NCBI GenBank assembly: GCA_016795425.1
Contig: JAEUHG010000001.1
Span: 62,001 to 126,000, forward strand
Direction: 5' to 3'
DNA length: 64,000 nucleotides
Origin: Verrucomicrobiales bacterium
Lineage (GTDB): Bacteria; Verrucomicrobiota; Verrucomicrobiia; Limisphaerales; CAIMTB01
Made by a program: the position numbers and the translations under genes
The notes under the pieces: generated by a model
The model's database searches: none
The model's input: the letters and a program-made list of their open reading frames with translations, nothing else
Told to the model about the DNA's origin: nothing
In this document: in pieces, positions 1 through 64,000 of the stretch
Layout of the letters: each line of letters begins with the position of its first letter
Position numbering within the stretch: position 1 is the stretch's first letter

Positions 1-148
1 GCTCAACAATTTACACGAATCACAACTCAACCCCTCCGTCGCTCAACCCACCCACCCTTCTTCCGCTGCCACCCCCTTTTGATCCTCCCGAGCAGTCAGA
101 CGTGAGCCCAGACTTTATACCGCGCCCCGCGCCACGCATCATCGCGCC

Positions 149-1210
149 ATGACCTGCCCACATCCACTCCGCCGCCAACTCCGCTGCGTAACGCACCGCG
201 TCCTTCGCATGTTCGCGGTTCTTTGTGTTGGCATCGTCGTCTCCGCGACGTCGCCTGCCGCATCAACCAATGGGCGCCCCACACCGGTCATCCTCGATAC
301 CGATATCGGCGACGACATCGATGATACGTGGGCCTTGGGCCTTCTCCTTCGTTGTCCGGAACTCGACGTCAAGCTGGTGGTTGGTGATTACGGCCGCCCT
401 CAGTACCGTGCGCGGCTGTTGGGTAAGCTCCTGCAGTCCATGGGGCGGTCCGACATCCCCATCGGTATCGGTATCGAGGTCGCCGGCGTGGGAGGTGAAG
501 AATCCCAGGGGCCGTGGTTGGAAGGCTACGACCTCGCCACCTACCCGGGGAAGGTCCACCCAGATGGGGTTCAATCGATGATCGACGTTATCATGGCGTC
601 GCCCGAACCCATCACGCTCATTGCCATCGGTCCGTTATCCAACATCGCGGAGGCTCTATCGCGGGAACCCCGGATCGCCCACCGCGCACGGTTCGTCGGG
701 ATGCATGGCAGCCTTCGTGTGGGGTATGGGGGAAGCACGAATATCGCCGCTGAATGGAACGTGAAATGTTCCCCCGGTGCCTGCCAGAAAGCACTCTCGG
801 CGACTTGGGACGTCCGGATCACTCCACTCGATACCTGTGGACGCGTCCAACTCGATGGACCGCAGTTCGCCCGTCTACGCGACTCGGGCGATCCCATCGC
901 CAAGATCATTCTCGAAAACTACCGCGTGTGGGCCGGCCGACGTAAGGATCTGGCTCCCAAAGACGTAAACGAACGCTCCTCCACGCTCTTCGACTGCGTT
1001 GCCATCTATCTGGCCGCGTCCCGTGGCGCGGATTTCTGTCGCCTGGAGACGCTCCCCGTCCGAGTGACCGACGACGGCTTCACCCGCATTTCCGAAGGCG
1101 CTAAGACCATGACGGCCGCCACTTCCTGGCGAGATCTCGGAGCATTCAATCAATGGATGGTTGACCGGTTGACCACCCCTCTTCCGCCCGCGAAACCACC
1201 GACCCGATGA
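149..1210 (+). CDS. Exported inosine/uridine-preferring nucleoside hydrolase
   Basis: A 353-residue protein of the nucleoside hydrolase family, which cleaves the N-glycosidic bond of ribonucleosides. The family's calcium-binding Asp cluster is visible as DTDIGDDIDD shortly after the signal region, and the mid-protein segment ITLIAIGPLSNIAEAL is the usual family strand. The C-terminal part (ERSSTLFDCVAIYLA) resembles the region that carries the last conserved acidic residue. An N-terminal Arg-rich stretch followed by a hydrophobic run ending in Ala-Ala-Ser suggests export. An alternative ATG at 209 gives a tighter signal peptide. Exported members scavenge nucleosides outside the cytoplasm; that role is inferred. 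The gene stands alone, with a hairpin just after the stop. Confidence 0.88.
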   Translation: MTCPHPLRRQLRCVTHRVLRMFAVLCVGIVVSATSPAASTNGRPTPVILDTDIGDDIDDTWALGLLLRCPELDVKLVVGDYGRPQYRARLLGKLLQSMGRSDIPIGIGIEVAGVGGEESQGPWLEGYDLATYPGKVHPDGVQSMIDVIMASPEPITLIAIGPLSNIAEALSREPRIAHRARFVGMHGSLRVGYGGSTNIAAEWNVKCSPGACQKALSATWDVRITPLDTCGRVQLDGPQFARLRDSGDPIAKIILENYRVWAGRRKDLAPKDVNERSSTLFDCVAIYLAASRGADFCRLETLPVRVTDDGFTRISEGAKTMTAATSWRDLGAFNQWMVDRLTTPLPPAKPPTR

Positions 1211-1214
1211 TCAA

Positions 1215-1239
1215 CTGACGTCGATTTCTCGGACGTCAG
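1215..1239 (+). terminator. Hairpin after the nucleoside hydrolase gene
   Basis: An exact 8-base inverted repeat (CTGACGTC and GACGTCAG) with a 9-base loop starts five bases after the stop codon. No T-tract follows, so it may be an mRNA-end hairpin or a binding site instead of a classic intrinsic terminator. Confidence 0.4.
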
Positions 1240-1445
1240 AATCGGGGTCCACCGACAGAAGCCAAAACTCTCACGACGTATCGATGTCGTCTCATGGCCC
1301 GTCCGCGGGGCAACGAATGGAGTGGAAACCGTAGAATCCTTTCGTATTCATCGACGACGACCAAGGGGAGTTTGTGCGATCGAGCCATCAATAACCTGAC
1401 ACCCAGGCATTAAGGCGGTACCGATTCCACCGATACAGGCGGTGG

Positions 1446-3392
1446 GTGAGCCACGTCTTCTACGAACTCAAGGTCTCCGGAAAGCTCCCGTCGCCCAATG
1501 GCGTCGGCATGAAGATTCTCCAATTGACCCAAGAGGCCGACAGCACCCTCGATGAGATCAGCAAGGTTATTCGATCCGACCCCGCCCTGACCGGGCGCAT
1601 TCTCAAAGTGGCTCATGCTTCCGTAGGCAACAACGGATCCGGCCGTCCCTCGGCCGCCCAACTCGACGAGGCATTGTTGCGCCTTGGCTTCTCGTCGCTT
1701 CGCGATCTCGCCCTGGGTTTCTCCCTGCTTTCCGGCAACGCCCGGTCGGTCTGCCAGGGATTCGATTACCCGCGCTTCTGGCATACCTCCCTGGGGAGAG
1801 CAGTGGCCGCTCAGCAACTCACCGAGACCCGCGACGGCTGCGCCGGTTCGGAAAGCTATGTCTGCGGTCTGCTCTGCGGCATCGGCCGACTTGGCCTCGC
1901 TTCCGCCCACCCCGAGCGTTATACGCGCGTGCTCGAATCCAACGCCGCCTCCGACAGCAATGACCTCGCTCGGCTCGAGGTCGAGGCGTTTGGCATCTGC
2001 CATCGCGAGTTGACCGAAGCCATGCTTTGCGACTGGGGATTCCCCAAACACCTCGCCCGTGCGGCAGCAACTTATGATCGACGCGACGAGGGATCGAGCG
2101 ACTCCCAGGATCGCCTCAGCATCCTGCGTCGCATCCTCAACCTCGCGGAACGCCTTGCCACGCTCATCGATAAGGAGTCCGGGTCTTCGGAGGGCCGGCA
2201 GGAAGCCGACGAACTCCGCGCGACATTCGCCGATCTGGACATCCCAGCCGATCAGGTTTCGCCCTCGATTTCGGCGATTCGAACCGCCTGGAAGGAATGG
2301 AGCGCACTGCTCAATTTGGCGCCGGCATCGACTCCCACGCGGACCGGACGCCCCGTCTCCGGTGCCGCGACCGCCACCGCTCCAGCGGCCCAGAATTCTG
2401 TCGACTCCCCTTCCGGATCGGCGGCGGTCAGAAAGTCTTCCGGAACCCTCGTGGTTCTCAGCGGGGACGACCGGGTCGCTTCCACCATCAGCGACTTCAT
2501 CCGTACCTGGGAGTACGACGTGCTTCGAGCGAGGAACACCCGATCGGCGGTGGGTTTGGTGCTCAATCAAACGCCGCAAATCGTCGTGGCGGCCGGCACT
2601 GCCGAAGCCATGGAACTGAGCGCCGCCTTGCGAACCTTCGAGGCCGGCCGATCGATCTACATCCTCCTGGCAACGCCCCACCACGATCCAAAGCGCATCC
2701 TCAAAGCTCTCGAGGCCGGGGTAGACGACTTCGTCATCCTTCCAGCCAAAGAGGGCGAAGACGTCCTGCGCCTTCGCATGGTGGAACGTGCTCTGGAACT
2801 GCGCCGCCGCCTGGACGGCCGCGAAAAGAGCCTGCAGAAGAGTCTGGCCGAACTCGCTGTCGCCAATCGAAAGCTCCGCCGGGCCGCCATGACCGACGCC
2901 TTGACCCAACTCCCGAATCGCCGATTCGCGGAGGAGTCCCTGAAGGAAGAATGGGCGGCCGCCGAGGAACGCAAGACCGATCTGGGGGTCATCTTCGTCG
3001 ACCTGGATCGCTTCAAGTCGGTGAACGACACCTACGGCCATTTGGTCGGCGACTTGGTATTGGCAACGATCGCCCGTTTGTTTCGCGAAGAGACACGGGC
3101 TCTCGATGTCGCCTGCCGTTACGGCGGCGAGGAGTTCCTCATCCTGTGTCCCGATACCGACCTTCCAGGGGTCGCGCGATGCGCCGAACGCCTGCGTGAA
3201 CGCGTGGCCAGCACCACCATCGATCTTCCAGGGGGCCCTCAGTCCTTCACCATCAGCCTCGGTGTTGCCACGCGGCTCATGGGCCCGGCCGCCATTCCAA
3301 CCGCCGAAGCGTTGGTCGAACTGGCCGACCAGGCCGCCTACGTGTCCAAACGAACCGGACGCAACCGCGTCACCCTCGCCACCCAGGCCTGA
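1446..3392 (+). CDS. HDOD / pseudo-receiver / GGDEF diguanylate cyclase
   Basis: A 648-residue signalling protein. Residues about 10-200 form an HDOD domain. Residues about 335-455 look like a response-regulator receiver, but the phospho-acceptor Asp position reads Ala (QIVVAAGTAEAM) and the conserved Lys position is also lost (DDFVILPA), so it is probably a non-phosphorylated pseudo-receiver. A helical linker (EKSLQKSLAEL) leads into a GGDEF domain with active-site GGEEF at 560-564, preceded by RALD, an RxxD inhibitory site at the canonical five-residue spacing. It should make c-di-GMP with product inhibition. The start is GTG at 1446. The gene is convergent with the EAL gene and lies about 1.1 kb before the pilus-like cluster, whose ATPase carries a c-di-GMP-binding motif. 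Confidence 0.9.
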   Translation: MSHVFYELKVSGKLPSPNGVGMKILQLTQEADSTLDEISKVIRSDPALTGRILKVAHASVGNNGSGRPSAAQLDEALLRLGFSSLRDLALGFSLLSGNARSVCQGFDYPRFWHTSLGRAVAAQQLTETRDGCAGSESYVCGLLCGIGRLGLASAHPERYTRVLESNAASDSNDLARLEVEAFGICHRELTEAMLCDWGFPKHLARAAATYDRRDEGSSDSQDRLSILRRILNLAERLATLIDKESGSSEGRQEADELRATFADLDIPADQVSPSISAIRTAWKEWSALLNLAPASTPTRTGRPVSGAATATAPAAQNSVDSPSGSAAVRKSSGTLVVLSGDDRVASTISDFIRTWEYDVLRARNTRSAVGLVLNQTPQIVVAAGTAEAMELSAALRTFEAGRSIYILLATPHHDPKRILKALEAGVDDFVILPAKEGEDVLRLRMVERALELRRRLDGREKSLQKSLAELAVANRKLRRAAMTDALTQLPNRRFAEESLKEEWAAAEERKTDLGVIFVDLDRFKSVNDTYGHLVGDLVLATIARLFREETRALDVACRYGGEEFLILCPDTDLPGVARCAERLRERVASTTIDLPGGPQSFTISLGVATRLMGPAAIPTAEALVELADQAAYVSKRTGRNRVTLATQA

Positions 3393-3398
3393 CCCGAC

Positions 3399-4196
3399 TC
3401 AAGCGCCACGGGCCAAATCCACCCCGGACGCCTGCTCGAGAAATCCAAGCGTGGCTTCGATCGGCATCGGCCGCGCAATCTGATAACCCTGCAGTCGGAG
3501 AAATCCCACCTCCCGCAGCAGGGCGGTCAGTTCCACGTCTTCCACTCCTTCCGCCACCGATTCGATCTCCAGCGCTTCCGCCAGTTCGAGAATCGACTGC
3601 AGCATCCGCTTCACGCGCGAGTCCCGCACCCGCTGGCACAACCGCATGTCGACTTTGAGTTCCGACAACGGCAAATCGACCAGACAATGATACGAGGCGT
3701 AGCCGGCGCCAAAATCATCCAGCGACCAACGGAAGCCCCTGGACACCGCTTCGCGCATCACTTCGCACACTCCCGGCGACTCCAGAAATGCCTCGCGCTC
3801 GGTGACTTCCAAAGTGATCCATCCCGGTGCTACGCCATGTTCGGCGGCAATCTCAGTGAGGGTGCTGCAAAAGTCCTTCTCCAAGACCTGTCCCCGCGAG
3901 ACGTTCAGCGAAACACCGACGTCCCAACCCGCCGCCCGCCATCTGGACAAGGCGCCGAGCGCCAAATCGGCCAGGTGCCGGGCTATCGCACCAATCAAAC
4001 CGTTCTGCTCTGCCAAGGGGATGAAGTCATGGGGCGGGACCCACCCCAAATCCGGGTCGTTCCACCGGGCCAGGCTCTCAAAGCCCGTCACCCCGAGATC
4101 ACGGCCGCTGACGATCGGCTGATAGAAAGCGGTGAGGCGGCGATCCCGTACGGCACGGGTCAATCGCTCCAATAGCTGGCTTCCCTGCAACGACAT
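3399..4196 (-). CDS. Stand-alone EAL-domain c-di-GMP phosphodiesterase
   Basis: A 265-residue protein that is almost entirely an EAL domain, expected to hydrolyse c-di-GMP to pGpG. The catalytic signature is intact: ESL in place of EAL, SLNVS, LEVTE, DDFGAGY, LKVD, AEGVE and QGYQIARP, so the metal-binding Glu and Asp residues and the catalytic Gln are present. There is no sensory or membrane domain. The ATG at 4196 is directly preceded by an in-frame GTG at 4199. It converges with the diguanylate cyclase gene with a six-base gap between the stops, which gives a synthesis/degradation pair beside the pilus-like cluster. Confidence in the family is high; the link to the cluster is inference. Confidence 0.92.
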   Translation of the reverse strand: MSLQGSQLLERLTRAVRDRRLTAFYQPIVSGRDLGVTGFESLARWNDPDLGWVPPHDFIPLAEQNGLIGAIARHLADLALGALSRWRAAGWDVGVSLNVSRGQVLEKDFCSTLTEIAAEHGVAPGWITLEVTEREAFLESPGVCEVMREAVSRGFRWSLDDFGAGYASYHCLVDLPLSELKVDMRLCQRVRDSRVKRMLQSILELAEALEIESVAEGVEDVELTALLREVGFLRLQGYQIARPMPIEATLGFLEQASGVDLARGA

Positions 4197-4492
4197 CACG
4201 TCGGTATCGGCTGCCCCAATCCGTCCCCTGAGCGTGAATCCAATCGAACGGAAAAACCCTCATTCATTGTCATGAAATCCCATCGAATCACGCCTCTAAT
4301 CCCCGGAACCATACGCCGTTCGCTTCAGGGCAATGGCCGATACTCCTGGTACTGAATTTCCTACATAACCAACCGGACACTCCCACCGGGCCTTAAGGAA
4401 CGTTCCATAACGCCGATGAGTTTCGGGTGCGACGGCTCCGTTGCCGTGGGCATGTTTTTTCCGAATGTGCAACCCAACAGCGACCTGCCAAA

Positions 4493-5146
4493 ATGAAAGT
4501 TCCTCAGCCAACTAGGCATCGAAACGGATTCACTCTGATTGAAATCATCGGGGTCATCGCCCTGGTAGCCCTGCTCGCCGCCATCCTCGCCCCCCGTGTC
4601 ACCGGAGTGGTCTCACGCGGAAAGGTGAGCAGCACCGCCGAAGGCATCGCCAGTCTGAAAACCGCCACCGCCGATTACATCGCCAAGAATTCCTCCCTGC
4701 CGCTCCGAGCCGGAACAGGCTCAACCAACAACGCGGTCGCCACCGGACGTTTCGACGCCGATCTGGTTGCGGGTGGATTCACCGAGAAGCTCTTTTCCTG
4801 CGGCATCGGAACCCAAACTTTTGACGAATCAGAATTGACCAGCCGCACCCACGTGCGCTCCCAGACGGTGTCCACCAGTGCCTCCATCACCGCGCCAACA
4901 TCGACCGCCGGTGGGACAGGCTTCGACCTGGACCGGGATGCCAACACCGCGGACTTCAGCACCGGGCAGGTCGTGGTCTCAGCCTTCATACCTGGCGTGA
5001 GCATCGCCGACGCGATCGCGCTGAACAAACAGGTCGACGGCGACGTCAACACCGGCACGGGTGCCGACTCCGTGGGACGCTGCCTCTACAGCGCCGTCGA
5101 CGCCGATAACAAGGTCACGGTCTACGTCTACATCGCCCACTACTGA
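4493..5146 (+). CDS. Type II secretion / type IV pilus pseudopilin (class III signal)
   Basis: A 217-residue pseudopilin. The N terminus has a short basic leader, then the prepilin peptidase site G12|FTLIE with the conserved Glu5 of the mature protein, followed by a hydrophobic helix (IGVIALVALLAAI) that would hold the subunit in the membrane and in the filament. The C-terminal half is Thr/Ser/Asp-rich and resembles no family I recognise with certainty. The ATG at 4493 is chosen because it gives a leader of normal length; an upstream in-frame start at 4427 would add 22 unlikely residues. It is the first gene of a same-strand cluster that continues to 14955 and could be the major pseudopilin. 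No prepilin peptidase is in the window. Confidence 0.85.
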   Translation: MKVPQPTRHRNGFTLIEIIGVIALVALLAAILAPRVTGVVSRGKVSSTAEGIASLKTATADYIAKNSSLPLRAGTGSTNNAVATGRFDADLVAGGFTEKLFSCGIGTQTFDESELTSRTHVRSQTVSTSASITAPTSTAGGTGFDLDRDANTADFSTGQVVVSAFIPGVSIADAIALNKQVDGDVNTGTGADSVGRCLYSAVDADNKVTVYVYIAHY

Positions 5147-5291
5147 CCGTGGAGAGACCACACTGGCCTGCCTTGGCTGACGTCTTTTCGGGAAGATCCG
5201 GTTTGCCCATGATGTCCATCGGTCCCTCCGACTGATTCCCACGGCCGGCCGTCGTCGCGTCCCCACTCAACGGGATCTCCGACGCCCCACG

Positions 5292-6965
5292 ATGGCTCCC
5301 TCAGTTGCAAATCCCCGGTTGGGTGATTGGCTGGTCCACCACGGCCATGTCAGTCCCGCCCAATTGGACCTCGCTCTGCGCGAGCAGAAGCGGGAAGGAA
5401 AACTCCTCGGCGAGGCCTTGCTCGATCTTGGCTTCGTCACCCAGGACATCCTGGCGCAGTTCCTGGCGAGGAAATCACAGACCCAAACCATTGAGGTCCG
5501 GCACCTCTCCATTCCCCGCGACCTTCTCGACCTTATCCCCGAGACCACGGCGAGGCGGCTGATCGCTCTTCCGGTCGAACGCGACGGCAATGAACTCACG
5601 GTGGCCATCGCCGATCCGCTCGACGTGGCGGCCTTCGATCACCTGGAACAAACCACGGGCCTGACGGTGCGCCTGCTCGCCGCACCCGCCGGCGACTTGC
5701 AGGAAGCCATCGAACGGCTCTACGAATCGCGACAATCGGTCGAGGAGATCGTCGACGAATTGCTCCGACTCGGAACCGATCGGCTCGCCCACACCACGGA
5801 AAAGGATGCACCCGCGATCCGGCTCTGTGATCGCATCCTGCAGGAAGCCGTACAGCGTGGCGCCAGCGATATCCACGTGCATCCCGAAGAAAAGGTCATC
5901 CGCGTTCGCTTCCGTCAGGACGGCCTGCTTGACGCGGGTTTCCTTGTTCCGAAACCCATTCAACCCGCCCTCGTCGCACGCTTCAAAATCCTCGGTGGAA
6001 TGGATATCGCGGAAAGTCGGCGCACCCAGGACGGACGGGGCAAGGTGGTCATTGGCGGGCGCGAGATTGGATTGCGGTTCTCCTCGTTGCCCACTTCGTT
6101 TGGCGAGAGCCTCGTCCTGCGCATCCTGGATCGATCGAATCTGCGCCTGGACCTGGGAAGCCTCGGTTTTGACCCGGTTCTCGAACAGCGCTTTCGGGAT
6201 CTGCTGAAACTGCCGCACGGCATCGTCCTGGTCACCGGCCCGACCGGCAGCGGCAAAACCACCACCCTCTATTCGGCCCTCACACAGATCGACGGCACAC
6301 GACACAGCATCTTCACGCTCGAGGATCCGGTGGAATTCCAGCTCCCTCTGATCCGGCAATCCCAGATCAACGAAACGGTCGGACTTACCTTCGCCGACGG
6401 GCTGCGAACGCTCTTGAGACAGGACCCGGATGTGATCCTGGTGGGGGAAACCCGCGACACCGAGACGGCTCAGCTCATGATTCGTGCAGCCTTAACCGGG
6501 CATCTTGTCTTTTCGACTCTCCATACCAACGACGCCCTCGGAGCCATACCGCGCCTCCTCGATCTCGGCGTGCCTGCCTATCTGCTCGCTCCCACACTGC
6601 GCGGAATCCTCGCCCAGCGACTGGTCCGCCGCCTCTGCAGGCACTGTCGCCAACCCGACCCGGAAGCGCCTCAACGCCTCGCCTCGCTAAAGACCGTGAT
6701 TCCGCCCGTTGCCGACCCCAAGCCATGCCGACCGGTCGGATGCGACCATTGTCACGGCTCGGGCTTCTCCGGCCGCGTCGGAATTCACGAATTAGTCGTG
6801 ATCGATGCTGACTTTCGGTCCGCCATCGCGGCCGGTGAATCCGCGGAGATTCTTGCCCAATACGCCAGGGACCGAGGCTTCCGAACCCTCCTTGACGATG
6901 GACTCACCAAGGTTCTGCGAGGACACACCACTCTCGAAGAAGTCATCGATTCCACCGGCTGCTAA
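5292..6965 (+). CDS. GspE/PilB-type assembly ATPase with MshEN c-di-GMP-binding domain
   Basis: A 557-residue hexameric-motor ATPase that would power pseudopilus or pilus assembly from the cytoplasm. Residues 9-32 (RLG...LV..G......L...L..Q) followed by a five-residue linker and LG...L..LG......L at 39-58 match the tandem MshEN motif that binds c-di-GMP in MshE-type ATPases; the last Gln of the second repeat is Lys61 here. Walker A is GPTGSGKT at 316-323, with an Asp box, the Walker B-like DVILVGETRD and a His box (STLHTND) after it. A four-Cys zinc site is visible as CRHC and CDHC near residues 440-485. The gene lies between pseudopilin and platform genes, with eight bases to the next start. 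Confidence 0.95.
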   Translation: MAPSVANPRLGDWLVHHGHVSPAQLDLALREQKREGKLLGEALLDLGFVTQDILAQFLARKSQTQTIEVRHLSIPRDLLDLIPETTARRLIALPVERDGNELTVAIADPLDVAAFDHLEQTTGLTVRLLAAPAGDLQEAIERLYESRQSVEEIVDELLRLGTDRLAHTTEKDAPAIRLCDRILQEAVQRGASDIHVHPEEKVIRVRFRQDGLLDAGFLVPKPIQPALVARFKILGGMDIAESRRTQDGRGKVVIGGREIGLRFSSLPTSFGESLVLRILDRSNLRLDLGSLGFDPVLEQRFRDLLKLPHGIVLVTGPTGSGKTTTLYSALTQIDGTRHSIFTLEDPVEFQLPLIRQSQINETVGLTFADGLRTLLRQDPDVILVGETRDTETAQLMIRAALTGHLVFSTLHTNDALGAIPRLLDLGVPAYLLAPTLRGILAQRLVRRLCRHCRQPDPEAPQRLASLKTVIPPVADPKPCRPVGCDHCHGSGFSGRVGIHELVVIDADFRSAIAAGESAEILAQYARDRGFRTLLDDGLTKVLRGHTTLEEVIDSTGC

Positions 6966-6972
6966 TCCCCTC

Positions 6973-8184
6973 ATGCCCACCTTTCGCTACAAAGCCGTCG
7001 ATGGTCGCGGACGAACGCACCGGGGAAAATGCAATGCCCCTTCCGAGGACGCACTGAGCGCTTCCCTGCGGAACCAGGGACTCTGGCTTGCGGAATCCGA
7101 ATCCCATCATCCCGCGAAGTCCGGCCCACCCCCGGTGATCTCATCCCGCGCGATTCCGCGGAGGATCCTGGTCCAGTTCTTCCTCTCCCTCGGCCTGCAA
7201 CTAAAGGCCGGCGTGCCGGTTCACACCGCGCTGGCATTCGGCCAGGCCGATCACACGCATCATGCGTTCCGCTCCATCCATGCCGATCTCGTGGAACGAG
7301 TGCGTGCAGGGATCAGCCTGAGCGAAGCATTCAGCGTCCATTCCCGTGCTTTCACTCCCCTGGTCATCAATCTGATCCGCGCCGGGGAATCCAGCGGCAA
7401 CCTCGCCGGAGCCTGCGATGAAGTCCGTGCCCACTTGGAGTGGTCCGACCGCATCGCCGCCGACGTTCGCCAAGCCCTGGTCTACCCGGTGGTGGTGCTG
7501 TGCGCCGTAGGGGTGTTCTTCTTCATCGTCTTTTCGTTCTTCATCCCGCGCTTCTCCGGTGTGCTCAGGGAATTGGGGGTTCCTCTTCCGGCGATTACGC
7601 GGGCGATGATCGCGATCAGCGAATTTCTCCGGCTCCATCATGTCGCCGTCTTCGCCACCGTCGTCGCCGTGGTCCTGGGAGCGGCCCTCGCGCACAGGCT
7701 CTCACCGCGGGTGAGGCACCTCGCCGACGCCGCCAAAATGAGGATCCCACTATTCGGCCCCATCCTTTGCCAGATCTGTTTGTCGCGCTTTCTGCAAAAC
7801 CTCTCCAGTCTCTATCGCTCCGGCATACCGCTGCTCGATGCACTGCGCCTCTGCCAGTCCCTGGTCGGCAACCGAATCCTCGAACAAGGTGTCGCGCAGA
7901 TCGAAGAAGGCGTGCGCGCCGGACGCTCCCTCCACGCCACCATGTCGGATCTCCCCATCTTCCCACCCATGGTGCTCCAAATGACGTCCCTGGGCGAAAC
8001 GACCGGGACCCTGGATCAATCCCTTCAAAGCGTCGCCGACTATTACAACGTGATGATCCCGCGGTCGGTGAAGCGACTCTTCACCCTCCTCGAACCGACG
8101 TTGATCCTGTTCCTGCTCGTCCTGGTCGGCATCGTCGCTCTTTCCGTCTTCCTTCCCATCGCCTCCGCGCTGGAAGCACGATGA
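6973..8184 (+). CDS. GspF/PilC inner-membrane platform protein
   Basis: A 403-residue polytopic protein of the GspF/PilC family, the inner-membrane platform on which pilins are assembled. It starts with the family-typical MPTFRYKAVDGRGR, then has two GspF domains, each with the conserved FF..L...L.AG.P pattern (QFFLSLGLQLKAGVPV and RFLQNLSSLYRSGIPLLDAL) and Gly-Glu-Ser/Thr motifs (RAGESSGNLAG, LGETTGTLDQ). Three strong hydrophobic spans are visible: two in the centre and one at the C terminus (LILFLLVLVGIVALSVFLP). The start at 6973 lies eight bases after the ATPase stop and was preferred over an upstream in-frame ATG inside that gene. The stop overlaps the next start (ATGA). Confidence 0.94.
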   Translation: MPTFRYKAVDGRGRTHRGKCNAPSEDALSASLRNQGLWLAESESHHPAKSGPPPVISSRAIPRRILVQFFLSLGLQLKAGVPVHTALAFGQADHTHHAFRSIHADLVERVRAGISLSEAFSVHSRAFTPLVINLIRAGESSGNLAGACDEVRAHLEWSDRIAADVRQALVYPVVVLCAVGVFFFIVFSFFIPRFSGVLRELGVPLPAITRAMIAISEFLRLHHVAVFATVVAVVLGAALAHRLSPRVRHLADAAKMRIPLFGPILCQICLSRFLQNLSSLYRSGIPLLDALRLCQSLVGNRILEQGVAQIEEGVRAGRSLHATMSDLPIFPPMVLQMTSLGETTGTLDQSLQSVADYYNVMIPRSVKRLFTLLEPTLILFLLVLVGIVALSVFLPIASALEAR

Positions 8185-9083
8185 ACACACCCCATCCAGC
8201 TTCGGTCCTCACGATGTGGCCACACGCCGGTCCGTATAAACACGGACCCGCCCGGGCATTCACTCTGATCGAAATGATCGGAGTGCTGACCCTGGTGGCC
8301 ATCTTGGCTGCCGTCTTCACCCCGAGTCTCGCCCAGCAACTGAGCCGGGCGAATGCCAGCAAGGAGGAATCCATGCTGACGACACTCACCGACGGCCTGC
8401 TCGCGTCCATCGCCGCTCAGCAATCCATCCCCGGACCCAACACGTGGGTCTCGCGCGTCGCCTCCATGACCGGACTCGCCTCCAACGAAGTAGCTCGCAC
8501 CCGACCTTCCGACGCCTCCACCGCGAGGATCTACCTGATTCACCCGAACTTCAGCCCGTGTCTCGGTGCTTCGCCCGGCGTTTCCGACCCCATCTGGAGC
8601 CAGAGTTCCACCGGCGCCGTCACGGTGGCGGAGGCGAGGATCATGATCCTGAGTGTTCACAAACCCGGCCTCGCCCTTCCCGTCTCCAGCGGAGCCGCGT
8701 CGTCCGCCGCCGCTTTCGATGCCATCTGGAACTGGACCTACGATCCCACCACCGATGCCCCGCCCTCCGGTTGGCCGTCCAACTGGAACGGCAATGGAGA
8801 GTACCTGCATGTGGGCCGCATCAATCTCATGTCCAACTTCCAACGGGCGACCTTCAGCAACAGTGGCTACCCCGACGCCCTTCCTTTCATCAGCGCCGGC
8901 TCATCGTCGATCGCAGTCCTCGATGCCGCTCACGCCTTCGAGGGGTTTTACCTCAATGGCACGCTCCTCCGACTCTACGAGCACAATCCCGAGGATACCA
9001 CCGAGGGCGACCTCAATCTGAGTCATACGGTTCAAGGCCCCGTGAACTTCGTTTACGATGGTGAACACTGGTCTTCCGAATAA
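8181..9083 (+). CDS. Pseudopilin with Ala at the -1 cleavage position
   Basis: A 300-residue pseudopilin-like protein. A 26-residue leader ends in A26|FTLIEMIGV, so the prepilin motif and Glu5 are present but the usual Gly at -1 is Ala, a change prepilin peptidases can tolerate. A hydrophobic helix follows. The large C-terminal domain shares blocks with the next protein: IPGPN, FDAIWNWTYDP, APPSGWPS.WN and a Tyr/Leu-rich segment near the end, so the two genes are tandem paralogues. The start codon overlaps the platform-gene stop (ATGA) and the end overlaps the next start by 26 bases, indicating translational coupling. Its likely place is as a minor pseudopilin near the filament tip. Confidence 0.82.
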   Translation: MNTPHPASVLTMWPHAGPYKHGPARAFTLIEMIGVLTLVAILAAVFTPSLAQQLSRANASKEESMLTTLTDGLLASIAAQQSIPGPNTWVSRVASMTGLASNEVARTRPSDASTARIYLIHPNFSPCLGASPGVSDPIWSQSSTGAVTVAEARIMILSVHKPGLALPVSSGAASSAAAFDAIWNWTYDPTTDAPPSGWPSNWNGNGEYLHVGRINLMSNFQRATFSNSGYPDALPFISAGSSSIAVLDAAHAFEGFYLNGTLLRLYEHNPEDTTEGDLNLSHTVQGPVNFVYDGEHWSSE

Positions 9084-10548
9084 ACGCCGCGGGTACGCCG
9101 CGCTGCTCCTCGTCGTCGCGCTGACCACCGCGACGGTCGGGGGCATCATTCTCATGCCCAACCGCCTTGAGCGCCTGCTCCAGAGCCGTTGGCAAAACGA
9201 AGAAAGGTTCCTCGCCCGACTCAACCTCGCCTTTCGGGATTCCGTCAGGCAGGAGCTGAAAATCCCTGGGCCAAACCAATGGACCAAGGCCATCGCCGAC
9301 ACAGCGAATCTGGCTCCCGACGCCGTTGAGTACCTCGACCCCGGGGCCGCCAAGAACACGACGATGCGGCGCATCCTTCTTGTCGATCCCGGCCTCCCGA
9401 ACGGCCTCCTTCCTTACACTCAGAACCCCAACGGCCTTCAAGGGGCCCGCACCAATCTCCTCGGTCCCAACGCTCGGGTCATGATCGTGAGCAACACCCG
9501 GAGCGGGCTGACCCTTCCGTTGACCAGTGGAACGCCCTCCACCGACGCGTTCGAGGCACTATGGACCTGGGCTTATGATCCTTCGACCAAGGCCCCACCG
9601 AGTGGTTGGCCGAGCGCTTGGAACCAGCGTGGCGATTGCCTTCACGTTTCCCGTCTCCTTCTGTCGCAATGCTTCGCCCAGATCTCGGCGGATACCCTTC
9701 GCCTGGGTGTGGGTGTCGGCCATCCCATCCCCGGCTCCGTTGTGCCGGACCAAATCATCACTGAACCCACGACCTACTACCTTCTCAAGGGAACTCCGCT
9801 GGCGATCGCTCGAACCGACGGCACGCCCTACGCACGACATATCGTCCGTCACGACCAAGCCTGGGACTTGTCTCCGCTGGTCGATGACAGTACCGCCCTC
9901 CTCTATTTCGATCTCAACGAATCCTCCGGGTCCGCCGTCACCAACAAAGGAACGCTGGGCACCGCCTGGAATGCAGTCGCCACCCTGGGCGCTACCCTGG
10001 GATCTGCCGGTCCGCGACCCCCCGAATTCCCAACGCTGTCGTCGAGCAACCGCGCCGTCCGCCTCAATTCCCTGACCGGAAAGGTGGCGACCGACTTCGC
10101 CTGGCCCCGACGACTCACTGATTACACCCTGGCCGGCTGGATCCGTCCGGATGCTTTCTATTGGGGCGACGGCATGATCTTTGGATTTCCGGACGCCCTT
10201 GGCATTCACCTCACCGGTTACGGTCGTCGCCTCACGCTCCGCGGCATCTCCCGTGTCGCGGGCACCCTCACCCACCGGTACCGATACCCTGCCAACTCGT
10301 GGCACCACGTGGCGCTGGTAGGCAAGGGTCGAAATCTCCTCCTCTATGTTGACGGTGCGAAGGTCGCCAGCCGTCGTTCCAGTTCGCGATCCTGCCGCTC
10401 CAGTTGCAGTCAAACGTTCCAGATCGGCAGTTCGGGACGGTGGTGGCAACCCCGCTATAGCGGCTACGTCGATGAAGTGATCCTCTTCGATTGGGCGTTG
10501 GATCCAACCCAGATCGTCGCGCTTCTCCACGGCGACACCAGCCCATGA
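9058..10548 (+). CDS. GspK-like pseudopilin fused to a C-terminal LamG domain
   Basis: A 496-residue protein. The N terminus, KRRG12|YAALLLVVALTTATV, looks like a class III leader and helix, but mature position 5 is Leu instead of Glu, as in GspK-type tip pseudopilins. Residues about 55-260 are paralogous to the preceding protein (shared IPGPN, YDP.T.APPSGWPS.WN). Residues about 277-485 form a LamG/concanavalin-like sandwich: LLYFDLNESSG, YTLAGWIRP, WHHVALVGKGRNLLLYVDG and YVDEVILFDWAL are typical. LamG domains bind glycans or proteins, so this may be a tip adhesin or substrate sensor. The gene starts inside the upstream gene, so expression is probably coupled. Domain calls are firm; the tip location is inference. 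Confidence 0.85.
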   Translation: MVNTGLPNKRRGYAALLLVVALTTATVGGIILMPNRLERLLQSRWQNEERFLARLNLAFRDSVRQELKIPGPNQWTKAIADTANLAPDAVEYLDPGAAKNTTMRRILLVDPGLPNGLLPYTQNPNGLQGARTNLLGPNARVMIVSNTRSGLTLPLTSGTPSTDAFEALWTWAYDPSTKAPPSGWPSAWNQRGDCLHVSRLLLSQCFAQISADTLRLGVGVGHPIPGSVVPDQIITEPTTYYLLKGTPLAIARTDGTPYARHIVRHDQAWDLSPLVDDSTALLYFDLNESSGSAVTNKGTLGTAWNAVATLGATLGSAGPRPPEFPTLSSSNRAVRLNSLTGKVATDFAWPRRLTDYTLAGWIRPDAFYWGDGMIFGFPDALGIHLTGYGRRLTLRGISRVAGTLTHRYRYPANSWHHVALVGKGRNLLLYVDGAKVASRRSSSRSCRSSCSQTFQIGSSGRWWQPRYSGYVDEVILFDWALDPTQIVALLHGDTSP

Positions 10549-10589
10549 CCCCCAACCGCGACGCACACCCTCGCTGATCCATCCGCGCG

Positions 10590-12014
10590 ATGATCCGCCA
10601 CCGAACAGCCTCCACCCGACTGGGAATCACCTGGATTCACAGCCGACTGGAAATGGCCGAGGTGCCGTCCCACGGGGCTACCCGCACTTGGGTCGCCCCC
10701 GGGCCCGTCGCCGACGTCGCGGCGTTGGGCGAGGCGATTGCCGAGGGAATCCGCGCCCTGGAATCCAGACAGCGCCGGGCCAACCTCGTGCTGGACCATC
10801 GGAGCATCGTCTTCCATCTCCAGGAGGCGCCGCCGGCTCGGGGCCGAACCCTCGATCAACTCCTCCACCGACTCGTCGCCGAACAGCGACTCTTCCCTGA
10901 GCCCGCGGTATTCACCCGGACGCCGGCACCGCCCTTGGCAGGCCGCAACCGTTGGTTGCTCGCCGTCCTGCCACGGCCCTTCCTCAACGACATCGCCACT
11001 GTGTTTGCCGCGAATGGGATTCAGCTCGCCGGAGTCTTTCCCGTCGCCACTCTTGCCGCTCAGCAGCGCATCAATGACCGCCAGGCCTCCGTCGAACCCG
11101 AATTGGTGGTGACCCAACTCCGGGACGCGCGATTGCTGGTCATCGCCCGTGGCTCAGAAGAAATCTGGTTCGCGCGCTCGCTGCAGAATGCCGAGGGACC
11201 CGAGGGCACCCGCTTGGAACAGGAGATTCACCGCACTCTCCAGTTCGCCAAGCAACGCTTCGGCACCTCGATACGCCGAGTCGTCTGGCAACGCGACGGC
11301 TCTGAAGAATCGCCCCTCCACCGACCGCACCTCGCGGAGCCCGGACTGGAATGGATCAGCAGCGATGGCCCGACTCTCAGCTTCGCGGCTGCGTCCGCGC
11401 ATTTGGAACCCGCGGCCCCCTTTAATTTCAGCAAGGCCATTGCCGGCGGACTTCTCGCCGATCGAAAGCCGGTGGCGCTGATCGCCGCTGCCGCCCTGGT
11501 CCTCGCGGTCGCTTTCGCCACCTCGGTCGAGGTTTATCGACACCAGGCTCTGGAATCCGCCATGCGCGTGGACCGCGAAGCACACGCCGATGCGGAAGTC
11601 GCCACGGCCCGAGCCAACCGACAACGAGAGGCGGATCACTTCGCCCGGTTTGTCAGGTCGGTCCAGACCGGCGCCACGAACCACCGCGCCCTCCTGTTCG
11701 CCCGCCGTCTCGTCGAAACGACACCCGCACCGTTGCGCCTTTCTAGGATTGCCGCCGTCCAAGGCACCAATGGCTGGGAATTCACACTCGAAGGGGCAAC
11801 GCGCATTCAAGGCAGCCAATACCTAGGCGTGGTCGAGGAGTTCGAGAAACGACTGGAACATGACGTCGTTCCCTGTCGCGTCCTCAACAGCACCGCACGC
11901 CAGACCCTGGCCGGAATTCCTAACCCGATCCCACCGTCCCCTTTTCCGCGCTTCCAAGGCTTCCAACCACGCACCGACGAGCGGTCGTGGTTCATTTCGG
12001 GACTGCTCCCATGA
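10590..12014 (+). CDS. GspL-like (PilM/PilN-type) assembly protein
   Basis: A 474-residue protein with a cytoplasmic N-terminal part of about 290 residues that resembles the actin-like fold of GspL/PilM, a single membrane span at about 294-312 (ALIAAAALVLAVAFATSV) and a periplasmic part with a heptad-like helix (EAHADAEVATARANRQREADH) followed by a small PilN/GspL-like domain ending in Pro-rich sequence. Such proteins connect the motor ATPase to the inner-membrane subcomplex. It is followed by a GspM/PilO-like gene whose ATG overlaps its stop, the same order as gspL-gspM and pilN-pilO. Similarity is by architecture and order; sequence conservation is weak. Confidence 0.72.
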   Translation: MIRHRTASTRLGITWIHSRLEMAEVPSHGATRTWVAPGPVADVAALGEAIAEGIRALESRQRRANLVLDHRSIVFHLQEAPPARGRTLDQLLHRLVAEQRLFPEPAVFTRTPAPPLAGRNRWLLAVLPRPFLNDIATVFAANGIQLAGVFPVATLAAQQRINDRQASVEPELVVTQLRDARLLVIARGSEEIWFARSLQNAEGPEGTRLEQEIHRTLQFAKQRFGTSIRRVVWQRDGSEESPLHRPHLAEPGLEWISSDGPTLSFAAASAHLEPAAPFNFSKAIAGGLLADRKPVALIAAAALVLAVAFATSVEVYRHQALESAMRVDREAHADAEVATARANRQREADHFARFVRSVQTGATNHRALLFARRLVETTPAPLRLSRIAAVQGTNGWEFTLEGATRIQGSQYLGVVEEFEKRLEHDVVPCRVLNSTARQTLAGIPNPIPPSPFPRFQGFQPRTDERSWFISGLLP

Positions 12015-12730
12015 ACTCCGCCGCTCCCATTGCTCCCAAGCTGCCGACGGCGAATCCGGTCCTGGAAAGGGCCTCACCCCCGGCTACCACGGGGTCAGCC
12101 GGAAACCCGCACCCTCAGGAACGGTCCCCGGCGCGGCGTCGAGAACCCATGGGCCGCAACGCCTGGCGGTCTCTTGGCGAACCACGCGTCGCCTGGACCC
12201 TGATCACGGTCGCCGTTTTCATCGTCGCTGGGAGCTCGTGGTTTCGTCTTCCTGAGGCGAGACGCGCTTCTGCCCGAGTCGCAATGGCCTCCCGTCGCAC
12301 GCCCGCGGCGACAACGCCGGCCATTGATCCCGCCGAGTTTGCCGCACTTCGTGCCGCCGCGCAGAAAGCCGGCGATCGTCTGGTCGCGAATCGTGGCGAG
12401 TTCCGCGACCTCCTCACCCACATCGAAAAGGAGGCCTTGGCGCAAGGATGGCAAATTGAAACGCAAGTGCAGCCCGCAACGCGGGGCCCGGACCCGCTTC
12501 CGGAACTCGTCCATTATCCCGTCACCGCCATGCTTGCAACCGGCGCCGATCGCGACGCTCCCCCGGCTTTCAACGGGCTGCTTCGATGGCTGGAAGGCCT
12601 CTCCAATTCGTCCAAGGCAATTGAGATCACGTCGATATTCATGATGGGGGAGCCGGGAGGGCTGACCAAAGCGCGGGTGGAGCTGCGCCTGATCGGGCGC
12701 ACCGACCATGAGTTTCACTCTAAGAAATAA
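12011..12730 (+). CDS. GspM/PilO-like inner-membrane assembly protein
   Basis: A 239-residue bitopic protein: a cytoplasmic Pro/Ala-rich N-terminal tail of about 58 residues, one membrane span at about 61-78 (AWTLITVAVFIVAGSSWF), a helical stretch (AEFAALRAAAQKAGDRL) and a compact C-terminal domain ending LTKARVELRLIG, which resembles the ferredoxin-like fold strand pattern of PilO/GspM. The ATG at 12011 overlaps the upstream stop (ATGA), and the end overlaps the next gene by 23 bases. By position and layout it should pair with the preceding GspL/PilN-like protein. The assignment rests mainly on synteny. Confidence 0.65.
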   Translation: MNSAAPIAPKLPTANPVLERASPPATTGSAGNPHPQERSPARRREPMGRNAWRSLGEPRVAWTLITVAVFIVAGSSWFRLPEARRASARVAMASRRTPAATTPAIDPAEFAALRAAAQKAGDRLVANRGEFRDLLTHIEKEALAQGWQIETQVQPATRGPDPLPELVHYPVTAMLATGADRDAPPAFNGLLRWLEGLSNSSKAIEITSIFMMGEPGGLTKARVELRLIGRTDHEFHSKK

Positions 12731-13220
12731 ATTGCTGATGGTCTCCATCGCGACCGCTGCCACCTATCTCTGGTGGCCGGGCAACTCCCCTGTCCCACCG
12801 GCAACGGCTGCCAAGGTATCGACTCGACCCAAGCCCGCGATGGCCACACCTCTGGAAGCGATCGATCCCCCACCGTCCACGCCCCAACCGTCGACTCCCC
12901 CACCCTCCGCCCCACCGATCTCGTCCCCGTCCGCCACGCCACGCGCGGATCCCTTCGCTTACCCCACCCCAGCATCCCCGGAAGTGGCTGCGGCGGTTCG
13001 CCCCACCAACTCCCCTTCCGCGGCTCTGATACTACAAGGGATCTCCATGGGAGACGGCAGAGGTCTCGCCGTCGTCAACCGCCGCATCGTCGCCGTCGGC
13101 GATTCGATCGGGGCTTGGCGCATTGAACGCATCGAATCCAGTCGCGTGTGGATTCGCAGTGGCAACGCCCATGAACCCGTTGCCTTGGAATTCCAACGTG
13201 TCCCTACCCCCACCCGGTGA
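12708..13220 (+). CDS. GspC/PilP-like secretin-connecting protein
   Basis: A 170-residue protein with an N-terminal membrane segment (LLMVSIATAATYLWW), a long Pro/Ser/Thr-rich linker at about 24-100 and a small C-terminal beta domain (LQGISMGDGRGLAVVNRRIVAVGDSIG...RIESSRVWI). The C-terminal domain has the pattern of the homology-region domain of GspC and of PilP, which reaches across the periplasm to contact the secretin. It lies directly before the secretin gene, as pilP and gspC usually do. The start lies inside the upstream gene. Confidence is moderate because the family signal is short. Confidence 0.7.
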   Translation: MSFTLRNKLLMVSIATAATYLWWPGNSPVPPATAAKVSTRPKPAMATPLEAIDPPPSTPQPSTPPPSAPPISSPSATPRADPFAYPTPASPEVAAAVRPTNSPSAALILQGISMGDGRGLAVVNRRIVAVGDSIGAWRIERIESSRVWIRSGNAHEPVALEFQRVPTPTR

Positions 13221-13266
13221 AACCCCAGCCTCTTCGTCTGATCGGACCTACCATTTTCCTCACCTC

Positions 13267-14955
13267 ATGAAGGCCAAACCTCCGCTTCCCGCTCCCCATT
13301 CGGATCACGCCAGGCCGAAGTCAATCGCCGCCTGCCAACTTGGGGCAACGCGCGCCGGAATCCCCGGACTGTCCTGGTCCCTCGCGCTCCTTATTGCACC
13401 TCTCCTGCTGCTCGGCACCGGTTGCGAAACCACCAAACCCGAAGGCAATCCCAATCGCGCCTGGCTCGCCACCACCAACACCAGTCCTGCCAAATCAGCG
13501 CCGCCGCGCATGACCAGCACCATCGCTCCCGGGCCAGGTCAGGATGTCGCCACCGGCCCGTCTCCCGCGCCCCGCTCGGAGGAATCGCAGGCCGAGATGC
13601 GTTGGCAAAAGGTCTCCGACGGACGTCGATTCTCGTTCGAGGCCAAGGATCTTGAGATGAAGGACGCGCTCGCTCTGTTCGCTCAAAGCAATCAGTTGAA
13701 CATCGTTCCCGATCCCGACGTGACCGGGACCGTTTCCGTCACCATTCACGATCTTCCCCTGGATAAATGCATGGAGGCAATCCTCGCCGCCCATGGCTAT
13801 TACGCCGAGGAAAGTCGGGGTTTGATACGAGTCCGTAATCAGCGCACCGAAGTGTTCACCGTCGATTACCTCCGCTTGATTCGGAGCGGCAATGGAACCT
13901 CGACGGCCAATATCTCCAGCGGTTCCGGTTCGAATTCCGGCGGGCAGGGCGGCGCCCCGGCAACCGGATCCGCCGCAGGTTCGACCAGCGGCCAAGGCGC
14001 AGGCGATTCCACCAGCGTCTCCATCAACAAATCGGACAGCGTCGATTTTTGGACCGAAATCGAAGCCCAGTTGAAGAGCCTTCTTTCGCCCCAGGGCAAG
14101 CTCGCCATCAACCGCGTCGCCGGCACCATCATGGTCACCGATCAGAAGGATCAGGTGGATCGAATCGGCACCTACCTCAAGCAGATCAAACGCACCCTCC
14201 ATCGACAGGTCGATCTCGAGGCTCAGATCTACGAACTGGTGCTCAACGACGAGTATCACTTCGGCATCGATTGGCAGTCCGTCATGATCAAGGCGGAGGA
14301 ATGGGCCGTCTCCAGCGGCTTCGGCGGCATTCCCAGCTCGAGACTCACCGTCGACAATCCCATCGGCGGCAACACCCCCGGGCGTTCCGCGTTGTCGCTG
14401 GCCATCACCAAGGACGAAACCAAGGTCGTCATCGATGCGCTGAAGCAGATGGGTAACCTCGAGGTCGTCTCCCAACCCCGCATCCGCACCCTCAACAACC
14501 AGGCGGCCATGATCAAAGTGGGCACCGACAAGCCTTTCTTCCGCAAAAACACTGTCGTCACCACCTCCAACGGCGGCACCCAGACACAAACCGACGTCGA
14601 TGTTCGAACCATCACCATCGGCACCATCCTCTCGCTGACGCCCCAAATCTCCGAGGACGGCTGGATCACCATGGATATCTCCCCGGTGATCACACGATTG
14701 GTCTCGACGGCCTCGGGACCTGACGAAAGCACGGCCCCGGAAGTGGACATCAAGCAGGCTTCGTCTCTGGTTCGCATTCCTCAAGGCGCTACGGTCGTCA
14801 TTGGCGGGTTGATCCAGAACGAGCGCTACAAAACCACCCGACGCGTCCCGGTTCTCGGCGACATTCCCGGACTTGGCTACGCCTTTCGCGGCGTTTACGA
14901 CGACACTCGCAAAACCGAACTCGTCATCTTCATCACCCCGACCATCGTGCAGTAA
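13267..14955 (+). CDS. Outer-membrane secretin, probable lipoprotein (GspD/PilQ/MshL family)
   Basis: A 562-residue secretin. A hydrophobic signal ends in LLLGTGC53, a plausible though imperfect lipobox. Residues about 115-195 form an STN/N0-type domain (FSFEAKDLEMKDALALFAQ), followed by a Ser/Gly-rich low-complexity linker at about 205-250 and an N-domain with GTIMVTDQKDQVDRI. The C-terminal secretin domain shows VDLEAQIYELVL, LEVVSQPRIRTLNNQAA, a Thr/Gln-rich loop, LSLTPQISEDGWITM, IPQGATVVIGGLI and the closing VPVLGDIPGLGYAFR...ELVIFITPTIV. It would form the export gate for the pseudopilus or pilus. The ATG at 13267 gives a standard signal; an earlier in-frame start at 13123 lies inside the preceding gene. 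It is the last gene of the cluster. Confidence 0.94.
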   Translation: MKAKPPLPAPHSDHARPKSIAACQLGATRAGIPGLSWSLALLIAPLLLLGTGCETTKPEGNPNRAWLATTNTSPAKSAPPRMTSTIAPGPGQDVATGPSPAPRSEESQAEMRWQKVSDGRRFSFEAKDLEMKDALALFAQSNQLNIVPDPDVTGTVSVTIHDLPLDKCMEAILAAHGYYAEESRGLIRVRNQRTEVFTVDYLRLIRSGNGTSTANISSGSGSNSGGQGGAPATGSAAGSTSGQGAGDSTSVSINKSDSVDFWTEIEAQLKSLLSPQGKLAINRVAGTIMVTDQKDQVDRIGTYLKQIKRTLHRQVDLEAQIYELVLNDEYHFGIDWQSVMIKAEEWAVSSGFGGIPSSRLTVDNPIGGNTPGRSALSLAITKDETKVVIDALKQMGNLEVVSQPRIRTLNNQAAMIKVGTDKPFFRKNTVVTTSNGGTQTQTDVDVRTITIGTILSLTPQISEDGWITMDISPVITRLVSTASGPDESTAPEVDIKQASSLVRIPQGATVVIGGLIQNERYKTTRRVPVLGDIPGLGYAFRGVYDDTRKTELVIFITPTIVQ

Positions 14956-15157
14956 GGTGCGGCCAGAGAGCGGGCCCTCCCAGTCGTCGATCGGCGCCAA
15001 TCGGATCCCGATTCTCAAGTCGTTGCCGGTCGGTGATGGAACCTACCGGAATCGGAATTCACTCTCGGCGCCCACCCATCGATCCCTCCGTTTTCCGCCT
15101 CGCACCCACCGCCCCTGTCCCGCCAGGATTTCCCGCCACGAAGTGGCCCACCAGGAC

Positions 15158-15463
15158 ATGGCGCTTCCATCTTTTCTCCAAGCCACGCCCAACGGGACGT
15201 TGGTCCGCCTAAAGGTCCAGCCCCGCGCCAGCCGGAACGAGGTGGGACCGCCCAATGGCGAGGAACTCAAGATTCGCGTGACCGCTCCACCCGTGGATTC
15301 GGCGGCCAACCAAGCGGTCTGTGAGTTGCTCGCCGACACACTCGGGTGCCGACGAGGGGCTGTTCAGTTGGTCCGCGGCGCGTCGTCCCGTCACAAGAAC
15401 GTCGAGATCAACGGCCTGATTCCGGACGAAGTCCTGAAACGCCTGGAAGCCGCCGGCTCATGA
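15158..15463 (+). CDS. DUF167 / YggU family protein
   Basis: A 101-residue member of the DUF167 (YggU) family. The family signature is clear: VRLKVQPRASRNEVG, ELKIRVTAPPVDSAANQAV and the basic segment RGASSRHKNVEI. The biochemical role of this family is not established. The start at 15158 is preceded by an AGGA-like ribosome-binding sequence. The stop overlaps the start of the EamA transporter (ATGA), so the two are co-translated. Confidence 0.9.
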   Translation: MALPSFLQATPNGTLVRLKVQPRASRNEVGPPNGEELKIRVTAPPVDSAANQAVCELLADTLGCRRGAVQLVRGASSRHKNVEINGLIPDEVLKRLEAAGS

Positions 15464-16380
15464 GATCTGCGGGCATGGAACCCCGCGGCCTGGCTGCCCT
15501 GATCGTCGGGGCCATCCTCATCGGCTTTGCCCCCATCTGGGTCCGCTGGAGTGAGGTCGGCTCAGCAGCCACCGCATTCTGGAGACTCGCCTTCGCCCTT
15601 CCCATCCTGGGCATCTGGGCCGCGCGCGAACGCCGCGATCCCGCCCCGCCCTCCCGTCACTGGTGGGTTTGGATGCTCGCCGCCGGCGTTTGCTTCGCCC
15701 TTGACCTCTCGGCCTGGCATCTGTCGATCCGCCTGACTACCGTCGCCAACGCCACGCTGCTGGGCAATCTCGCCCCCATCTTCGTCACCATCGGCGCCTG
15801 GTTCTTCCTCTCTGAACGGGTCGGCCATTCTTTCTTCACCGGCATGACGGTCGCCCTCCTCGGTGCGTGGCTGCTCACCGGGGCCAAGCCCGGCATGGAT
15901 CCCGCCCGCCTCCGCGGCGACTTCTTCGGCGTGGCCACCGCCCTGTTTTACGGCGCCTATCAGCTCTGCGTCGCCCGGCTCCGCCGAGACCTTGGCAGCG
16001 GTCGCCTCCTCCTGGGCAGTTCCCTCGCCAGCACCCCGGTTCTGGCATGCATCGCCCTAGCCCTGGACGAGAAGTTCATTCCCGACACGGCTCGGGGCTG
16101 GGGAGTGCTGATGGGACTCTCCCTCACGGCGCATGTGCTGGGCCAAGGACTGATCACCTATGGATTTGCGCACCTGCCCGCCGGGCTTTCGTCCCTGACG
16201 TTGCTGATCCAACCCTTGGTGGCGACGTTCGCCGGCTGGTGGTTGTTTCAGGAATCGCTCGGCGCTCTCCAGATGGCAGGTGGCGCCTTGCTGCTCACCG
16301 GACTCTACCTTGCCCGTCGTTCCAAACCGCGAGATACCGCTCGCGAACAAAAACCGCGGCCTGCTAGCTTGGTCACGTGA
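15460..16380 (+). CDS. EamA/DMT-family permease
   Basis: A 306-residue inner-membrane transporter of the drug/metabolite superfamily with about ten hydrophobic helices in two EamA repeats. The first repeat contains FAPIWVRWSEVGSAATAFWR and the second contains GDFFGVATALFYGAYQLCVARLR and LITYGFAHLPAGLSSLTLLI, as usual in this family. Substrates of such proteins are diverse (amino acids, nucleosides, other metabolites) and cannot be read from sequence. It overlaps both neighbours (ATGA at the start, GTGA at the end), so it is in one transcript with the YggU-like protein and the Rrf2 regulator. Confidence 0.9.
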   Translation: MRSAGMEPRGLAALIVGAILIGFAPIWVRWSEVGSAATAFWRLAFALPILGIWAARERRDPAPPSRHWWVWMLAAGVCFALDLSAWHLSIRLTTVANATLLGNLAPIFVTIGAWFFLSERVGHSFFTGMTVALLGAWLLTGAKPGMDPARLRGDFFGVATALFYGAYQLCVARLRRDLGSGRLLLGSSLASTPVLACIALALDEKFIPDTARGWGVLMGLSLTAHVLGQGLITYGFAHLPAGLSSLTLLIQPLVATFAGWWLFQESLGALQMAGGALLLTGLYLARRSKPRDTAREQKPRPASLVT

Positions 16381-16796
16381 AGCTTTCGGTGAAAAGCGAC
16401 TATGCGGCGCGCGCGGTCCTCGGTCTGGCCCGTCGGGCTCACCGGGCGGCTCCCGTCTCCGTCGACACGCTCGCGGAGGAGTATGGCATCCCACCGAATT
16501 ACCTGGTCCAGATTCTCATCGAATTGAAGGCGCAGAACATCGTCCGAAGCCACCGAGGCAAGGACGGCGGATACCAACTGGCCCGACCCCCGGCCGAGAT
16601 CTCCATCGGAGATATCATCCGCAGCGTTCATGGGCAGGGCTTCGACACTCCCGCCATCCACGATCCGCAATGTCCGCCGGAACTCCGTAGAGCTTGGCGC
16701 CAGCTCCAGACGGTCATCGACCAGTCATTCGACACCGTGAATTTCCAGCAATTGGTGGACGCTGGCTCGGATAAGGACCGGATGTACTACATCTGA
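16377..16796 (+). CDS. Rrf2-family transcriptional regulator without Fe-S cysteines
   Basis: A 139-residue winged-helix regulator of the Rrf2/IscR family: MKLSVKSDYAARAVLGLA, VDTLAEEYGIPPNYLVQIL and the recognition wing GGYQLARPPAEISIGDIIR. Members such as IscR and NsrR hold an iron-sulfur cluster through three Cys residues in the region after the wing; here only one Cys (DPQCPPELR) is present, so it is probably not a cluster sensor of that type. The start is GTG at 16377, overlapping the EamA stop by four bases (GTGA). It may control its own operon, but no operator was identified. Confidence 0.9.
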   Translation: MKLSVKSDYAARAVLGLARRAHRAAPVSVDTLAEEYGIPPNYLVQILIELKAQNIVRSHRGKDGGYQLARPPAEISIGDIIRSVHGQGFDTPAIHDPQCPPELRRAWRQLQTVIDQSFDTVNFQQLVDAGSDKDRMYYI

Positions 16797-16817
16797 AGCC
16801 TCGGCGTCGGGTTCCCC

Positions 16818-19800
16818 TCACGGTTGCGGGGGATGGGGTGCGGCCTCCCGCGCCACGAATCGCTGGTAGAGCATCGAAGCGGTGATCGCGATCAAGGCAA
16901 CCCCTATGAGCGCTCCCACCCGATACAACTGATCCAGGCGCGACAAGTCGTGCAGGAACAGTTTGCACAGTGCAACCGCCAACAACCCGAGGCCGGCCCA
17001 TCGCACCGAAACCAGCCTCTGCGCGATGCCGAATCCCACCAATCCCAGTGCAAACAAGGCCCACGCGATGGTGTAGGTCATGTCGGCGGCAAATCCCGCC
17101 GAGAACTCGAATCGCACCCAACCCCCTACGGGTGTGAAGAAGTCGGCAATCTCCAAGTTCACCAGCGCGAACAATGTGATCACACCCAAACAGTTCAACA
17201 CCGGCCGCAAGGGCAGTCGTTCCAGCCATTGATCCGTCGGCTTGACCCAGCGCGCCGCCGCCAGCATCGAGACGAGCGAAATCCCGAAGAGGTACCACCA
17301 GGGATTCCACAAGGCCCTGGTTCCGCGGGTGGCCCCATCCAACAGCGCGGGATTTAAGCAAAGGCGAAAGAACACCAGGACCAGCAGCGCTCCTCCCAGG
17401 TCTCGCAATCCTCGGTAGGGCACTCGCCCATACCACCAGATGAGCGCAGCGCCCTCCAACGCCCAGGCCACCGTCAAGACATGCCGGTCGAACTGGATGG
17501 GCACCGCCACCGTCACCAGGAACAGAACCACACCTCCGAACCAAGCCAGTCGTTCTCGATAGTCCACTGAATCTCGCGGCGTTATTCGCCTTACCCGGAC
17601 CAATGCTGCAACCGCAAGCATTGCGAATAGCAGCGGCACCATCCCCATCACCGGGTTCGGCCAATGCACCTTCACCAAACGATAGGTCACATAGAACGGT
17701 GGCAAGACCGCGAGTGCTCCCGCGATCCAAGCCCCGCGCACACCGGTCAACCGCACGGTGAACGCATGGGGAAATAGGGCGTAGCCCGCAAACAGGAGCA
17801 TCGCCAGCACGATGCCAAGGACGGGTCGATCGGTCCGCCACCCTTCGTCCAATAGCCACACCCATTCCAGCATCGCCGTCGCCGCCAAACCCGCCAAGGG
17901 CAGCACAGTTTGGCGTCGATGCCAGGTCACTCCCAGCAGCAGAACCGTGATTCCCAGCGCCACCAGGGTCATCCAGGTCGGATCGGGCATGCGCGTTTGA
18001 ACCACCAGTTGTGCCATCAATCCAAACGGCATGACGGCCGCCGCGCCCGGCATCAGGTTCGCCAACGACTCGTCCCAGGACGAACCGGTCCCTTCCTCCC
18101 GGCGCTCACGTACTCGCGCAAATACCCACCCGCCGACTGCTACGAACATCACCGCGGACACCGCCAGGATCCCCAATGTTCCCACAGTCGCCGGGCCACC
18201 CTCCATCGGCAGTCGCAGGATCCAGAAGAAGCTGGCCACGCCGGTGAGCACCAAGGCAGCCAATGCCCCCCATACACCCCCCACCACCCCAGCCAGTCCC
18301 AGAGCGAGCAGGTCCACCAGCAGTAGCGTTGGCCAGAGCGCAAAGGAGGTCTCTGGCAAGCGAACGATCGGAATGATCATCGTTGCCAAGGCCAGCGAGG
18401 GATAGATCTGGGCCATCGTCACCCCCCCTTTGTGGCTCCAGGAAATCTTCAGCCACGGCGGCAGCACGGTATGAAGCACCGCGAAGATCAGACTGAATAC
18501 CAAGGCCCAGACCAACAGCGTTCCATCCACGTACCGAGCCTGCCACAGCGCCAAATAACCGAAGGATACCATGCCCGCCGCGGCATGAAATCCGGAGAGT
18601 CGGCCCCGCCAAATCGCCACCGCCAACAGCGCCAGATCGGCCATCAACGCAAATGAAAACAGGATCGCCGGGCGCCCGGCCGCATCACCCTGAATGAGCA
18701 GCCATCCGCCAAACGCCAACGTCGCCACCGCCACCACCACCACGCCGCCTCCCAGCCAATCACTGTCGCGCACCTTGAACTTCGCCCACGCCAAGGCCGC
18801 CACAAACAAGGCGTTGAACGCCGCAAAGATCGTCCAGGCCACCATCAGCCGATCCACGGAATAGAATTTCGATATCCAGGCCAACTGCATCATCACCGTC
18901 CCCACCGCACCCAGCAAGGCGAGGAAGTCCCACCGCCGGTGCAACACCACCGCCAGCAATCCGAGATCCAGCAATCCCACATATAAAAACAACGCCAGTG
19001 GCTGATCCTGCCCCGTCGATAACAGGACGGGTGTCAGAAACCCACCCACCCAGCCCAGGATCGCGATCACCATCGCCGATAACCGTACTGACAACACGAA
19101 GGCCATGGCCGTCACGGCCACCATCGAGGCAAAAGCCACTCCCTGCGGAAGCCAGGGGAGTCGATACAACGTGTGCCCGGCGAACAGCGCCGCATACAGG
19201 ATCACCACACCGGTCGCGCAGAGTGTCTGCGATGTCACGGCATAGGCACGCTGGCCCAGGCGCAAACCCAACCCCAGTAATCCGGCGCCCGTCACCAACC
19301 CGATCGTCACCCTCAAGGCCGGCGGCACCAAGTCGCGATCGAAGGAGTATTTCACGAAATAGGCCACCCCAAGGAACAGGGCTAATCCACCCAACCAGGC
19401 AAACAACCGAACCCCCATGAATCGTTCCCAATCCCGCGCCTCCCGGGGCGCACTCTCACCCTTCGAGTCCGTCGCCGCCTTCGCGAAAGCTGGAGCCGGT
19501 TCAATGCTGGTGGCCGTTACCGGTGTCGCCACCGGCGAGAGTTTAGGCGGTCGCGTCGTTCCTGCCCCCGCCTTCGCATCACTCGCGGTCGCCAGGAATG
19601 GCTCCGGTCGACCGGGCGGTTCGGCCGGAGGCGGAACCGCAACCGCAGGTCGGGAAAGTGTCTCTGGCACGGTCTCCCTGCCGCCTCCTTCCGTCCCCAC
19701 CGCGCGCTCACGCCCCAGCGCCGCCTCAAGCGACTCGACTCGGCGCTCCAAATAGGCGCGCGCCGTCTCCAAACCGCTCACGCGGTCCCGCAGGCGATGC

Positions 19801-19868
19801 AATCTTCCGCGCAACATCACCACGGAGACAATCGCCGCCACTGCGACAACGAATGTGAGGCCAATCAT
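16818..19868 (-). CDS. Large DUF2339 multi-spanning membrane protein
   Basis: A 1016-residue protein. An N-terminal membrane anchor (IGLTFVVAVAAIVSVVML) is followed by a coiled coil (LRDRVSGLETARAYLERRVESL), a Pro/Ala-rich linker at about 75-145, and then some 25 or more hydrophobic segments to the end, beginning with FAWLGGLALFLGVAYFVKYSFD. This layout is that of DUF2339 membrane proteins, whose function is unknown. The ATG at 19868 was chosen because AAGGGAACCT lies just upstream and because it puts the membrane anchor at the N terminus; a longer frame extends to 20090. It converges with the Rrf2 gene. Confidence 0.88.
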   Translation of the reverse strand: MIGLTFVVAVAAIVSVVMLRGRLHRLRDRVSGLETARAYLERRVESLEAALGRERAVGTEGGGRETVPETLSRPAVAVPPPAEPPGRPEPFLATASDAKAGAGTTRPPKLSPVATPVTATSIEPAPAFAKAATDSKGESAPREARDWERFMGVRLFAWLGGLALFLGVAYFVKYSFDRDLVPPALRVTIGLVTGAGLLGLGLRLGQRAYAVTSQTLCATGVVILYAALFAGHTLYRLPWLPQGVAFASMVAVTAMAFVLSVRLSAMVIAILGWVGGFLTPVLLSTGQDQPLALFLYVGLLDLGLLAVVLHRRWDFLALLGAVGTVMMQLAWISKFYSVDRLMVAWTIFAAFNALFVAALAWAKFKVRDSDWLGGGVVVVAVATLAFGGWLLIQGDAAGRPAILFSFALMADLALLAVAIWRGRLSGFHAAAGMVSFGYLALWQARYVDGTLLVWALVFSLIFAVLHTVLPPWLKISWSHKGGVTMAQIYPSLALATMIIPIVRLPETSFALWPTLLLVDLLALGLAGVVGGVWGALAALVLTGVASFFWILRLPMEGGPATVGTLGILAVSAVMFVAVGGWVFARVRERREEGTGSSWDESLANLMPGAAAVMPFGLMAQLVVQTRMPDPTWMTLVALGITVLLLGVTWHRRQTVLPLAGLAATAMLEWVWLLDEGWRTDRPVLGIVLAMLLFAGYALFPHAFTVRLTGVRGAWIAGALAVLPPFYVTYRLVKVHWPNPVMGMVPLLFAMLAVAALVRVRRITPRDSVDYRERLAWFGGVVLFLVTVAVPIQFDRHVLTVAWALEGAALIWWYGRVPYRGLRDLGGALLVLVFFRLCLNPALLDGATRGTRALWNPWWYLFGISLVSMLAAARWVKPTDQWLERLPLRPVLNCLGVITLFALVNLEIADFFTPVGGWVRFEFSAGFAADMTYTIAWALFALGLVGFGIAQRLVSVRWAGLGLLAVALCKLFLHDLSRLDQLYRVGALIGVALIAITASMLYQRFVAREAAPHPPQP

Positions 19869-20023
19869 AGGTTCCCTTTGGGTCGGGTGTCTTGGACTGC
19901 CGGGGTTATAGCTCTGAAGGAACCGCCGCCGGTAATCGAAAATGCTGACGGTTCCATCGACGCGCCTCCAAAGTCTCGACAGAGGTCCGATTCTGATCGC
20001 ACTTTTGAAGTCCAGAAACTCCT

Positions 20024-21262
20024 GTGAAGCCGCCCTTCCGCCGCCGCGACGACCGTCCTCGTTTGCGACTTCTCCTTGCCGCTTCAACATCCCGCCTTCG
20101 CCTCGGCACGCTGGCAGGTATCGCCGGCCTGCTCCTGATGTCGGCCAGGCCCGCCGGTAGCATTGAAATCACCGAAGCCGTCCTGACACCCGATGGCCTT
20201 CAACTTCGATGGTCGGCAACGATCGGGAAATCGTATGCCGTCCAAGCCGGGCCCTCGATCCAGGGCCCCTGGACTTCGATCCATGAGCAACTCGCCGAAG
20301 GCACCTCGCTAACCTGGACCGACCCGGCACCAACGACTCAGCATTCCCTTCGTCTGTATCGCGTCGCCGAATCCGATCCGTCCGCCACTGAATCGCTGGC
20401 ACGCTCGCTGCAACTCGCCGACGCCGTTCCTGTTCGACTCGGGGAACTCTTCGTCAGCCATCTCGATACCTGCGCCTCCGCCATTTACCTGGCTTCGACG
20501 TTGCGGGGCGGCGCCCTCACGACGAACGGCACCTTGTCCCAATCCGGAATCCAATGGAGCTATGCCGCCGCCCCCGCTGACGCCTTGGAGATCCATTTCG
20601 CCACCGGCACCAACCTGACCTATCGCACCCGACAGATCGCCGGCGACTTGAGTGCCAACGCCTCCACCTTTCTGAACAGCGGTCACAACTTCGAATTCGA
20701 GGCGGTCCAAACTGGCGTTCAGGATCTGCGGTTCACGTCGCGACGGCCTGCCGGCAACTGCAACATCTCACCCTGGGGCGCTGTCGCCGGAACGCTCGTG
20801 GTCAGCAACACCGTTTTCACCATTGATGTCCAGGCCACCGGTCCCTACTGCTTCGAAACGGACCTCAGCGGTTACAGCTTGCTGCAGGATTACCGAACCA
20901 CGGGCACCGTGACAGCCCAGGGCTTTCGGCTCACGGTCGACCACCGCCGGCGTTACGAGGCCGTCGGCTCAGGCCCCGGTGACGCCACAGCCGAGCAGGT
21001 GTGGATGGCTCACCAACTGACACTGGGCAACGACACCTACCTGTGGACCGATGTGAAACGCCAAAAGTCCTTTCGCCACGGCAAGGTCTCGCAATGGGAA
21101 CCGCCGGGCTATTGGAGCGCCACCGGCCAGATCGTGAAGAACGGGATCCCCATTGCCACGTATACCTACCTTCCCGCTGGCCCGCCCTCGGACATTTATC
21201 TGCGATTTCTGCTGCGGGTCGGCGCTCAAACCATCGAACTGGAACGCTGGGCTGCCTACTGA
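20024..21262 (+). CDS. Secreted protein of unknown function
   Basis: A 412-residue protein with a basic N terminus (RRRDDRPRLR) and a hydrophobic stretch (LAGIAGLLLMSARPAGS) consistent with a signal peptide. The start is GTG at 20024. The first domain (EAVLTPDGLQLRWSATIGKS...VQAGPSIQGPW...LRLYRVAE) is the Fn3-like module often seen in exported proteins of Verrucomicrobiota, in which a value is compared with a text-like WTSI motif. The remainder is beta-rich with no family I recognise. Its end overlaps the end of the convergent GH20-like gene by seven bases. Confidence 0.7.
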   Translation: MKPPFRRRDDRPRLRLLLAASTSRLRLGTLAGIAGLLLMSARPAGSIEITEAVLTPDGLQLRWSATIGKSYAVQAGPSIQGPWTSIHEQLAEGTSLTWTDPAPTTQHSLRLYRVAESDPSATESLARSLQLADAVPVRLGELFVSHLDTCASAIYLASTLRGGALTTNGTLSQSGIQWSYAAAPADALEIHFATGTNLTYRTRQIAGDLSANASTFLNSGHNFEFEAVQTGVQDLRFTSRRPAGNCNISPWGAVAGTLVVSNTVFTIDVQATGPYCFETDLSGYSLLQDYRTTGTVTAQGFRLTVDHRRRYEAVGSGPGDATAEQVWMAHQLTLGNDTYLWTDVKRQKSFRHGKVSQWEPPGYWSATGQIVKNGIPIATYTYLPAGPPSDIYLRFLLRVGAQTIELERWAAY

Positions 21263-22371
21263 TTGGCCACGGCCCCCAATGCCTTCATCTCGTCAAACAC
21301 CTTCACGAAGCAAACCACGTCGCTCTTTCCACCCTTGGCAACTTCCTCGCCGCGCCGGTGAGCCGCCAGCCCGTTCATAAACGTCTCCGCCCCGGACCAC
21401 ACCGTCTGGACCACGCCCCGCAAGCGGCCACGGACTTCGCGCGTCGAGTTCTCCCGCAACTCCATCATGTCGCGCACCTGGCGGACACCGACCTCCGGCC
21501 GGTTCCACGGGCACGTGACCACGGGAAATCCTTTCAAGGCGAACATCGCCGCCGTCGGATCCGCGCGCTCGTAATGCCAGTCGCAGATGACGATGTCCTT
21601 GGGAATCAGATCCACCGCCGGATGTGTCTGGTTCAGACTCGCCTCCCACTCCCCGATCCCGGTCGTCTTGCCGTCGATCAAACGATCCCCCCAGATCCAA
21701 AGCGTGCGCTTCTTTGCCGCCAGGTGGTCCCGGATTTTCTTCAGCTCTCCCGCGAAGAGTTCGGCCTTGTCTTTGCCTCCACAGCGCGGACATCGCGCTT
21801 CCCCGATGTAAAATACCTCGTCCATGCCCGCATGGAACGCGTCCGTTTCGAACGCATCACACAGCTCGTCCACCAGGGCGAACACGACGGCGTGAACCTT
21901 CGGGTGCAAGGGACAATAGCTCTTGCAGTACAACCCATCCGCATTGGGCCAGGCGTACTTCTCCGGCATCGTCACCCAGGGCGTTTCGTCGAAGTCCGGA
22001 TAGACCTTCAGCAGATTTCCCAGCTGGGATGCCCACGATTGGTGCCCCAATAGATTGATCTGCGGCACGATGCGGATGCCCCGCGAGCGACAGGCGTCCG
22101 CCAGTTGCTTCACTTGCGATCGGGAAAGAGCTCCCTCGGCCCTCAACTCCGGATGGCTCTCGTACTGAAAGTGGTAATCCACTCTGAGGATCAGCGTGTT
22201 CAAACCACGCGGAGCGAATTCCTCCTCGATGCACCGAAGGAACCGGTCCAGTTGTTTCGCAGACGGGGCCGCAATACTCAGGCCGCGAACCGGAAACACC
22301 TTGTCCGAACTGTCGGCAGCCCTGGTAAACCAGCCGGCCAGCAAATATCCCAAGACAATCAAGATTCTCAT
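21256..22371 (-). CDS. Exported GH20-like glycoside hydrolase
   Basis: A 371-residue protein with a signal peptide (MRILIVLGYLLAGWFTRAA) and a TIM-barrel domain like that of family 20 beta-N-acetylhexosaminidases. The barrel strands are visible as RGLNTLILRVDYHF, RGIRIVPQINLLGH and DAFHAGMDEVF, the last containing the catalytic Asp184-Glu185 pair; a TLWIWGDRL strand with a Trp follows. The length is shorter than typical GH20 enzymes, which also have an N-terminal GH20b domain; this one appears to have only the catalytic barrel. Substrate is unknown. It lies twelve bases before hrpA's end. Confidence 0.8.
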   Translation of the reverse strand: MRILIVLGYLLAGWFTRAADSSDKVFPVRGLSIAAPSAKQLDRFLRCIEEEFAPRGLNTLILRVDYHFQYESHPELRAEGALSRSQVKQLADACRSRGIRIVPQINLLGHQSWASQLGNLLKVYPDFDETPWVTMPEKYAWPNADGLYCKSYCPLHPKVHAVVFALVDELCDAFETDAFHAGMDEVFYIGEARCPRCGGKDKAELFAGELKKIRDHLAAKKRTLWIWGDRLIDGKTTGIGEWEASLNQTHPAVDLIPKDIVICDWHYERADPTAAMFALKGFPVVTCPWNRPEVGVRQVRDMMELRENSTREVRGRLRGVVQTVWSGAETFMNGLAAHRRGEEVAKGGKSDVVCFVKVFDEMKALGAVANQ

Positions 22372-22383
22372 GGCGTCTCCTGC

Positions 22384-25300
22384 TCACCCGGCTTCACCAG
22401 ACCGCAACCGAAGCAACGCTTCGTCCAATCGCTTGGGCGACACCGGGAACGCCGTCCCAAGTTCCTGGGCGAACAGTGATACGCGGTACTCCTCGATCAT
22501 CCACCGAAAATCCGCCAATGCCTGCGCGCGCTCCGGGGATTTCGGTTCGGCCTCGAGCGCCTTCCAGGCATTGACGTAAGGAGCCAACAACGCCGCTCGC
22601 TCGCGGTCCCGGGGGGCGTTGGCCGCCGCCCGTTCGGCGCGCACCAGCATCGCCTTCAGGTAACGGGCCAAATGGGGCAGACGGTCAAAGGCCAACCTCT
22701 CGAGAAATCGCGCCGGCACCAAGGCCTCCAGGTCCGCCGGCGTCGGTCCCGGTCGTTGAACCGCGGGCATCGTAGCCTTGGCAGCCGCTTTTGCCCCAAT
22801 CGAAGGCATGCCGAGTTGGCTAAAGTCTTTGAGAACCCGCGCCGGTCCCGACGTCCCGACAGGTTTCTGCGTCACCGCCGCCGCCACCGTTCCCGCACCA
22901 ATCTTCATCGCCACCTGGGCGCGCAACTCGAGGATCACCCCGACCCAATCCGTCAGCTTCGGCACCCAACCTCCCAAACGACCCTGCAAGTCTTTCACCG
23001 CCGCGTCGAAGGCTGCCTTTGTCATGGGAGACGGGGCTTGTCCGGGAAACAAGTGACGCAGCAGATGGTGGTAGGCGGTCTCCTCGAGCTCCTCCGTTGT
23101 ACCGAGCGGTGCATACAACGGCCCGAACTTCGTCAACCCACGAAGGTCCTTCCGCATCCAGGCCAAGTCCTTCTGCAATGCCAACTCCAACAAACGAAAG
23201 AATCCTGCCCGGTTCCCGTCTCGCGCCGCTGATTGGGTTCGGTGAAGACGGACATGGACGCCGGCACTGTCCACTGCCAACCCTGGCCAACCCACGACCG
23301 GCACCCAGCCTTTCTCGACCGAAATCTCCACTCGCTCCGGAAGATCTCCGAACGTCCAACTGGTGATGGCGCAACGTTCCCACTGCGCCGCAGCCCGCCG
23401 CCAAGCCTCGGATTCGGCACTCTCCATCCCAGGATCACTTCCCGGTCCCTTGCCCAACTTCGATGGATTTGCCGCCGTCTTCTGCGCCGCCAGGCGCTGC
23501 CTAAGCTCCGTGAGATCCCGGGCCGCCCCAAGAGACCTGCGGTCGTCGCCCAGCAATTCAATGCGCGCCCGGAGATGCGACGGCAAGGGATCCGCCGGCC
23601 AGGCACTGGCTGGAACCTGCACCCCGTACTTGCGAAGAATGTACCGTGCCAGATCGTGAAGCAGCGAGGGGCCCGAAGGTTCGAACTCACGTGCGATTTC
23701 CGCCGCCTTGGGCGCGATCGGAAGCAACTGCGCTCGCAACGACTTCGGCAGCGCCCGGAGCAGTTCCTCAGCCTTGGCTTCGCGCAGTCCTGGGACGGAC
23801 CACTCCAGCGCCGCCGGCGAAACCACGTCCGCCAGGGTGAACGGGATCTGCACGGTCACGCCGTCGTGTTCCTCACCCGGGGCGTACGCATAACGAATCG
23901 CCACCGCCTGTCCGCCCACCTCCATGCGGTCCGGGAATGCCTCCGTGTCGACACCCAACTCCTTGCCACCGGTCAGTCGCGACTCCTCGATGAACAATGC
24001 CGGGGCACCACCGTGTTCACCGAGCCACCGGTTCAATTCGTCCCGCGACGAAACATTGGAGAGCTTCTCCGCGTAGTGCGCCTCCATCGCATCGTCCAGA
24101 TCCCCGAACTCATGCCGACGCACGCGGGTCTGCCAATCTTCGATCTTCTGGCGCACCGCCCGATTGTGTTCCAGGAACCGGTATTGCGGCGGTCGCGGGG
24201 CCGTTCGCGCGGTCTCGGCCCATTGCCACGCCTTCCCGCCTCCGCGCGAGTCGGGTCGCGGCCCCCGCATACCCGCCGCTCGCGGTCCCTCGATCGCCTC
24301 ATCGTCGTCCGCGCTCGCGCCAAACAACCCCTCTTCAACCAGGGCCGAGCGGATGAATATCCGGGTCGCGTCGTCGGGCTGCAGGTTGCCGTAGGCCACA
24401 TGGCGGCGTCGAATTTCGAGCCCCGAGAGGGTGGTGATCTCCTCCACCAAAACCCGCCCCGACGATGCCGACCATCGCGGATTCTGGTGACTCACCTTGC
24501 AGAGGTGCGGGGCGAGTTCAACGATCCAGAGCGGATCGATGCCAGCCAGCGTCCGTGCATAGACCTGCGTCGTTTCGACGATTTCACCGGCCACCAGCCA
24601 CAAGGGTTGCCGCGTCTTCTTTGGAACAACCTCGGGCGCGGCAGCGCTTCGGCCGCCCGTCTTCCTGGGTGGCCTTTCAAAGCGTTCGAATAGCGTCGAG
24701 CCCGGAAACAGACTCACCTTCCGATTCGCCGTCGCCTGGTATTGGTTGCGTTCCGTGCGACGCGCCACATGGGCGAGAAGTCCGGTCAGTATCGACCGAT
24801 GAACGGCCTCGTACGCGGCATTGCTCTCGTTGAGCCGAACCCGGCCGAGTTCCTCCAGTGCATCGTGCAACTGGGCATGCAGGTCCTGCCACTCGCGCAT
24901 CCGGACATACGACAGGAATTGGTCGCGGCAGAATCGGCGCCGCTGGTTCTGAGTGCGCATCCGTTCCCACTCGTCATGCACCGCGTTCCAGATATTCAGC
25001 AAAGTGAGGAAATCCGACTGCGGGTGCAGATGGCGCCGGTGCGCCGCGTCGGCCGCCGCCTGCTTGTCCAGGGGTCGCTCCCGCGGATCCTGAATGCTGA
25101 GCCCGGACGCAATGATCAACAGTTCGCGCGTCGCGTGCTCGCGTTGCGCCTGGAGCAGCATGCGACCCAACGTTGGGTCGATCGGCAAACGCGCCAAATC
25201 CTGCCCCAAGGCCGTCAATTGCCGCTGGTCATCCAACGCTCCCAGCTCATGCAGCAGGGTGTATCCCGCCTGGATCGCCGCCGGCGTCGGTGGATTGAGA

Positions 25301-26658
25301 AACGGAAACGTCTCGATGTCCCCGAGGTGGAAAGCCTTCATTCGAAGGATCACCTCCGCTAGGTTCGCCCGTTGGATCTCCGGCTGCGTGAAGGGCGACC
25401 GCTTCTCGAAGTCCTCCTCGGAGTACAACCGTATGCAGACCCCCGCCTGCACACGCCCCGCCCTTCCCTTCCGCTGATCGGCGCTGCTCCTCGATATCGG
25501 TTCGATCGGCAGCCGCCGTGTCCGCGTCCGCGGATTGTACCGGCTCATGCGCGCCAACCCGGAATCGATGACGTAGCGAATGCCGGGAATCGTCAGCGAG
25601 GTTTCCGCGATGTTCGTCGATACCACGATCCGCCGTCCTGAATGCGGACCGAACACGCGCTGCTGGTCCCCGGAACTCAGGCGCCCGTACAAAGGAACGA
25701 TCTCCACCCTTCCACCCAGGCGTGCCTCCAACTGGTCGGTGGTCTCGCGAATATCCCGCTCGCCCGGCATGAAGATCAGCACGTCACCCGAACCGCCGCC
25801 ATCGACAATCCGCTCGGTGGCACGCACCGCGGCGTCGATAGAGGTGAGTTCTCCACTCTCCTCCTCCTCCGCCGAAATGGGCGCGTAACGGACCTCGACC
25901 GGGTACATTCGTCCTGACACCTCGACCACCGGAGCGTCGTCGAAGGCCTGCGCGAAGGCCGCCGTATCGATCGTCGCCGAGGTGATGACCAGCTTCAGGT
26001 CCGAGCGCCTCGGCAGCAGGGTCTTGAGGTGCCCGAGCAGAAAGTCGATGTTCAGACTGCGCTCGTGGGCCTCGTCCAGAACGATGGCGTTGTACTCCGA
26101 CAACAACGGATCGCCCTGCATTTCGGCGAGCAGCATGCCATCCGTCATGAACTTCACAAACGTCTCAGGGCTCGATCGATCGTCGAATCGAATCTTGCAC
26201 CCGATCTCCCGGCTCCAACCCACGCCCAACTCCTCGGCCACGCGCTGCGATATCGAAAGTGCCGCCACGCGGCGCGGCTGGGTGCATCCGATCTTCGCTT
26301 CAATCCCCAATCCGGCCTCCAAACAAATCTTCGGAATCTGCGTGGTTTTTCCTGAACCGGTCTCGCCTGCAACGACCACCACCTGCCTCGACCGAATGGC
26401 GGCCAGTATCTCGTCCTTCTTCGCCGTGATGGGAAGCTCGGGAGGATAGGCCGGACGCGGCAAATGTTCGGCACGCCACTGCCTTAGGGCTACCGAGGCA
26501 CGAGCGCGTTCCAACAACCGATCGATCAATGCCTCGTGGCGTTCGGCATGCCGACGGTCGCGCAGCACTCTGACCAATCGAGATCCCAGCCGGACCCAGT
26601 CGGCCAGCAGGCATTGCGGCAGCAACCGCTTCAGTTCATCGACACGCGCGTCGGACAT
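22384..26658 (-). CDS. hrpA: ATP-dependent RNA helicase HrpA
   Basis: A 1424-residue DEAH-box helicase of the HrpA type. Walker A is GETGSGKT at 98-105, DEAH at 195-198, followed by SATI and the helicase C-terminal motifs TNIAETSLTIPGI and QRKGRAGR. After the helicase core come a winged-helix/HA2 region, an OB-fold region and the long C-terminal DUF3418 domain that is specific to HrpA proteins. HrpA enzymes unwind RNA and help rescue ribosomes stalled on mRNA; that is family knowledge. The start at 26658 is one of several in-frame ATGs; the frame opens up to 26793, so the true N terminus could be 6-45 residues longer. Confidence 0.93.
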   Translation of the reverse strand: MSDARVDELKRLLPQCLLADWVRLGSRLVRVLRDRRHAERHEALIDRLLERARASVALRQWRAEHLPRPAYPPELPITAKKDEILAAIRSRQVVVVAGETGSGKTTQIPKICLEAGLGIEAKIGCTQPRRVAALSISQRVAEELGVGWSREIGCKIRFDDRSSPETFVKFMTDGMLLAEMQGDPLLSEYNAIVLDEAHERSLNIDFLLGHLKTLLPRRSDLKLVITSATIDTAAFAQAFDDAPVVEVSGRMYPVEVRYAPISAEEEESGELTSIDAAVRATERIVDGGGSGDVLIFMPGERDIRETTDQLEARLGGRVEIVPLYGRLSSGDQQRVFGPHSGRRIVVSTNIAETSLTIPGIRYVIDSGLARMSRYNPRTRTRRLPIEPISRSSADQRKGRAGRVQAGVCIRLYSEEDFEKRSPFTQPEIQRANLAEVILRMKAFHLGDIETFPFLNPPTPAAIQAGYTLLHELGALDDQRQLTALGQDLARLPIDPTLGRMLLQAQREHATRELLIIASGLSIQDPRERPLDKQAAADAAHRRHLHPQSDFLTLLNIWNAVHDEWERMRTQNQRRRFCRDQFLSYVRMREWQDLHAQLHDALEELGRVRLNESNAAYEAVHRSILTGLLAHVARRTERNQYQATANRKVSLFPGSTLFERFERPPRKTGGRSAAAPEVVPKKTRQPLWLVAGEIVETTQVYARTLAGIDPLWIVELAPHLCKVSHQNPRWSASSGRVLVEEITTLSGLEIRRRHVAYGNLQPDDATRIFIRSALVEEGLFGASADDDEAIEGPRAAGMRGPRPDSRGGGKAWQWAETARTAPRPPQYRFLEHNRAVRQKIEDWQTRVRRHEFGDLDDAMEAHYAEKLSNVSSRDELNRWLGEHGGAPALFIEESRLTGGKELGVDTEAFPDRMEVGGQAVAIRYAYAPGEEHDGVTVQIPFTLADVVSPAALEWSVPGLREAKAEELLRALPKSLRAQLLPIAPKAAEIAREFEPSGPSLLHDLARYILRKYGVQVPASAWPADPLPSHLRARIELLGDDRRSLGAARDLTELRQRLAAQKTAANPSKLGKGPGSDPGMESAESEAWRRAAAQWERCAITSWTFGDLPERVEISVEKGWVPVVGWPGLAVDSAGVHVRLHRTQSAARDGNRAGFFRLLELALQKDLAWMRKDLRGLTKFGPLYAPLGTTEELEETAYHHLLRHLFPGQAPSPMTKAAFDAAVKDLQGRLGGWVPKLTDWVGVILELRAQVAMKIGAGTVAAAVTQKPVGTSGPARVLKDFSQLGMPSIGAKAAAKATMPAVQRPGPTPADLEALVPARFLERLAFDRLPHLARYLKAMLVRAERAAANAPRDRERAALLAPYVNAWKALEAEPKSPERAQALADFRWMIEEYRVSLFAQELGTAFPVSPKRLDEALLRLRSGEAG

Positions 26659-26896
26659 CTCAGGACGGGAGAGCATGCCTCGACGCTGTCCCGAAGGAAA
26701 CAACGCCGGCGAAAAGCCGACGCGATGGCCCGAATGGCCGCCACCCATCAACCTCGGGTCGGCTCTTTTCATGAACCGTTGGACCCCGCACACCTCGTCG
26801 CAGCGCGACGAGGGCTACCTGACTCGACCCATTTCCAATCCAGGTGGGCCCTGGCTCATGCCCCCAACTCGCGAGTCCTTCTCGATCTCGTGTGGG

Positions 26897-28354
26897 TTAC
26901 CCCAGAACTCCGCGCACCGGCTTCGCACTGCCCGCAACTCCGGTCAGACGTTCCTGACGCGCATTCACCTCGAAGCTCAGCGACTCATACTTCAAGCCCA
27001 ACGCCGTCAGGACGGTCGCGTGAAGGTCCCGGAAAGGCACCGGCTCCTCGGCCGCCATCAGTCCGATCTCGTCCGTTGAGCCAATCCGCGTTCCGGGTCG
27101 AACTCCGCCCCCTGCCAGCCAAACCGTGAATCCCGCCGCGTTATGTTGCCTTCCCTTTTCCCCCTGCATCATCGGGGTACGCCCGAACTCGCTCGCCCAT
27201 ACCACCAGAGTCGAATCCAAAAGGCCGCGCTGCTTAAGGTCGGACAACAAGGCGGCGATCGGCTGATCGGTCCAACGGGCCCGGGGCGTGTGGTTGTCGG
27301 TGAGTTTGGCGTGAGCATCCCAGCCGTCCTTGTCGGGCATGTCATATACCTGGACGAACCTCACCCCACGCTCCACCAGGCGTCGGGACAACAGACACTT
27401 CCTGGCGAAATTCTGCGTCCTCTGGTCGGCATGTTCGAACCCGTAGGCCCGACGAAGGTAGGCGGGCTCTTGCTCGAGGTCGCCCACCTCCAGCGCCGCC
27501 GATTGCATCCGGTAAGCCAACTCGTAGCTCGCGATCCGGGCGTCCAACTCCGAGTAACCCGGCCGGGTGCCGCGATGCTCGAGATTGAGGTCACGGATCA
27601 GATCGAGTGTGCGCCGCTGTCCGTCCGCCATGGACTCCGGCGGCAACAGATCCAACACCGGTGTTCCCCGGTCCCGCAGGCGCGTCGGTTGAAACGCAGC
27701 CGGCAAGAAGCCGTTGGAATAATTCGCCGCCCCACCGAGCGGGCCGGCGTCGAACAGCATGACGTAACCGGGCAGATCTTGGTTCTGAGTGCCCAGTCCA
27801 TAGGTCACCCAGGAACCCAAACTCGCCTTGCCAGGACGGATATCGCCCGTGTGCATCTGGTAACTGGCTGGGCCATGATTATTCGAATCGGCCTGGACGG
27901 AATGGATGAAGCATAGGTCATCCACATGCTCGGCCACCTGTGGATACAACTCACTCACCCACATCCCCGATTGGCCGTATTGCTTCCAGGCGTATGGACT
28001 TCCCATCAACTCGTCCTTGCACCCGTGGAACACATTGGCGTGCTTCGTGGCTTCCAGCGCCTGGCGAATCGAAGCCGGCACCGGCTTCCCATCCAGCTTC
28101 TGAAGCAACGGCTTGTAGTCGAAGGTGTCGAGTTGAGACGGACCACCCACCATGAAAAGGAAGATCACCGACTTCGCCCTCGGCGCGAAATGAGGCGCGC
28201 GCGGAGCGAACGGATTCAAAGGGTCGATTACTGGCTGTCCGGCCCCCGATCCGCCACGCGCCTCGATCTGGCGCAGCGCGGTCAAGGCGACAGCACCAAA
28301 CCCAGCCCCCATGCGCCCCAGAAATGCACGCCGGGAACTTGGGCTGGGAGACAT
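26897..28354 (-). CDS. Tat-exported DUF1501 protein
   Basis: A 485-residue DUF1501 protein. The twin-arginine signal SRRAFLGRMGAGFGAVALTAL marks export of a folded protein. The family core is visible: KSVIFLFMVGGPSQLDTFDYKP, DDLCFIHSVQAD, GPASYQMHTG and WASEFGRTPM, an alkaline-phosphatase-like fold whose conserved Asp, His and Glu residues suggest metal binding. DUF1501 genes usually follow a DUF1549/DUF1553 cytochrome gene; here the upstream neighbour is a HEAT-repeat gene. The ATG at 28354 is preceded in frame by TTG and GTG. The function is unknown. A second member of the family, with the usual partner, is at 50166. Confidence 0.88.
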   Translation of the reverse strand: MSPSPSSRRAFLGRMGAGFGAVALTALRQIEARGGSGAGQPVIDPLNPFAPRAPHFAPRAKSVIFLFMVGGPSQLDTFDYKPLLQKLDGKPVPASIRQALEATKHANVFHGCKDELMGSPYAWKQYGQSGMWVSELYPQVAEHVDDLCFIHSVQADSNNHGPASYQMHTGDIRPGKASLGSWVTYGLGTQNQDLPGYVMLFDAGPLGGAANYSNGFLPAAFQPTRLRDRGTPVLDLLPPESMADGQRRTLDLIRDLNLEHRGTRPGYSELDARIASYELAYRMQSAALEVGDLEQEPAYLRRAYGFEHADQRTQNFARKCLLSRRLVERGVRFVQVYDMPDKDGWDAHAKLTDNHTPRARWTDQPIAALLSDLKQRGLLDSTLVVWASEFGRTPMMQGEKGRQHNAAGFTVWLAGGGVRPGTRIGSTDEIGLMAAEEPVPFRDLHATVLTALGLKYESLSFEVNARQERLTGVAGSAKPVRGVLG

Positions 28355-28460
28355 CAACACCCCGCCAGAATGCCGGTAATCATGGCACCGTCAATCGACA
28401 GTGTCCGATGTCGCGCGCGGAATGGACCGGGATCATTCCACGGGCCAAGCCCTTCACGAG

Positions 28461-29039
28461 TCATTGCCCCACGGAGGTGGGCCGGTCCGGAGTTCGATTG
28501 CGGGACGGTGGATCCACCACGCTCTCGCCTCGGGCCCGCAGCGCGTCAGCCAGGGCATTGGCGAATGGACCCTCGGCGCTGGACAACGCCACGCGCAGGG
28601 CCGCCAAGGCCCTAGCCCCGGGGATTCGCATGAGGGCACAACGGGCATCCTCTCGAAGCTCGGGATGATCCAGCAAATCCGATAGCCATGGCACCACCCG
28701 CTGATCGCCCAATTCGGAGATCATCCAAATCAACTCACGCTGAATCGTGGCGGGTGCCTGGCCAAACACCCCACGGATCTCACTGACCACGGCGCCTCCC
28801 TGAGAGCCCGCTCCCGGCCGACCGGCGACGCGAACCACATTCCACAGAGCGCGTCGCGCGGCCTGGGCCGTCCCGGGAGGCGAGTTGCACATTTCACCGA
28901 CCAACGGCGCCACGGCCGGAGCGCCGAGCCGACCGGCCCCCTGGAGTGCGGGCCCACGGATCATGTCATCGTCCATCCGAAGGCGACGAATCATGGCTTC
29001 CACCGCGGCGGATTGACTCGATAGATCGGTTGAATTCAT
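28461..29039 (-). CDS. HEAT-repeat protein
   Basis: A 192-residue helical protein of tandem HEAT-like repeats: MIRGPALQGAGRLGAPAVAPLV, ALWNVVRVAG, LIWMISELGDQRVVPWLSDLL and REDARCALMRIPGARALAAL. Such repeats form a protein-binding solenoid. No signal peptide or catalytic motif is visible. The ATG at 29039 is nine bases inside a TTG start. It may act together with the DUF1501 protein encoded 106 bases downstream, as HEAT proteins and DUF1501/DUF1549 systems are often linked in this phylum; that is inference. Confidence 0.75.
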   Translation of the reverse strand: MNSTDLSSQSAAVEAMIRRLRMDDDMIRGPALQGAGRLGAPAVAPLVGEMCNSPPGTAQAARRALWNVVRVAGRPGAGSQGGAVVSEIRGVFGQAPATIQRELIWMISELGDQRVVPWLSDLLDHPELREDARCALMRIPGARALAALRVALSSAEGPFANALADALRARGESVVDPPSRNRTPDRPTSVGQ

Positions 29040-29154
29040 AGGGAGCAAAGCCTTACGGATTTCCGAGACCCTCTGGCAGCCTGAACCCTACAACATTGGT
29101 TCCCCTCTCCCTTGCGGGAGACAGTCTGGGCGAGAGTGCTTGGAGAAGAGTGTT

Positions 29155-30501
29155 TCACAGCACAAAGGGCGATCGTTGCGGACGACTCAGCAGGCGATTC
29201 GCATGCTCGTCCCCAACCACCTTTTCCCGGTCTCCATCCCATACTAACGGCCGACCGAGGATATAGGAAAGGTTTCCGAGATTGCAGAGGGTCGCCGTGC
29301 GGTGCGCGATCTCAATATCCACCGCCGGACGCATGTGCCCCTCGCGGATCGATCGGAACCAGTCCGCCTTGTGGTTCATGTTGAAGTCCTCGTACTCATC
29401 CGTCCGCGGCACTTCTTGTCCGCCCGACGGCAGCTCGAAATCGATAGCCTCTCGATTGGCCGGGCGATATCCGCCCTCCCATTCCAGAATCAGATGCCCC
29501 GTCGCACCCCAAAAGACGTTGCCGAACTCGGTCGTGCCCACCTTGTCACCCGGTTGCCCCCACTCCAATACCCAATCCGGATTCTTGAACCGATACACCA
29601 CGTGCATGTCGACCGGACAGTCCCACAGACCGCGCGCAGGGGCGCGACCGGTAGCCTCGACCGTGAACGACGTTTGGTGATCGGCATTCATGCACCACAG
29701 AATGGTGCTGAATTGATGAGCTCCGCGATCCCTAATCTGGCCGCCTCCGGATTCCAGCAGCCAACGGAAATTTGCCGGGTGGTAACGCCGGTTGTATGGC
29801 CGCCACGGTAGCGGCCCCAGCCATAAGTCCCAATCCAACCCCTCAGGGGGTTCACTGTCGGGAACGGGTTGGTCATCCACTGGATTCGCGTAGTGCCAAC
29901 AGGTCACCTTGTGGATTTTCCCGACAATGCCGTTGCGGATGGCACGACAGGTATGCCAGGCGCCTTTGGCCGTCCTCGCCTGAGCCCCCACCTGCACGGC
30001 GACATGGTTTTCCCGGGCCGCCTTCACCATGGCACGCCCTTCGGCAACCGTCACCGACGCGGGCTTCTCGACGTACACGTGCTTGCCGGACTGGCACGCA
30101 TGAACGGTCTGCACCGCATGCCAGTGGTCCGGAGTGGCGATCAACACCGCGTCAATGTCCTTCCGTTCGAGAATGTATCGATAGTCCCGATAGGGTCGGA
30201 CGGCCTTTCCGAGGTTCTCCCAGGCCGCCATCAACCGATTGTCATCGGCGTCACAGACCGCGGCGATGCGGACTTTCTCCTCCTGCTGAAAACGCACCAT
30301 GTTGTTCACGTGCGTCATCCCCATGCCACCGACACCGATGTGCGCCACCACGAAACGATCGTTGGCACCCGGACGCCCCGGTGCACTGAAGACCCGCGAG
30401 GGGATGAACTGGAAGAGGCCGCTGGCGCCGGCGGCCGCCAGAGCGGACTTCAGGAAGGAACGTCGCCGGAGGCGGCGTGATAGGGTCGGACCCTGGGCCA
30501 T
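29155..30501 (-). CDS. Tat-exported Gfo/Idh/MocA oxidoreductase
   Basis: A 448-residue NAD(P)-dependent oxidoreductase. The leader RRRSFLKSALAAAGASGL is a twin-arginine signal, so the protein is probably exported with its cofactor. The Rossmann motif is HIGVGGMGMTHVNNMV, followed by VEKPASVTVAEGRAMV (the conserved EKP) and the GGGQIRDRGAHQFSTILW segment with the conserved Asp-x3-His. Substrates of this family are sugars and sugar derivatives. It lies between the HEAT-repeat gene and the S9 peptidase gene, all on the minus strand. A GTG at 30513 is the alternative start. Confidence 0.9.
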   Translation of the reverse strand: MAQGPTLSRRLRRRSFLKSALAAAGASGLFQFIPSRVFSAPGRPGANDRFVVAHIGVGGMGMTHVNNMVRFQQEEKVRIAAVCDADDNRLMAAWENLGKAVRPYRDYRYILERKDIDAVLIATPDHWHAVQTVHACQSGKHVYVEKPASVTVAEGRAMVKAARENHVAVQVGAQARTAKGAWHTCRAIRNGIVGKIHKVTCWHYANPVDDQPVPDSEPPEGLDWDLWLGPLPWRPYNRRYHPANFRWLLESGGGQIRDRGAHQFSTILWCMNADHQTSFTVEATGRAPARGLWDCPVDMHVVYRFKNPDWVLEWGQPGDKVGTTEFGNVFWGATGHLILEWEGGYRPANREAIDFELPSGGQEVPRTDEYEDFNMNHKADWFRSIREGHMRPAVDIEIAHRTATLCNLGNLSYILGRPLVWDGDREKVVGDEHANRLLSRPQRSPFVL

Positions 30502-30561
30502 GGGGCGATTCACCGCCCCGCTCCCGGAATCGTCAATTGACCGGTGGCGAAACGTCCGAAC

Positions 30562-32493
30562 CTATTTCAGCAGGTGCGCGTCGAGGAACTGCACGATCGC
30601 CAGAAACATCGCGTCGATGTTCTTCTTCTTCTGGAACCCGTGCCCTTCGTCCGGCGCCATGAGGTACCAAACCGTGCCCCCTTGATCGCGCATCGCGCGG
30701 ACCATCTGCTCGGCCTCGGTCACCGGTACGCGGGGATCATTCTTGCCCTGAACGACGAGCAACGGCTTGCGGATCTTCCCCACCTGCGTGAGCGGCGAGA
30801 TCCGATTCAGGAACTCCGCCATCGCCGGTTCCCGTTCGTCCCCATACTCCACTCGCCTCAAATCGCGCCGGTAATCCTGTGTATTCTTCAAGAAGGTCAG
30901 GAAATTCGAAATCCCCACCACGTCCACGGCACAGCGCAATCGCTCGCCGTGATGAACCAAGGACGACAAGACCATGTACCCGCCATAGCTGCCGCCATAG
31001 ACCCCGACGCGCTGGGCATCAAGTCCCGGCTGCGTGCCGATCCAATCCAGGAAGGCCCCGATATCACGTACCGAATCCTCGCGCTTCATCCCGTTGTCGA
31101 GTGCCAGGAACGTCTTTCCGTAGCCGGCCGAACCGCGGACGTTGGTGTACAGCAAAGCCACCCCCAGCTCTTCCATCAGATAGTTCCAACGCGCCTGGAA
31201 TCCCGGCCTGGCCTGCGATTCCGGTCCGCCGTGAATGCTGATCAGCACCGGTCGCGGACCCGGGAACCTCTTGGGATCCGGCCGATAGATGAATCCCGAA
31301 ACCTCGCGTCCATCGAACGACTTCACTCGGATCCATTCCGGTTCGGCGAAACGACCGGCGTTCAGTCCTCCCGTCTCACTTGCCGTCCACCGGGTCACCG
31401 TCTGCTTGCGGACGTCGACCGAATACACGTCGTTGGGCGACCGGGCCGAGCTCAAGGTGAATCCGAGATCACGCCCGTTCGCGTGCCACTTCAATCCCGC
31501 GGCCACCCCGGACGGCAACCGAGGCAGTCGTTTTTCCTGTTCTGTCTTCAGGTTGAGAACATGAAGCCGACTGATCCCATCTTCGTTCGCGAAATAGGCG
31601 ACTTCCCGGCGATCGGGAGACAATTCAAATGCTTCAACATCCCAAGTGGGTGCGGGTCCAATGGTGTCCATGCGTCCCGAGGCAAGGTCGATGCGCCACA
31701 ACCGACGGAATTCCCCCCCCCTATCGGACACGGTGATCACCGACCGGCCATCGGCGGCGAAGCGCCCGCCGGCATAGGAGGCCTTTTCTCCCGTCGCCGG
31801 AGTGATCTCGCGCCTGCTCCCGGTCGCCACGTCGATCAGGTGCAGCGAACTCTCGGTAATGGAGACAAAGGAAACCGCGAGCAATTGGCCGTCGTCTGGC
31901 GACCAATCCACCGCCGTCCAACCACCCCCGCTCAACTCGGCGACGCGCCGGTCGCTCGCCGGTCGCGCGGGATCCATGACATACAGATCGGTGTCACGCC
32001 CGTTCCGCCGCGTCGAGGAATAGGCCAGCCAAACGCCCGAACTCGACCAGCACGGGGCCGTGTTCCGCGATGTTCCGTCAGTAATCAACGCCACCCGCCC
32101 GTCCTCCGGGTTCAGGCTGAACAACTGATAGAATTCGCTGCCGCCGACGTCCTGAAGGAAGACGATGGGCTGACCATCGTCCGCCGGTCGAAAGGACCCT
32201 CCGGAAACCGGTTCCCTTAAAAACGTGATCTGCCGCCGATCACCTTCCGGTTGCTGAACCAGATGCAGTTGGGTGGTCTCTCCGAAACGCGTGGTGATCA
32301 GCACATCCCGCCGCCGTGGATGCCAGTCCTGGAAAGCCGCAGCCCGAAATTCGAGGTAGCGCGCGACGTTGGCCCGGAGTGTGTCCGGGGCCGATGGAAT
32401 CCCCTCCGACACCAACCCCGAGTCGGCCCCCATCGCATTCGCCCAACTCGCGATCCAGGCACACGCGCACCCAAGGAAATGATGGATTCTCAT
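30562..32493 (-). CDS. Exported S9 family prolyl oligopeptidase-like peptidase
   Basis: A 643-residue serine peptidase. A signal peptide (MRIHHFLGCACAWIASWANA) precedes a beta-propeller of DPP4/acylaminoacyl-peptidase type (DIATGS-like repeats such as SWTAV, DRGGEFRRLWRI) and an alpha/beta-hydrolase domain. The catalytic triad is visible: Ser502 in GGSYGGYM, Asp586 in GKNDPRVP and His618 in DEGHGF. It should cleave short peptides in the periplasm. An ATG at 32547 would add 18 residues ahead of the signal, so 32493 is preferred. A small gap separates it from the Gfo/Idh gene downstream. Confidence 0.92.
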   Translation of the reverse strand: MRIHHFLGCACAWIASWANAMGADSGLVSEGIPSAPDTLRANVARYLEFRAAAFQDWHPRRRDVLITTRFGETTQLHLVQQPEGDRRQITFLREPVSGGSFRPADDGQPIVFLQDVGGSEFYQLFSLNPEDGRVALITDGTSRNTAPCWSSSGVWLAYSSTRRNGRDTDLYVMDPARPASDRRVAELSGGGWTAVDWSPDDGQLLAVSFVSITESSLHLIDVATGSRREITPATGEKASYAGGRFAADGRSVITVSDRGGEFRRLWRIDLASGRMDTIGPAPTWDVEAFELSPDRREVAYFANEDGISRLHVLNLKTEQEKRLPRLPSGVAAGLKWHANGRDLGFTLSSARSPNDVYSVDVRKQTVTRWTASETGGLNAGRFAEPEWIRVKSFDGREVSGFIYRPDPKRFPGPRPVLISIHGGPESQARPGFQARWNYLMEELGVALLYTNVRGSAGYGKTFLALDNGMKREDSVRDIGAFLDWIGTQPGLDAQRVGVYGGSYGGYMVLSSLVHHGERLRCAVDVVGISNFLTFLKNTQDYRRDLRRVEYGDEREPAMAEFLNRISPLTQVGKIRKPLLVVQGKNDPRVPVTEAEQMVRAMRDQGGTVWYLMAPDEGHGFQKKKNIDAMFLAIVQFLDAHLLK

Positions 32494-32657
32494 GCGCCGG
32501 AGTGTGAGGAGGGAAGCGAGGTGGGGGAAGCGGGAAGGGCGAATCATCCAAGGTCCCGCATTCCCCTACCCCCTTCCCCACCCACTCCTCCCTTCCTTTC
32601 CCGTCCACCCCACGCTTGCCTCCCGACATCGGTCGGGCTTAGGTCTGCCCGTCCTGC

Positions 32658-33398
32658 ATGATAGCACGCGCCCTGGTCGTCAGCCCCACCTACAACGAGC
32701 GCGAGAACTTGGCCGAACTCGTTCGCCGTGTCCTGGCCCTTTCCGACTCCATCGAACTCCTGATCGTCGATGATAACTCGCCGGATGGGACCGGGAAGAT
32801 GGCGGACGCCTTTGCCGCGGAGAACCCCCGCATTCACGTCAAACACCGAGCCGAGAAGGATGGCCTCGGCCGTGCCTACATCGCGGGATTCAAGTGGGCC
32901 TTGGAACGTGATTACCCGTTCGTACTGGAAATGGACGCGGACCTTTCCCACAACCCGTCGGACGTTCCCCGATTGCTGGAGGCCGCTCAGGAAGCTGACT
33001 TGGTCCTCGGCTCACGCTACGTGGACGGAATCCGCGTGCTGAATTGGCCTGCCAACCGCCTCATGCTCAGCCTGGGTGCGGCCCTCTACGTCCGCCTGAT
33101 CACCGGCATGCCGTTTTCCGACCCCACAGGCGGCTTCAAATGTTTTCGACGCGAGGCCCTGCAAGGCCTCGATCTCGATGCCGTCCGGTCCAATGGGTAC
33201 AGTTTTCAGATCGAACTCACCCACCAGATCTGGCGTCGAGGACTTCGAGTCCGCGAAGTGCCGATCATTTTCACCGACCGTTTTCAGGGTAAGTCGAAGA
33301 TGTCGGGCCGAATCGTGCGTGAAGCCCTAACCATGGTCTGGCGACTTTGGTTGCAGAACGGGCTTCGGCGAAGTCCACGGGCCTCGTCACCACGGTAG
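32658..33398 (+). CDS. Dolichol-phosphate mannose synthase-like glycosyltransferase (GT2)
   Basis: A 246-residue GT2 transferase of the polyprenol-phosphate mannose/glucose synthase group. The signature is VSPTYNERENLAELVRRV, LLIVDDNSPDGTG, RAYIAGFKWALE and the metal-binding MDADLSHNP (DxD). The C-terminal part (PFSDPTGGFKCFRREAL, VREVPIIFTDR) is also typical. No C-terminal membrane helices, so it is the soluble bacterial/archaeal-type enzyme. It would transfer a hexose from a nucleotide sugar to undecaprenyl phosphate. Acceptors are unknown. Confidence 0.9.
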   Translation: MIARALVVSPTYNERENLAELVRRVLALSDSIELLIVDDNSPDGTGKMADAFAAENPRIHVKHRAEKDGLGRAYIAGFKWALERDYPFVLEMDADLSHNPSDVPRLLEAAQEADLVLGSRYVDGIRVLNWPANRLMLSLGAALYVRLITGMPFSDPTGGFKCFRREALQGLDLDAVRSNGYSFQIELTHQIWRRGLRVREVPIIFTDRFQGKSKMSGRIVREALTMVWRLWLQNGLRRSPRASSPR

Positions 33399-33433
33399 TC
33401 TACACGCCAAAATTCTCGCGCCTGCCCTGCGCG

Positions 33434-33448
33434 TCCTCACCGTGAGGA
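33434..33448 (+). terminator. Short palindrome after the GT2 gene
   Basis: TCCTCAC and GTGAGGA are exact 7-base arms around a single C, 36 bases after the stop codon. There is no T-tract, so terminator function is uncertain. Confidence 0.3.
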
Positions 33449-33460
33449 TGAGCTACTGCC

Positions 33461-33499
33461 CTTTCGCTCCGTGCCTCTGTGCCTCCGTGGTGAAAGCTT
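33461..33499. repeat. Dispersed TTEAQRH-type intergenic repeat, copy 1
   Basis: A C/T/G-rich tract of overlapping CCTCTGTGCCTCCGTG units. Its complement translates in one frame to the HHGGTEAR/TTEAQR phrase that recurs as a spurious peptide in many environmental genomes. It lies between the GT2 gene and the Asp/Asn hydroxylase gene and is similar to the tract at 35281. The copy number genome-wide cannot be seen here. Confidence 0.55.
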
Positions 33500-33531
33500 G
33501 ATTCTTGGAGGAGGCGACCGATCCCCGCCCA

Positions 33532-34332
33532 TCATCCCTTTGCCTTATCCGCGTACATCTTCTTCTCCCACTTCGCCTGCTTGCCCTTGGCCTCGCGAAT
33601 GAATGGGGCCAGCGTGGCCATGTTCAATACCCGGTCATTCAACCAGCCGAACGGCGCTTTCATCGGCCGCGCAAAATCGACGAACAACACCACGCGGTAC
33701 CCCTCGGTGTCGTTCCACACCTCGTGGTTGTAGGTGTCGTCAAAGATCAGGCATTTGCCCTCCTGCCAGAGACAGGTCTGGTCAGCGATGCGAATCCGCA
33801 CCTTTTCCCGGGGCTCAGGGACCAACAGTCCCAGGTGCAGGCGGAGCACCCCGACGTAGGGCCCACGATGCGGCGGGATGTGTTTGTGCGGCGAAAGAAT
33901 CGAGAAAAACGCCGTCTTGATGCCCGGAATCTTGTCCAGCAACCGCATCGTCTCGGGACACCGTCGCGCGTTTTCCTCACAGTCCATCCCGATGCCGCGA
34001 AGGAAGAACGTCTTCCACTGGTCGTCCTTCTGGATCAATCCCACTTCCTTCACGATGTCCTGGAACGACGGCATCTTGTCGCGGAACTTCATCACCTCAT
34101 CGAGTTCCTTCCTCACCTTCCGCCAGTCTGCCTCCACCTCCGCCGCCCAGGGAAAGTGTCGATTGTCGTAGACTGGAACGTCTGGAATCAACGAGGCGCG
34201 CGCGAGCATCGCCTCGAAGGAATCCGTGATCTTCGCCAGAATCTTCCGAGAAAGTGTCTTCGGTGGATTCAGCCGAAACGTGCGATCCAGAATGTTGGCC
34301 GGGATGTTCGGACCGGTGAGTGCGCCGTTCAT
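33532..34332 (-). CDS. Aspartyl/asparaginyl beta-hydroxylase-like dioxygenase
   Basis: A 266-residue member of the Fe(II)/2-oxoglutarate-dependent aspartyl/asparaginyl hydroxylase family. The iron-binding first His and the 2-oxoglutarate loop appear in SPHKHIPPHRGPYVGVLRLHL, and the second iron-binding His in IFDDTYNHEVWND. There is no signal peptide, so it is probably cytoplasmic. Bacterial members often modify lipids or peptides; the target is unknown. The ATG at 34332 is the first in-frame ATG; an upstream TTG at 34419 is unlikely. It overlaps no neighbour. Confidence 0.85.
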   Translation of the reverse strand: MNGALTGPNIPANILDRTFRLNPPKTLSRKILAKITDSFEAMLARASLIPDVPVYDNRHFPWAAEVEADWRKVRKELDEVMKFRDKMPSFQDIVKEVGLIQKDDQWKTFFLRGIGMDCEENARRCPETMRLLDKIPGIKTAFFSILSPHKHIPPHRGPYVGVLRLHLGLLVPEPREKVRIRIADQTCLWQEGKCLIFDDTYNHEVWNDTEGYRVVLFVDFARPMKAPFGWLNDRVLNMATLAPFIREAKGKQAKWEKKMYADKAKG

Positions 34333-34453
34333 CGTCAGTTCAAAGCGCGGCACAATGCCGTTCCGGATTTCAAGTGCCAATACGGAAAACGCCTCGTTTC
34401 TTGACCATGCGACCGCCAAGGAACGGCCCCGAAGGCCGAGTTCCAGGCCCCGC

Positions 34454-35116
34454 TCACCCTTCCGCCGAAGTCTCCGTCGGTGGCGTCACGTCCGTGAACG
34501 ATTCGTGGGTGGAGGCCGCCGCCCTGATTCGCAAGAGGCGGAACACGGAGTCCCCATGAGTAAGGACGCGCAACTCATCCCAACCCGCCGAAGGCACCAC
34601 CTCATCCCGTCGGGCATGCCCCAAGACCAACAAACCGCCCGGCTTCAGCAGGGTGGCAGTCTCGGCGGCATCCGCCAGTTGCTGCGACAACGACGACGAC
34701 CGCCCTGCCTTGGTTTTCGGTCCGAAGGGCGGATCCGCCATGATGAGGTCATACCGACGCGCCCCGGTTGACACAAGGGAACGCATCGCCGCGAAGGCTT
34801 CCTGCACCCGCAATTCGTGGCGATCCGCGGGCAGTTCCAAATCCCGCACATTGGCGCGAATGTACCGGGCGTGATCCGACGACTTCTCCACGCTCGTCAC
34901 CCACTTCGCCCCGCGGCTCAGGCATTCCAGACCCAGGGCACCCGTTCCCGAAAAAAGATCCAGTACTTCGGCATCCGACACCCTTTCACCCAGGCTGTTG
35001 AAGACCGCCTGCCGCACCAGATCCGGCGTCGGCCGCACCGAAAGCCCCTTCGGCGCCGACAGCCTTCGACCGCCCGCGATGCCGCCAATGATTCGCACAG
35101 GCGATGTTGAGGACAT
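34454..35116 (-). CDS. rsmD: 16S rRNA (guanine(966)-N(2))-methyltransferase RsmD
   Basis: A 220-residue RsmD-type methyltransferase that modifies G966 of 16S rRNA. The RsmD opening RIIGGIAGGRRL...G.SVRPTPD is present, then the SAM-binding VLDLFSGTGALGLECLSRGA and the catalytic ADPPFG (DPPF in place of NPPF). The length is normal. The ATG at 35116 is used instead of the TTG at 35134. It is divergent from the AraC-family gene and separated from it by 286 bases. Confidence 0.92.
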   Translation of the reverse strand: MSSTSPVRIIGGIAGGRRLSAPKGLSVRPTPDLVRQAVFNSLGERVSDAEVLDLFSGTGALGLECLSRGAKWVTSVEKSSDHARYIRANVRDLELPADRHELRVQEAFAAMRSLVSTGARRYDLIMADPPFGPKTKAGRSSSLSQQLADAAETATLLKPGGLLVLGHARRDEVVPSAGWDELRVLTHGDSVFRLLRIRAAASTHESFTDVTPPTETSAEG

Positions 35117-35208
35117 CCTTGCACCGGATTCCAAGTCCCAAGACCGGCGCGTGGACAGCCATGGGATCGATCATCCTCTTCGAAGCATGCGGCGGAACTG
35201 AGGGATTC

Positions 35209-35312
35209 TTTGTCTCGCGCAGAGAGGGGTTCAGGAACACCGATGACAAACCCCCATGTTTGCTCCCTTCCTCCCCCTTCCCTTTCGCCGCGCCTCTGCG
35301 CCTGTGCGTAGG
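35209..35312. repeat. Dispersed CGCAGAGG-type repeat, inverted pair (copies 2 and 3)
   Basis: At 35209-35228 there is a tract TTTGTCTCGCGCAGAGAGGG, and at 35281-35312 the opposite-strand tract CCTTTCGCCGCGCCTCTGCG (continuing to 35312). The second aligns well with the repeat at 33461-33499 with CTTTCGC, GCCTCTG and GCCT in register. They sit in the divergent gap between rsmD and the AraC-family gene, either side of a pyrimidine-rich stretch. No gene is visible in this gap. Confidence 0.5.
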
Positions 35313-35402
35313 GCCAACCCTTCATCGCCTTATTCCCCCCCGCATCTCCCCACCCCGTTTCGGAATGGTGCCCCTCAGCGGGAGCCGGCACGCTCCACCC
35401 CT

Positions 35403-36290
35403 ATGTCCCCGGCCGAGAAAGGCGATGGTTTCCCCGGGCAACGCATCGTGGTGCTGCCGCGACGTGTGGTTGCCACCGCCCGCAACCATCCCCTGCTCGA
35501 CGGCCAGTTCCCCACCGATGTGGGGTTCTTTCCGTCGGCCCGCGGTCACTTTCGGGAGCGACCGAACGGCGCGGAACAAACCATCTTCATTCATTGCAGC
35601 GAAGGGCGCGGTTGGTGCCGATGTGGCGGGAAAGAACACCCTGTCGGCCCGGCAGATCTCATCGTCATTCCACCGCAGGTTTCCCACGCCTATGCCGCAA
35701 GCGCGCAAGAGCCCTGGACCATCCGATGGTTCCACGCCGTCGGATCGCGCATCCCTGTCTTTGCACGCGAACTCGGCACATTCGCCGAGCAACCGGTGGT
35801 GCGTTTGCCCGCCGAGATCGCGCTGGCGTCGTTGTTCGAGGAAATGCTGGGCACTCTCGAACAAGGCTACACTCCGGCTCACCTTCTTTATGCCTCCCAA
35901 ATCCTTTCCCATCTGCTCGGCCGCATGGTCTGGTGCCGAAACCAGACCGGACGCGAGACGACGGATCCGCACCATCGGGTGGCCCAAAGCCTGGAGTACA
36001 TGAAGCAAAACCTTTCCCAGCGCGTGCGCGTCCAGGATTTGGCCAAGCTCGCCGGACTCTCCCTCTCGCATTACTCCGCGCTGTTTCGCGACCTCACCGG
36101 CTACGCGCCCATGGAGTACTTCATCGGCATGCGCATGCACCAAGCGCGCCAGCTTCTCGACACCACCGCCCTTTCCATCAAGGAAATCGCAGCCCAAGTC
36201 GGCTACGATGACCCCCTCTACTTCTCCCGGGCCTTCCACGAAGTGAACGACGTTTCCCCGACCCAATACCGCGACGAACGCAAAGGTTGA
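35403..36290 (+). CDS. AraC-family transcriptional regulator with cupin sensor
   Basis: A 295-residue regulator. Residues about 30-120 form an AraC-type cupin ligand-binding domain (EQTIFIHCSEGRGWCRCGGKEHPVGPADLIVIPP), and residues about 195-290 hold two helix-turn-helix motifs: VQDLAKLAGLSLSHYSALFR and SIKEIAAQVGYDDPLYFSRAFHEV. Ligands of this subgroup are often sugars. The ATG at 35403 is chosen because it keeps the cupin domain near the N terminus; a frame upstream to 35256 carries only repeat-derived, Pro-rich sequence. The dienelactone hydrolase and aldo/keto reductase genes that follow could be its targets, which is inference. Confidence 0.92.
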   Translation: MSPAEKGDGFPGQRIVVLPRRVVATARNHPLLDGQFPTDVGFFPSARGHFRERPNGAEQTIFIHCSEGRGWCRCGGKEHPVGPADLIVIPPQVSHAYAASAQEPWTIRWFHAVGSRIPVFARELGTFAEQPVVRLPAEIALASLFEEMLGTLEQGYTPAHLLYASQILSHLLGRMVWCRNQTGRETTDPHHRVAQSLEYMKQNLSQRVRVQDLAKLAGLSLSHYSALFRDLTGYAPMEYFIGMRMHQARQLLDTTALSIKEIAAQVGYDDPLYFSRAFHEVNDVSPTQYRDERKG

Positions 36291-36358
36291 TCCCGTCGCC
36301 GCGACCCGAATCGTCATCGATTGACGCCCGCTCAACCCCAAGCACCCTGCTACTCATC

Positions 36359-37141
36359 ATGAAACCCCGACTTCTCGTCTTTCTCATCCTTTCCATCTCC
36401 CTGCCCCTCGGCGCCGAGATCCGACGTGAGACCATTGAGTATCGCGACGGCAACACCGTGCTCGAAGGTGTGGCCGTCTATGACGACGCCAAGACCGGGA
36501 AACGCCCGGGCATCCTTGTGGTCCATCAATGGAAGGGCCTCGGTGATTACGAACTCAAACGTGCCGAAATGCTGGCCGAACTCGGTTACCTCGCCTTCTG
36601 CGCCGATATCTACGGCAAGGGCGTCCGCGCCTCCAACCCCCAGGACGCCAGCAAACTCGCCAGCACCTACAAATCCGACCGCAATTTGCTCCGATCCCGC
36701 GTCAGTGCCGGTTTGGCGCGCCTGCAGCAACATCCCCTGACCGACACCGCCAGGGTTGGCGCCATAGGTTACTGCTTCGGCGGCACCACCGTGCTCGAAC
36801 TCGCCCGCAGCGGCGCCAGAGTCGCCGGCGTTGTCAGTTTCCACGGTGGACTCAACACGCCGAACCCCGACGATACCCGCCTCATCCAATCACGCATTCT
36901 CGCCCTGCACGGAGCCGATGACCCCTTCGTTCCCTCCTCGGAGGTCGGAGCCTTCGAAAAGGAAATGCGCCACGCCAACGTCGATTGGCAATTCATCAGC
37001 TACGGCGGCGCCGTCCATAGCTTCACCGATTGGACCGCTGGTTCCGACAACTCCAAAGGCGCGGCCTACAACGAAAAGGCGGATAAACGCAGTTGGACCG
37101 CCATGAAGGCATTCTTCGCCGAACTCTTTGGCACTCCGTAG
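36359..37141 (+). CDS. Exported dienelactone hydrolase family protein
   Basis: A 260-residue alpha/beta hydrolase of the dienelactone hydrolase family, with a signal peptide (MKPRLLVFLILSISLPLGAE). The catalytic triad is visible: Cys in AIGYCFGGTTVL, Asp in HGADDPFVP and His in GGAVHSFTDW. The early motif GILVVHQWKGLGDYE is typical. Family members hydrolyse dienelactones or other esters; the exported location suggests action on an ester in the periplasm. It sits between the AraC regulator and the aldo/keto reductase gene, on the same strand. Confidence 0.9.
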   Translation: MKPRLLVFLILSISLPLGAEIRRETIEYRDGNTVLEGVAVYDDAKTGKRPGILVVHQWKGLGDYELKRAEMLAELGYLAFCADIYGKGVRASNPQDASKLASTYKSDRNLLRSRVSAGLARLQQHPLTDTARVGAIGYCFGGTTVLELARSGARVAGVVSFHGGLNTPNPDDTRLIQSRILALHGADDPFVPSSEVGAFEKEMRHANVDWQFISYGGAVHSFTDWTAGSDNSKGAAYNEKADKRSWTAMKAFFAELFGTP

Positions 37142-37199
37142 CAGGGCCTTGTCGGACCCTTCCAGCGGATCTCCAGCGCCCCATCGCAACTTCGTTGCC

Positions 37200-37316
37200 C
37201 AGGGTAAGAGGGAAGAGGGGGGCCAGAAAACAACGTCGGCAAAAGCGCGCTGGCCACTGGGTCTGCATTCGGAACTCGCGCCGGTCCACCTATTTCCCCT
37301 TCCCCCTTTACCCTTG
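37200..37316. repeat. Imperfect inverted pair of polypurine/polypyrimidine tracts
   Basis: CAGGGTAAGAGGGAAGAGGG at 37200-37219 and, inverted, the tract at 37296-37316 (complement begins CAAGGGTAAAGGGG) flank an 75-base gap. Both lie between the dienelactone hydrolase and aldo/keto reductase genes. The strong strand asymmetry of the tracts is similar to pyrimidine-rich stretches before the genes at 32658 and 35403. Confidence 0.4.
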
Positions 37317-37352
37317 CCAGCTAAACTGCGCCAACCCCTGACCCATTCCGCG

Positions 37353-38264
37353 ATGAAAACAACCCGTCGCCAGTTCCTCAAAGCCTCGGCCATCGGTGTC
37401 GGTGGCGCCCTGTTCACCCCCTCGCTTAGCCTCCGTGCAGCGCCGGACACCGGCGAGAAGATCGGTGCCTACGACTCGGTCACCCTCGGACGCACCGGCA
37501 TCAAAACCTCGCGGGTCAGCATGGGGACCGGGGTCAGCGGCGGGATGCGGGAATCCAACCACACCCGCATGGGCGCCGAAAACGCCCGCAAACTCATCCG
37601 CGAAATCTACGAGCACGGCGTTCGTGCCTTCGACCTTGCCGACCTCTACGGCACCCACCCACTCGTGCCGCCCGCGCTGGAAGGCGTCCCCCGCGATCAA
37701 TATCAGCTGTTCAGCAAGATCTGGTGGCGCCCCGGTGGCATTCCCGAGAAGGAACGACCCAACGCCGACGTTGTCGTCGAACGTTTCCTCAAGGAACTCA
37801 AGACCGACTACCTTGATCTCGTCCTCCTTCACTGCGTCGAGACTCCCGACTGGCCCAAAGTCCTGTCGGAACAAATGGAGATCCTGGCCAAACTGAAGTC
37901 CAAGGGTGCGATTCGGGCCCATGGAGTCTCCTGCCACTCCCTTCCCGCCCTCGAAGCGGTGATCGACGAGCCGTGGGTGGATTCCGTCCATTCCCGCATC
38001 AACCCCTACGGCCTGCAAATGGATGGCCCCGCCGAGAAAGTGGCGCCGGTGTTGAAGCGGATTCGAGCCAAGGGCAAAGGCGTCGTGGGCATGAAGATCA
38101 TCGGCGAAGGCCGACTGCGGAACGACGAGGAGAAGAAGAATCACTCGATCCGGTACGCCTGGGTGGAAGGCTTGGTCGACATGGTGACCGTCGGCTTCGA
38201 GAAAACCTCCGAACTCGAGGACTTCGCCAACCGCCTGAAGACCGTGCCGAAGGCGGCGGCCTAA
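37353..38264 (+). CDS. Tat-exported aldo/keto reductase
   Basis: A 303-residue aldo/keto reductase. The N terminus MKTTRRQFLKASAIGVGGAL is a twin-arginine signal. The catalytic tetrad is present: Asp and Tyr in FDLADLYGTH, Lys in LFSKIWW and His in DLVLLHCVE. NAD(P)H-dependent reduction of carbonyls is expected. Upstream in-frame coding to 37128 covers repeat-derived sequence and is not used. It is on the same strand as the AraC and dienelactone hydrolase genes. Periplasmic NAD(P)H supply is not obvious, so cofactor loading before export is expected. Confidence 0.9.
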   Translation: MKTTRRQFLKASAIGVGGALFTPSLSLRAAPDTGEKIGAYDSVTLGRTGIKTSRVSMGTGVSGGMRESNHTRMGAENARKLIREIYEHGVRAFDLADLYGTHPLVPPALEGVPRDQYQLFSKIWWRPGGIPEKERPNADVVVERFLKELKTDYLDLVLLHCVETPDWPKVLSEQMEILAKLKSKGAIRAHGVSCHSLPALEAVIDEPWVDSVHSRINPYGLQMDGPAEKVAPVLKRIRAKGKGVVGMKIIGEGRLRNDEEKKNHSIRYAWVEGLVDMVTVGFEKTSELEDFANRLKTVPKAAA

Positions 38265-38514
38265 AGCCTCGGGAAGAGGGGTTGGCGAACGGGGAAGCGT
38301 GGGAACTAGGCCCAACCCGTCTTGCGTAGCGCTCGCCGCCAGGCCTGGGTCATTGGTAATCGCTAGACCATGGCGCCTGAAGGGCTCCCATGCCGTCACC
38401 GCCGGCGAGAGAATTTTTCAGAGAAACTCGAGATCCAGGCGCATGAGTGACCCAGAACGTCCAAGGACTTAGACGACTCGGACCCTTCGTGACCCACTCC
38501 CGCCAGTCCTTCGT

Positions 38515-39282
38515 TCAAACAGGTCGGGACTTTCGATTGAACGCCACGCAATCGGCGTAACGGACGCCCTGGCCACCGAATAAGTCCAACGCTGATCCGA
38601 TCGTCAGATCGATCCTCCCCTTCCCAAGCTCCGTCACCCGCTTCAAATCCTCCAGAGACGACGCGCCGCCGGCGTAGGTCGTCGGTATCGGCGTGTGATC
38701 CGCCAAGCGACCCACCAAATCCTCGTCGATGCCGCGGCACAAGCCTTCGACATCCACGGCGTGCACCAGGAATTCAGCGCATTGTGAGGCCAAGTGACCC
38801 AGGGTCTCGCCGTCCACTTTCAAATCGGTGAAGCGCTGCCATCGGTCGGTGACGACCAAGTAATCGTCGCCCCGCCGTCGACAACTCAGGTCCAACACCA
38901 ATCGCTCGCGACCGACGATGCCCACCAAGGTCCGTAGGCGGTCTCGGTCCAAATGTCCGTCGCGAAAGACCCAGGAGGTGACGATCACGTGAGAGGCGCC
39001 GGCGTCGAGCCAACTCCGGGCGTTGGTGTCATCAACGCCGCCCCCCAAGTGGAGGCCTCCGGGATAGGCCGCGAGAGCCGACCTGGCGGCGTCATCATTG
39101 CCCGGCCCCAGTTTGATGACATGCCCGCCGGTCAATCGGTCCTCGCGGTACAACGCCGCAAACCAGGACGCCGGGCGTTCCGATTCAAAATTCGTACGGG
39201 TACCGGCCCCCGAATCGGTGAGCGTGCCGCCCACGATTTGGACCACCTTGCCGCCGCGGAGATCGATGCAGGGACGAAACAT
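38515..39282 (-). CDS. hisA: Eukaryote-type HisA isomerase
   Basis: A 255-residue phosphoribosylformimino-5-aminoimidazole carboxamide ribotide isomerase (ProFAR isomerase), the fourth step of histidine biosynthesis. It matches the eukaryotic HIS6 form rather than bacterial HisA: FRPCIDLRGGKVVQIVGGTL, GHVIKLGPGNDDAAR, GGGVDDTNARSWLDAG, HVIVTSWVF, VDLSCRR, HAVDVEGLCRGID and IDLTIGSALDLFGG are closely parallel to the yeast protein. The catalytic Asp pair (CIDL and HAVDVEG) is kept. No other his gene is adjacent. It begins next to a repeat-filled 354-base gap. Confidence 0.9.
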   Translation of the reverse strand: MFRPCIDLRGGKVVQIVGGTLTDSGAGTRTNFESERPASWFAALYREDRLTGGHVIKLGPGNDDAARSALAAYPGGLHLGGGVDDTNARSWLDAGASHVIVTSWVFRDGHLDRDRLRTLVGIVGRERLVLDLSCRRRGDDYLVVTDRWQRFTDLKVDGETLGHLASQCAEFLVHAVDVEGLCRGIDEDLVGRLADHTPIPTTYAGGASSLEDLKRVTELGKGRIDLTIGSALDLFGGQGVRYADCVAFNRKSRPV

Positions 39283-39348
39283 CGGTTCGCCAAGATGGCA
39301 GGAGAAATCGAGCGTTGCCGAGCAGGGAATTCAATGCCACCGAGCCAC

Positions 39349-39438
39349 GGGCGCATCTCCGAATTGTCGAGTGGGCGGCACCACCGTTCCGGCCGGGAAT
39401 CGCCGTGCGGGGAAAGCGGCAGGGGACTGCCGCAGTCC
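39349..39438 (+). repeat. Inverted repeat unit, copy 1
   Basis: The unit begins with GGGCGCATCTCCGAATTGTC (39349-39368) and ends in GGACTGCCGCAGTCC, a palindrome with 7-base arms. Copy 2 at 39492-39555, read on the other strand, starts with the same GGGCGCATCTCCGAGTTGTC and ends in GGACTCCCGCACTCC. Copy 1 has about 25 extra bases in its centre. Confidence 0.65.
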
Positions 39439-39491
39439 AAAACGCTTCGCGCCAGTCCGCACCCTGGGGCCAGGCCAACGCTGGTCGTCGT

Positions 39492-39555
39492 GGAGTGCGG
39501 GAGTCCTCTCCCGCTATTTCAACGGAAATCGCCCCGACAACTCGGAGATGCGCCC
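39492..39555 (-). repeat. Inverted repeat unit, copy 2
   Basis: The inverted, shorter partner of the unit at 39349-39438. The outer 21 bases (39535-39555) differ from the complement of copy 1 at one position, and the inner palindrome-bearing 20 bases are conserved with a few compensating changes. The two copies would fold against each other in RNA or single-stranded DNA. Confidence 0.65.
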
Positions 39556-39636
39556 CCGAGCCACCGAGGCGCGCGCGCTGTGACTAACTTTCCAAACTTT
39601 CACCTCCAGGATCGGGATCGGAATCGGACTCGGTTC

Positions 39637-40473
39637 CTAAACCCACTCGATCCGCAGCGCGTCTCCTACCCGCAATCGCTCGCCTTCGCCGCGCACCAAG
39701 ATCGCGTTCTGCGCGAACGTGACGCCGCTGACCCTCGGGTCGCGCCGATAGGTCGCCAAGGTTTTCAACGGTTCGGCATTCACCTCTGCCGTCTTCTGGT
39801 CGGTCCCGGTGATGGTGCAGCGCTCACACGGCTTCACGAGGCGAAGTTCGACTGAACCAGACTTCAACGTTCGAATCCGGTCCTCCACATACGCTTCACC
39901 ACCGGCAACCACAAGGTTCGGACGAAATCGATTCATCGGAAGGGCCGGCACGGGGAGGCGATGATTCAGATCCGCCACCGATTCCTCGGAAAGCACCAGG
40001 ATCGGGTAGCCATCCGAGAACCGGGTGAGCGCCTCTATTCCACCCGTCCACTGGAGGTTGCTGAGACGGCGATGGAATTTCTGAAATCGCACCAATCGCA
40101 CCGGAGCTCCCAGCACCGCGCTGAACCATTCCGCGGCTCCGTCGCCCTCGTCATCGGCCGGGCAGGTGTGCTGCCAAACCGTGACCTGGCGCACCGCGCG
40201 CGGGGCTGAGGTCACCAGTGGAATGCGCAAAGAGGGATGACCCACAGCGCTGAGACCCAATGTGTCGTCACCGATCTCGACGCCGATCAACGCCAACTTT
40301 GGGTGCTGTCGTTGGGTCAGGAACCGGCCGCTCGGATCCACGACCAGCCATTCCCGGTCCCATTGAAATCCGCGATCCGTCAGCAGGACCTCCGGTAACG
40401 AAATACCGCCGCAAGACTTCACCGGATAGATATGCAGGCCGGTGATTCGAAGTTCTGAGATTCGATCAGACAT
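39637..40473 (-). CDS. MOSC-domain molybdenum-cofactor-related protein
   Basis: A 278-residue protein with the MOSC N-terminal beta-barrel (GLHIYPVKSCGGISL, DREWLVVDPSGRFLTQR) followed by a MOSC domain ending in NAILVRGEGERLRVGDALRI. The conserved KPCERC segment with the sulfur-carrying Cys is present. Compared with YcbX, it lacks the C-terminal 2Fe-2S domain. Such proteins take part in molybdenum-cofactor sulfuration or N-hydroxylated substrate reduction. The ATG at 40473 lies nine bases after the stop of the upstream gene, making it the last gene of a minus-strand operon. Confidence 0.88.
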   Translation of the reverse strand: MSDRISELRITGLHIYPVKSCGGISLPEVLLTDRGFQWDREWLVVDPSGRFLTQRQHPKLALIGVEIGDDTLGLSAVGHPSLRIPLVTSAPRAVRQVTVWQHTCPADDEGDGAAEWFSAVLGAPVRLVRFQKFHRRLSNLQWTGGIEALTRFSDGYPILVLSEESVADLNHRLPVPALPMNRFRPNLVVAGGEAYVEDRIRTLKSGSVELRLVKPCERCTITGTDQKTAEVNAEPLKTLATYRRDPRVSGVTFAQNAILVRGEGERLRVGDALRIEWV

Positions 40474-40481
40474 GGAATCGC

Positions 40482-41624
40482 TCAATGTCGCGGCAACCGG
40501 ACCTTGGCCAGGTAGATGGAGGTCTTGCCTTCGTGGGAGGAGTAATAACTCACCCACAACAACCCTCGATGCCAAACCAGACCCGGGTAGCTGGTGTCGC
40601 CTCCCGAAGGCAGCGACAGACACTCCGTCAAGGTCCCCGCCTCCGCGTCGACCCACGCCAGCGCGGTACGAACCTTCTTGTCGTACAACCGGACCGCCGC
40701 CAATTCGCGACCATCGGGCAGCCGAATCAACTGCGGTCCTCCGATCCGCACGCCCAGGTCCTTCCAGGTCCATCTCGTGTAAGGCGGTGGCGCGACGCCA
40801 ACCTGCCCCGACCCGGGTTCGCCATCACGTCGGAGAATACAGATGGCGGTCCCGTCGGGCCGGAAAACGATGCCGGTCTCGTTGGGATGACCAACGTCGA
40901 AGAGTCGCGGAATCACCGTCTCGAACGTCCGACCGTCGGCGCTGCGGTAGAGGCGCACGAAATTCTCGCCCACGGTGTCGTACCCGATTCCGAAAGCCTG
41001 CTTGCCCTTCCATGCGACCCGCCACATCCAAACGTTCGGATCGCCGACATCAACCGGTTCACTCCAGGTGCGACCATCCTTGGAAAACCAGGCGACCGTC
41101 TGATGACTCACCGGCGAAGGCTTGGGAAGGGCAATCGCGGCGGACAGCCACAATCGACCGCCCGGTGCGACCACGATCTTGGGATCGCGCAGATCGCCAC
41201 GCGCCGAAGTGATTCGCGCCGCCGATACCCAACGGTCGCCATTCTTCGAAACCAAAACCTGAACCGCACCATCGGGAGAAACATGTCCCTGTCCCTCACG
41301 AAAGACGCAGAACCATTCCCCGCGAAACCTGGTGAGATCGGTGAATGCATTATGCGGTGCCGCATCCCAGATCTTGCGGCATTCGACCAGTTCGGCCGTT
41401 TCCTGTGTCGAAGACTGGGAAGCGCCTGCCGGTGACGAGATGGCCCATGCGGCGGCGCCGATCCATGTGAAGACGGGGCGCAGCCAGCAGGCGAGGCTCG
41501 CCCATCGAGCCCAAGAACTGAAACGCCCTGTGGCGGCGCGACAGGGCCGGCCCGAGTGGAAAATGGGCGCGGTCCGGTGGGCCTCGTTGCGCTGCGACGC
41601 GGTACGCGGGGTTCGGCGGTCCAT
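40482..41624 (-). CDS. Exported sialidase/BNR-type beta-propeller protein
   Basis: A 380-residue protein. After a long basic leader with a hydrophobic stretch (WASLACWLRPVFTWIGAAAWAISSPAGA), a beta-propeller is visible with BNR-like Asp-box strands (VSKNGDRWVSA, FSKDGRTWSEP, RSADGRTFETV) and other propeller blades. It has the fold of sialidases or exo-glycosidases of this group, but the catalytic Arg triad and Glu/Tyr pair could not be confirmed. The ATG at 41624 is nine bases after the CE15 gene stop; a longer start overlaps that gene. It belongs to the operon running from 46124 to 39637. Confidence 0.78.
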   Translation of the reverse strand: MDRRTPRTASQRNEAHRTAPIFHSGRPCRAATGRFSSWARWASLACWLRPVFTWIGAAAWAISSPAGASQSSTQETAELVECRKIWDAAPHNAFTDLTRFRGEWFCVFREGQGHVSPDGAVQVLVSKNGDRWVSAARITSARGDLRDPKIVVAPGGRLWLSAAIALPKPSPVSHQTVAWFSKDGRTWSEPVDVGDPNVWMWRVAWKGKQAFGIGYDTVGENFVRLYRSADGRTFETVIPRLFDVGHPNETGIVFRPDGTAICILRRDGEPGSGQVGVAPPPYTRWTWKDLGVRIGGPQLIRLPDGRELAAVRLYDKKVRTALAWVDAEAGTLTECLSLPSGGDTSYPGLVWHRGLLWVSYYSSHEGKTSIYLAKVRLPRH

Positions 41625-41632
41625 GAGAATCC

Positions 41633-43030
41633 TCAGCGTCGGAAATGGCGGTTCGCGAACTGGATGTAGCGTTCCCAATCGTAATCGGTCACGTCGTGAA
41701 CTCCGGATCGAACGTGATAACCAATGGTGTGACCGACGGGCTGATTGAGTGCCGGGAACACGGAAACACCGAGGCCGGGGGTTCGGAGCAGGCGGTAGAC
41801 CGGATCGGCACCGACGGCGGAGAGAAACTCACCTCGCGGGTCAGCCCACAGGTCCTTCTCCGCGCTCGCCACGTATAGTGGTCGAGGAGCGCTCAATGCC
41901 AGCAGTTCATGCTGGTCCACGGGCAGGTCATCCTCACGATCGTTGTACCTTTTGAAATGGGTGCAGAACCAATGCGGGAACGACGTGTTGATACGTCGTG
42001 TCGTCTCTCCAAACCGGCGCCGTGCCAGGGCTGCGCCGCCTTCGCCGGAGTTATTGGAAATCACGATGGCGAATCGCTCGTCCTGGGCCCCGGCCCAAAG
42101 GGCGGTTTTCCCGAGCCGCGAATGCCCCATCACCGCGACTTTGCGAGCATCGACGGCCGGGTCCGTTTCCAAGTAGTCCATCGCCCGACTCAACCCCCAC
42201 GCCCACGCGCCTATGGCTCCCCAGTCAGAGTGTCCGGGATCCACCCCACCCTCCACCACCTCCACCCGACCGTCGCTCCGCACCGGGAAAAAGCCGCGGA
42301 CCCCCTGCCGCCAGCCTTCGGCGTGGTCGGGTTCGATATCGCCGTAATAGGCCGTCGCCACCGCATACCCGCCCGCGATCAATCGATCGATCGACCACCG
42401 CGACGCCTCAGTGCCACGAGCCGCTTCGGTCGCACGATTGTTCACCCGGCCGCGTTTCTCATCATTGCGAAACCACCGTGTCGAAAGCGTCACCGCAGGA
42501 TCCAAGGTGACCGAGTGATTTCCTTCGAAGTTGAGCCCCAGGAAGGCGGGGACCCGCTTGCCTGCACCGTTCGGGATGTAGACCAGCAGATCCATCCACA
42601 AATCCTGGCGCCGATCGGTGAACCAGATCCGCACTTCGCGACGCGTCGCTTTGCCACCCATCGCCTCGGGTTCGTTCTGTCGCACCTCGAAGCGCATCGA
42701 CGCCGGACGTCCCGGACTGTGCCCATAGACTTGCTCACGAAAGATCTCGAGCAGCTCGGGGCGGCGTACCTTGCGCCATTCGCGTGCGGTGGTGACCCGG
42801 TCGCCGTCAGAGCGAATCAACGGGTCCGGCAGGGTATAGGAAGGAACTTTTGACTCGTCTTCATTGGCAACCGGCGTCTGACCGAGGGCGGCACGGACTC
42901 CCCCCAACCCGGCCACCGCCAACGCCACGGCAACCACGGTGCGCAACGGTCTCCAGGAACCCGCGCGATCCGAGGCGGCAGGCGCGGTTCGAGGCGCCCC
43001 GCTTCTCGGGGCAAGTCCTGGACGCTTCAT
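41633..43030 (-). CDS. CE15-like glucuronoyl esterase
   Basis: A 465-residue esterase of carbohydrate esterase family 15. An N-terminal basic/hydrophobic leader (VVAVALAVAGLGGVRAALG) implies export. The catalytic Ser304 is in GHSRLGKTALW, Glu330 in NNSGEGG and His445 in GVHDVTDYDW, all in family-typical surroundings; SFPHWF is also typical. CE15 enzymes cut the ester between lignin and glucuronoyl side chains of xylan. It is translationally coupled (ATGA at 43027-43030) to the Gfo/Idh gene upstream. Confidence 0.88.
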   Translation of the reverse strand: MKRPGLAPRSGAPRTAPAASDRAGSWRPLRTVVAVALAVAGLGGVRAALGQTPVANEDESKVPSYTLPDPLIRSDGDRVTTAREWRKVRRPELLEIFREQVYGHSPGRPASMRFEVRQNEPEAMGGKATRREVRIWFTDRRQDLWMDLLVYIPNGAGKRVPAFLGLNFEGNHSVTLDPAVTLSTRWFRNDEKRGRVNNRATEAARGTEASRWSIDRLIAGGYAVATAYYGDIEPDHAEGWRQGVRGFFPVRSDGRVEVVEGGVDPGHSDWGAIGAWAWGLSRAMDYLETDPAVDARKVAVMGHSRLGKTALWAGAQDERFAIVISNNSGEGGAALARRRFGETTRRINTSFPHWFCTHFKRYNDREDDLPVDQHELLALSAPRPLYVASAEKDLWADPRGEFLSAVGADPVYRLLRTPGLGVSVFPALNQPVGHTIGYHVRSGVHDVTDYDWERYIQFANRHFRR

Positions 43031-44031
43031 TTCGTTGCTCCTTTCTTTGCCGCTTTCTCCAGTACCTCCTTCAACGTCACGCTCTCTCCCCCGCGGCGCT
43101 TGCTTTCGTCCGCGGCCTCCATGAACGCAAAAATCTCCGTGGTCTCCTCCGGACTCACCGGCGCGACGCGGGTCTGGAAGAACTTCACCACTTCAACGAC
43201 CAGCGGCGCGTAACCATCGAAGTTGCCAACCTCCGCTTCGCCTTTCTCGCCCTTGGCTTTTCCTCCATAGCCTTCGGCCTCGTAATAGGTTCCGGTCCGT
43301 CCACCCTTCCACCATCCCGTGACGCGAACCTTGCCCTCGGGCGTCTTGTCCCGCCGCACCGATTCGCACCCGGTGCCCATGACGGTGAACAGCGATTCCA
43401 CGCCATGAATGCCGTACCAAAAGAGGTCGGGGTGGGTCGGATCGAGGTGACATGGACTGAAGGTTTCGGCGGACAGCACCTTGCCGATGGACCCGTTGCG
43501 AACGGCCTGGGTCTTGCGGGCAAATCGCAGCGAGGAAGCGCTGAACACCGGGGTTCCCTTGGACTTCGCCAACCGGAACATCTCCACCACGTCTCCCAAC
43601 GAGGCCGCCATTGGCTTGTCAATATAGAGTGGAAGCCCTGCCTCGATCACCGGTCGAGCCTGCGACGGGTGCGGACGGCCATCCACGCTTTCCAGCAATA
43701 CCGCATCCACCTCTCGACACAGAGCGGGAATGTCGGAGGCCAGCCTGACACCCCATTTGCCCGTCAACTCCCGCGTGTACTCCTCGACCCGCGACCAACT
43801 CGACGCGAGATCCGGGCTGCCTCCTCGGAAAGCGACCACGACTCTGCCACCCGGAACGTGATCCTTGTCGGAAGGATCGTTGAGCAGCTTGGTGAACGCG
43901 GTGGCGTGGGAGGTGTCCAGCCCGATCATTCCCAGTCGAAGATCGGCGCCAATCGTGCCCGGTTGCACCGCCACGCACAGCGCCGCCATCAGGAGCCAAT
44001 GTCGATGAATCATGGAGAGCGTGAGAAGCAT
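43027..44031 (-). CDS. Exported Gfo/Idh/MocA oxidoreductase
   Basis: A 334-residue oxidoreductase with signal sequence (IHRHWLLMAALCVAVQPGTIGA). The Rossmann domain starts with LRLGMIGLDTSHATAF and contains YIDKPMAASLGDVVEMF (the usual EKP reads DKP here) and FWYGIHGVESLFTVMG in place of the typical His motif. Sequence is divergent from the protein at 29155, so catalysis is not certain. It lies in an operon with the haem/HEAT protein before it and the CE15 esterase after it. An ATG at 44013 is another possible start. Confidence 0.82.
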   Translation of the reverse strand: MLLTLSMIHRHWLLMAALCVAVQPGTIGADLRLGMIGLDTSHATAFTKLLNDPSDKDHVPGGRVVVAFRGGSPDLASSWSRVEEYTRELTGKWGVRLASDIPALCREVDAVLLESVDGRPHPSQARPVIEAGLPLYIDKPMAASLGDVVEMFRLAKSKGTPVFSASSLRFARKTQAVRNGSIGKVLSAETFSPCHLDPTHPDLFWYGIHGVESLFTVMGTGCESVRRDKTPEGKVRVTGWWKGGRTGTYYEAEGYGGKAKGEKGEAEVGNFDGYAPLVVEVVKFFQTRVAPVSPEETTEIFAFMEAADESKRRGGESVTLKEVLEKAAKKGATK

Positions 44032-44102
44032 GCGCCGATCCACCATCCGGCAGAAGGGAAATTCCCGAGCACTGCAACGAGACAAGGCGGAGCCTGGCGG
44101 GT

Positions 44103-46124
44103 TCAATGCAACACGAAGACGGCGCCCTCCCCCTCCAACCGCACGGTCTCCGGAACCTGACGCGGATCCAGCTTCAACACCACCCGGTGCCGACCCGGCG
44201 GGAGATCCACCGCAACCTCCGGACCATTCCCCAGCGAACGACCGTCCACCCACAACTCACCGCCCGCGCCACCGAACCGGAAACGGACCGTGCCCGCCGT
44301 CGACTGTTCCACCTCCGTCGCCAGAATCAACGCCACCTTCGATGTCCACGCCTGCGCCTTCAACGAATCCTCCAGCAGCACGCGTGTCAAAGTACCGTTG
44401 ACTCGACTCAGAACGGTCACCCACCGCTTATCGTCGAAGGGTTTCTTCCAGAACCAGTCGCCCTCATTATTCTGAAGATCGGTGTGCACCAGATTCGCCG
44501 CCCGCCAAAGGCGCGCCACGCCACCCCGACTGGCATCATAGTCGCCTGGTTTGCCGAGCCGGCTGAGAAACGCGTAGAGATCCAACCGATCGGATTCGGA
44601 CAGGAGCTCCACCAAACCGGAAGGCATCAGCGATAGCCGGCCGTTCTCGCGCTTGAGGATGCTCGCCTTGGGAACGGCAACCTCCTGCCCGGCGGCGTTG
44701 CGCAAGAACAACTCTTCCTGGGTCTCTCTCGCCAATGTCCCCGTCACTTCGTCGCCGCCTCGAATCTCGACCACCACGGAATGATACCCCTCCTTGATCT
44801 TGGCATTGGGCAACAGCAACGCCTCCACCAGGTAATCCATGGGCGCACTCGCGCCAATGCTGGTGAGGTCAGGCCCAACCTTGCCGCCCGCGCCACCAAT
44901 CGCGTGGCAGGTCACACATGCGAGATCCGTCCGACGAAAGACCCATTCGCCTTTCGCTGGATCACCCAAATCCAATGCCTTCTTGGCTGTGGCCTGAATC
45001 AATTCGGCCGTCAGTTTCTCGGTGTCGCTCGACACGCCGCCAGCCCGCGCCAATGCCGTCACCAATTCGATGTCGTCGCGCCCCCCCTCGCGGGCCACCC
45101 GCATCCCCGCCCGCGCCGCCAACTCTCCGATCGACTTGCCCTCCAATGCCTCGCGCAAGGGTTGCCCAATCCCTTTGATCCCCAATACCGCCCGCCAAAA
45201 CGCCAGCGCGGATGCCTCGTCGGAAAGCGTTCCGGCCACGGCGATCACCACTGGAACTCCGGCCGTCATGTCCAGCGCCGCCAACGTCGCCGCCGCGGGA
45301 CGCCGCACTCTCGGTTCCCGCGACGCTTCGCTCAGCACCTTCAGGCCGGCGATCACGGACGGTCCGCCAATCTGCCGCAACGATTCGAAAATGGCGGCGC
45401 GCTCGTCGTCGGATACCTCCGATCGTGACGCGACCTCGCCTATCATCACCTCCAATGCAGCCCCAATCTCCCGCCACTGTCCCGCGAGCCGAATCGCTTC
45501 GAGGCGAATCGCGGCATCCGGATCCCGCAGAAATTTGGCGATCGTCGACAAATCGGCCGCGGGCTTCTGCTTGCGAAGGCGCATGGCGTCGGCCAACGAC
45601 TTCAAGGCACGGAGGGTCGCCGGCTTCTCAAAGCCTTCGGTCCGCGCCTGTTCGAACAATCGGGCCAGCTCTGCGGGCGATCCGGCGGCCCCGATCACCT
45701 CAATCCACGGACCCGAACCATCGCGCGCCAACGGGCGATCGCCCAGAACGGAACCGAGCACCTGACTGACCTGCGCGGGTTTCAAAGCCTTGAGGGCGAA
45801 TTCGAGTTCCTTCTCGCGGCCTTCCGGCGACCAGGCCCCGGAACGAACCGCTTCGATCCAAGGCTCAGACAAGTCGTTGATCGTCAACCAAAGCGCGTAA
45901 TCCAAGGAAGCATCCATCGGCTTCTGCAGGACGCTGAGCGCCAAAGCCGCAGCGCGAGCCGTCGGAATCTTCGCCAAGGCCCGCAATGCTTCGCGCCGCA
46001 CGCGAGGAGATTCGTCCTGGACCAACACCCCCAAGGCCTCCAATCGCCCATCGTCCGCGGCCCGCAACGACGGGCCAACGAGCAGGCAACTCAGGCAGAA
46101 AATGACCCATCGGTTGGCAACCAT
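44103..46124 (-). CDS. HEAT-repeat protein with cytochrome c-like haem domain
   Basis: A 673-residue exported protein: signal peptide (VIFCLSCLLVGPSLRAA), then several HEAT repeats over about 25-380, a PVC-type haem-binding domain with CVTCH and KVGPDLTSIGASAPMDYLVEALLLPNAKIKEGYHS at about 400-470, and a C-terminal beta domain (LWVDGRSLGNGPEVAVDLPPGRH) like a carbohydrate-binding or Ig fold. Related PVC proteins usually have an N-terminal sugar-dehydrogenase-like beta-propeller, which is absent here. Electron transfer linked to sugar oxidation is the likely role; partners are unknown. It opens the operon that continues through Gfo/Idh, CE15, BNR and MOSC genes. Confidence 0.85.
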   Translation of the reverse strand: MVANRWVIFCLSCLLVGPSLRAADDGRLEALGVLVQDESPRVRREALRALAKIPTARAAALALSVLQKPMDASLDYALWLTINDLSEPWIEAVRSGAWSPEGREKELEFALKALKPAQVSQVLGSVLGDRPLARDGSGPWIEVIGAAGSPAELARLFEQARTEGFEKPATLRALKSLADAMRLRKQKPAADLSTIAKFLRDPDAAIRLEAIRLAGQWREIGAALEVMIGEVASRSEVSDDERAAIFESLRQIGGPSVIAGLKVLSEASREPRVRRPAAATLAALDMTAGVPVVIAVAGTLSDEASALAFWRAVLGIKGIGQPLREALEGKSIGELAARAGMRVAREGGRDDIELVTALARAGGVSSDTEKLTAELIQATAKKALDLGDPAKGEWVFRRTDLACVTCHAIGGAGGKVGPDLTSIGASAPMDYLVEALLLPNAKIKEGYHSVVVEIRGGDEVTGTLARETQEELFLRNAAGQEVAVPKASILKRENGRLSLMPSGLVELLSESDRLDLYAFLSRLGKPGDYDASRGGVARLWRAANLVHTDLQNNEGDWFWKKPFDDKRWVTVLSRVNGTLTRVLLEDSLKAQAWTSKVALILATEVEQSTAGTVRFRFGGAGGELWVDGRSLGNGPEVAVDLPPGRHRVVLKLDPRQVPETVRLEGEGAVFVLH

Positions 46125-46498
46125 CCGAACAAACTAGGCTGATACCATCTTCCACCGCAACCCCCTGCATAGGCTGGACCGCTGCCATTGACTCCCAGTG
46201 CGCAAGGAACGGGCGGCAGCCCACCCGACTCCGCCGATGTCGTCCTCCGCATCGTCGGAATCCATCGACCGTTCGAAGCGTAAGAGGTGTCGACATCTAG
46301 GAATTCGTCGGAATCCCCACTCCCGCAGGTGACTACATCGGTGGATTCCGCGGCTAGGACCAAGGTCCTGTCGGAAGGGCTGACACACTGCGAGTTCCCC
46401 GCGAACGGGGCTGAGATGCCAGGAGATGCCTCACGAACGCCGTAAGACGCTGAGGCCGGTGTTCTTACGACCCCGACACGGCCAAGGACACGGCACCC
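46125..46498. other. Long leader region before the VPDSG-CTERM gene
   Basis: This 374-base stretch has no credible gene. It contains small palindromes, GTCGGAATCC motifs repeated near 46250 and 46309, and AGGACCAAGGTCCT. It is a plausible site for an enhancer-binding protein that would activate the sigma-54 promoter at 46499-46514. Confidence 0.45.
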
Positions 46499-46514
46499 TG
46501 GCACCAGCCTTGCT
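46499..46514 (+). promoter_or_regulatory. Sigma-54 (RpoN) promoter, perfect -24/-12 match
   Basis: TGGCAC-N5-TTGCT is an exact match to the sigma-54 -24/-12 consensus, on the correct strand and directly before the VPDSG-CTERM gene. Transcription from it would begin about 46525, only a few bases before the ATG at 46528, so the mRNA would be nearly leaderless. The palindrome at 46512 overlaps the -12 element. Confidence 0.7.
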
Positions 46515-46523
46515 AACGTTAGC
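46512..46523. promoter_or_regulatory. Perfect 12-base palindrome at the start codon
   Basis: GCTAACGTTAGC is identical on both strands, overlaps the sigma-54 -12 element and ends four bases before the ATG. It could be an operator. No other exact copy was noticed in the window. Confidence 0.35.
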
Positions 46524-46527
46524 TCAG

Positions 46528-47073
46528 ATGCAATTCGTATCCAAACTCGGTTTCCTGGCCGTGGTGGTCTCCGCGATGATGACGTCGCTCAGTGCAAATG
46601 CCCTCTGCTATACGCTGGATAGCAGCGACTCCTACATCGGCCCCATTGGCGGAAACACGTCGGACACTCCCCTGAACGGAGTTCCCTTTCTCTATAAGAT
46701 CAATCGTGACGGTTCACCCGCCGAAACCGGCCCGGCGAAAGACACCTTTAGCGGAAGCTTCAGCGGTGGAAACCTCATCGCCACCATCCTGTTCAACGGC
46801 CCCTCGCCCGACCTCACCTACGTCGCGCTCAAGGCCGGCAACCGATGGGTCTATTGGAATGTGTCGTCCGTCGACTTCTCCCTCTACGACTGCATCCAAA
46901 TCACCAACGATGGCATTCTGAAGAATCCACAGGGCAACGCGTCCCAGGCCATCTCCCACATCTCCCTCTGGGGCACCGAAGGCACCCCCAGCGTGCCGGA
47001 TGGCGGCAGCTTGGTGGCAATGCTGGGATTGGCCCTGACCGGAATGGGTCTGGCCCGCCGGCGCTCATCCTAG
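46528..47073 (+). CDS. VPDSG-CTERM sorting-domain protein
   Basis: A 181-residue exported protein. A signal peptide (LGFLAVVVSAMMTSLSANA) leads to a beta-rich body of no recognised family, and the C terminus is VPDGGSLVAMLGLALTGMGLARRRSS: a VPDxG motif, a membrane helix and a basic tail. This is the VPDSG-CTERM signal of exosortase-processed proteins in Verrucomicrobiota, with Gly in place of Ser at the fourth motif position. Anchoring or release by an exosortase is expected; no exosortase gene is in the window. The ATG at 46528 is used because the sigma-54 promoter lies immediately upstream. A strong terminator follows. Confidence 0.85.
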   Translation: MQFVSKLGFLAVVVSAMMTSLSANALCYTLDSSDSYIGPIGGNTSDTPLNGVPFLYKINRDGSPAETGPAKDTFSGSFSGGNLIATILFNGPSPDLTYVALKAGNRWVYWNVSSVDFSLYDCIQITNDGILKNPQGNASQAISHISLWGTEGTPSVPDGGSLVAMLGLALTGMGLARRRSS

Positions 47074-47123
47074 TCGGACGGAAAACGCCGACTGCCCCCC
47101 ATAGATTTTCTTCACACGCGCTA

Positions 47124-47150
47124 GGCGACCCGACGGCGGGTCGCCTTTTT
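47124..47150 (+). terminator. Rho-independent terminator after the VPDSG-CTERM gene
   Basis: A perfect 9-base-pair stem (GGCGACCCG with CGGGTCGCC) around a four-base ACGG loop, followed by five T. It lies 51 bases after the stop codon of the sorting-domain gene and ends before the ferredoxin gene. Confidence 0.9.
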
Positions 47151-47176
47151 CCTTTCTTTGCTTGGCCCCGCGGGAA

Positions 47177-47506
47177 TTACGCACCGAATCCCGGTTTTCG
47201 CTCCGTCATCAAAATCGCATTCTCCGGCGCCGGACATACTTCCCGGCACACGCCGCAGCCGGTGCAGGTTTCCAGAACAATCCGAGGCACGCCGTCGTTC
47301 ATCTGGATGGCGTAAGGCACTGGGCACCGCTCGTAACAAACCGAGCAGAAACTGTTCTGGTAGGCGAGGCAGTAGCGCCCCTGGATGACCGCCACCTGGT
47401 CGGTACGCTCCTCGAATCCACGCCGAACGGCTTCCCCCGCCTTGCTTCCTCCGTTCTTCAACGGTCTGAGAAAGGATCGAAATAGGTTCCGACGCGACAC
47501 GCTCAT
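47177..47506 (-). CDS. Small 4Fe-4S ferredoxin (NapF-like)
   Basis: A 109-residue ferredoxin. It starts with MSVSRRNLFRSFL, similar to the leader of NapF-type proteins, and has two cluster motifs: CSVCYERCP (with a further Cys eight residues before it) and the complete CTGCGVCREVCP. The second is a regular 4Fe-4S site; the first looks like one with an irregular first-Cys spacing. It would pass electrons to or from a neighbouring redox enzyme; no such enzyme is next to it, and the start at 47506 was chosen because it fits the family length. It diverges from the DUF1549 gene. Confidence 0.85.
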   Translation of the reverse strand: MSVSRRNLFRSFLRPLKNGGSKAGEAVRRGFEERTDQVAVIQGRYCLAYQNSFCSVCYERCPVPYAIQMNDGVPRIVLETCTGCGVCREVCPAPENAILMTERKPGFGA

Positions 47507-47599
47507 CCGACCCGATTCAACGCCACTGCCGAAATCCCGCAAATCCAATTCGACACCGGATCGGTTTTCCACCACTAATCTCGGCTGCCAAATGCGCCC

Positions 47600-50161
47600 A
47601 TGAACGGTGTCCCTTTTGACCCCAGACCCATCCGGGTCGTGTGCCTTCTCGCACTCCTCTCCTGCCTCGGCGCCCAGGCCGAGCCCCCATCGGTCGACTT
47701 CAATCGGGACATCCGCCCGATCCTCTCCGACAAGTGCTTCGCTTGCCATGGGCCCGATGACCACGAACGCAAAGGAGGACTCCGCCTCGACCTCCGCGAT
47801 GCCGCAGTCGCCCCGGCAAAATCCGGAACACGCGCCATCGTCCCGGGACAACCCGAAGCCAGCGAACTGATCCAGCGCATCACGACGACCGACGCTGATG
47901 ACCACATGCCACCAGCGTCCACGGGCAAAACGCTCACCGAAACCCAGATTGACCTGCTGCGGCGCTGGATCACCCAGGGAGCGACGTTTCGCGATCACTG
48001 GGCTTTCGTTTCTCCCCAACGACCGCCCGTGCCACGCCCCTCGGCATCGGCCGCCGGCCCTTCCGCCGTCGTCCATCCCATCGATGCCTTCATCGAAGAC
48101 CGCTTGAGGCGTGAGGACCTGACCCCGTTGCCCCAAGCCACTCCCACCACACTCGTGCGCCGGGCCACCCTCGATCTCACCGGATTGCCCCCCACCCCGG
48201 AAGAAGTGGATGCCTTTCTCGCTGACTCGTCACCCAAGGCCTACGAGAAGCTGGTGGATCGCCTCCTCGATTCGCCCCGATACGGCGAACGCATGGCTGT
48301 CGACTGGCTGGACGCCGCCCGCTACGCCGACACACACGGATACCATCTCGACTCCGGCCGCGACCTCACCGCATGGCGCGACTGGGTCATTCAAGCGTTC
48401 AACGAGAACAAGCCGTTCGATCAGTTCACCGTCGAGCAGCTCGCCGGCGATCTCCTGCCCAATGCCTCCCAAAGCCAGCGAATTGCCAGCGGTTTCAATC
48501 GCAACCACATGATCAATTACGAGGGTGGCGCCATCGCCGATGAGTACCACTATGCTTACCTCGTCGATCGGGTGAACACCACGGCCACGGTCTGGCTTGG
48601 ACTCACCATGGCCTGCGCCCAGTGCCACGATCACAAATACGACCCGCTCTCCAAAGCCGATTACTATCGCTTCCTCGCCTTCTTCAACAACGTCCCGGAA
48701 CGAGGGCTCGACGGCAATAAGGGCAATGCCGAGCCGGTGCTGAGACTGCCCACCGAGGATCAATCGCAACGGTTGGAGACACTCAACGCGATCCTCGCCG
48801 AGAAGCAAAAGGCCTACGACAACGCCCTCCCAGCCATAGACGACGCCCAGCGCCGCTGGGAGGCCTCTTCGGAGGCTCATGCGGAATCCGTCCCGGCCGA
48901 GATCCGCCAGATCCTGGCCAAGGATGTCGCGCAACGCGAAAAGAAGGATCTCGAGGCCCTGCGTCGACATTACCGCGAGACGGTTTCGGGGGATTTCCGC
49001 CAACTCAAAGAGGCCCTCGACGCGGCCCGCAAGGAACGCGATGAGTTCGATCGCACCATTCCCAGCACCATGGTGATGGCGGAACTCGACACACCGCGCG
49101 ACACCTTCATCCGGATTCGCGGCGCCTACGACAAACTGGGCGACAAAGTGACCGCCGCAACGCCAGGCGCACTGCCGCCGCTCCCTTCCGGTGCACCCAC
49201 TAATCGCCTCGGCCTGGCCCGCTGGCTCGTCTCCGCCGACCACCCCCTGACCGCGCGTGTGACGGTCAATCGCTACTGGCAAATGTACTTCGGCACCGGC
49301 CTGGTCAAGACGGCAGAGGACTTCGGAGCCCAGGGCGATTGGCCCAGCCATCCCGAACTGCTCGATTGGCTCTCGCGCGAATTCATCGAAAGCGGGTGGG
49401 ATGTCAAACGTCTCCAACGGCTCATCCTCACCAGCGCCGCCTACCGACGCGATTCCCGGGTTACGGAAGAGCACTTCCAAAAGGACGCCGAAAACCGCCT
49501 TCTCGCCCGAGGCCCGCGATTCCGCCTCCAGGCGGAATTCATCCGCGACCAAGCCCTCGCGATCAGCGGACTGCTTGAGGGACGCATCGGCGGCGCCAGC
49601 GTGTCGCCCTACCAACCGGCGGGATTGTGGGAAGAACTCTCCATGCGTGAAGACTCCAAGAACTTTTCAGCGCAGTTCTTCGTCCAAAGCAAGGGGGCCG
49701 ACCTCTACCGCCGGTCCATGTACACCTTCTGGAAGCGGAGTTCACCGCCTCCCCAAATGTCGACCTTCGACGCTCCGGACCGCGAAACCTGCACGGTGCG
49801 GCGCCCACGAACCAACACTCCCCTGCAGGCGTTGGTCCTCCTCAATGACCCCACCTATCTCGAAGCCTCACGCAAACTGGCCGAACGCCTGATGGCGCGT
49901 CCGGGCACGGACGCCGAACGGGTGGCGTGGGCCTTCCGCCTCGCCACCTCCCGCACTCCGGGGGCCGAGGAACAAGCCGTACTCCTGCGGGTTCTTGCCC
50001 AACAAAAGGACTATTACCGCCGCCATCGAGACGCCGCGGCCGCACTGCTCAGGATCGGAGAGGCCCCTCGCGCCGATTCCTTCGCCGATGCCGATCTCGC
50101 CGCCTGGACCTTGCTGTCGAGCACGCTGCTGAACCTCGACGAAACCGTGACCAAGGGATAA
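47600..50161 (+). CDS. Planctomycete-type cytochrome (PSCyt1-DUF1549-DUF1553) protein
   Basis: An 853-residue exported protein: signal sequence ([16 protein letters not shown]), a cytochrome c-like PSCyt1 domain with haem motif CFACH (Cys46-Cys49-His50), a DUF1549 domain with a second CxxCH motif in [12 protein letters not shown], a coiled-coil region of Gln/Arg/Glu, and a C-terminal DUF1553 domain ([42 protein letters not shown]). This is the standard partner of DUF1501 genes in planctomycetes and Verrucomicrobiota. Its biochemical role is unknown, but the haem sites point to electron transfer. The DUF1501 gene starts four bases after the stop. Confidence 0.92.
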
Positions 50162-50165
50162 CACC

Positions 50166-51626
50166 ATGACTCCGCTCCACGCCGAATTCGCCAGGCACCT
50201 CACCCGGCGCCAGTTCTTCCGCCGATCGGCCCTCGGCCTGGGTACCGCCGCCCTCGCCTCACTCCTGGATCCAGCACGGGTATTGGCTGCCCCAGCCTCT
50301 CGCGGCGCCCTGGCTGGCCTTCACTTGGTTCCCCGTGCCAAACGAGTGATCTTCCTGTTCATGTCGGGCGGCCCCTCGCACATCGACCTCTACGACCACA
50401 AGCCCAAGCTCCGCGAACACCACGGCCAGGAGTTGCCCGGTTCGATTCGCATGGGACAGCGCATCACGGGCATGACCTCGGGCCAAAGTTCCTTCCCCTG
50501 CGTTGCGTCCATGTTCGAGTTTCAGCGGCACGGACGGTGCGGCACCTGGATGAGCGAGTTGGTTCCGAACATCGGATCCATCGCCGACGACATCTGCCTC
50601 ATCAAATCGATGCACACGGAGGCCATTAACCATGATCCCGCCTTCACCTATATTCAGACCGGCGCCCAGCAACCGGGGCGTCCGAGTCTCGGGGCCTGGT
50701 TGAGCTACGGCATCGGCAGCGAGAACCAGGATCTCCCGTCGTTCATTGTCATGATCTCCCAAGGGAGCGGCAACAAGACCGATCAGCCCCTCGTTTCACG
50801 TATGTGGGGGCCGGGCTTCCTGCCCAGCCAACATCAGGGCGTGCGCTTCCGCTCCGGCTCCGGCGATCCCGTCCTCTACCTTTCCGACCCCGAGGGCATC
50901 CATCGCGAAAACCGCCGACTCATGCTCGACGGCGTTCGCGATCTCAATCAACTCGCCGCCCGCGATTTCGGCGATCCCGAAATTGCCACCCGCATCGCCC
51001 AGTACGAAATGGCGTATCAGATGCAAATGTCGGTCCCGGAACTTACCGATATTTCGTCGGAACCCGTCCACATCCGCGAGATGTATGGCATCCGCGACAA
51101 CCCCACCGACGGCGGCTTCGCCCGTAATTGCCTGCTCGCCCGCCGCATGATTGAGCGGGGCGTTCGTTTTGTTCAATTGATGCACCGCGGTTGGGATCAG
51201 CATGGGGACCTGCCCAAGCAGATCCGCGGACAGTGCCGCGACGTCGACCAACCCAGCGCGGCCCTCGTCAAGGATCTCAAGCAGCGCGGGCTGCTCGACG
51301 ACACGCTCGTCATTTGGAGCGGGGAATTCGGACGCACGGTCTACAGCCAGGGGCAACTCACCAAAGACAATCACGGGCGCGACCACCACGGACGATGCTT
51401 CTCCAACTGGATCGCGGGCGGAGGCATCAAGCCAGGGATCGTCTATGGAGAGACCGACGATTACTGCTACAACATCGTCGAAAACCCGGTCCACATTCAT
51501 GATTTCAATGCCACGGTCCTGCACACCCTCGGCATTGATCACACTCGTCTCACCTACCGATTCCAGGGCCGCGACTTCCGACTTACCGACGTGCACGGCG
51601 AGCTGGTAAAGGGCATCCTCGCCTGA
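50166..51626 (+). CDS. Tat-exported DUF1501 protein, partner of the DUF1549/1553 protein
   Basis: A 486-residue DUF1501 protein. The signal is [21 protein letters not shown] (twin-arginine). The core includes [63 protein letters not shown] and [16 protein letters not shown]-like segments, the metal-site pattern of this family. It lies four bases after the DUF1549/DUF1553 gene, so they are one operon and probably act together outside the cytoplasm. A paralogue with lower similarity is at 26897. Function is unknown. Confidence 0.92.
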
Positions 51627-51664
51627 ACCCCCCATCCGTTTCGCCCCCTCATCACGCTCCCCAA

Positions 51665-52762
51665 CTAGCCAGCACTCCTAATCCATCCCTGAATCGTAGG
51701 CCGTGCCAGAAGCGCGGCTCCGAACCGACGCATCACCAGACGCAAAGCCGGGTTTGGGAAAAAGCTGTAGTCAGACGACAGCTCGATGGGCCGGCCGCCG
51801 AAGCCGAGTTTGAACCATGAGGGTCCTGTCATCTCCGAGGGCAGGATCTCCGCGCCAGTCGCTACTTTCCGTGCCAGCGTGGCGTCGATGCCGGAGAAAT
51901 CATACCACCGGAAACCCCGCTCCTTCGCCCAGCGAATGACTTCCCATCGCAACAGTTCATTGGGCAACAACTCGGCGTGCTCGCCGTTCCAGCCAATGCG
52001 CCACTCCCGCACCCACTCCCCGAGGGTAAACACCAGAAGCGCGGCAATTGGCACCCCAGCATGCTCAGCCACAAAGATTCGCAAGCCACCCGACGGTTGG
52101 AATCCCCGCCAGAGTTGAACCAGGAAATCGAGGCGCGGAATGTTGCGACGTGCCCCACGCCGCTCGCAAAGGGCATCCAGCAACGCGTCGAAAGCCTTCA
52201 AGTCAGCCTCATCGCCCATCCGGACCTTTAATCCTCGCTTCAGCCCCTGCCGGATATGCTTCCGCGTGGACGACCGCATGCCGGCCAGGATGTCATCCAG
52301 GGTTGCTGCCAACGCCAGACAAGCCGTGTCGGTCATATAACGAACCGGCGGCAAACCTGCCGGGTGCGGCATGAACCCTCGACCCTCGAGCGCTTGGACC
52401 ATGTGAGACCCGCCGTAGGGAAGCACCACCACCAAGTAGAGATAGTGACGTTCCTTGGCCAATCCCGCCAACGCCTCCGCCAAACGGCCACGAATCCCCT
52501 CTGCTTCCGTTCCGGCCATCAACGGGCCCCGGTTTACGTAGCCGACTTTGCCAAAGCGTCGGATCGGTTTTTCCAATATCTGAACCCCACCCACCAACGA
52601 CCCGTCCTTCCGCCCCACCAGTCTCAGGGCCGTCCAGCCCACGAAGGATTGGGCGTCGCCCCATGCCGCCATTTGCTCGTGGTGTGGGTCAGGGCCGGCG
52701 GAGACCCAGCGATCCCAAGCCGCAGAATCACCTGTCTCCAATCGAAAGATCACGTTGCTCAT
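51665..52762 (-). CDS. FemAB/GNAT-like peptidyl transferase
   Basis: A 365-residue protein of the FemAB family (two GNAT-like domains), as used for adding amino acids to lipid II or sugars: HEQMAAWGDAQSFVGWTALRLVGRKDGSLVGGVQIL, YVNRGPLMAG, RSSTRKHIRQGLKRGLKV and GVPIAALLVFTLGEWVREWRIGWNGEHAELLPNELLRWEVIRWAKERGFRWYDFSGID. In other phyla, relatives belong to exosortase-linked polysaccharide systems. The ATG at 52762 follows the glycoamylase-like gene at 56 bases on the same strand. The substrate is unknown. Confidence 0.82.
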   Translation of the reverse strand: MSNVIFRLETGDSAAWDRWVSAGPDPHHEQMAAWGDAQSFVGWTALRLVGRKDGSLVGGVQILEKPIRRFGKVGYVNRGPLMAGTEAEGIRGRLAEALAGLAKERHYLYLVVVLPYGGSHMVQALEGRGFMPHPAGLPPVRYMTDTACLALAATLDDILAGMRSSTRKHIRQGLKRGLKVRMGDEADLKAFDALLDALCERRGARRNIPRLDFLVQLWRGFQPSGGLRIFVAEHAGVPIAALLVFTLGEWVREWRIGWNGEHAELLPNELLRWEVIRWAKERGFRWYDFSGIDATLARKVATGAEILPSEMTGPSWFKLGFGGRPIELSSDYSFFPNPALRLVMRRFGAALLARPTIQGWIRSAG

Positions 52763-52818
52763 GCGTAGAAGGATGTCGCCGTCGCCACCCCGACACCGTC
52801 TCCCATCGGCACGGATTC

Positions 52819-54141
52819 CTAAGGACTGGAGGCTCGATCCAACCCACGGCGAAGTTCGTTGTTTCGCCGGAAGTTGGTCCACACCCAACCGCTCGCCAGA
52901 TTCTCGGCCATCAACATCGCAATCCCCACATCGATCCCCACCACGTCCGGATTCACCCAACCCGTGTGTGGATTGAAGGCGTCGACAAACCCGTACCGCG
53001 ACCAAATCTGGTTGCCGAACCGTTCCCGCTGATACCGCAGGGTCCGAAGGCAGGCCTCCGGGAGAAACGGCAGTGATCCCGCCGCCGCGCAAGGTACGAT
53101 GGTGCCGTCCAAAGGCCCTGAATCGGGTGGTCCTCCCCATCCCACATAGCCTCCCACCGAATCACTCGACGTCACGCCCCACAAATCCTCCGACCATTGC
53201 GGAAACCGTGACCTTCGATCCAGGCACCACGCCCGGTGGACTCGCGTGGCTGCCAACGAGTTTTCGAACCAGTCAACGCCGTCGTCCCGCCATCCTCGGA
53301 AGTCCACCCAGGCATGGGAGAACTGGTGGACAAAGAGGGGAGCCGGCGACCACACAAAACGCTCGCCATAGAACTCGCGCACGGGACGATCCCAAGCCCG
53401 CCAGGTCTCCAACCGCAGCGGGTGGGTGCTCGATCCCAGTCCGAGCAGATACAACACCATCAACTCGCAATAGTGATCCCAACGGCTCGCCAGAAATCCC
53501 TTCTCAGGAAACCACCCCATCGAAAGTGACCGGCCGTCCGCCAACATCCATGGCCATTCCACCCGGTCAAAAATGCGCCCCGCCAGACGATCCACTTCCC
53601 GGTCCGCGAAATGAGCCCGGCAACTCAGCACGCCGCACATCAGCAACGCGGTATCGATCGATGACAGTTCGCACTTCCAGATGCGCTCGCCCGTTTCCCA
53701 GTCGTGGAAGTGGTAATAGAACCCACGGACGTTCGGCATGACGCGATCGAGGAACCGGAGCGCCCGGCGCGCCCTCTTCACCCCCTCCCCACGCGGTAGA
53801 AATCCGCGCACGTCCGCAATACCAAGCGCCGTCAGTCCAAACCCGGTCGCCGCAATACTCGCCACCCGGCGAGACTCCGGCGCTCCGTCGGCACGCCGAC
53901 GATCCAGAACCTGGCCCGTGGCTGGATGCGCTGCTTCGTCGAAGTACCGCCAACAAGCCTCGATAAGTTCACGCAGAAACGCCGCATCGGGCTTGCTCTC
54001 GGCCGCCGGCAGCGGCCGAGGACCCACCGGACGTTGCGCGGTGCAAGCGCCGGAGAGGGTCGCCAGACCGCCGGCCACGGTCCCCAAAAACGACCTGCGG
54101 GAGGTAGCCCTCGCGGTCCGCCTGAGGGGCTCCGATGCCAT
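52819..54141 (-). CDS. Tat-exported glycoamylase-like (GH144-type) protein
   Basis: A 440-residue protein with twin-arginine signal (RATSRRSFLGTVAGGLATLSGAC). The rest is the alpha/alpha-barrel glycoamylase-like domain (PF10091 group, which includes beta-1,2-glucanases): LRELIEACWRYFDEAAHPATGQVLDRR, IAATGFGLTALGIADVRGFL, WKCELSSIDTALLMCGVL, GWFPEKGFLASRWDHYCELMVLYLLGLGS and WGVTSSDSVGGYVGWGGPP. A strong ribosome-binding site (GGGAGG, four bases before the ATG at 54141) decides the start. It follows the KDPG aldolase gene by 57 bases, so it is in the same transcript. Confidence 0.85.
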   Translation of the reverse strand: MASEPLRRTARATSRRSFLGTVAGGLATLSGACTAQRPVGPRPLPAAESKPDAAFLRELIEACWRYFDEAAHPATGQVLDRRRADGAPESRRVASIAATGFGLTALGIADVRGFLPRGEGVKRARRALRFLDRVMPNVRGFYYHFHDWETGERIWKCELSSIDTALLMCGVLSCRAHFADREVDRLAGRIFDRVEWPWMLADGRSLSMGWFPEKGFLASRWDHYCELMVLYLLGLGSSTHPLRLETWRAWDRPVREFYGERFVWSPAPLFVHQFSHAWVDFRGWRDDGVDWFENSLAATRVHRAWCLDRRSRFPQWSEDLWGVTSSDSVGGYVGWGGPPDSGPLDGTIVPCAAAGSLPFLPEACLRTLRYQRERFGNQIWSRYGFVDAFNPHTGWVNPDVVGIDVGIAMLMAENLASGWVWTNFRRNNELRRGLDRASSP

Positions 54142-54198
54142 GAAACCTCCCTCGCGCGTCGATCCCGAAACGTTATCCGGGCTTCCATCCATCAGCTC

Positions 54199-54846
54199 TC
54201 AGGGTCGGACCGACCGCACTGCCGCCATGAAGGCCGCGGCTCGCCGCGTAAGCTCCGGCCAGTCCTGGTTCTTCAGGATCTCACTCGACACCAGCGAGGA
54301 ACCCACACCCAGCGCCGAGCAACCGGCCGCCAGAAAGTCCGCGGCATTCCCGAGATCGACGCCTCCCGTCGGCACCAGCCGAAGATGGGGCAACGGTGCC
54401 CGCAACGCCTTGATAAACCCCGGCCCCAGGCCGTCCGCGGGAAACAGTTTCACAAAGTCGGCCCCTGCCTCATAGGCCAACTGCGCTTCGGTCGGGGTAT
54501 AGGATCCGAGCATCACCGGGACCTCAGCCGCGTGGCACAACGGGACCATCGATCCCCGAAGAATGGGGCTCACCACGAACTCGGCACCCGCATCCAATGC
54601 TCCGCGGCAGGTGATATTCTCCAGCACCGTTCCGACTCCCACCATGACGGCCTCACCCAGCGCCGCGCGCACATCGCGGATCGCGTTGAGGGCGTCCGGG
54701 GTGGTGGTGGTGATTTCGACGGCAATGACACCACCCGCCACCAGGGCCTGCGACAACGGCACGGCAAGGTCCCGGCGGGGTGCGCGCACTACCGCAATGA
54801 TGGCCGCCCGCATCAGGCGTTCGGCGCGTTCTTGTCTCTTGGTCAT
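54199..54846 (-). CDS. eda: KDPG/KHG aldolase
   Basis: A 215-residue 2-keto-3-deoxy-6-phosphogluconate / 4-hydroxy-2-oxoglutarate aldolase. The signature is visible: MRAAIIAVVRAP, VAGGVIAVEITTTTPDAL (the catalytic Glu), GAEFVVSPIL and the Schiff-base Lys in GADFVKLFPADGLG. Cleavage of KDPG to pyruvate and glyceraldehyde-3-phosphate belongs to the Entner-Doudoroff and uronate pathways; 4-hydroxy-2-oxoglutarate would give glyoxylate and pyruvate. The ATG at 54846 has GGAGGG six bases ahead. Its start overlaps the stop of glcF (ATGA), which places it in a glycolate/glyoxylate-type operon. Confidence 0.93.
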   Translation of the reverse strand: MTKRQERAERLMRAAIIAVVRAPRRDLAVPLSQALVAGGVIAVEITTTTPDALNAIRDVRAALGEAVMVGVGTVLENITCRGALDAGAEFVVSPILRGSMVPLCHAAEVPVMLGSYTPTEAQLAYEAGADFVKLFPADGLGPGFIKALRAPLPHLRLVPTGGVDLGNAADFLAAGCSALGVGSSLVSSEILKNQDWPELTRRAAAFMAAVRSVRP

Positions 54847-56165
54847 GATTCCCTCCGATAGGCCTCCGCCAGCAGTGTGATCGGATGCGCAACCCGGAGA
54901 TTCAGGCCGGCGTCGCGGCATCCGTTGATCAGTTGGAGCAAGCACCCCGGGTTAGCCGTGGCCACCACCTCCACGCCCGTGCTGCGGATGTGCCCGATCT
55001 TCCGTTCGAGCAACTGGCCGGCCATCTCCGGTTGCGTGAGGTTGTAGATCCCCGCACTCCCGCAACACCAGTTCGCCTCGGGTAACTCGACCAGTTGCAG
55101 GCCTGGAATCACCGCCAGCACCTGACGTGGCTGGTTCACAATCTTCTGCCCGTGGGATAAATGGCAGGATTCATGATAGGTCACCCGCATCGGCGGTCCG
55201 CTGACCTTGGTCGGCGGTCGAAGGCCCGCACCGGCCAGAAACTCGTGAATGTCCCGGACTTTGGCATCCCATGCTTTCGCCCGGGCTGCGTAGCGCGGAT
55301 CGTCCTCCAACAGTTTGCTGTAATGCTTGAGGTGCGAACCGCAGCCGCCCGCATTGGTGATGATCGCGTCATAGCGTTCGGGAGGTAGCAAATCGATCAT
55401 CCGCCGCGCCAGCACCTGCGCCAACGCCCACTCCCCGTTGTGCGCGTGCAGGGATCCGCAACAGGGTTGGTCCGGCGGCGTGTGGACTTCGCACCCGTTG
55501 CGAGCCAGCACTTCCACCGTGTCGCGATTAACGTCGCTGAAAATCAGGTCCTGAGCACAACCGGTCAGCATGGCCACCGTCTGCCGCCGCCCACCGACCG
55601 CCGGCGTCACGCGCGCGATCAACTCGTTCGAAAAGGCCGGTTGCACCTTGGGCGTCATGGCTTCCAGTTCGCGCAATCGCTTCGGCAGCAGCCGTAGCAC
55701 GCCACTGCCGCGAATCAGCGACTGAATTCCCAGTTCCTGGTAAAGCCGCATCGCCCGCCCCACGGCCGTGAGTCGACGATGATCCATGAACAGCCACTTC
55801 ACCGTGAACGAACGTATCGCCGTGCGTCGCGGCGACTTCAGCAATTCCCGCCGTTCCACCTCGGCGCGGGCATGCTCGAACAGTTCCGCGTAGTTCACCC
55901 CCGCCGGGCAGGCCGTCACGCAAGCCAGGCATCCGAGGCAAAAATACATCTCGTCCGCGAAGGTCTTCGTGGCTTCCAACCGATCGTCGGCAATCGCCCG
56001 CATCAGCGCGATGCGCCCGCGCGGACTGTGCCGCTCGATCTTCGTCGCGTCGTAGGTCGGGCAGGTCGGCAAGCACATGCCGCAATGCATGCATTGCTGC
56101 ACCACGGAATAGTCCAGCCCCTGCAGATACGAGGACCCTTTCGATTCAACACCAGCCGGATTCAT
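54843..56165 (-). CDS. glcF: Glycolate/D-lactate oxidase iron-sulfur subunit GlcF
   Basis: A 440-residue protein. Two 4Fe-4S motifs are visible near the N terminus (CMHCGMCLPTCP and CLGCLACVTACP), then two CCG domains (PCCGSLHAHNGEW and WCCGSAGIYNL). This is the architecture of GlcF, which relays electrons from the FAD subunit GlcD to the quinone pool. The ATG at 56165 starts directly at the Fe-S domain; an upstream frame to 56447 is the antisense of sixA sequence. It overlaps sixA at its start (ATGA) and KDPG aldolase at its end. The FAD subunit is encoded three genes upstream in the same direction. Confidence 0.92.
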   Translation of the reverse strand: MNPAGVESKGSSYLQGLDYSVVQQCMHCGMCLPTCPTYDATKIERHSPRGRIALMRAIADDRLEATKTFADEMYFCLGCLACVTACPAGVNYAELFEHARAEVERRELLKSPRRTAIRSFTVKWLFMDHRRLTAVGRAMRLYQELGIQSLIRGSGVLRLLPKRLRELEAMTPKVQPAFSNELIARVTPAVGGRRQTVAMLTGCAQDLIFSDVNRDTVEVLARNGCEVHTPPDQPCCGSLHAHNGEWALAQVLARRMIDLLPPERYDAIITNAGGCGSHLKHYSKLLEDDPRYAARAKAWDAKVRDIHEFLAGAGLRPPTKVSGPPMRVTYHESCHLSHGQKIVNQPRQVLAVIPGLQLVELPEANWCCGSAGIYNLTQPEMAGQLLERKIGHIRSTGVEVVATANPGCLLQLINGCRDAGLNLRVAHPITLLAEAYRRES

Positions 56166-56641
56166 GAAAGTTGTTTCGGACCGATCATAAAACGGAGCGT
56201 GGCCGGACATTCCCCCCGGTCCTCCACGTCGATGCGCACGACGGCGCCCTTGGACAAAACCAGCGACGTCGCCCGTTTCATCCCCAGGTATCGGCGGATA
56301 TGCGCGCTGAGCGATGGCTCGTGTCCCACGAGCAACACGCTCGCGTCCGCCGGCATCTTCGCCAGGCTCACCGCAAGCGCGCGCCATTCCGCCCCGTTTA
56401 CGAGCGCCCGCGAACGCCGGAGACGCCGGTTCTTCGCCATTGGACACTGTCGCAGGACTTCTTCGGCGGTCTCCCGGGCGCGCACCAGGGGACTGGTGAA
56501 GGCGGCGTCGAGCACCACCGCCCCGCGGCGCAGAAACCGGCCCATCTCACGCGCGTCGCGCCGGCCCTTCTTCGTCAACGCCCGCTTCGCATCATCGGTT
56601 CCATCCTCAGCCTCCGCATGACGCATAAAGAAGATCTTCAT
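56162..56641 (-). CDS. sixA: SixA-type phosphohistidine phosphatase
   Basis: A 159-residue histidine-phosphatase-superfamily protein. The RHG motif is FFMRHAEAEDG, the second His lies in LLVGHEPSLS, and RALTKKGRRDAREMGRFL and DAAFTSPLVRARETAEEV are also typical. Such proteins remove phosphate from phosphohistidine. The ATG at 56641 was chosen because it starts at the KIFFMRHA strand. It overlaps glcF (ATGA). A phosphohistidine phosphatase placed between glycolate oxidase subunits is unusual; what it dephosphorylates is unknown. Confidence 0.88.
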   Translation of the reverse strand: MKIFFMRHAEAEDGTDDAKRALTKKGRRDAREMGRFLRRGAVVLDAAFTSPLVRARETAEEVLRQCPMAKNRRLRRSRALVNGAEWRALAVSLAKMPADASVLLVGHEPSLSAHIRRYLGMKRATSLVLSKGAVVRIDVEDRGECPATLRFMIGPKQLS

Positions 56642-56728
56642 TGCCTGGTCTCCATAACAGGGCCGGTCGTGGAAGACGATCCATGAACCCAACCCTTTCC
56701 AGCTTCGGATTGAAGGGGCCGTGGCATA

Positions 56729-57205
56729 TCAACTGGGTCCCTGATCATCGGGTTTGCCGAAGAGTCGAGCCAGGCGCACGAGCACGTACGCAATCGCCGA
56801 CAAGACCACGATGGCCATCAGCGATCCGGCGATCATATCCCACCGTTTGCTCAACGGAAGTCCGCTGGCCGCCAATGCAAATCCCGCCACCGTCAACGCC
56901 CCGAGACCAGCCAGGCCCACAACCACGCGTCGCCGCAGAGACGCCGAGGCGCTCCCGGATCTGCCCAACCGCCAGAGACCGCGGCCGATGGTCCAACCGG
57001 CTGCCGCCCCCAGCGCTCCCACCGCCAGGCTGATCCAATCGTACCGGAACTGCAGATCGGGATTGATCTGCCGGATGGCCCCCAAAATCGCCGCCACCGT
57101 GCCCACACTCGCTGCAGCGCAAGCAGGGGCGATGACTTCCCAAAGGTCCGGCGTTGGTTGTCCGTGGCCAGGCATCCGGTCATGCCGACGGGTTGGGGAC
57201 GACAT
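56729..57205 (-). CDS. Small four-helix membrane protein
   Basis: A 158-residue protein with about four hydrophobic helices (EVIAPACAAASVGTVAAILGAI, YDWISLAVGALGAAAGWTI, VVVGLAGLGALTVAGFALAASG, MIAGSLMAIVVLSAIAYVLV). No family was recognised. ATGs at 57205 and 57175 are both possible; the first has GGGAAAG seven bases upstream and overlaps the glcD end by 26 bases, the second follows it by four bases. It is in the run between glcD and sixA, on the same strand. Confidence 0.6.
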   Translation of the reverse strand: MSSPTRRHDRMPGHGQPTPDLWEVIAPACAAASVGTVAAILGAIRQINPDLQFRYDWISLAVGALGAAAGWTIGRGLWRLGRSGSASASLRRRVVVGLAGLGALTVAGFALAASGLPLSKRWDMIAGSLMAIVVLSAIAYVLVRLARLFGKPDDQGPS

Positions 57206-58583
57206 CAAACATCTTTCCCGGATTCAAAATTCCCTTTGGATCAAGCACGCGCCGCAATTCACGCATCACACGCATGGAGGCTTCGCCGGCGAAACCGGGC
57301 AGGAATTCCTTCTTCGCGACGCCGATGCCGTGCTCTCCGGTAATGGTGCCTCCCAATCGTATGGCCTCGTCGAAGATCTCGCGGAATGCCAGGTGCACTC
57401 GCTCCATCTCGGCGTGGTTCCGTTCATCGGTGAGAAAGGTCGGATGCAGATTGCCGTCACCCATGTGCCCAAAGGTCCCGATGCGCAACTCGTACTTGCG
57501 CGCCACTTGGTCGACGAACCGGATCATCCGCGCCAGTTCACTCCGGGGAACGGTCGCATCCTCCAGAATCGTGGTGGGCGCCACCCGGGCCAGGGCCGAG
57601 AACGCGGAACGCCGCGCCGCCGCCAACCGCGTCGCCTCGGCTTCGTCCTTGGCCACCCGCACTTCCATGGCCCCGTTCCGCCTCGCCAAGGCCTCCATCT
57701 GGGTCGCCTCCTCCGCCACCGCCGCCGGGTGACCGTCCGTCTCCATCAACAGAACGGCTTCGCAGTCCACGGGCAAACCCACTTTCGCAAAGTCCTCCAC
57801 GCACCGGACGGTGGTTCGATCAAGGAACTCCAGTGTGCAGGGGATGATCTTCGCCGCGATGATGTCAGAAACCGTCTGCGCGGCCCGGTCCATCTGGTCA
57901 AAGGTGGCGACCAGGGTCTTCTTCGCCGCGGGCTTCGGGAGCAGTCGCAGCAGCACGCGGGTGATCACCCCCAGGGTCCCTTCCGATCCGATAAACAGAT
58001 CCCGAAGCGAATAACCTGCCACGTCCTTCACGCACTTGTTGCCGGTCCACAGCACCTCGCCGTCCGGCAACACCACCTCCAATCCCATCACATAGTTCCG
58101 TGTGATCCCATATTTCAATCCGCGCAGTCCACCCGAGTTCTCGGCCACGTTGCCTCCAATGGTCGAGATCTTCATCGACCCGGGATCCGGCGGATAAAAA
58201 AGCCCCACCTTCGCTGCGGCCTCGGCGATGGCAATGGTCGTCACCCCCGGTTCCGCAGTCAGCGTGAGATTCGCCGCATCCACTTCCAGAATGCGGTCCA
58301 TCTTCACCAGGCAGAGGACGAGGCAATCCGGTGAGGGCAGGCTGCCCCCGCTCAGGCCGGTTCCCGAACCGCGCGTCACCACGGGGATCCCCTCGGCGTT
58401 GGCGAACCGGAGCACGGACACCACATCCTCCCGTGAATGCGCGAAAACCACCGCACCGGGCATCTGGTGCAGCGCCGCCGTTCCATCGAATGCATACGGA
58501 ATGAGGTCCTCCTTTGAGACGAGAACGTTCTCCGACCCAACCATGGCGTGGAGACGCGCGAGAACCGTAGTGGCGATGGGCAT
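57180..58583 (-). CDS. glcD: Glycolate/D-lactate oxidase FAD subunit GlcD
   Basis: A 467-residue FAD-binding oxidase. The FAD-binding motif is RGSGTGLSGGSLP, followed by PDPGSMKISTIGGNVAENSGGLRGLKYG and the C-terminal FAD-linked oxidase domain with GHMGDGNLHPTF and TITGEHGIGVAKKEF. It should oxidise glycolate or D-lactate and pass electrons to GlcF. The ATG at 58583 is used; the TTG at 58622 is not. Its stop overlaps or nearly abuts the next gene. The order glcD ... glcF with a KDPG aldolase is a plausible glycolate or sugar-acid catabolic set; the exact substrate cannot be read from sequence. Confidence 0.92.
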   Translation of the reverse strand: MPIATTVLARLHAMVGSENVLVSKEDLIPYAFDGTAALHQMPGAVVFAHSREDVVSVLRFANAEGIPVVTRGSGTGLSGGSLPSPDCLVLCLVKMDRILEVDAANLTLTAEPGVTTIAIAEAAAKVGLFYPPDPGSMKISTIGGNVAENSGGLRGLKYGITRNYVMGLEVVLPDGEVLWTGNKCVKDVAGYSLRDLFIGSEGTLGVITRVLLRLLPKPAAKKTLVATFDQMDRAAQTVSDIIAAKIIPCTLEFLDRTTVRCVEDFAKVGLPVDCEAVLLMETDGHPAAVAEEATQMEALARRNGAMEVRVAKDEAEATRLAAARRSAFSALARVAPTTILEDATVPRSELARMIRFVDQVARKYELRIGTFGHMGDGNLHPTFLTDERNHAEMERVHLAFREIFDEAIRLGGTITGEHGIGVAKKEFLPGFAGEASMRVMRELRRVLDPKGILNPGKMFDVVPNPSA

Positions 58584-58746
58584 GCGAAAGCCAAATGGTG
58601 AAGGGTGATCCGCACGGGTCAAGCACCCCGGGGCATGGACTCAAAGGTTTCGCCCTCCCGAGGCGGGGCGGATATCACCGAGCGCGATCCCCGGCGCGCG
58701 CCATGAAACTCGCCCCACAGGGGGAGGGACCGCGCGCCAACAGGAA

Positions 58747-58772
58747 GGGCCGACACCTTGCGGTGCCGGCCC
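58747..58772 (-). terminator. Terminator-like hairpin after the TonB-dependent receptor gene
   Basis: An 11-base-pair stem (GGGCCGGCACC with GGTGTCGGCCC, one G-T wobble) and four-base loop, read on the minus strand, 40 bases beyond the receptor stop codon. Only a weak TT-rich run follows. Confidence 0.65.
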
Positions 58773-58811
58773 TCGAATCATGTCCCATTCCGGACGGTTG
58801 CCGGGAGGGTC

Positions 58812-61664
58812 CTAGAACTTCTTGCTGACCTGCACGTACCAGAAGCGCTGACGGATATCGTGCAAGTCGCGGTCATACGAATCCGCGAAAGCCGCGACGA
58901 CCAGCGGAGGCATCTCGTCGGTGACGTTGAGGCAGCCCACCGTCAGCTTCACCTGATACGGGAAGTTGTAGGAGGCCTGAATATCAAACGTCAGGTAGCT
59001 GTCCACCGCGCGATCCGCCGACAACTTGTCATCCAGGTAGCCGTCGGTGTAGTTGGCGAAGAACCCGACCTCCAGATCTTTCCAGATCCAGAACATGCTG
59101 CCGTAGCCCTTGAGGCGCGGAAGACTGTTGTAACCGAAGTCGTCCGCCGAGAAGTCACCCAGGCGATCCACGATCGGGGAGCCAGGGATCTGCTCCTGCT
59201 CGTAGGTGATCAGGTACTGGGCCTCGATTCCGAAGCGAATCATGCCGTACCTCTCGTCCAGCTTAAGATCGTAGGTCATCGAGATATCGAAGCCTTCGAG
59301 CTTGTCCGAACTCAGGTTCAAGGTCGGAACCACGACATTGATGTATTCGTTCGACGCGGCGTCGTAATCGATGAGGTTCGCGTATTGGCCGGGCGTCGGA
59401 TTCGTACCGGGCATCAGCGGCAGGTTGGTGCTGCTGATGGGTTGGTTCGGATCGAACGCCGGGTTCGCCACCGCGTTGGCTGGTCCACCCGTTCGCGCAT
59501 TCTGATCAACAACGTACTGGCTGCTGCCACCCGGGATGTTCTCGCGCTTGATCTGGAAGTAGTCGAGCGCGACCTTGAGTCCCGGCAGCTGCTTCACCCG
59601 CCATTCCGCGCCGATCAGGATGTTCTCCGCCTCCTGGGGTTGGAGGTTCGGATTCCCGCTGTTGCTCGTCTGGATCTGAGCGAATGCCCCGGTGTAAGGA
59701 TCGCGAATCTCAGGGAAATCCTCCTGGACCGTGGTGTAGAGGTCGGAATAGGTCGGTGCCCGGAACGACTCCGAATACGACGCATGGATGGTGAAGTTCT
59801 CGTCGATCGGGTTGTAACCGAGTTTCACGCCCGGTTTCGTGGTGTCGCCGAAGTCGCTGTAGTTCTCGTAGCGCGCCTGCGCCCGAACGTTCAACGCGTA
59901 CAAGCCCGTAATGGCGTTGTCCTTGCTGAAGATCGGGATGAAGATTTCGCCGTATCCGGCGTCGATATCCCGACTGCCTTTCAGAGGAGCCGCACCCGTG
60001 AATCCGATCAGGTCACCGGAACGTTTGTTGTCGTCCGGAACGGATTCGCCTTCTTCCTCGCGATGCTCGCCGCCAACGGCAAGCTGCACCGCGCCGGCCG
60101 GAAGCTCGAACAGATTGCCATTGACCCGGCCGTCCACCGAGATCAACGAGGTCTTGCCGCGGGTAAGCAGGGTGCGGCTGACGTCATTCACCAAGGCGGG
60201 AGAATTCTGCTGCATGCCGAACGGATTGAACGCATCCGGCGTATTCAGGCCGGCGTACTGCTCCAACAACCCGCGATTCACGTCGCCAGCCTCGGTATTC
60301 ACACCCTTCTCCTCGCTGTAGGTGACCGCCACTTCCCATCCCCAGGAGGTCTCGGAGATCTTACCGCGAAGGCCGCTCACAAACCGCAGAGCATCCTTGT
60401 CGATCGAGTCGATGCGCGGTCCAAGCTCCACAAACCGATAGCCCCACGTCGAGATCGGCACCCCGAACGGGTTGTAGTAGTTGCTGGCCGGAATCGCGAA
60501 GCCGGCAGACCCGTTCGACATCGGGGTCGGCGCCAGCTGGTTCTGCGAGAAGCTGTGCGAGTAGAACGTCTCGGCGAAGAAGTCGAGGGTCTCCTCGAAC
60601 AACTTGTAGTTGGCATTTCCGAAGATGCTCCAACGCTCAGCCGGACGAATCGCCGGCGTGAACAGTGGGAACGGGTACTTGTCGAATGGATAGGTTTCCA
60701 GCGACCCGTCGCCCGTCGTCTGGTTGACATCAAAGAACTGCGCATTGCTCGCGTGGTAATCCGCGGGCGAATATCTCCCGTCGGCACCCGGCACGGCACC
60801 GCGATTCAAAGTCACGCTCAATTGCGCCGTCGGCGAAAGGTTCGGGTTGTAAAGCACCCCGTTGCCCTGGGCGTTGTTGGCGACCCGGAATCGTCCGGGA
60901 TTGCTGATCGAAGTCGCCACCTTGTCCAGGTAGGTTTGGTCGCGAGAATTGACGTTCACCCGGGAACGCTCGCGGTCCTGACTGAAAAGGGAGTTGGCTT
61001 TGTAGTAGCTGCCGCCCACCACAAACGAACCGCGGTCGCTCACCGTGCCGCTGGTGAAGGAATACTGCTGCTTCGAGGCGTCGCGCTCAGTGGTATTGCC
61101 GTAGTAGGCGTTCAGTTCGACGCCCTCGAATTCCTTGCGCAGAATCACGTTCACGACACCCGCGATCGCGTCCGATCCGTAGGCCGATGACGCGCCGTCC
61201 TTCAGGACTTCGATGCGCTCGATCGCCGCGATCGGGATCATGTTCAGGTCAACGTCGGAGTCCGCGAATGCCACCGGGGCCACTCGGCGCCCGTTGATCA
61301 GGACCAGCGTGCCGCCGGGAATACCGCGCAGGGCCACGCGTGCCGAACCGTCGCCGCCGTTGCCGCGCGATTCATTGAAGTTACCGCCGCCAACCGCCGC
61401 CGGCATCTTGCGGACGACATCGGTGACGTTGGCCGCGCCGATCTTCTGGATCTCGACTTGCGAGAACACATCCACCGGCGTCAAACCCACGAGGTCCGTC
61501 GTGGGAATCAACGAGCCGGTGATCAGCATCGGTGTGAGTTCGGTCGTCTCGGAACCGCTGTCCTGAGCCAGGACCGTCGGCGTCGCCAAAAACGGGGCGA
61601 CGGCGCCGGCCGCCAAGGCAAGACGCACCGCGCGTCCCGCCCTTGTTGCATTAGACTTGGTCAT
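58812..61664 (-). CDS. TonB-dependent outer-membrane receptor
   Basis: A 950-residue receptor. After a signal peptide (LALAAGAVAPFLATPTVLAQ) comes the plug domain at about 45-165 (VGLTPVDVFSQVEIQKIGAANVTDVVRKMPAAV, RGIPGGTLVLINGRRV, IERIEVLKDGASSAYGSDAIAGVVNVILRKE), then a long beta-barrel with a FRAPTYSDLY motif and a closing aromatic-rich strand that ends in Phe (QVSKKF), as required by the BAM machinery. It resembles large oligosaccharide-type receptors rather than siderophore-only ones, which is inference. No SusD, TonB or ExbB gene is adjacent. It has no visible ribosome-binding site. A hairpin follows the stop. Confidence 0.93.
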   Translation of the reverse strand: MTKSNATRAGRAVRLALAAGAVAPFLATPTVLAQDSGSETTELTPMLITGSLIPTTDLVGLTPVDVFSQVEIQKIGAANVTDVVRKMPAAVGGGNFNESRGNGGDGSARVALRGIPGGTLVLINGRRVAPVAFADSDVDLNMIPIAAIERIEVLKDGASSAYGSDAIAGVVNVILRKEFEGVELNAYYGNTTERDASKQQYSFTSGTVSDRGSFVVGGSYYKANSLFSQDRERSRVNVNSRDQTYLDKVATSISNPGRFRVANNAQGNGVLYNPNLSPTAQLSVTLNRGAVPGADGRYSPADYHASNAQFFDVNQTTGDGSLETYPFDKYPFPLFTPAIRPAERWSIFGNANYKLFEETLDFFAETFYSHSFSQNQLAPTPMSNGSAGFAIPASNYYNPFGVPISTWGYRFVELGPRIDSIDKDALRFVSGLRGKISETSWGWEVAVTYSEEKGVNTEAGDVNRGLLEQYAGLNTPDAFNPFGMQQNSPALVNDVSRTLLTRGKTSLISVDGRVNGNLFELPAGAVQLAVGGEHREEEGESVPDDNKRSGDLIGFTGAAPLKGSRDIDAGYGEIFIPIFSKDNAITGLYALNVRAQARYENYSDFGDTTKPGVKLGYNPIDENFTIHASYSESFRAPTYSDLYTTVQEDFPEIRDPYTGAFAQIQTSNSGNPNLQPQEAENILIGAEWRVKQLPGLKVALDYFQIKRENIPGGSSQYVVDQNARTGGPANAVANPAFDPNQPISSTNLPLMPGTNPTPGQYANLIDYDAASNEYINVVVPTLNLSSDKLEGFDISMTYDLKLDERYGMIRFGIEAQYLITYEQEQIPGSPIVDRLGDFSADDFGYNSLPRLKGYGSMFWIWKDLEVGFFANYTDGYLDDKLSADRAVDSYLTFDIQASYNFPYQVKLTVGCLNVTDEMPPLVVAAFADSYDRDLHDIRQRFWYVQVSKKF

Positions 61665-61896
61665 ATTGATGTTTGGGGTGTGGTTTGGGGGGTTCAGCAG
61701 CGAAAGTGATCTCCGGGCAAGTCGCAGAACCCCTGCGGCCCGGCATTGCAGGCGAAGAAAATGGCACTTGCCTCCGATCGTAGCTTCGAGGGCGCCATGC
61801 GGTTGAGAGCTTCTAGAGAATCCGTAACCGATTCGTCAAGCAACACTTGGTAACGCAACTAATGGACCTACCCCCCTTCCGCCCCCCGGTCCCGCC

Positions 61897-63006
61897 TCAA
61901 CGCAGCCGCTCCGGATTGAGCCCCCGCAGATCCGCGGGCACAAACAGTCCATCTTTGCGTATCAGTTCGTCGTCGAACCAAATCTCTCCGCCGCCCCATT
62001 CCGGGCGCTGGATCAATACCATGTCCCAGTGGACCGCCGACCGATTCCCGTTGTCGCATTCCTCGTACGCCTGGCCGGGGGTGAGATGCAGCGATCCCGC
62101 GATCTTCTCGTCAAACAGGATGTCGCACATGGGATTCAAAATATACGGATTGAAGCCCAGGCTGAACTCACCCGTGTACCGCGCCCCGGCGTCGGTGTCC
62201 AAAATCTCGTTCAGCCGCGCGGTGTGGCTCGACGTTGCCTCCACCACCTTTCCCTGCCGAAACACCAGGCGCACCTGCTCAAATCGCGTGCCGGCGTACA
62301 AGGTCGGGGTGTTGAATTGTATGGCGCCCTCGATCGATGTCTTCACCGGGCAACTGAATACCTCCCCGTCCGGAATGTTCCGGTCGCCCTTGCACATCTT
62401 GGCCCCGATTCCCTTGATGCTGAACTTCAGGTCGGTTCCCGGCCCCTGGATCCGTACCTGGTCGGCCCGCTCCATGCGCCGATGCAACGGTTCCATCGCT
62501 TTCGCCATGCGCCGGTAATCCATCGTGCACACATCGAAGTACAGATCCTCGAACGCTTCCGTACTCATGCCGGCGGACTGAGCCATCGACGGTGTCGGCC
62601 ATCGCAGGACGCACCAACGGGTCTTCTTCACCCGGTGGTCGATCACCGGACGCAGCGTCTTCGAATACAGCTTCATTCGCTCCGCCGGCACGTCCGACGA
62701 CTCATTGGCATTCGAACTGCCCCGTACCGCGATATAGGCCTGGACCTTTTTCATCCGGAACATCTCCAGGTCCCGCAGCAACTTGGCGTGCGTTTCATCC
62801 GTGCCCCGCATCACCTCCCGCGTCACCCGTGTTCGCCGCACCTCGATCAACGGCACGCCCTGGGCGGCGCGGACCGCCCTCATCAACTCCACCGAGAACT
62901 CATCGGGAACATCGATCATGTCCAGGAGCACCACGTCCCCCTGTTGGATCTGTGTGGAATATTCGACAAGAAGCTTGGCCAACTTCGTGTAGCGCGGGTC
63001 GGTCAC
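61897..63006 (-). CDS. M29-family aminopeptidase
   Basis: A 369-residue metallopeptidase of the thermophilic aminopeptidase (M29) family, which removes N-terminal amino acids and needs two metal ions. Family-typical segments are YTKLAKLLVEYSTQIQQGDVVL, VPLIEVRR, YTGEFSLGFNPYI, FDEKIAGSLHLTPGQAY and AVHWDMVLI; the Glu and His residues in the last four would bind metal. There is no signal peptide, so it acts in the cytoplasm. It starts at 63006, near the divergent ThuA-like gene. Confidence 0.88.
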   Translation of the reverse strand: MTDPRYTKLAKLLVEYSTQIQQGDVVLLDMIDVPDEFSVELMRAVRAAQGVPLIEVRRTRVTREVMRGTDETHAKLLRDLEMFRMKKVQAYIAVRGSSNANESSDVPAERMKLYSKTLRPVIDHRVKKTRWCVLRWPTPSMAQSAGMSTEAFEDLYFDVCTMDYRRMAKAMEPLHRRMERADQVRIQGPGTDLKFSIKGIGAKMCKGDRNIPDGEVFSCPVKTSIEGAIQFNTPTLYAGTRFEQVRLVFRQGKVVEATSSHTARLNEILDTDAGARYTGEFSLGFNPYILNPMCDILFDEKIAGSLHLTPGQAYEECDNGNRSAVHWDMVLIQRPEWGGGEIWFDDELIRKDGLFVPADLRGLNPERLR

Positions 63007-63164
63007 GGGCCCAGAGTGACTGAATCCCCACGTTTTGACCAGCCCGTCCCATCCCCATCGCTACCCTTCCGCCCCCAATCCTTTGATTTTTGCCGACCGC
63101 CACCAGACCGTCGCCTCAAGGATCACAGCATCGGTTTCGTCCGCAACCTCGTCGCCTCCCCGCC

Positions 63165-64000
63165 ATGAACCGCGCCCTTCTCGCCGTCCGCATCAGCTTC
63201 GCCTTCGCCGTCTTCGCCCACCTCTCAACCGTCGCCGAGGACGACACGCTCGCGCCCTTCTACCAGCCGAACAAGATCCGAGCCCTCATCCTGTCCGGAC
63301 GGAACAACCATGACTGGCGCACCACCACCCCGTTCCTCAAACAACTGATGCTCGACAGCGGTCGATTCGATGTGCGGGTGGCAGAGGCCACCGACGGCCT
63401 CACGGAACAGACCCTCGCACCCTACGACGTGATGATCATGGATTACGGCGGCCCGCGGTGGGGCGAGGTCACTGAAAAGGCGATCGAATCCCTGGTCCGC
63501 GCCGGCAAGGGCTTCGTCACCATCCACGGGGCCAGTTACCACTTCAGTGGATTGGACGTCATCACGGACGGTCATCGGCCGGTGGGCCGCAAGGAACCGG
63601 CCTGGCCGGCCTTTCGGCGCCTCGTGGGTTGCGGTTGGGATGCGATGCCGGCCAAGGGATATCACGGTCCGCGGCATACCTTCGCGGTGAAGATCACCCA
63701 GCCGGATCATCCGATCGTCCAAGGCATGCCGGATTCCTTTCCAGCCACCGACGAACTCTACCACGGGATGGCGGTGACGCCTGAGGCGACCGTCATTGCC
63801 ACCGCCTTCAGCGCCTCAGAGCGCGGCGGCACCGGCAACCCCGAGCCCATGCTCGTCGTCTCGGAGTTCGGCAAAGGCCGCTGCTTTTACACGGCGCTCG
63901 GACACGAGACCCCTGCCATGTGGGAGCCCGGTTTTCGCTCTACATTCCTGCGCGGTGTCGAATGGGCAGCCACCGGCAAGGTCACTCTCCCGCCTGATGC
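63165..64000 (+). CDS. Exported ThuA-like domain protein, 3' end cut by the window
   Basis: A partial protein of at least 278 residues, open at the window end. A signal peptide (LLAVRISFAFAVFAHLSTVA) is followed by a ThuA-like (trehalose utilisation, class I glutamine amidotransferase fold) domain: RALILSGRNNHDWRTTTPFLKQLM, YDVMIMDYGGPRWGE, GKGFVTIHGASYHFSG and HPIVQGMPDSF, ending in GKGRCFYTALGHE. In PVC bacteria such domains often precede a cytochrome or HEAT/haem module, which would lie beyond the end. Function is unknown. Confidence 0.85.
   Translation, partial: MNRALLAVRISFAFAVFAHLSTVAEDDTLAPFYQPNKIRALILSGRNNHDWRTTTPFLKQLMLDSGRFDVRVAEATDGLTEQTLAPYDVMIMDYGGPRWGEVTEKAIESLVRAGKGFVTIHGASYHFSGLDVITDGHRPVGRKEPAWPAFRRLVGCGWDAMPAKGYHGPRHTFAVKITQPDHPIVQGMPDSFPATDELYHGMAVTPEATVIATAFSASERGGTGNPEPMLVVSEFGKGRCFYTALGHETPAMWEPGFRSTFLRGVEWAATGKVTLPPD

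Follow-up and report, generated by a model that had tools for sequence, protein, structure and literature searches.

A candidate tip pseudopilin lacking Glu5 and carrying a LamG module in Verrucomicrobiota

The stretch of DNA analyzed here (64,000 nucleotides, G000:C124:62001-126000, henceforth the window) belongs to a genome of 8.8 Mb and contains an operon for two tandem paralogous pseudopilins. One of these, ppA, has the glutamate at position 5 of the mature protein (Glu5), whereas the other, ppB, has lost it and ends in a LamG module. ppB is very probably a pilin-class subunit of a filament. A position at the tip of that filament is likely, and binding of an extracellular ligand by the LamG module, although less certain, is the expectation that we favor. 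The complete reading, in which ppB is a tip-capping modular pseudopilin that turns its LamG module outward on a c-di-GMP-responsive filament of the type IV pilus (T4P)/type II secretion system (T2SS) kind, is held here with moderate confidence.

Lectin-bearing modular pilins (PMC8179133, PMC9934059) and Glu5-less tip subunits are already known. What is new is that both properties are found in one subunit, next to a Glu5-bearing sister, and are conserved in a clade. A search of the literature on T2SS and pseudopilins of Verrucomicrobiota revealed nothing on such a tip subunit. For a group in which almost no such pili have been described, ppB provides a candidate for a filament tip that binds a ligand.

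Genomic Context

The operon is located on the + strand (4427-14955) in the order pp1, E ATPase, F platform protein, ppA, ppB, the proteins in L and M position, a GspC/PilP-like protein, and the secretin (Table 1). When checked for T2SS components, E, F, and the secretin scored strongly, whilst G and C remained under the curated cut-offs; pp1, the true start of which may lie anywhere within 4427-4493, matched the GspG model TIGR01710 at 3.7e-8, under that model's cut-off. The MshL score of the secretin, 237.8 bits, is below the curated threshold of 250.2. A search of the operon for the minor pseudopilins H, I, J, and K yielded only pp1, ppA, and ppB. A canonical T2SS with F-G-H-I-J-K-L-M-C-D-like genes is present elsewhere in the same genome (L122, G000:C21:80000-92105). 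The genome contains one prepilin peptidase gene, the product of which would have to serve the ppA/ppB operon as well.

Table 1. Features of the ppA/ppB operon and neighboring genes, in window coordinates
Feature	Coordinates	Strand	Evidence and remarks
Inosine-uridine nucleoside hydrolase family gene	149-1210		5' of the GGDEF gene; PF01156 4.7e-32
HDOD - receiver-like - GGDEF protein, putative diguanylate cyclase	1446-3392	+	Upstream of operon; Pfam HDOD 4.8e-34, GGDEF 1.2e-43, motif GGEEF
EAL-domain protein, putative c-di-GMP phosphodiesterase	3399-4199	-	Pfam EAL 4.8e-55
pp1, GspG-like pseudopilin, probable major subunit	4427-5146	+	N_methyl 4.9e-6; Glu5 present
Assembly ATPase, GspE/PilB type, with MshEN N-domain	5292-6965	+	T2SSE 6e-125, MshEN 6.4e-19, NF053729 c-di-GMP motif 4.8e-18
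Platform protein, GspF/PilC type	6964-8184	+	T2SSF 3.1e-50
ppA, pseudopilin with Glu5, no extra module	8181-9083	+	Mature from residue 27; Glu5 codon 8271-8273
ppB, modular pseudopilin without Glu5	9058-10548	+	Mature from residue 13; Leu5 codon 9106-9108; pilin part approximately residues 8-270
LamG/ConA-like lectin-type module of ppB	9898-10527 (start approximate)	+	PF13385 match 10114-10515
GspL/PilM-N-position inner-membrane protein	10590-12014	+	Operon position, kept in relatives; no Pfam family
GspM/PilO-position protein	11987-12730	+	Position, partly conserved
GspC/PilP-like protein	12708-13220	+	T2SSC 0.01, GspC_delta 7e-4, both sub-threshold
Secretin, closest to MshL	13123-14955	+	Secretin 1.7e-43; TIGR02519 MshL 1.2e-70

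The first MshEN motif of the ATPase comprises 24 residues, RLGDWLVHHGHVSPAQLDLALREQ. The published motif reads RLGxx(L/V/I)(L/V/I)xxG(L/V/I)(L/V/I)xxxxLxxxLxxQ (PMC5013675), and the ATPase agrees with it everywhere except at one position (His11), with the RLG, Leu, Leu, and Gln residues present. The RLG triplet was found in all six ATPases of the ppA/ppB operon type vs. none of the 18 of a sister type of operon described below. In the second motif, the Arg and the final Gln are lost, which makes the affinity of the ATPase for c-di-GMP uncertain. In the related genome G003, a homologue of the HDOD-GGDEF protein is encoded upstream of the operon (L038 1-1971), with GGDEF/EAL counterparts on either side; no GGDEF or EAL motifs were seen in the stretches read of the loci of a second carrier genus, g41. 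The first motif and the GGDEF and EAL neighbors suggest that the filament is controlled by c-di-GMP. This can be put no more firmly than as a reasonable expectation, because of the losses in motif II and because the sister-type ATPases also pass the NF053729 cut-off.

In its MshEN-containing extension ATPase (PMC4624765, PMC5013675) and in a secretin nearest to MshL, the system resembles the MSHA type IV pilus of Vibrio cholerae. It differs in that the secretin falls just short of the MshL cut-off, that no other msh genes were identified, and that the globular domain of ppA and ppB matches no Pfam family.

The GspE/F/G/C/D-like parts of the operon would also be in line with a short T2SS-type pseudopilus, with ppB at its tip and LamG as a periplasmic receptor for cargo, i.e., folded exoproteins that are pushed out through the secretin. 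A role in contacting T2SS substrates has been suggested for GspK at the tip (PMC7541494), and several large LamG proteins encoded elsewhere in the genome could be such cargo. However, this possibility is weakened by the lack of an H/I/J/K set in the operon and by the full T2SS with G-H-I-J-K that is already available in the genome, and the MshL-like secretin, the MshEN ATPase, and the GGDEF/EAL neighbors suggest a c-di-GMP-responsive pilus instead. A role as cargo receptor is unlikely, though not far-fetched.

The ppA/ppB Pair

Tandem paralogy of two pseudopilins at 8181-10548 had been proposed in an earlier, sequence-only reading of the window. The coordinates proved right, and the shared blocks IPGPN, F.A.W.W.YDP, and APPSGWPS.WN are present in both genes, the reading frames of which overlap by 26 nt. 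That reading had recommended aligning the two proteins; in a BLASTP alignment, they proved to be about 34% identical across some 200 residues. A tree was built from 68 pseudopilins of the family from about 31 loci, leaving out LamG and the columns of the N-terminal helix, and was rooted at the midpoint only. It contains a ppA clade (n=7, support 100/98) and a ppB clade (n=7, 100/95), which form a joint clade (100/99) apart from the 54 other members. The tree thus backs the proposed duplication and, as the two are sister clades, each with a single change, indicates a lineage-specific event that is peculiar to this operon type. Judged from the same tree, the duplication predates the divergence of the two carrier genera, or an exchange between them.

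These genera are represented by seven genomes, three of g1 (G000, i.e., that of the window, G003, and G004) and four of g41 (G044, G085, G203, and G205). A phylum-wide search of 388 evenly drawn genomes turned up no additional full-length gene of the ppB type beyond the window's own genome and order. A peptide-pattern scan with the window's protein gave no match, and one with the G085 protein retrieved DMJJ01000422.1 from Verrucomicrobiales bacterium UBA11320, which is apparently identical to G203.

The sister-type operon is the commoner kind and is also found in the genome of the window (G000:C46, L009), with a tandem pair of its own in which both members have Glu5. Both pseudopilins of the sister operons end in a segment with a YMxxYxxWAxxGFP-like pattern, which is absent from ppA and in the place of which LamG stands in ppB. 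Four sister operons (L042, L087, L088, and L090) contain four tandem pseudopilins each. In the tree, these group into two alternating pairs, which suggests that the pair was duplicated repeatedly.

The globular domain common to ppA, ppB, and the sister pseudopilins matches no Pfam family; N_methyl alone was matched, in 29 of 35 members. AlphaFold2 (AF2) modeled ppA with a pLDDT of 90.8 and a helix at residues 29-80. Whereas the helix matches GspG and type IV pilins, a fold search based on the ppA model retrieved no PDB structure at E<=0.001, so that membership of the H, I, J, or K class cannot be assigned from the fold. This order-wide pseudopilin family (represented by window 8241-9083) combines a confidently predicted globular domain with the lack of a Pfam domain or PDB fold at E<=0.001.

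Position 5 and the Tip

Glu5 is normally needed for the packing of subunits inside the filament. As claimed previously, ppA has a prepilin signal with Ala at -1 and retains Glu5: its leader ends in GPARA and is followed by the mature start FTLIEMIGVLTLVAILAAVF. Its match to N_methyl (E=2.3e-4, 21.1 bits) fell just short of the cut-off, 21.2. In ppB, the predicted cleavage site lies between the leader MVNTGLPNKRRG and the mature start YAALLLVVALTTATVGGIILM, which places Leu at mature position 5, again as claimed; the protein did not match the N_methyl model of Pfam, as expected for a protein without Glu5.

Glu5 is present in 59 of 67 aligned N termini. It is kept by ppA in all seven genomes and by 52 of the 53 aligned homologues outside the ppA/ppB group, vs. 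none of the seven ppB proteins, in which position 5 is L (window), G (G003), V (G004), or W (G085, G044, G203, and G205). Since it is fixed in seven genomes and affects the second gene only, the loss of Glu5 in ppB is not due to chance. The one exception among the outside homologues is a protein without LamG from a tandem set of four in a sister-type operon (L090:2103-3191, - strand, G126:C243; QQA followed by MALLFSIGVV); its loss of Glu5 is independent of that in ppB. The canonical T2SS of the window's genome served as an internal control: G, H, I, and J have Glu5, and K has Val5 (RG followed by SVLIVVLWV).

Glu5 might also have drifted off in a decaying duplicate that is no longer assembled. 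Consistent with such decay, ppB diverges faster than ppA and pp1; between G000 and G003, identity is about 38% for ppB, 46% for ppA, and 65% for pp1. However, the reading frame of ppB is open in all seven genomes, 24 residues of its pilin part are invariant across the clade, its N-terminal helix has stayed hydrophobic, and the loss is fixed in two genera but never occurred in ppA. Decay is, therefore, very unlikely. The hydrophobic N-terminal helix could also anchor ppB in the inner membrane as a protein outside the filament, with LamG held in the periplasm. This is scarcely credible given the homology to ppA along the entire pilin part and the prepilin-type leader in all seven proteins, with Gly (Ala in G203) at -1. 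The N-terminal inner-membrane helix of pilin type, on which the sequence-only reading had staked its proposal, was indeed modeled by AF2 as a single helix (residues 8-66).

In that reading, ppB was compared with GspK, and loss of Glu5 was taken as the hallmark of the tip subunit. Like ppB, GspK and PilX of T2SS and T4aP have mature N termini without Glu5, and they have been placed at the tip (PMC7541494, PMC9934059). The comparison holds for the missing Glu5 but not for descent. GspK has an α-domain (T2SSK) inserted in its pilin sheet, whereas ppB has LamG at its C terminus instead; T2SSK (PF03934/PF21687) gave no match in ppB at E<=1, whilst the true GspK of the same genome (L122) scored 2.2e-12 and 3.1e-16. 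ppB was, therefore, rejected as a GspK homologue, the likeness being limited to the general pilin N terminus. The hallmark, too, stands in part only: because PilA of Streptococcus sanguinis lacks Glu5 and yet has been likened to the I subunit (PMC9934059), the rule that a subunit without Glu5 belongs at the tip appears strong but not absolute. Conversely, the sister operons keep Glu5 in both pseudopilins and their filaments are presumably still capped, so loss of Glu5 would not be required for capping. With Glu5 kept in one member and lost in the other, the paralogues form a natural pair with the same fold, in the same operon, in seven genomes, which allows the rule to be tested by a single substitution.

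The LamG Module

Misassignment of LamG had been named as a result that would overturn the proposal, but three approaches agree that the domain is real. PF13385 matched residues 353-486 of ppB (E=9.9e-17); a PDB profile search retrieved 5hon, the lectin-like domain of an arabinanase (5.3e-10), and 4qvs (1.1e-9); and Foldseek aligned the ppB model with ConA-like β-sandwiches, i.e., the arabinanase domain, pentraxins, and S. sanguinis PilC (7oa7, E=7e-5). The single-chain AF2 model, based on 39 sequences, had a mean pLDDT of 73.5 and a pTM of 0.56, with a confident pilin part, poorly modeled stretches in 277-351, and a LamG core of pLDDT 70-91.

The sequence-only reading had suggested a search for the LamG fusion in other genomes. 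Relatives were found indeed, but they are confined to the seven genomes of g1 and g41. Six of the seven ppB proteins carry LamG, joined at one and the same junction behind the final strand of the pilin part; the module of G004 is cut off by the end of its contig. In G003, homology stops at this junction, and the protein ends in a tail of some 45 residues that is rich in W, R, and D. The absence of LamG from G003 is evidently real, because the next gene starts directly after the tail. Parsimony on the ppB tree favors one gain and one loss; a tree of LamG only separates the two genera, and a single clade was not rejected (AU p=0.18 and 0.32). Low-complexity tails or inserts rich in Asp, His, or Trp/Arg occur in pseudopilins at L038:10260-10397 (G003), at the C termini of the second pseudopilins of L052 and L049, and at L087:12033-13343; a VKSNNGHGNNxDGxDxSNPG-like motif lies within the stretches of L049 and L087.

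As the operon of G003 is otherwise intact with the tail in place of LamG, the module would seem dispensable. Instead of binding a ligand, it might serve as a structural cap or stabilizer, or it might plug the secretin. However, it is kept in six of seven proteins and resembles ligand-binding ConA-like domains, and the modules of other modular pilins serve binding (PMC8179133, PMC9934059). A purely structural role is quite improbable.

ppB has the features of a modular lectin-pilin, i.e., a class III (prepilin) leader, a long hydrophobic helix, and a C-terminal ConA-like/LamG domain that is not pilus-specific. S. sanguinis PilC (PDB 7oa7; PMC9934059) likewise consists of a pilin moiety and a C-terminal ConA-like lectin module, is modeled at the tip, and is a proven glycan binder. 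Unlike ppB, it has retained Glu5, and an Ig-like domain separates its pilin and lectin parts; moreover, the Glu5-less subunit of S. sanguinis is a separate protein, PilA, whereas ppB would unite both roles. In a survey of modular pilins, pilins with Laminin_G_3 (PF13385), which resemble ppB in combining a pilin with a LamG-type module, were among the 15 commonest architectures (PMC8179133). Proteins entered that survey only if they had the canonical N-terminal motif IPR012902; since ppB is missed by N_methyl, Glu5-less proteins of its kind would tend to escape it. This suggests that surveys with such a requirement may overlook modular tip pilins. A literature search on MshQ and LamG yielded nothing useful.

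Proposed Function

In the mechanism that we propose, the sole prepilin peptidase of the genome would cleave ppB after Gly12. Without Glu5, ppB would be unable to neutralize the N terminus of another subunit stacked on it and could, therefore, only be the topmost subunit. ppA would be located directly below and link ppB to the GspG-like shaft, which pp1 would build and extend. The filament would be driven through the MshL-like secretin by the GspE/PilB-type ATPase, the activity of which c-di-GMP probably adjusts via MshEN. LamG, facing outward, could then bind an extracellular glycan or protein of a surface, the biofilm matrix, or a polysaccharide. Tentatively, the clade may have merged the roles of Glu5-less tip cap and lectin in one pseudopilin, creating a c-di-GMP-triggered, glycan-grabbing filament that possibly catches polysaccharides. 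In Planctomycetes, pili-like fibers appear to bind dextran (PMC5394234).
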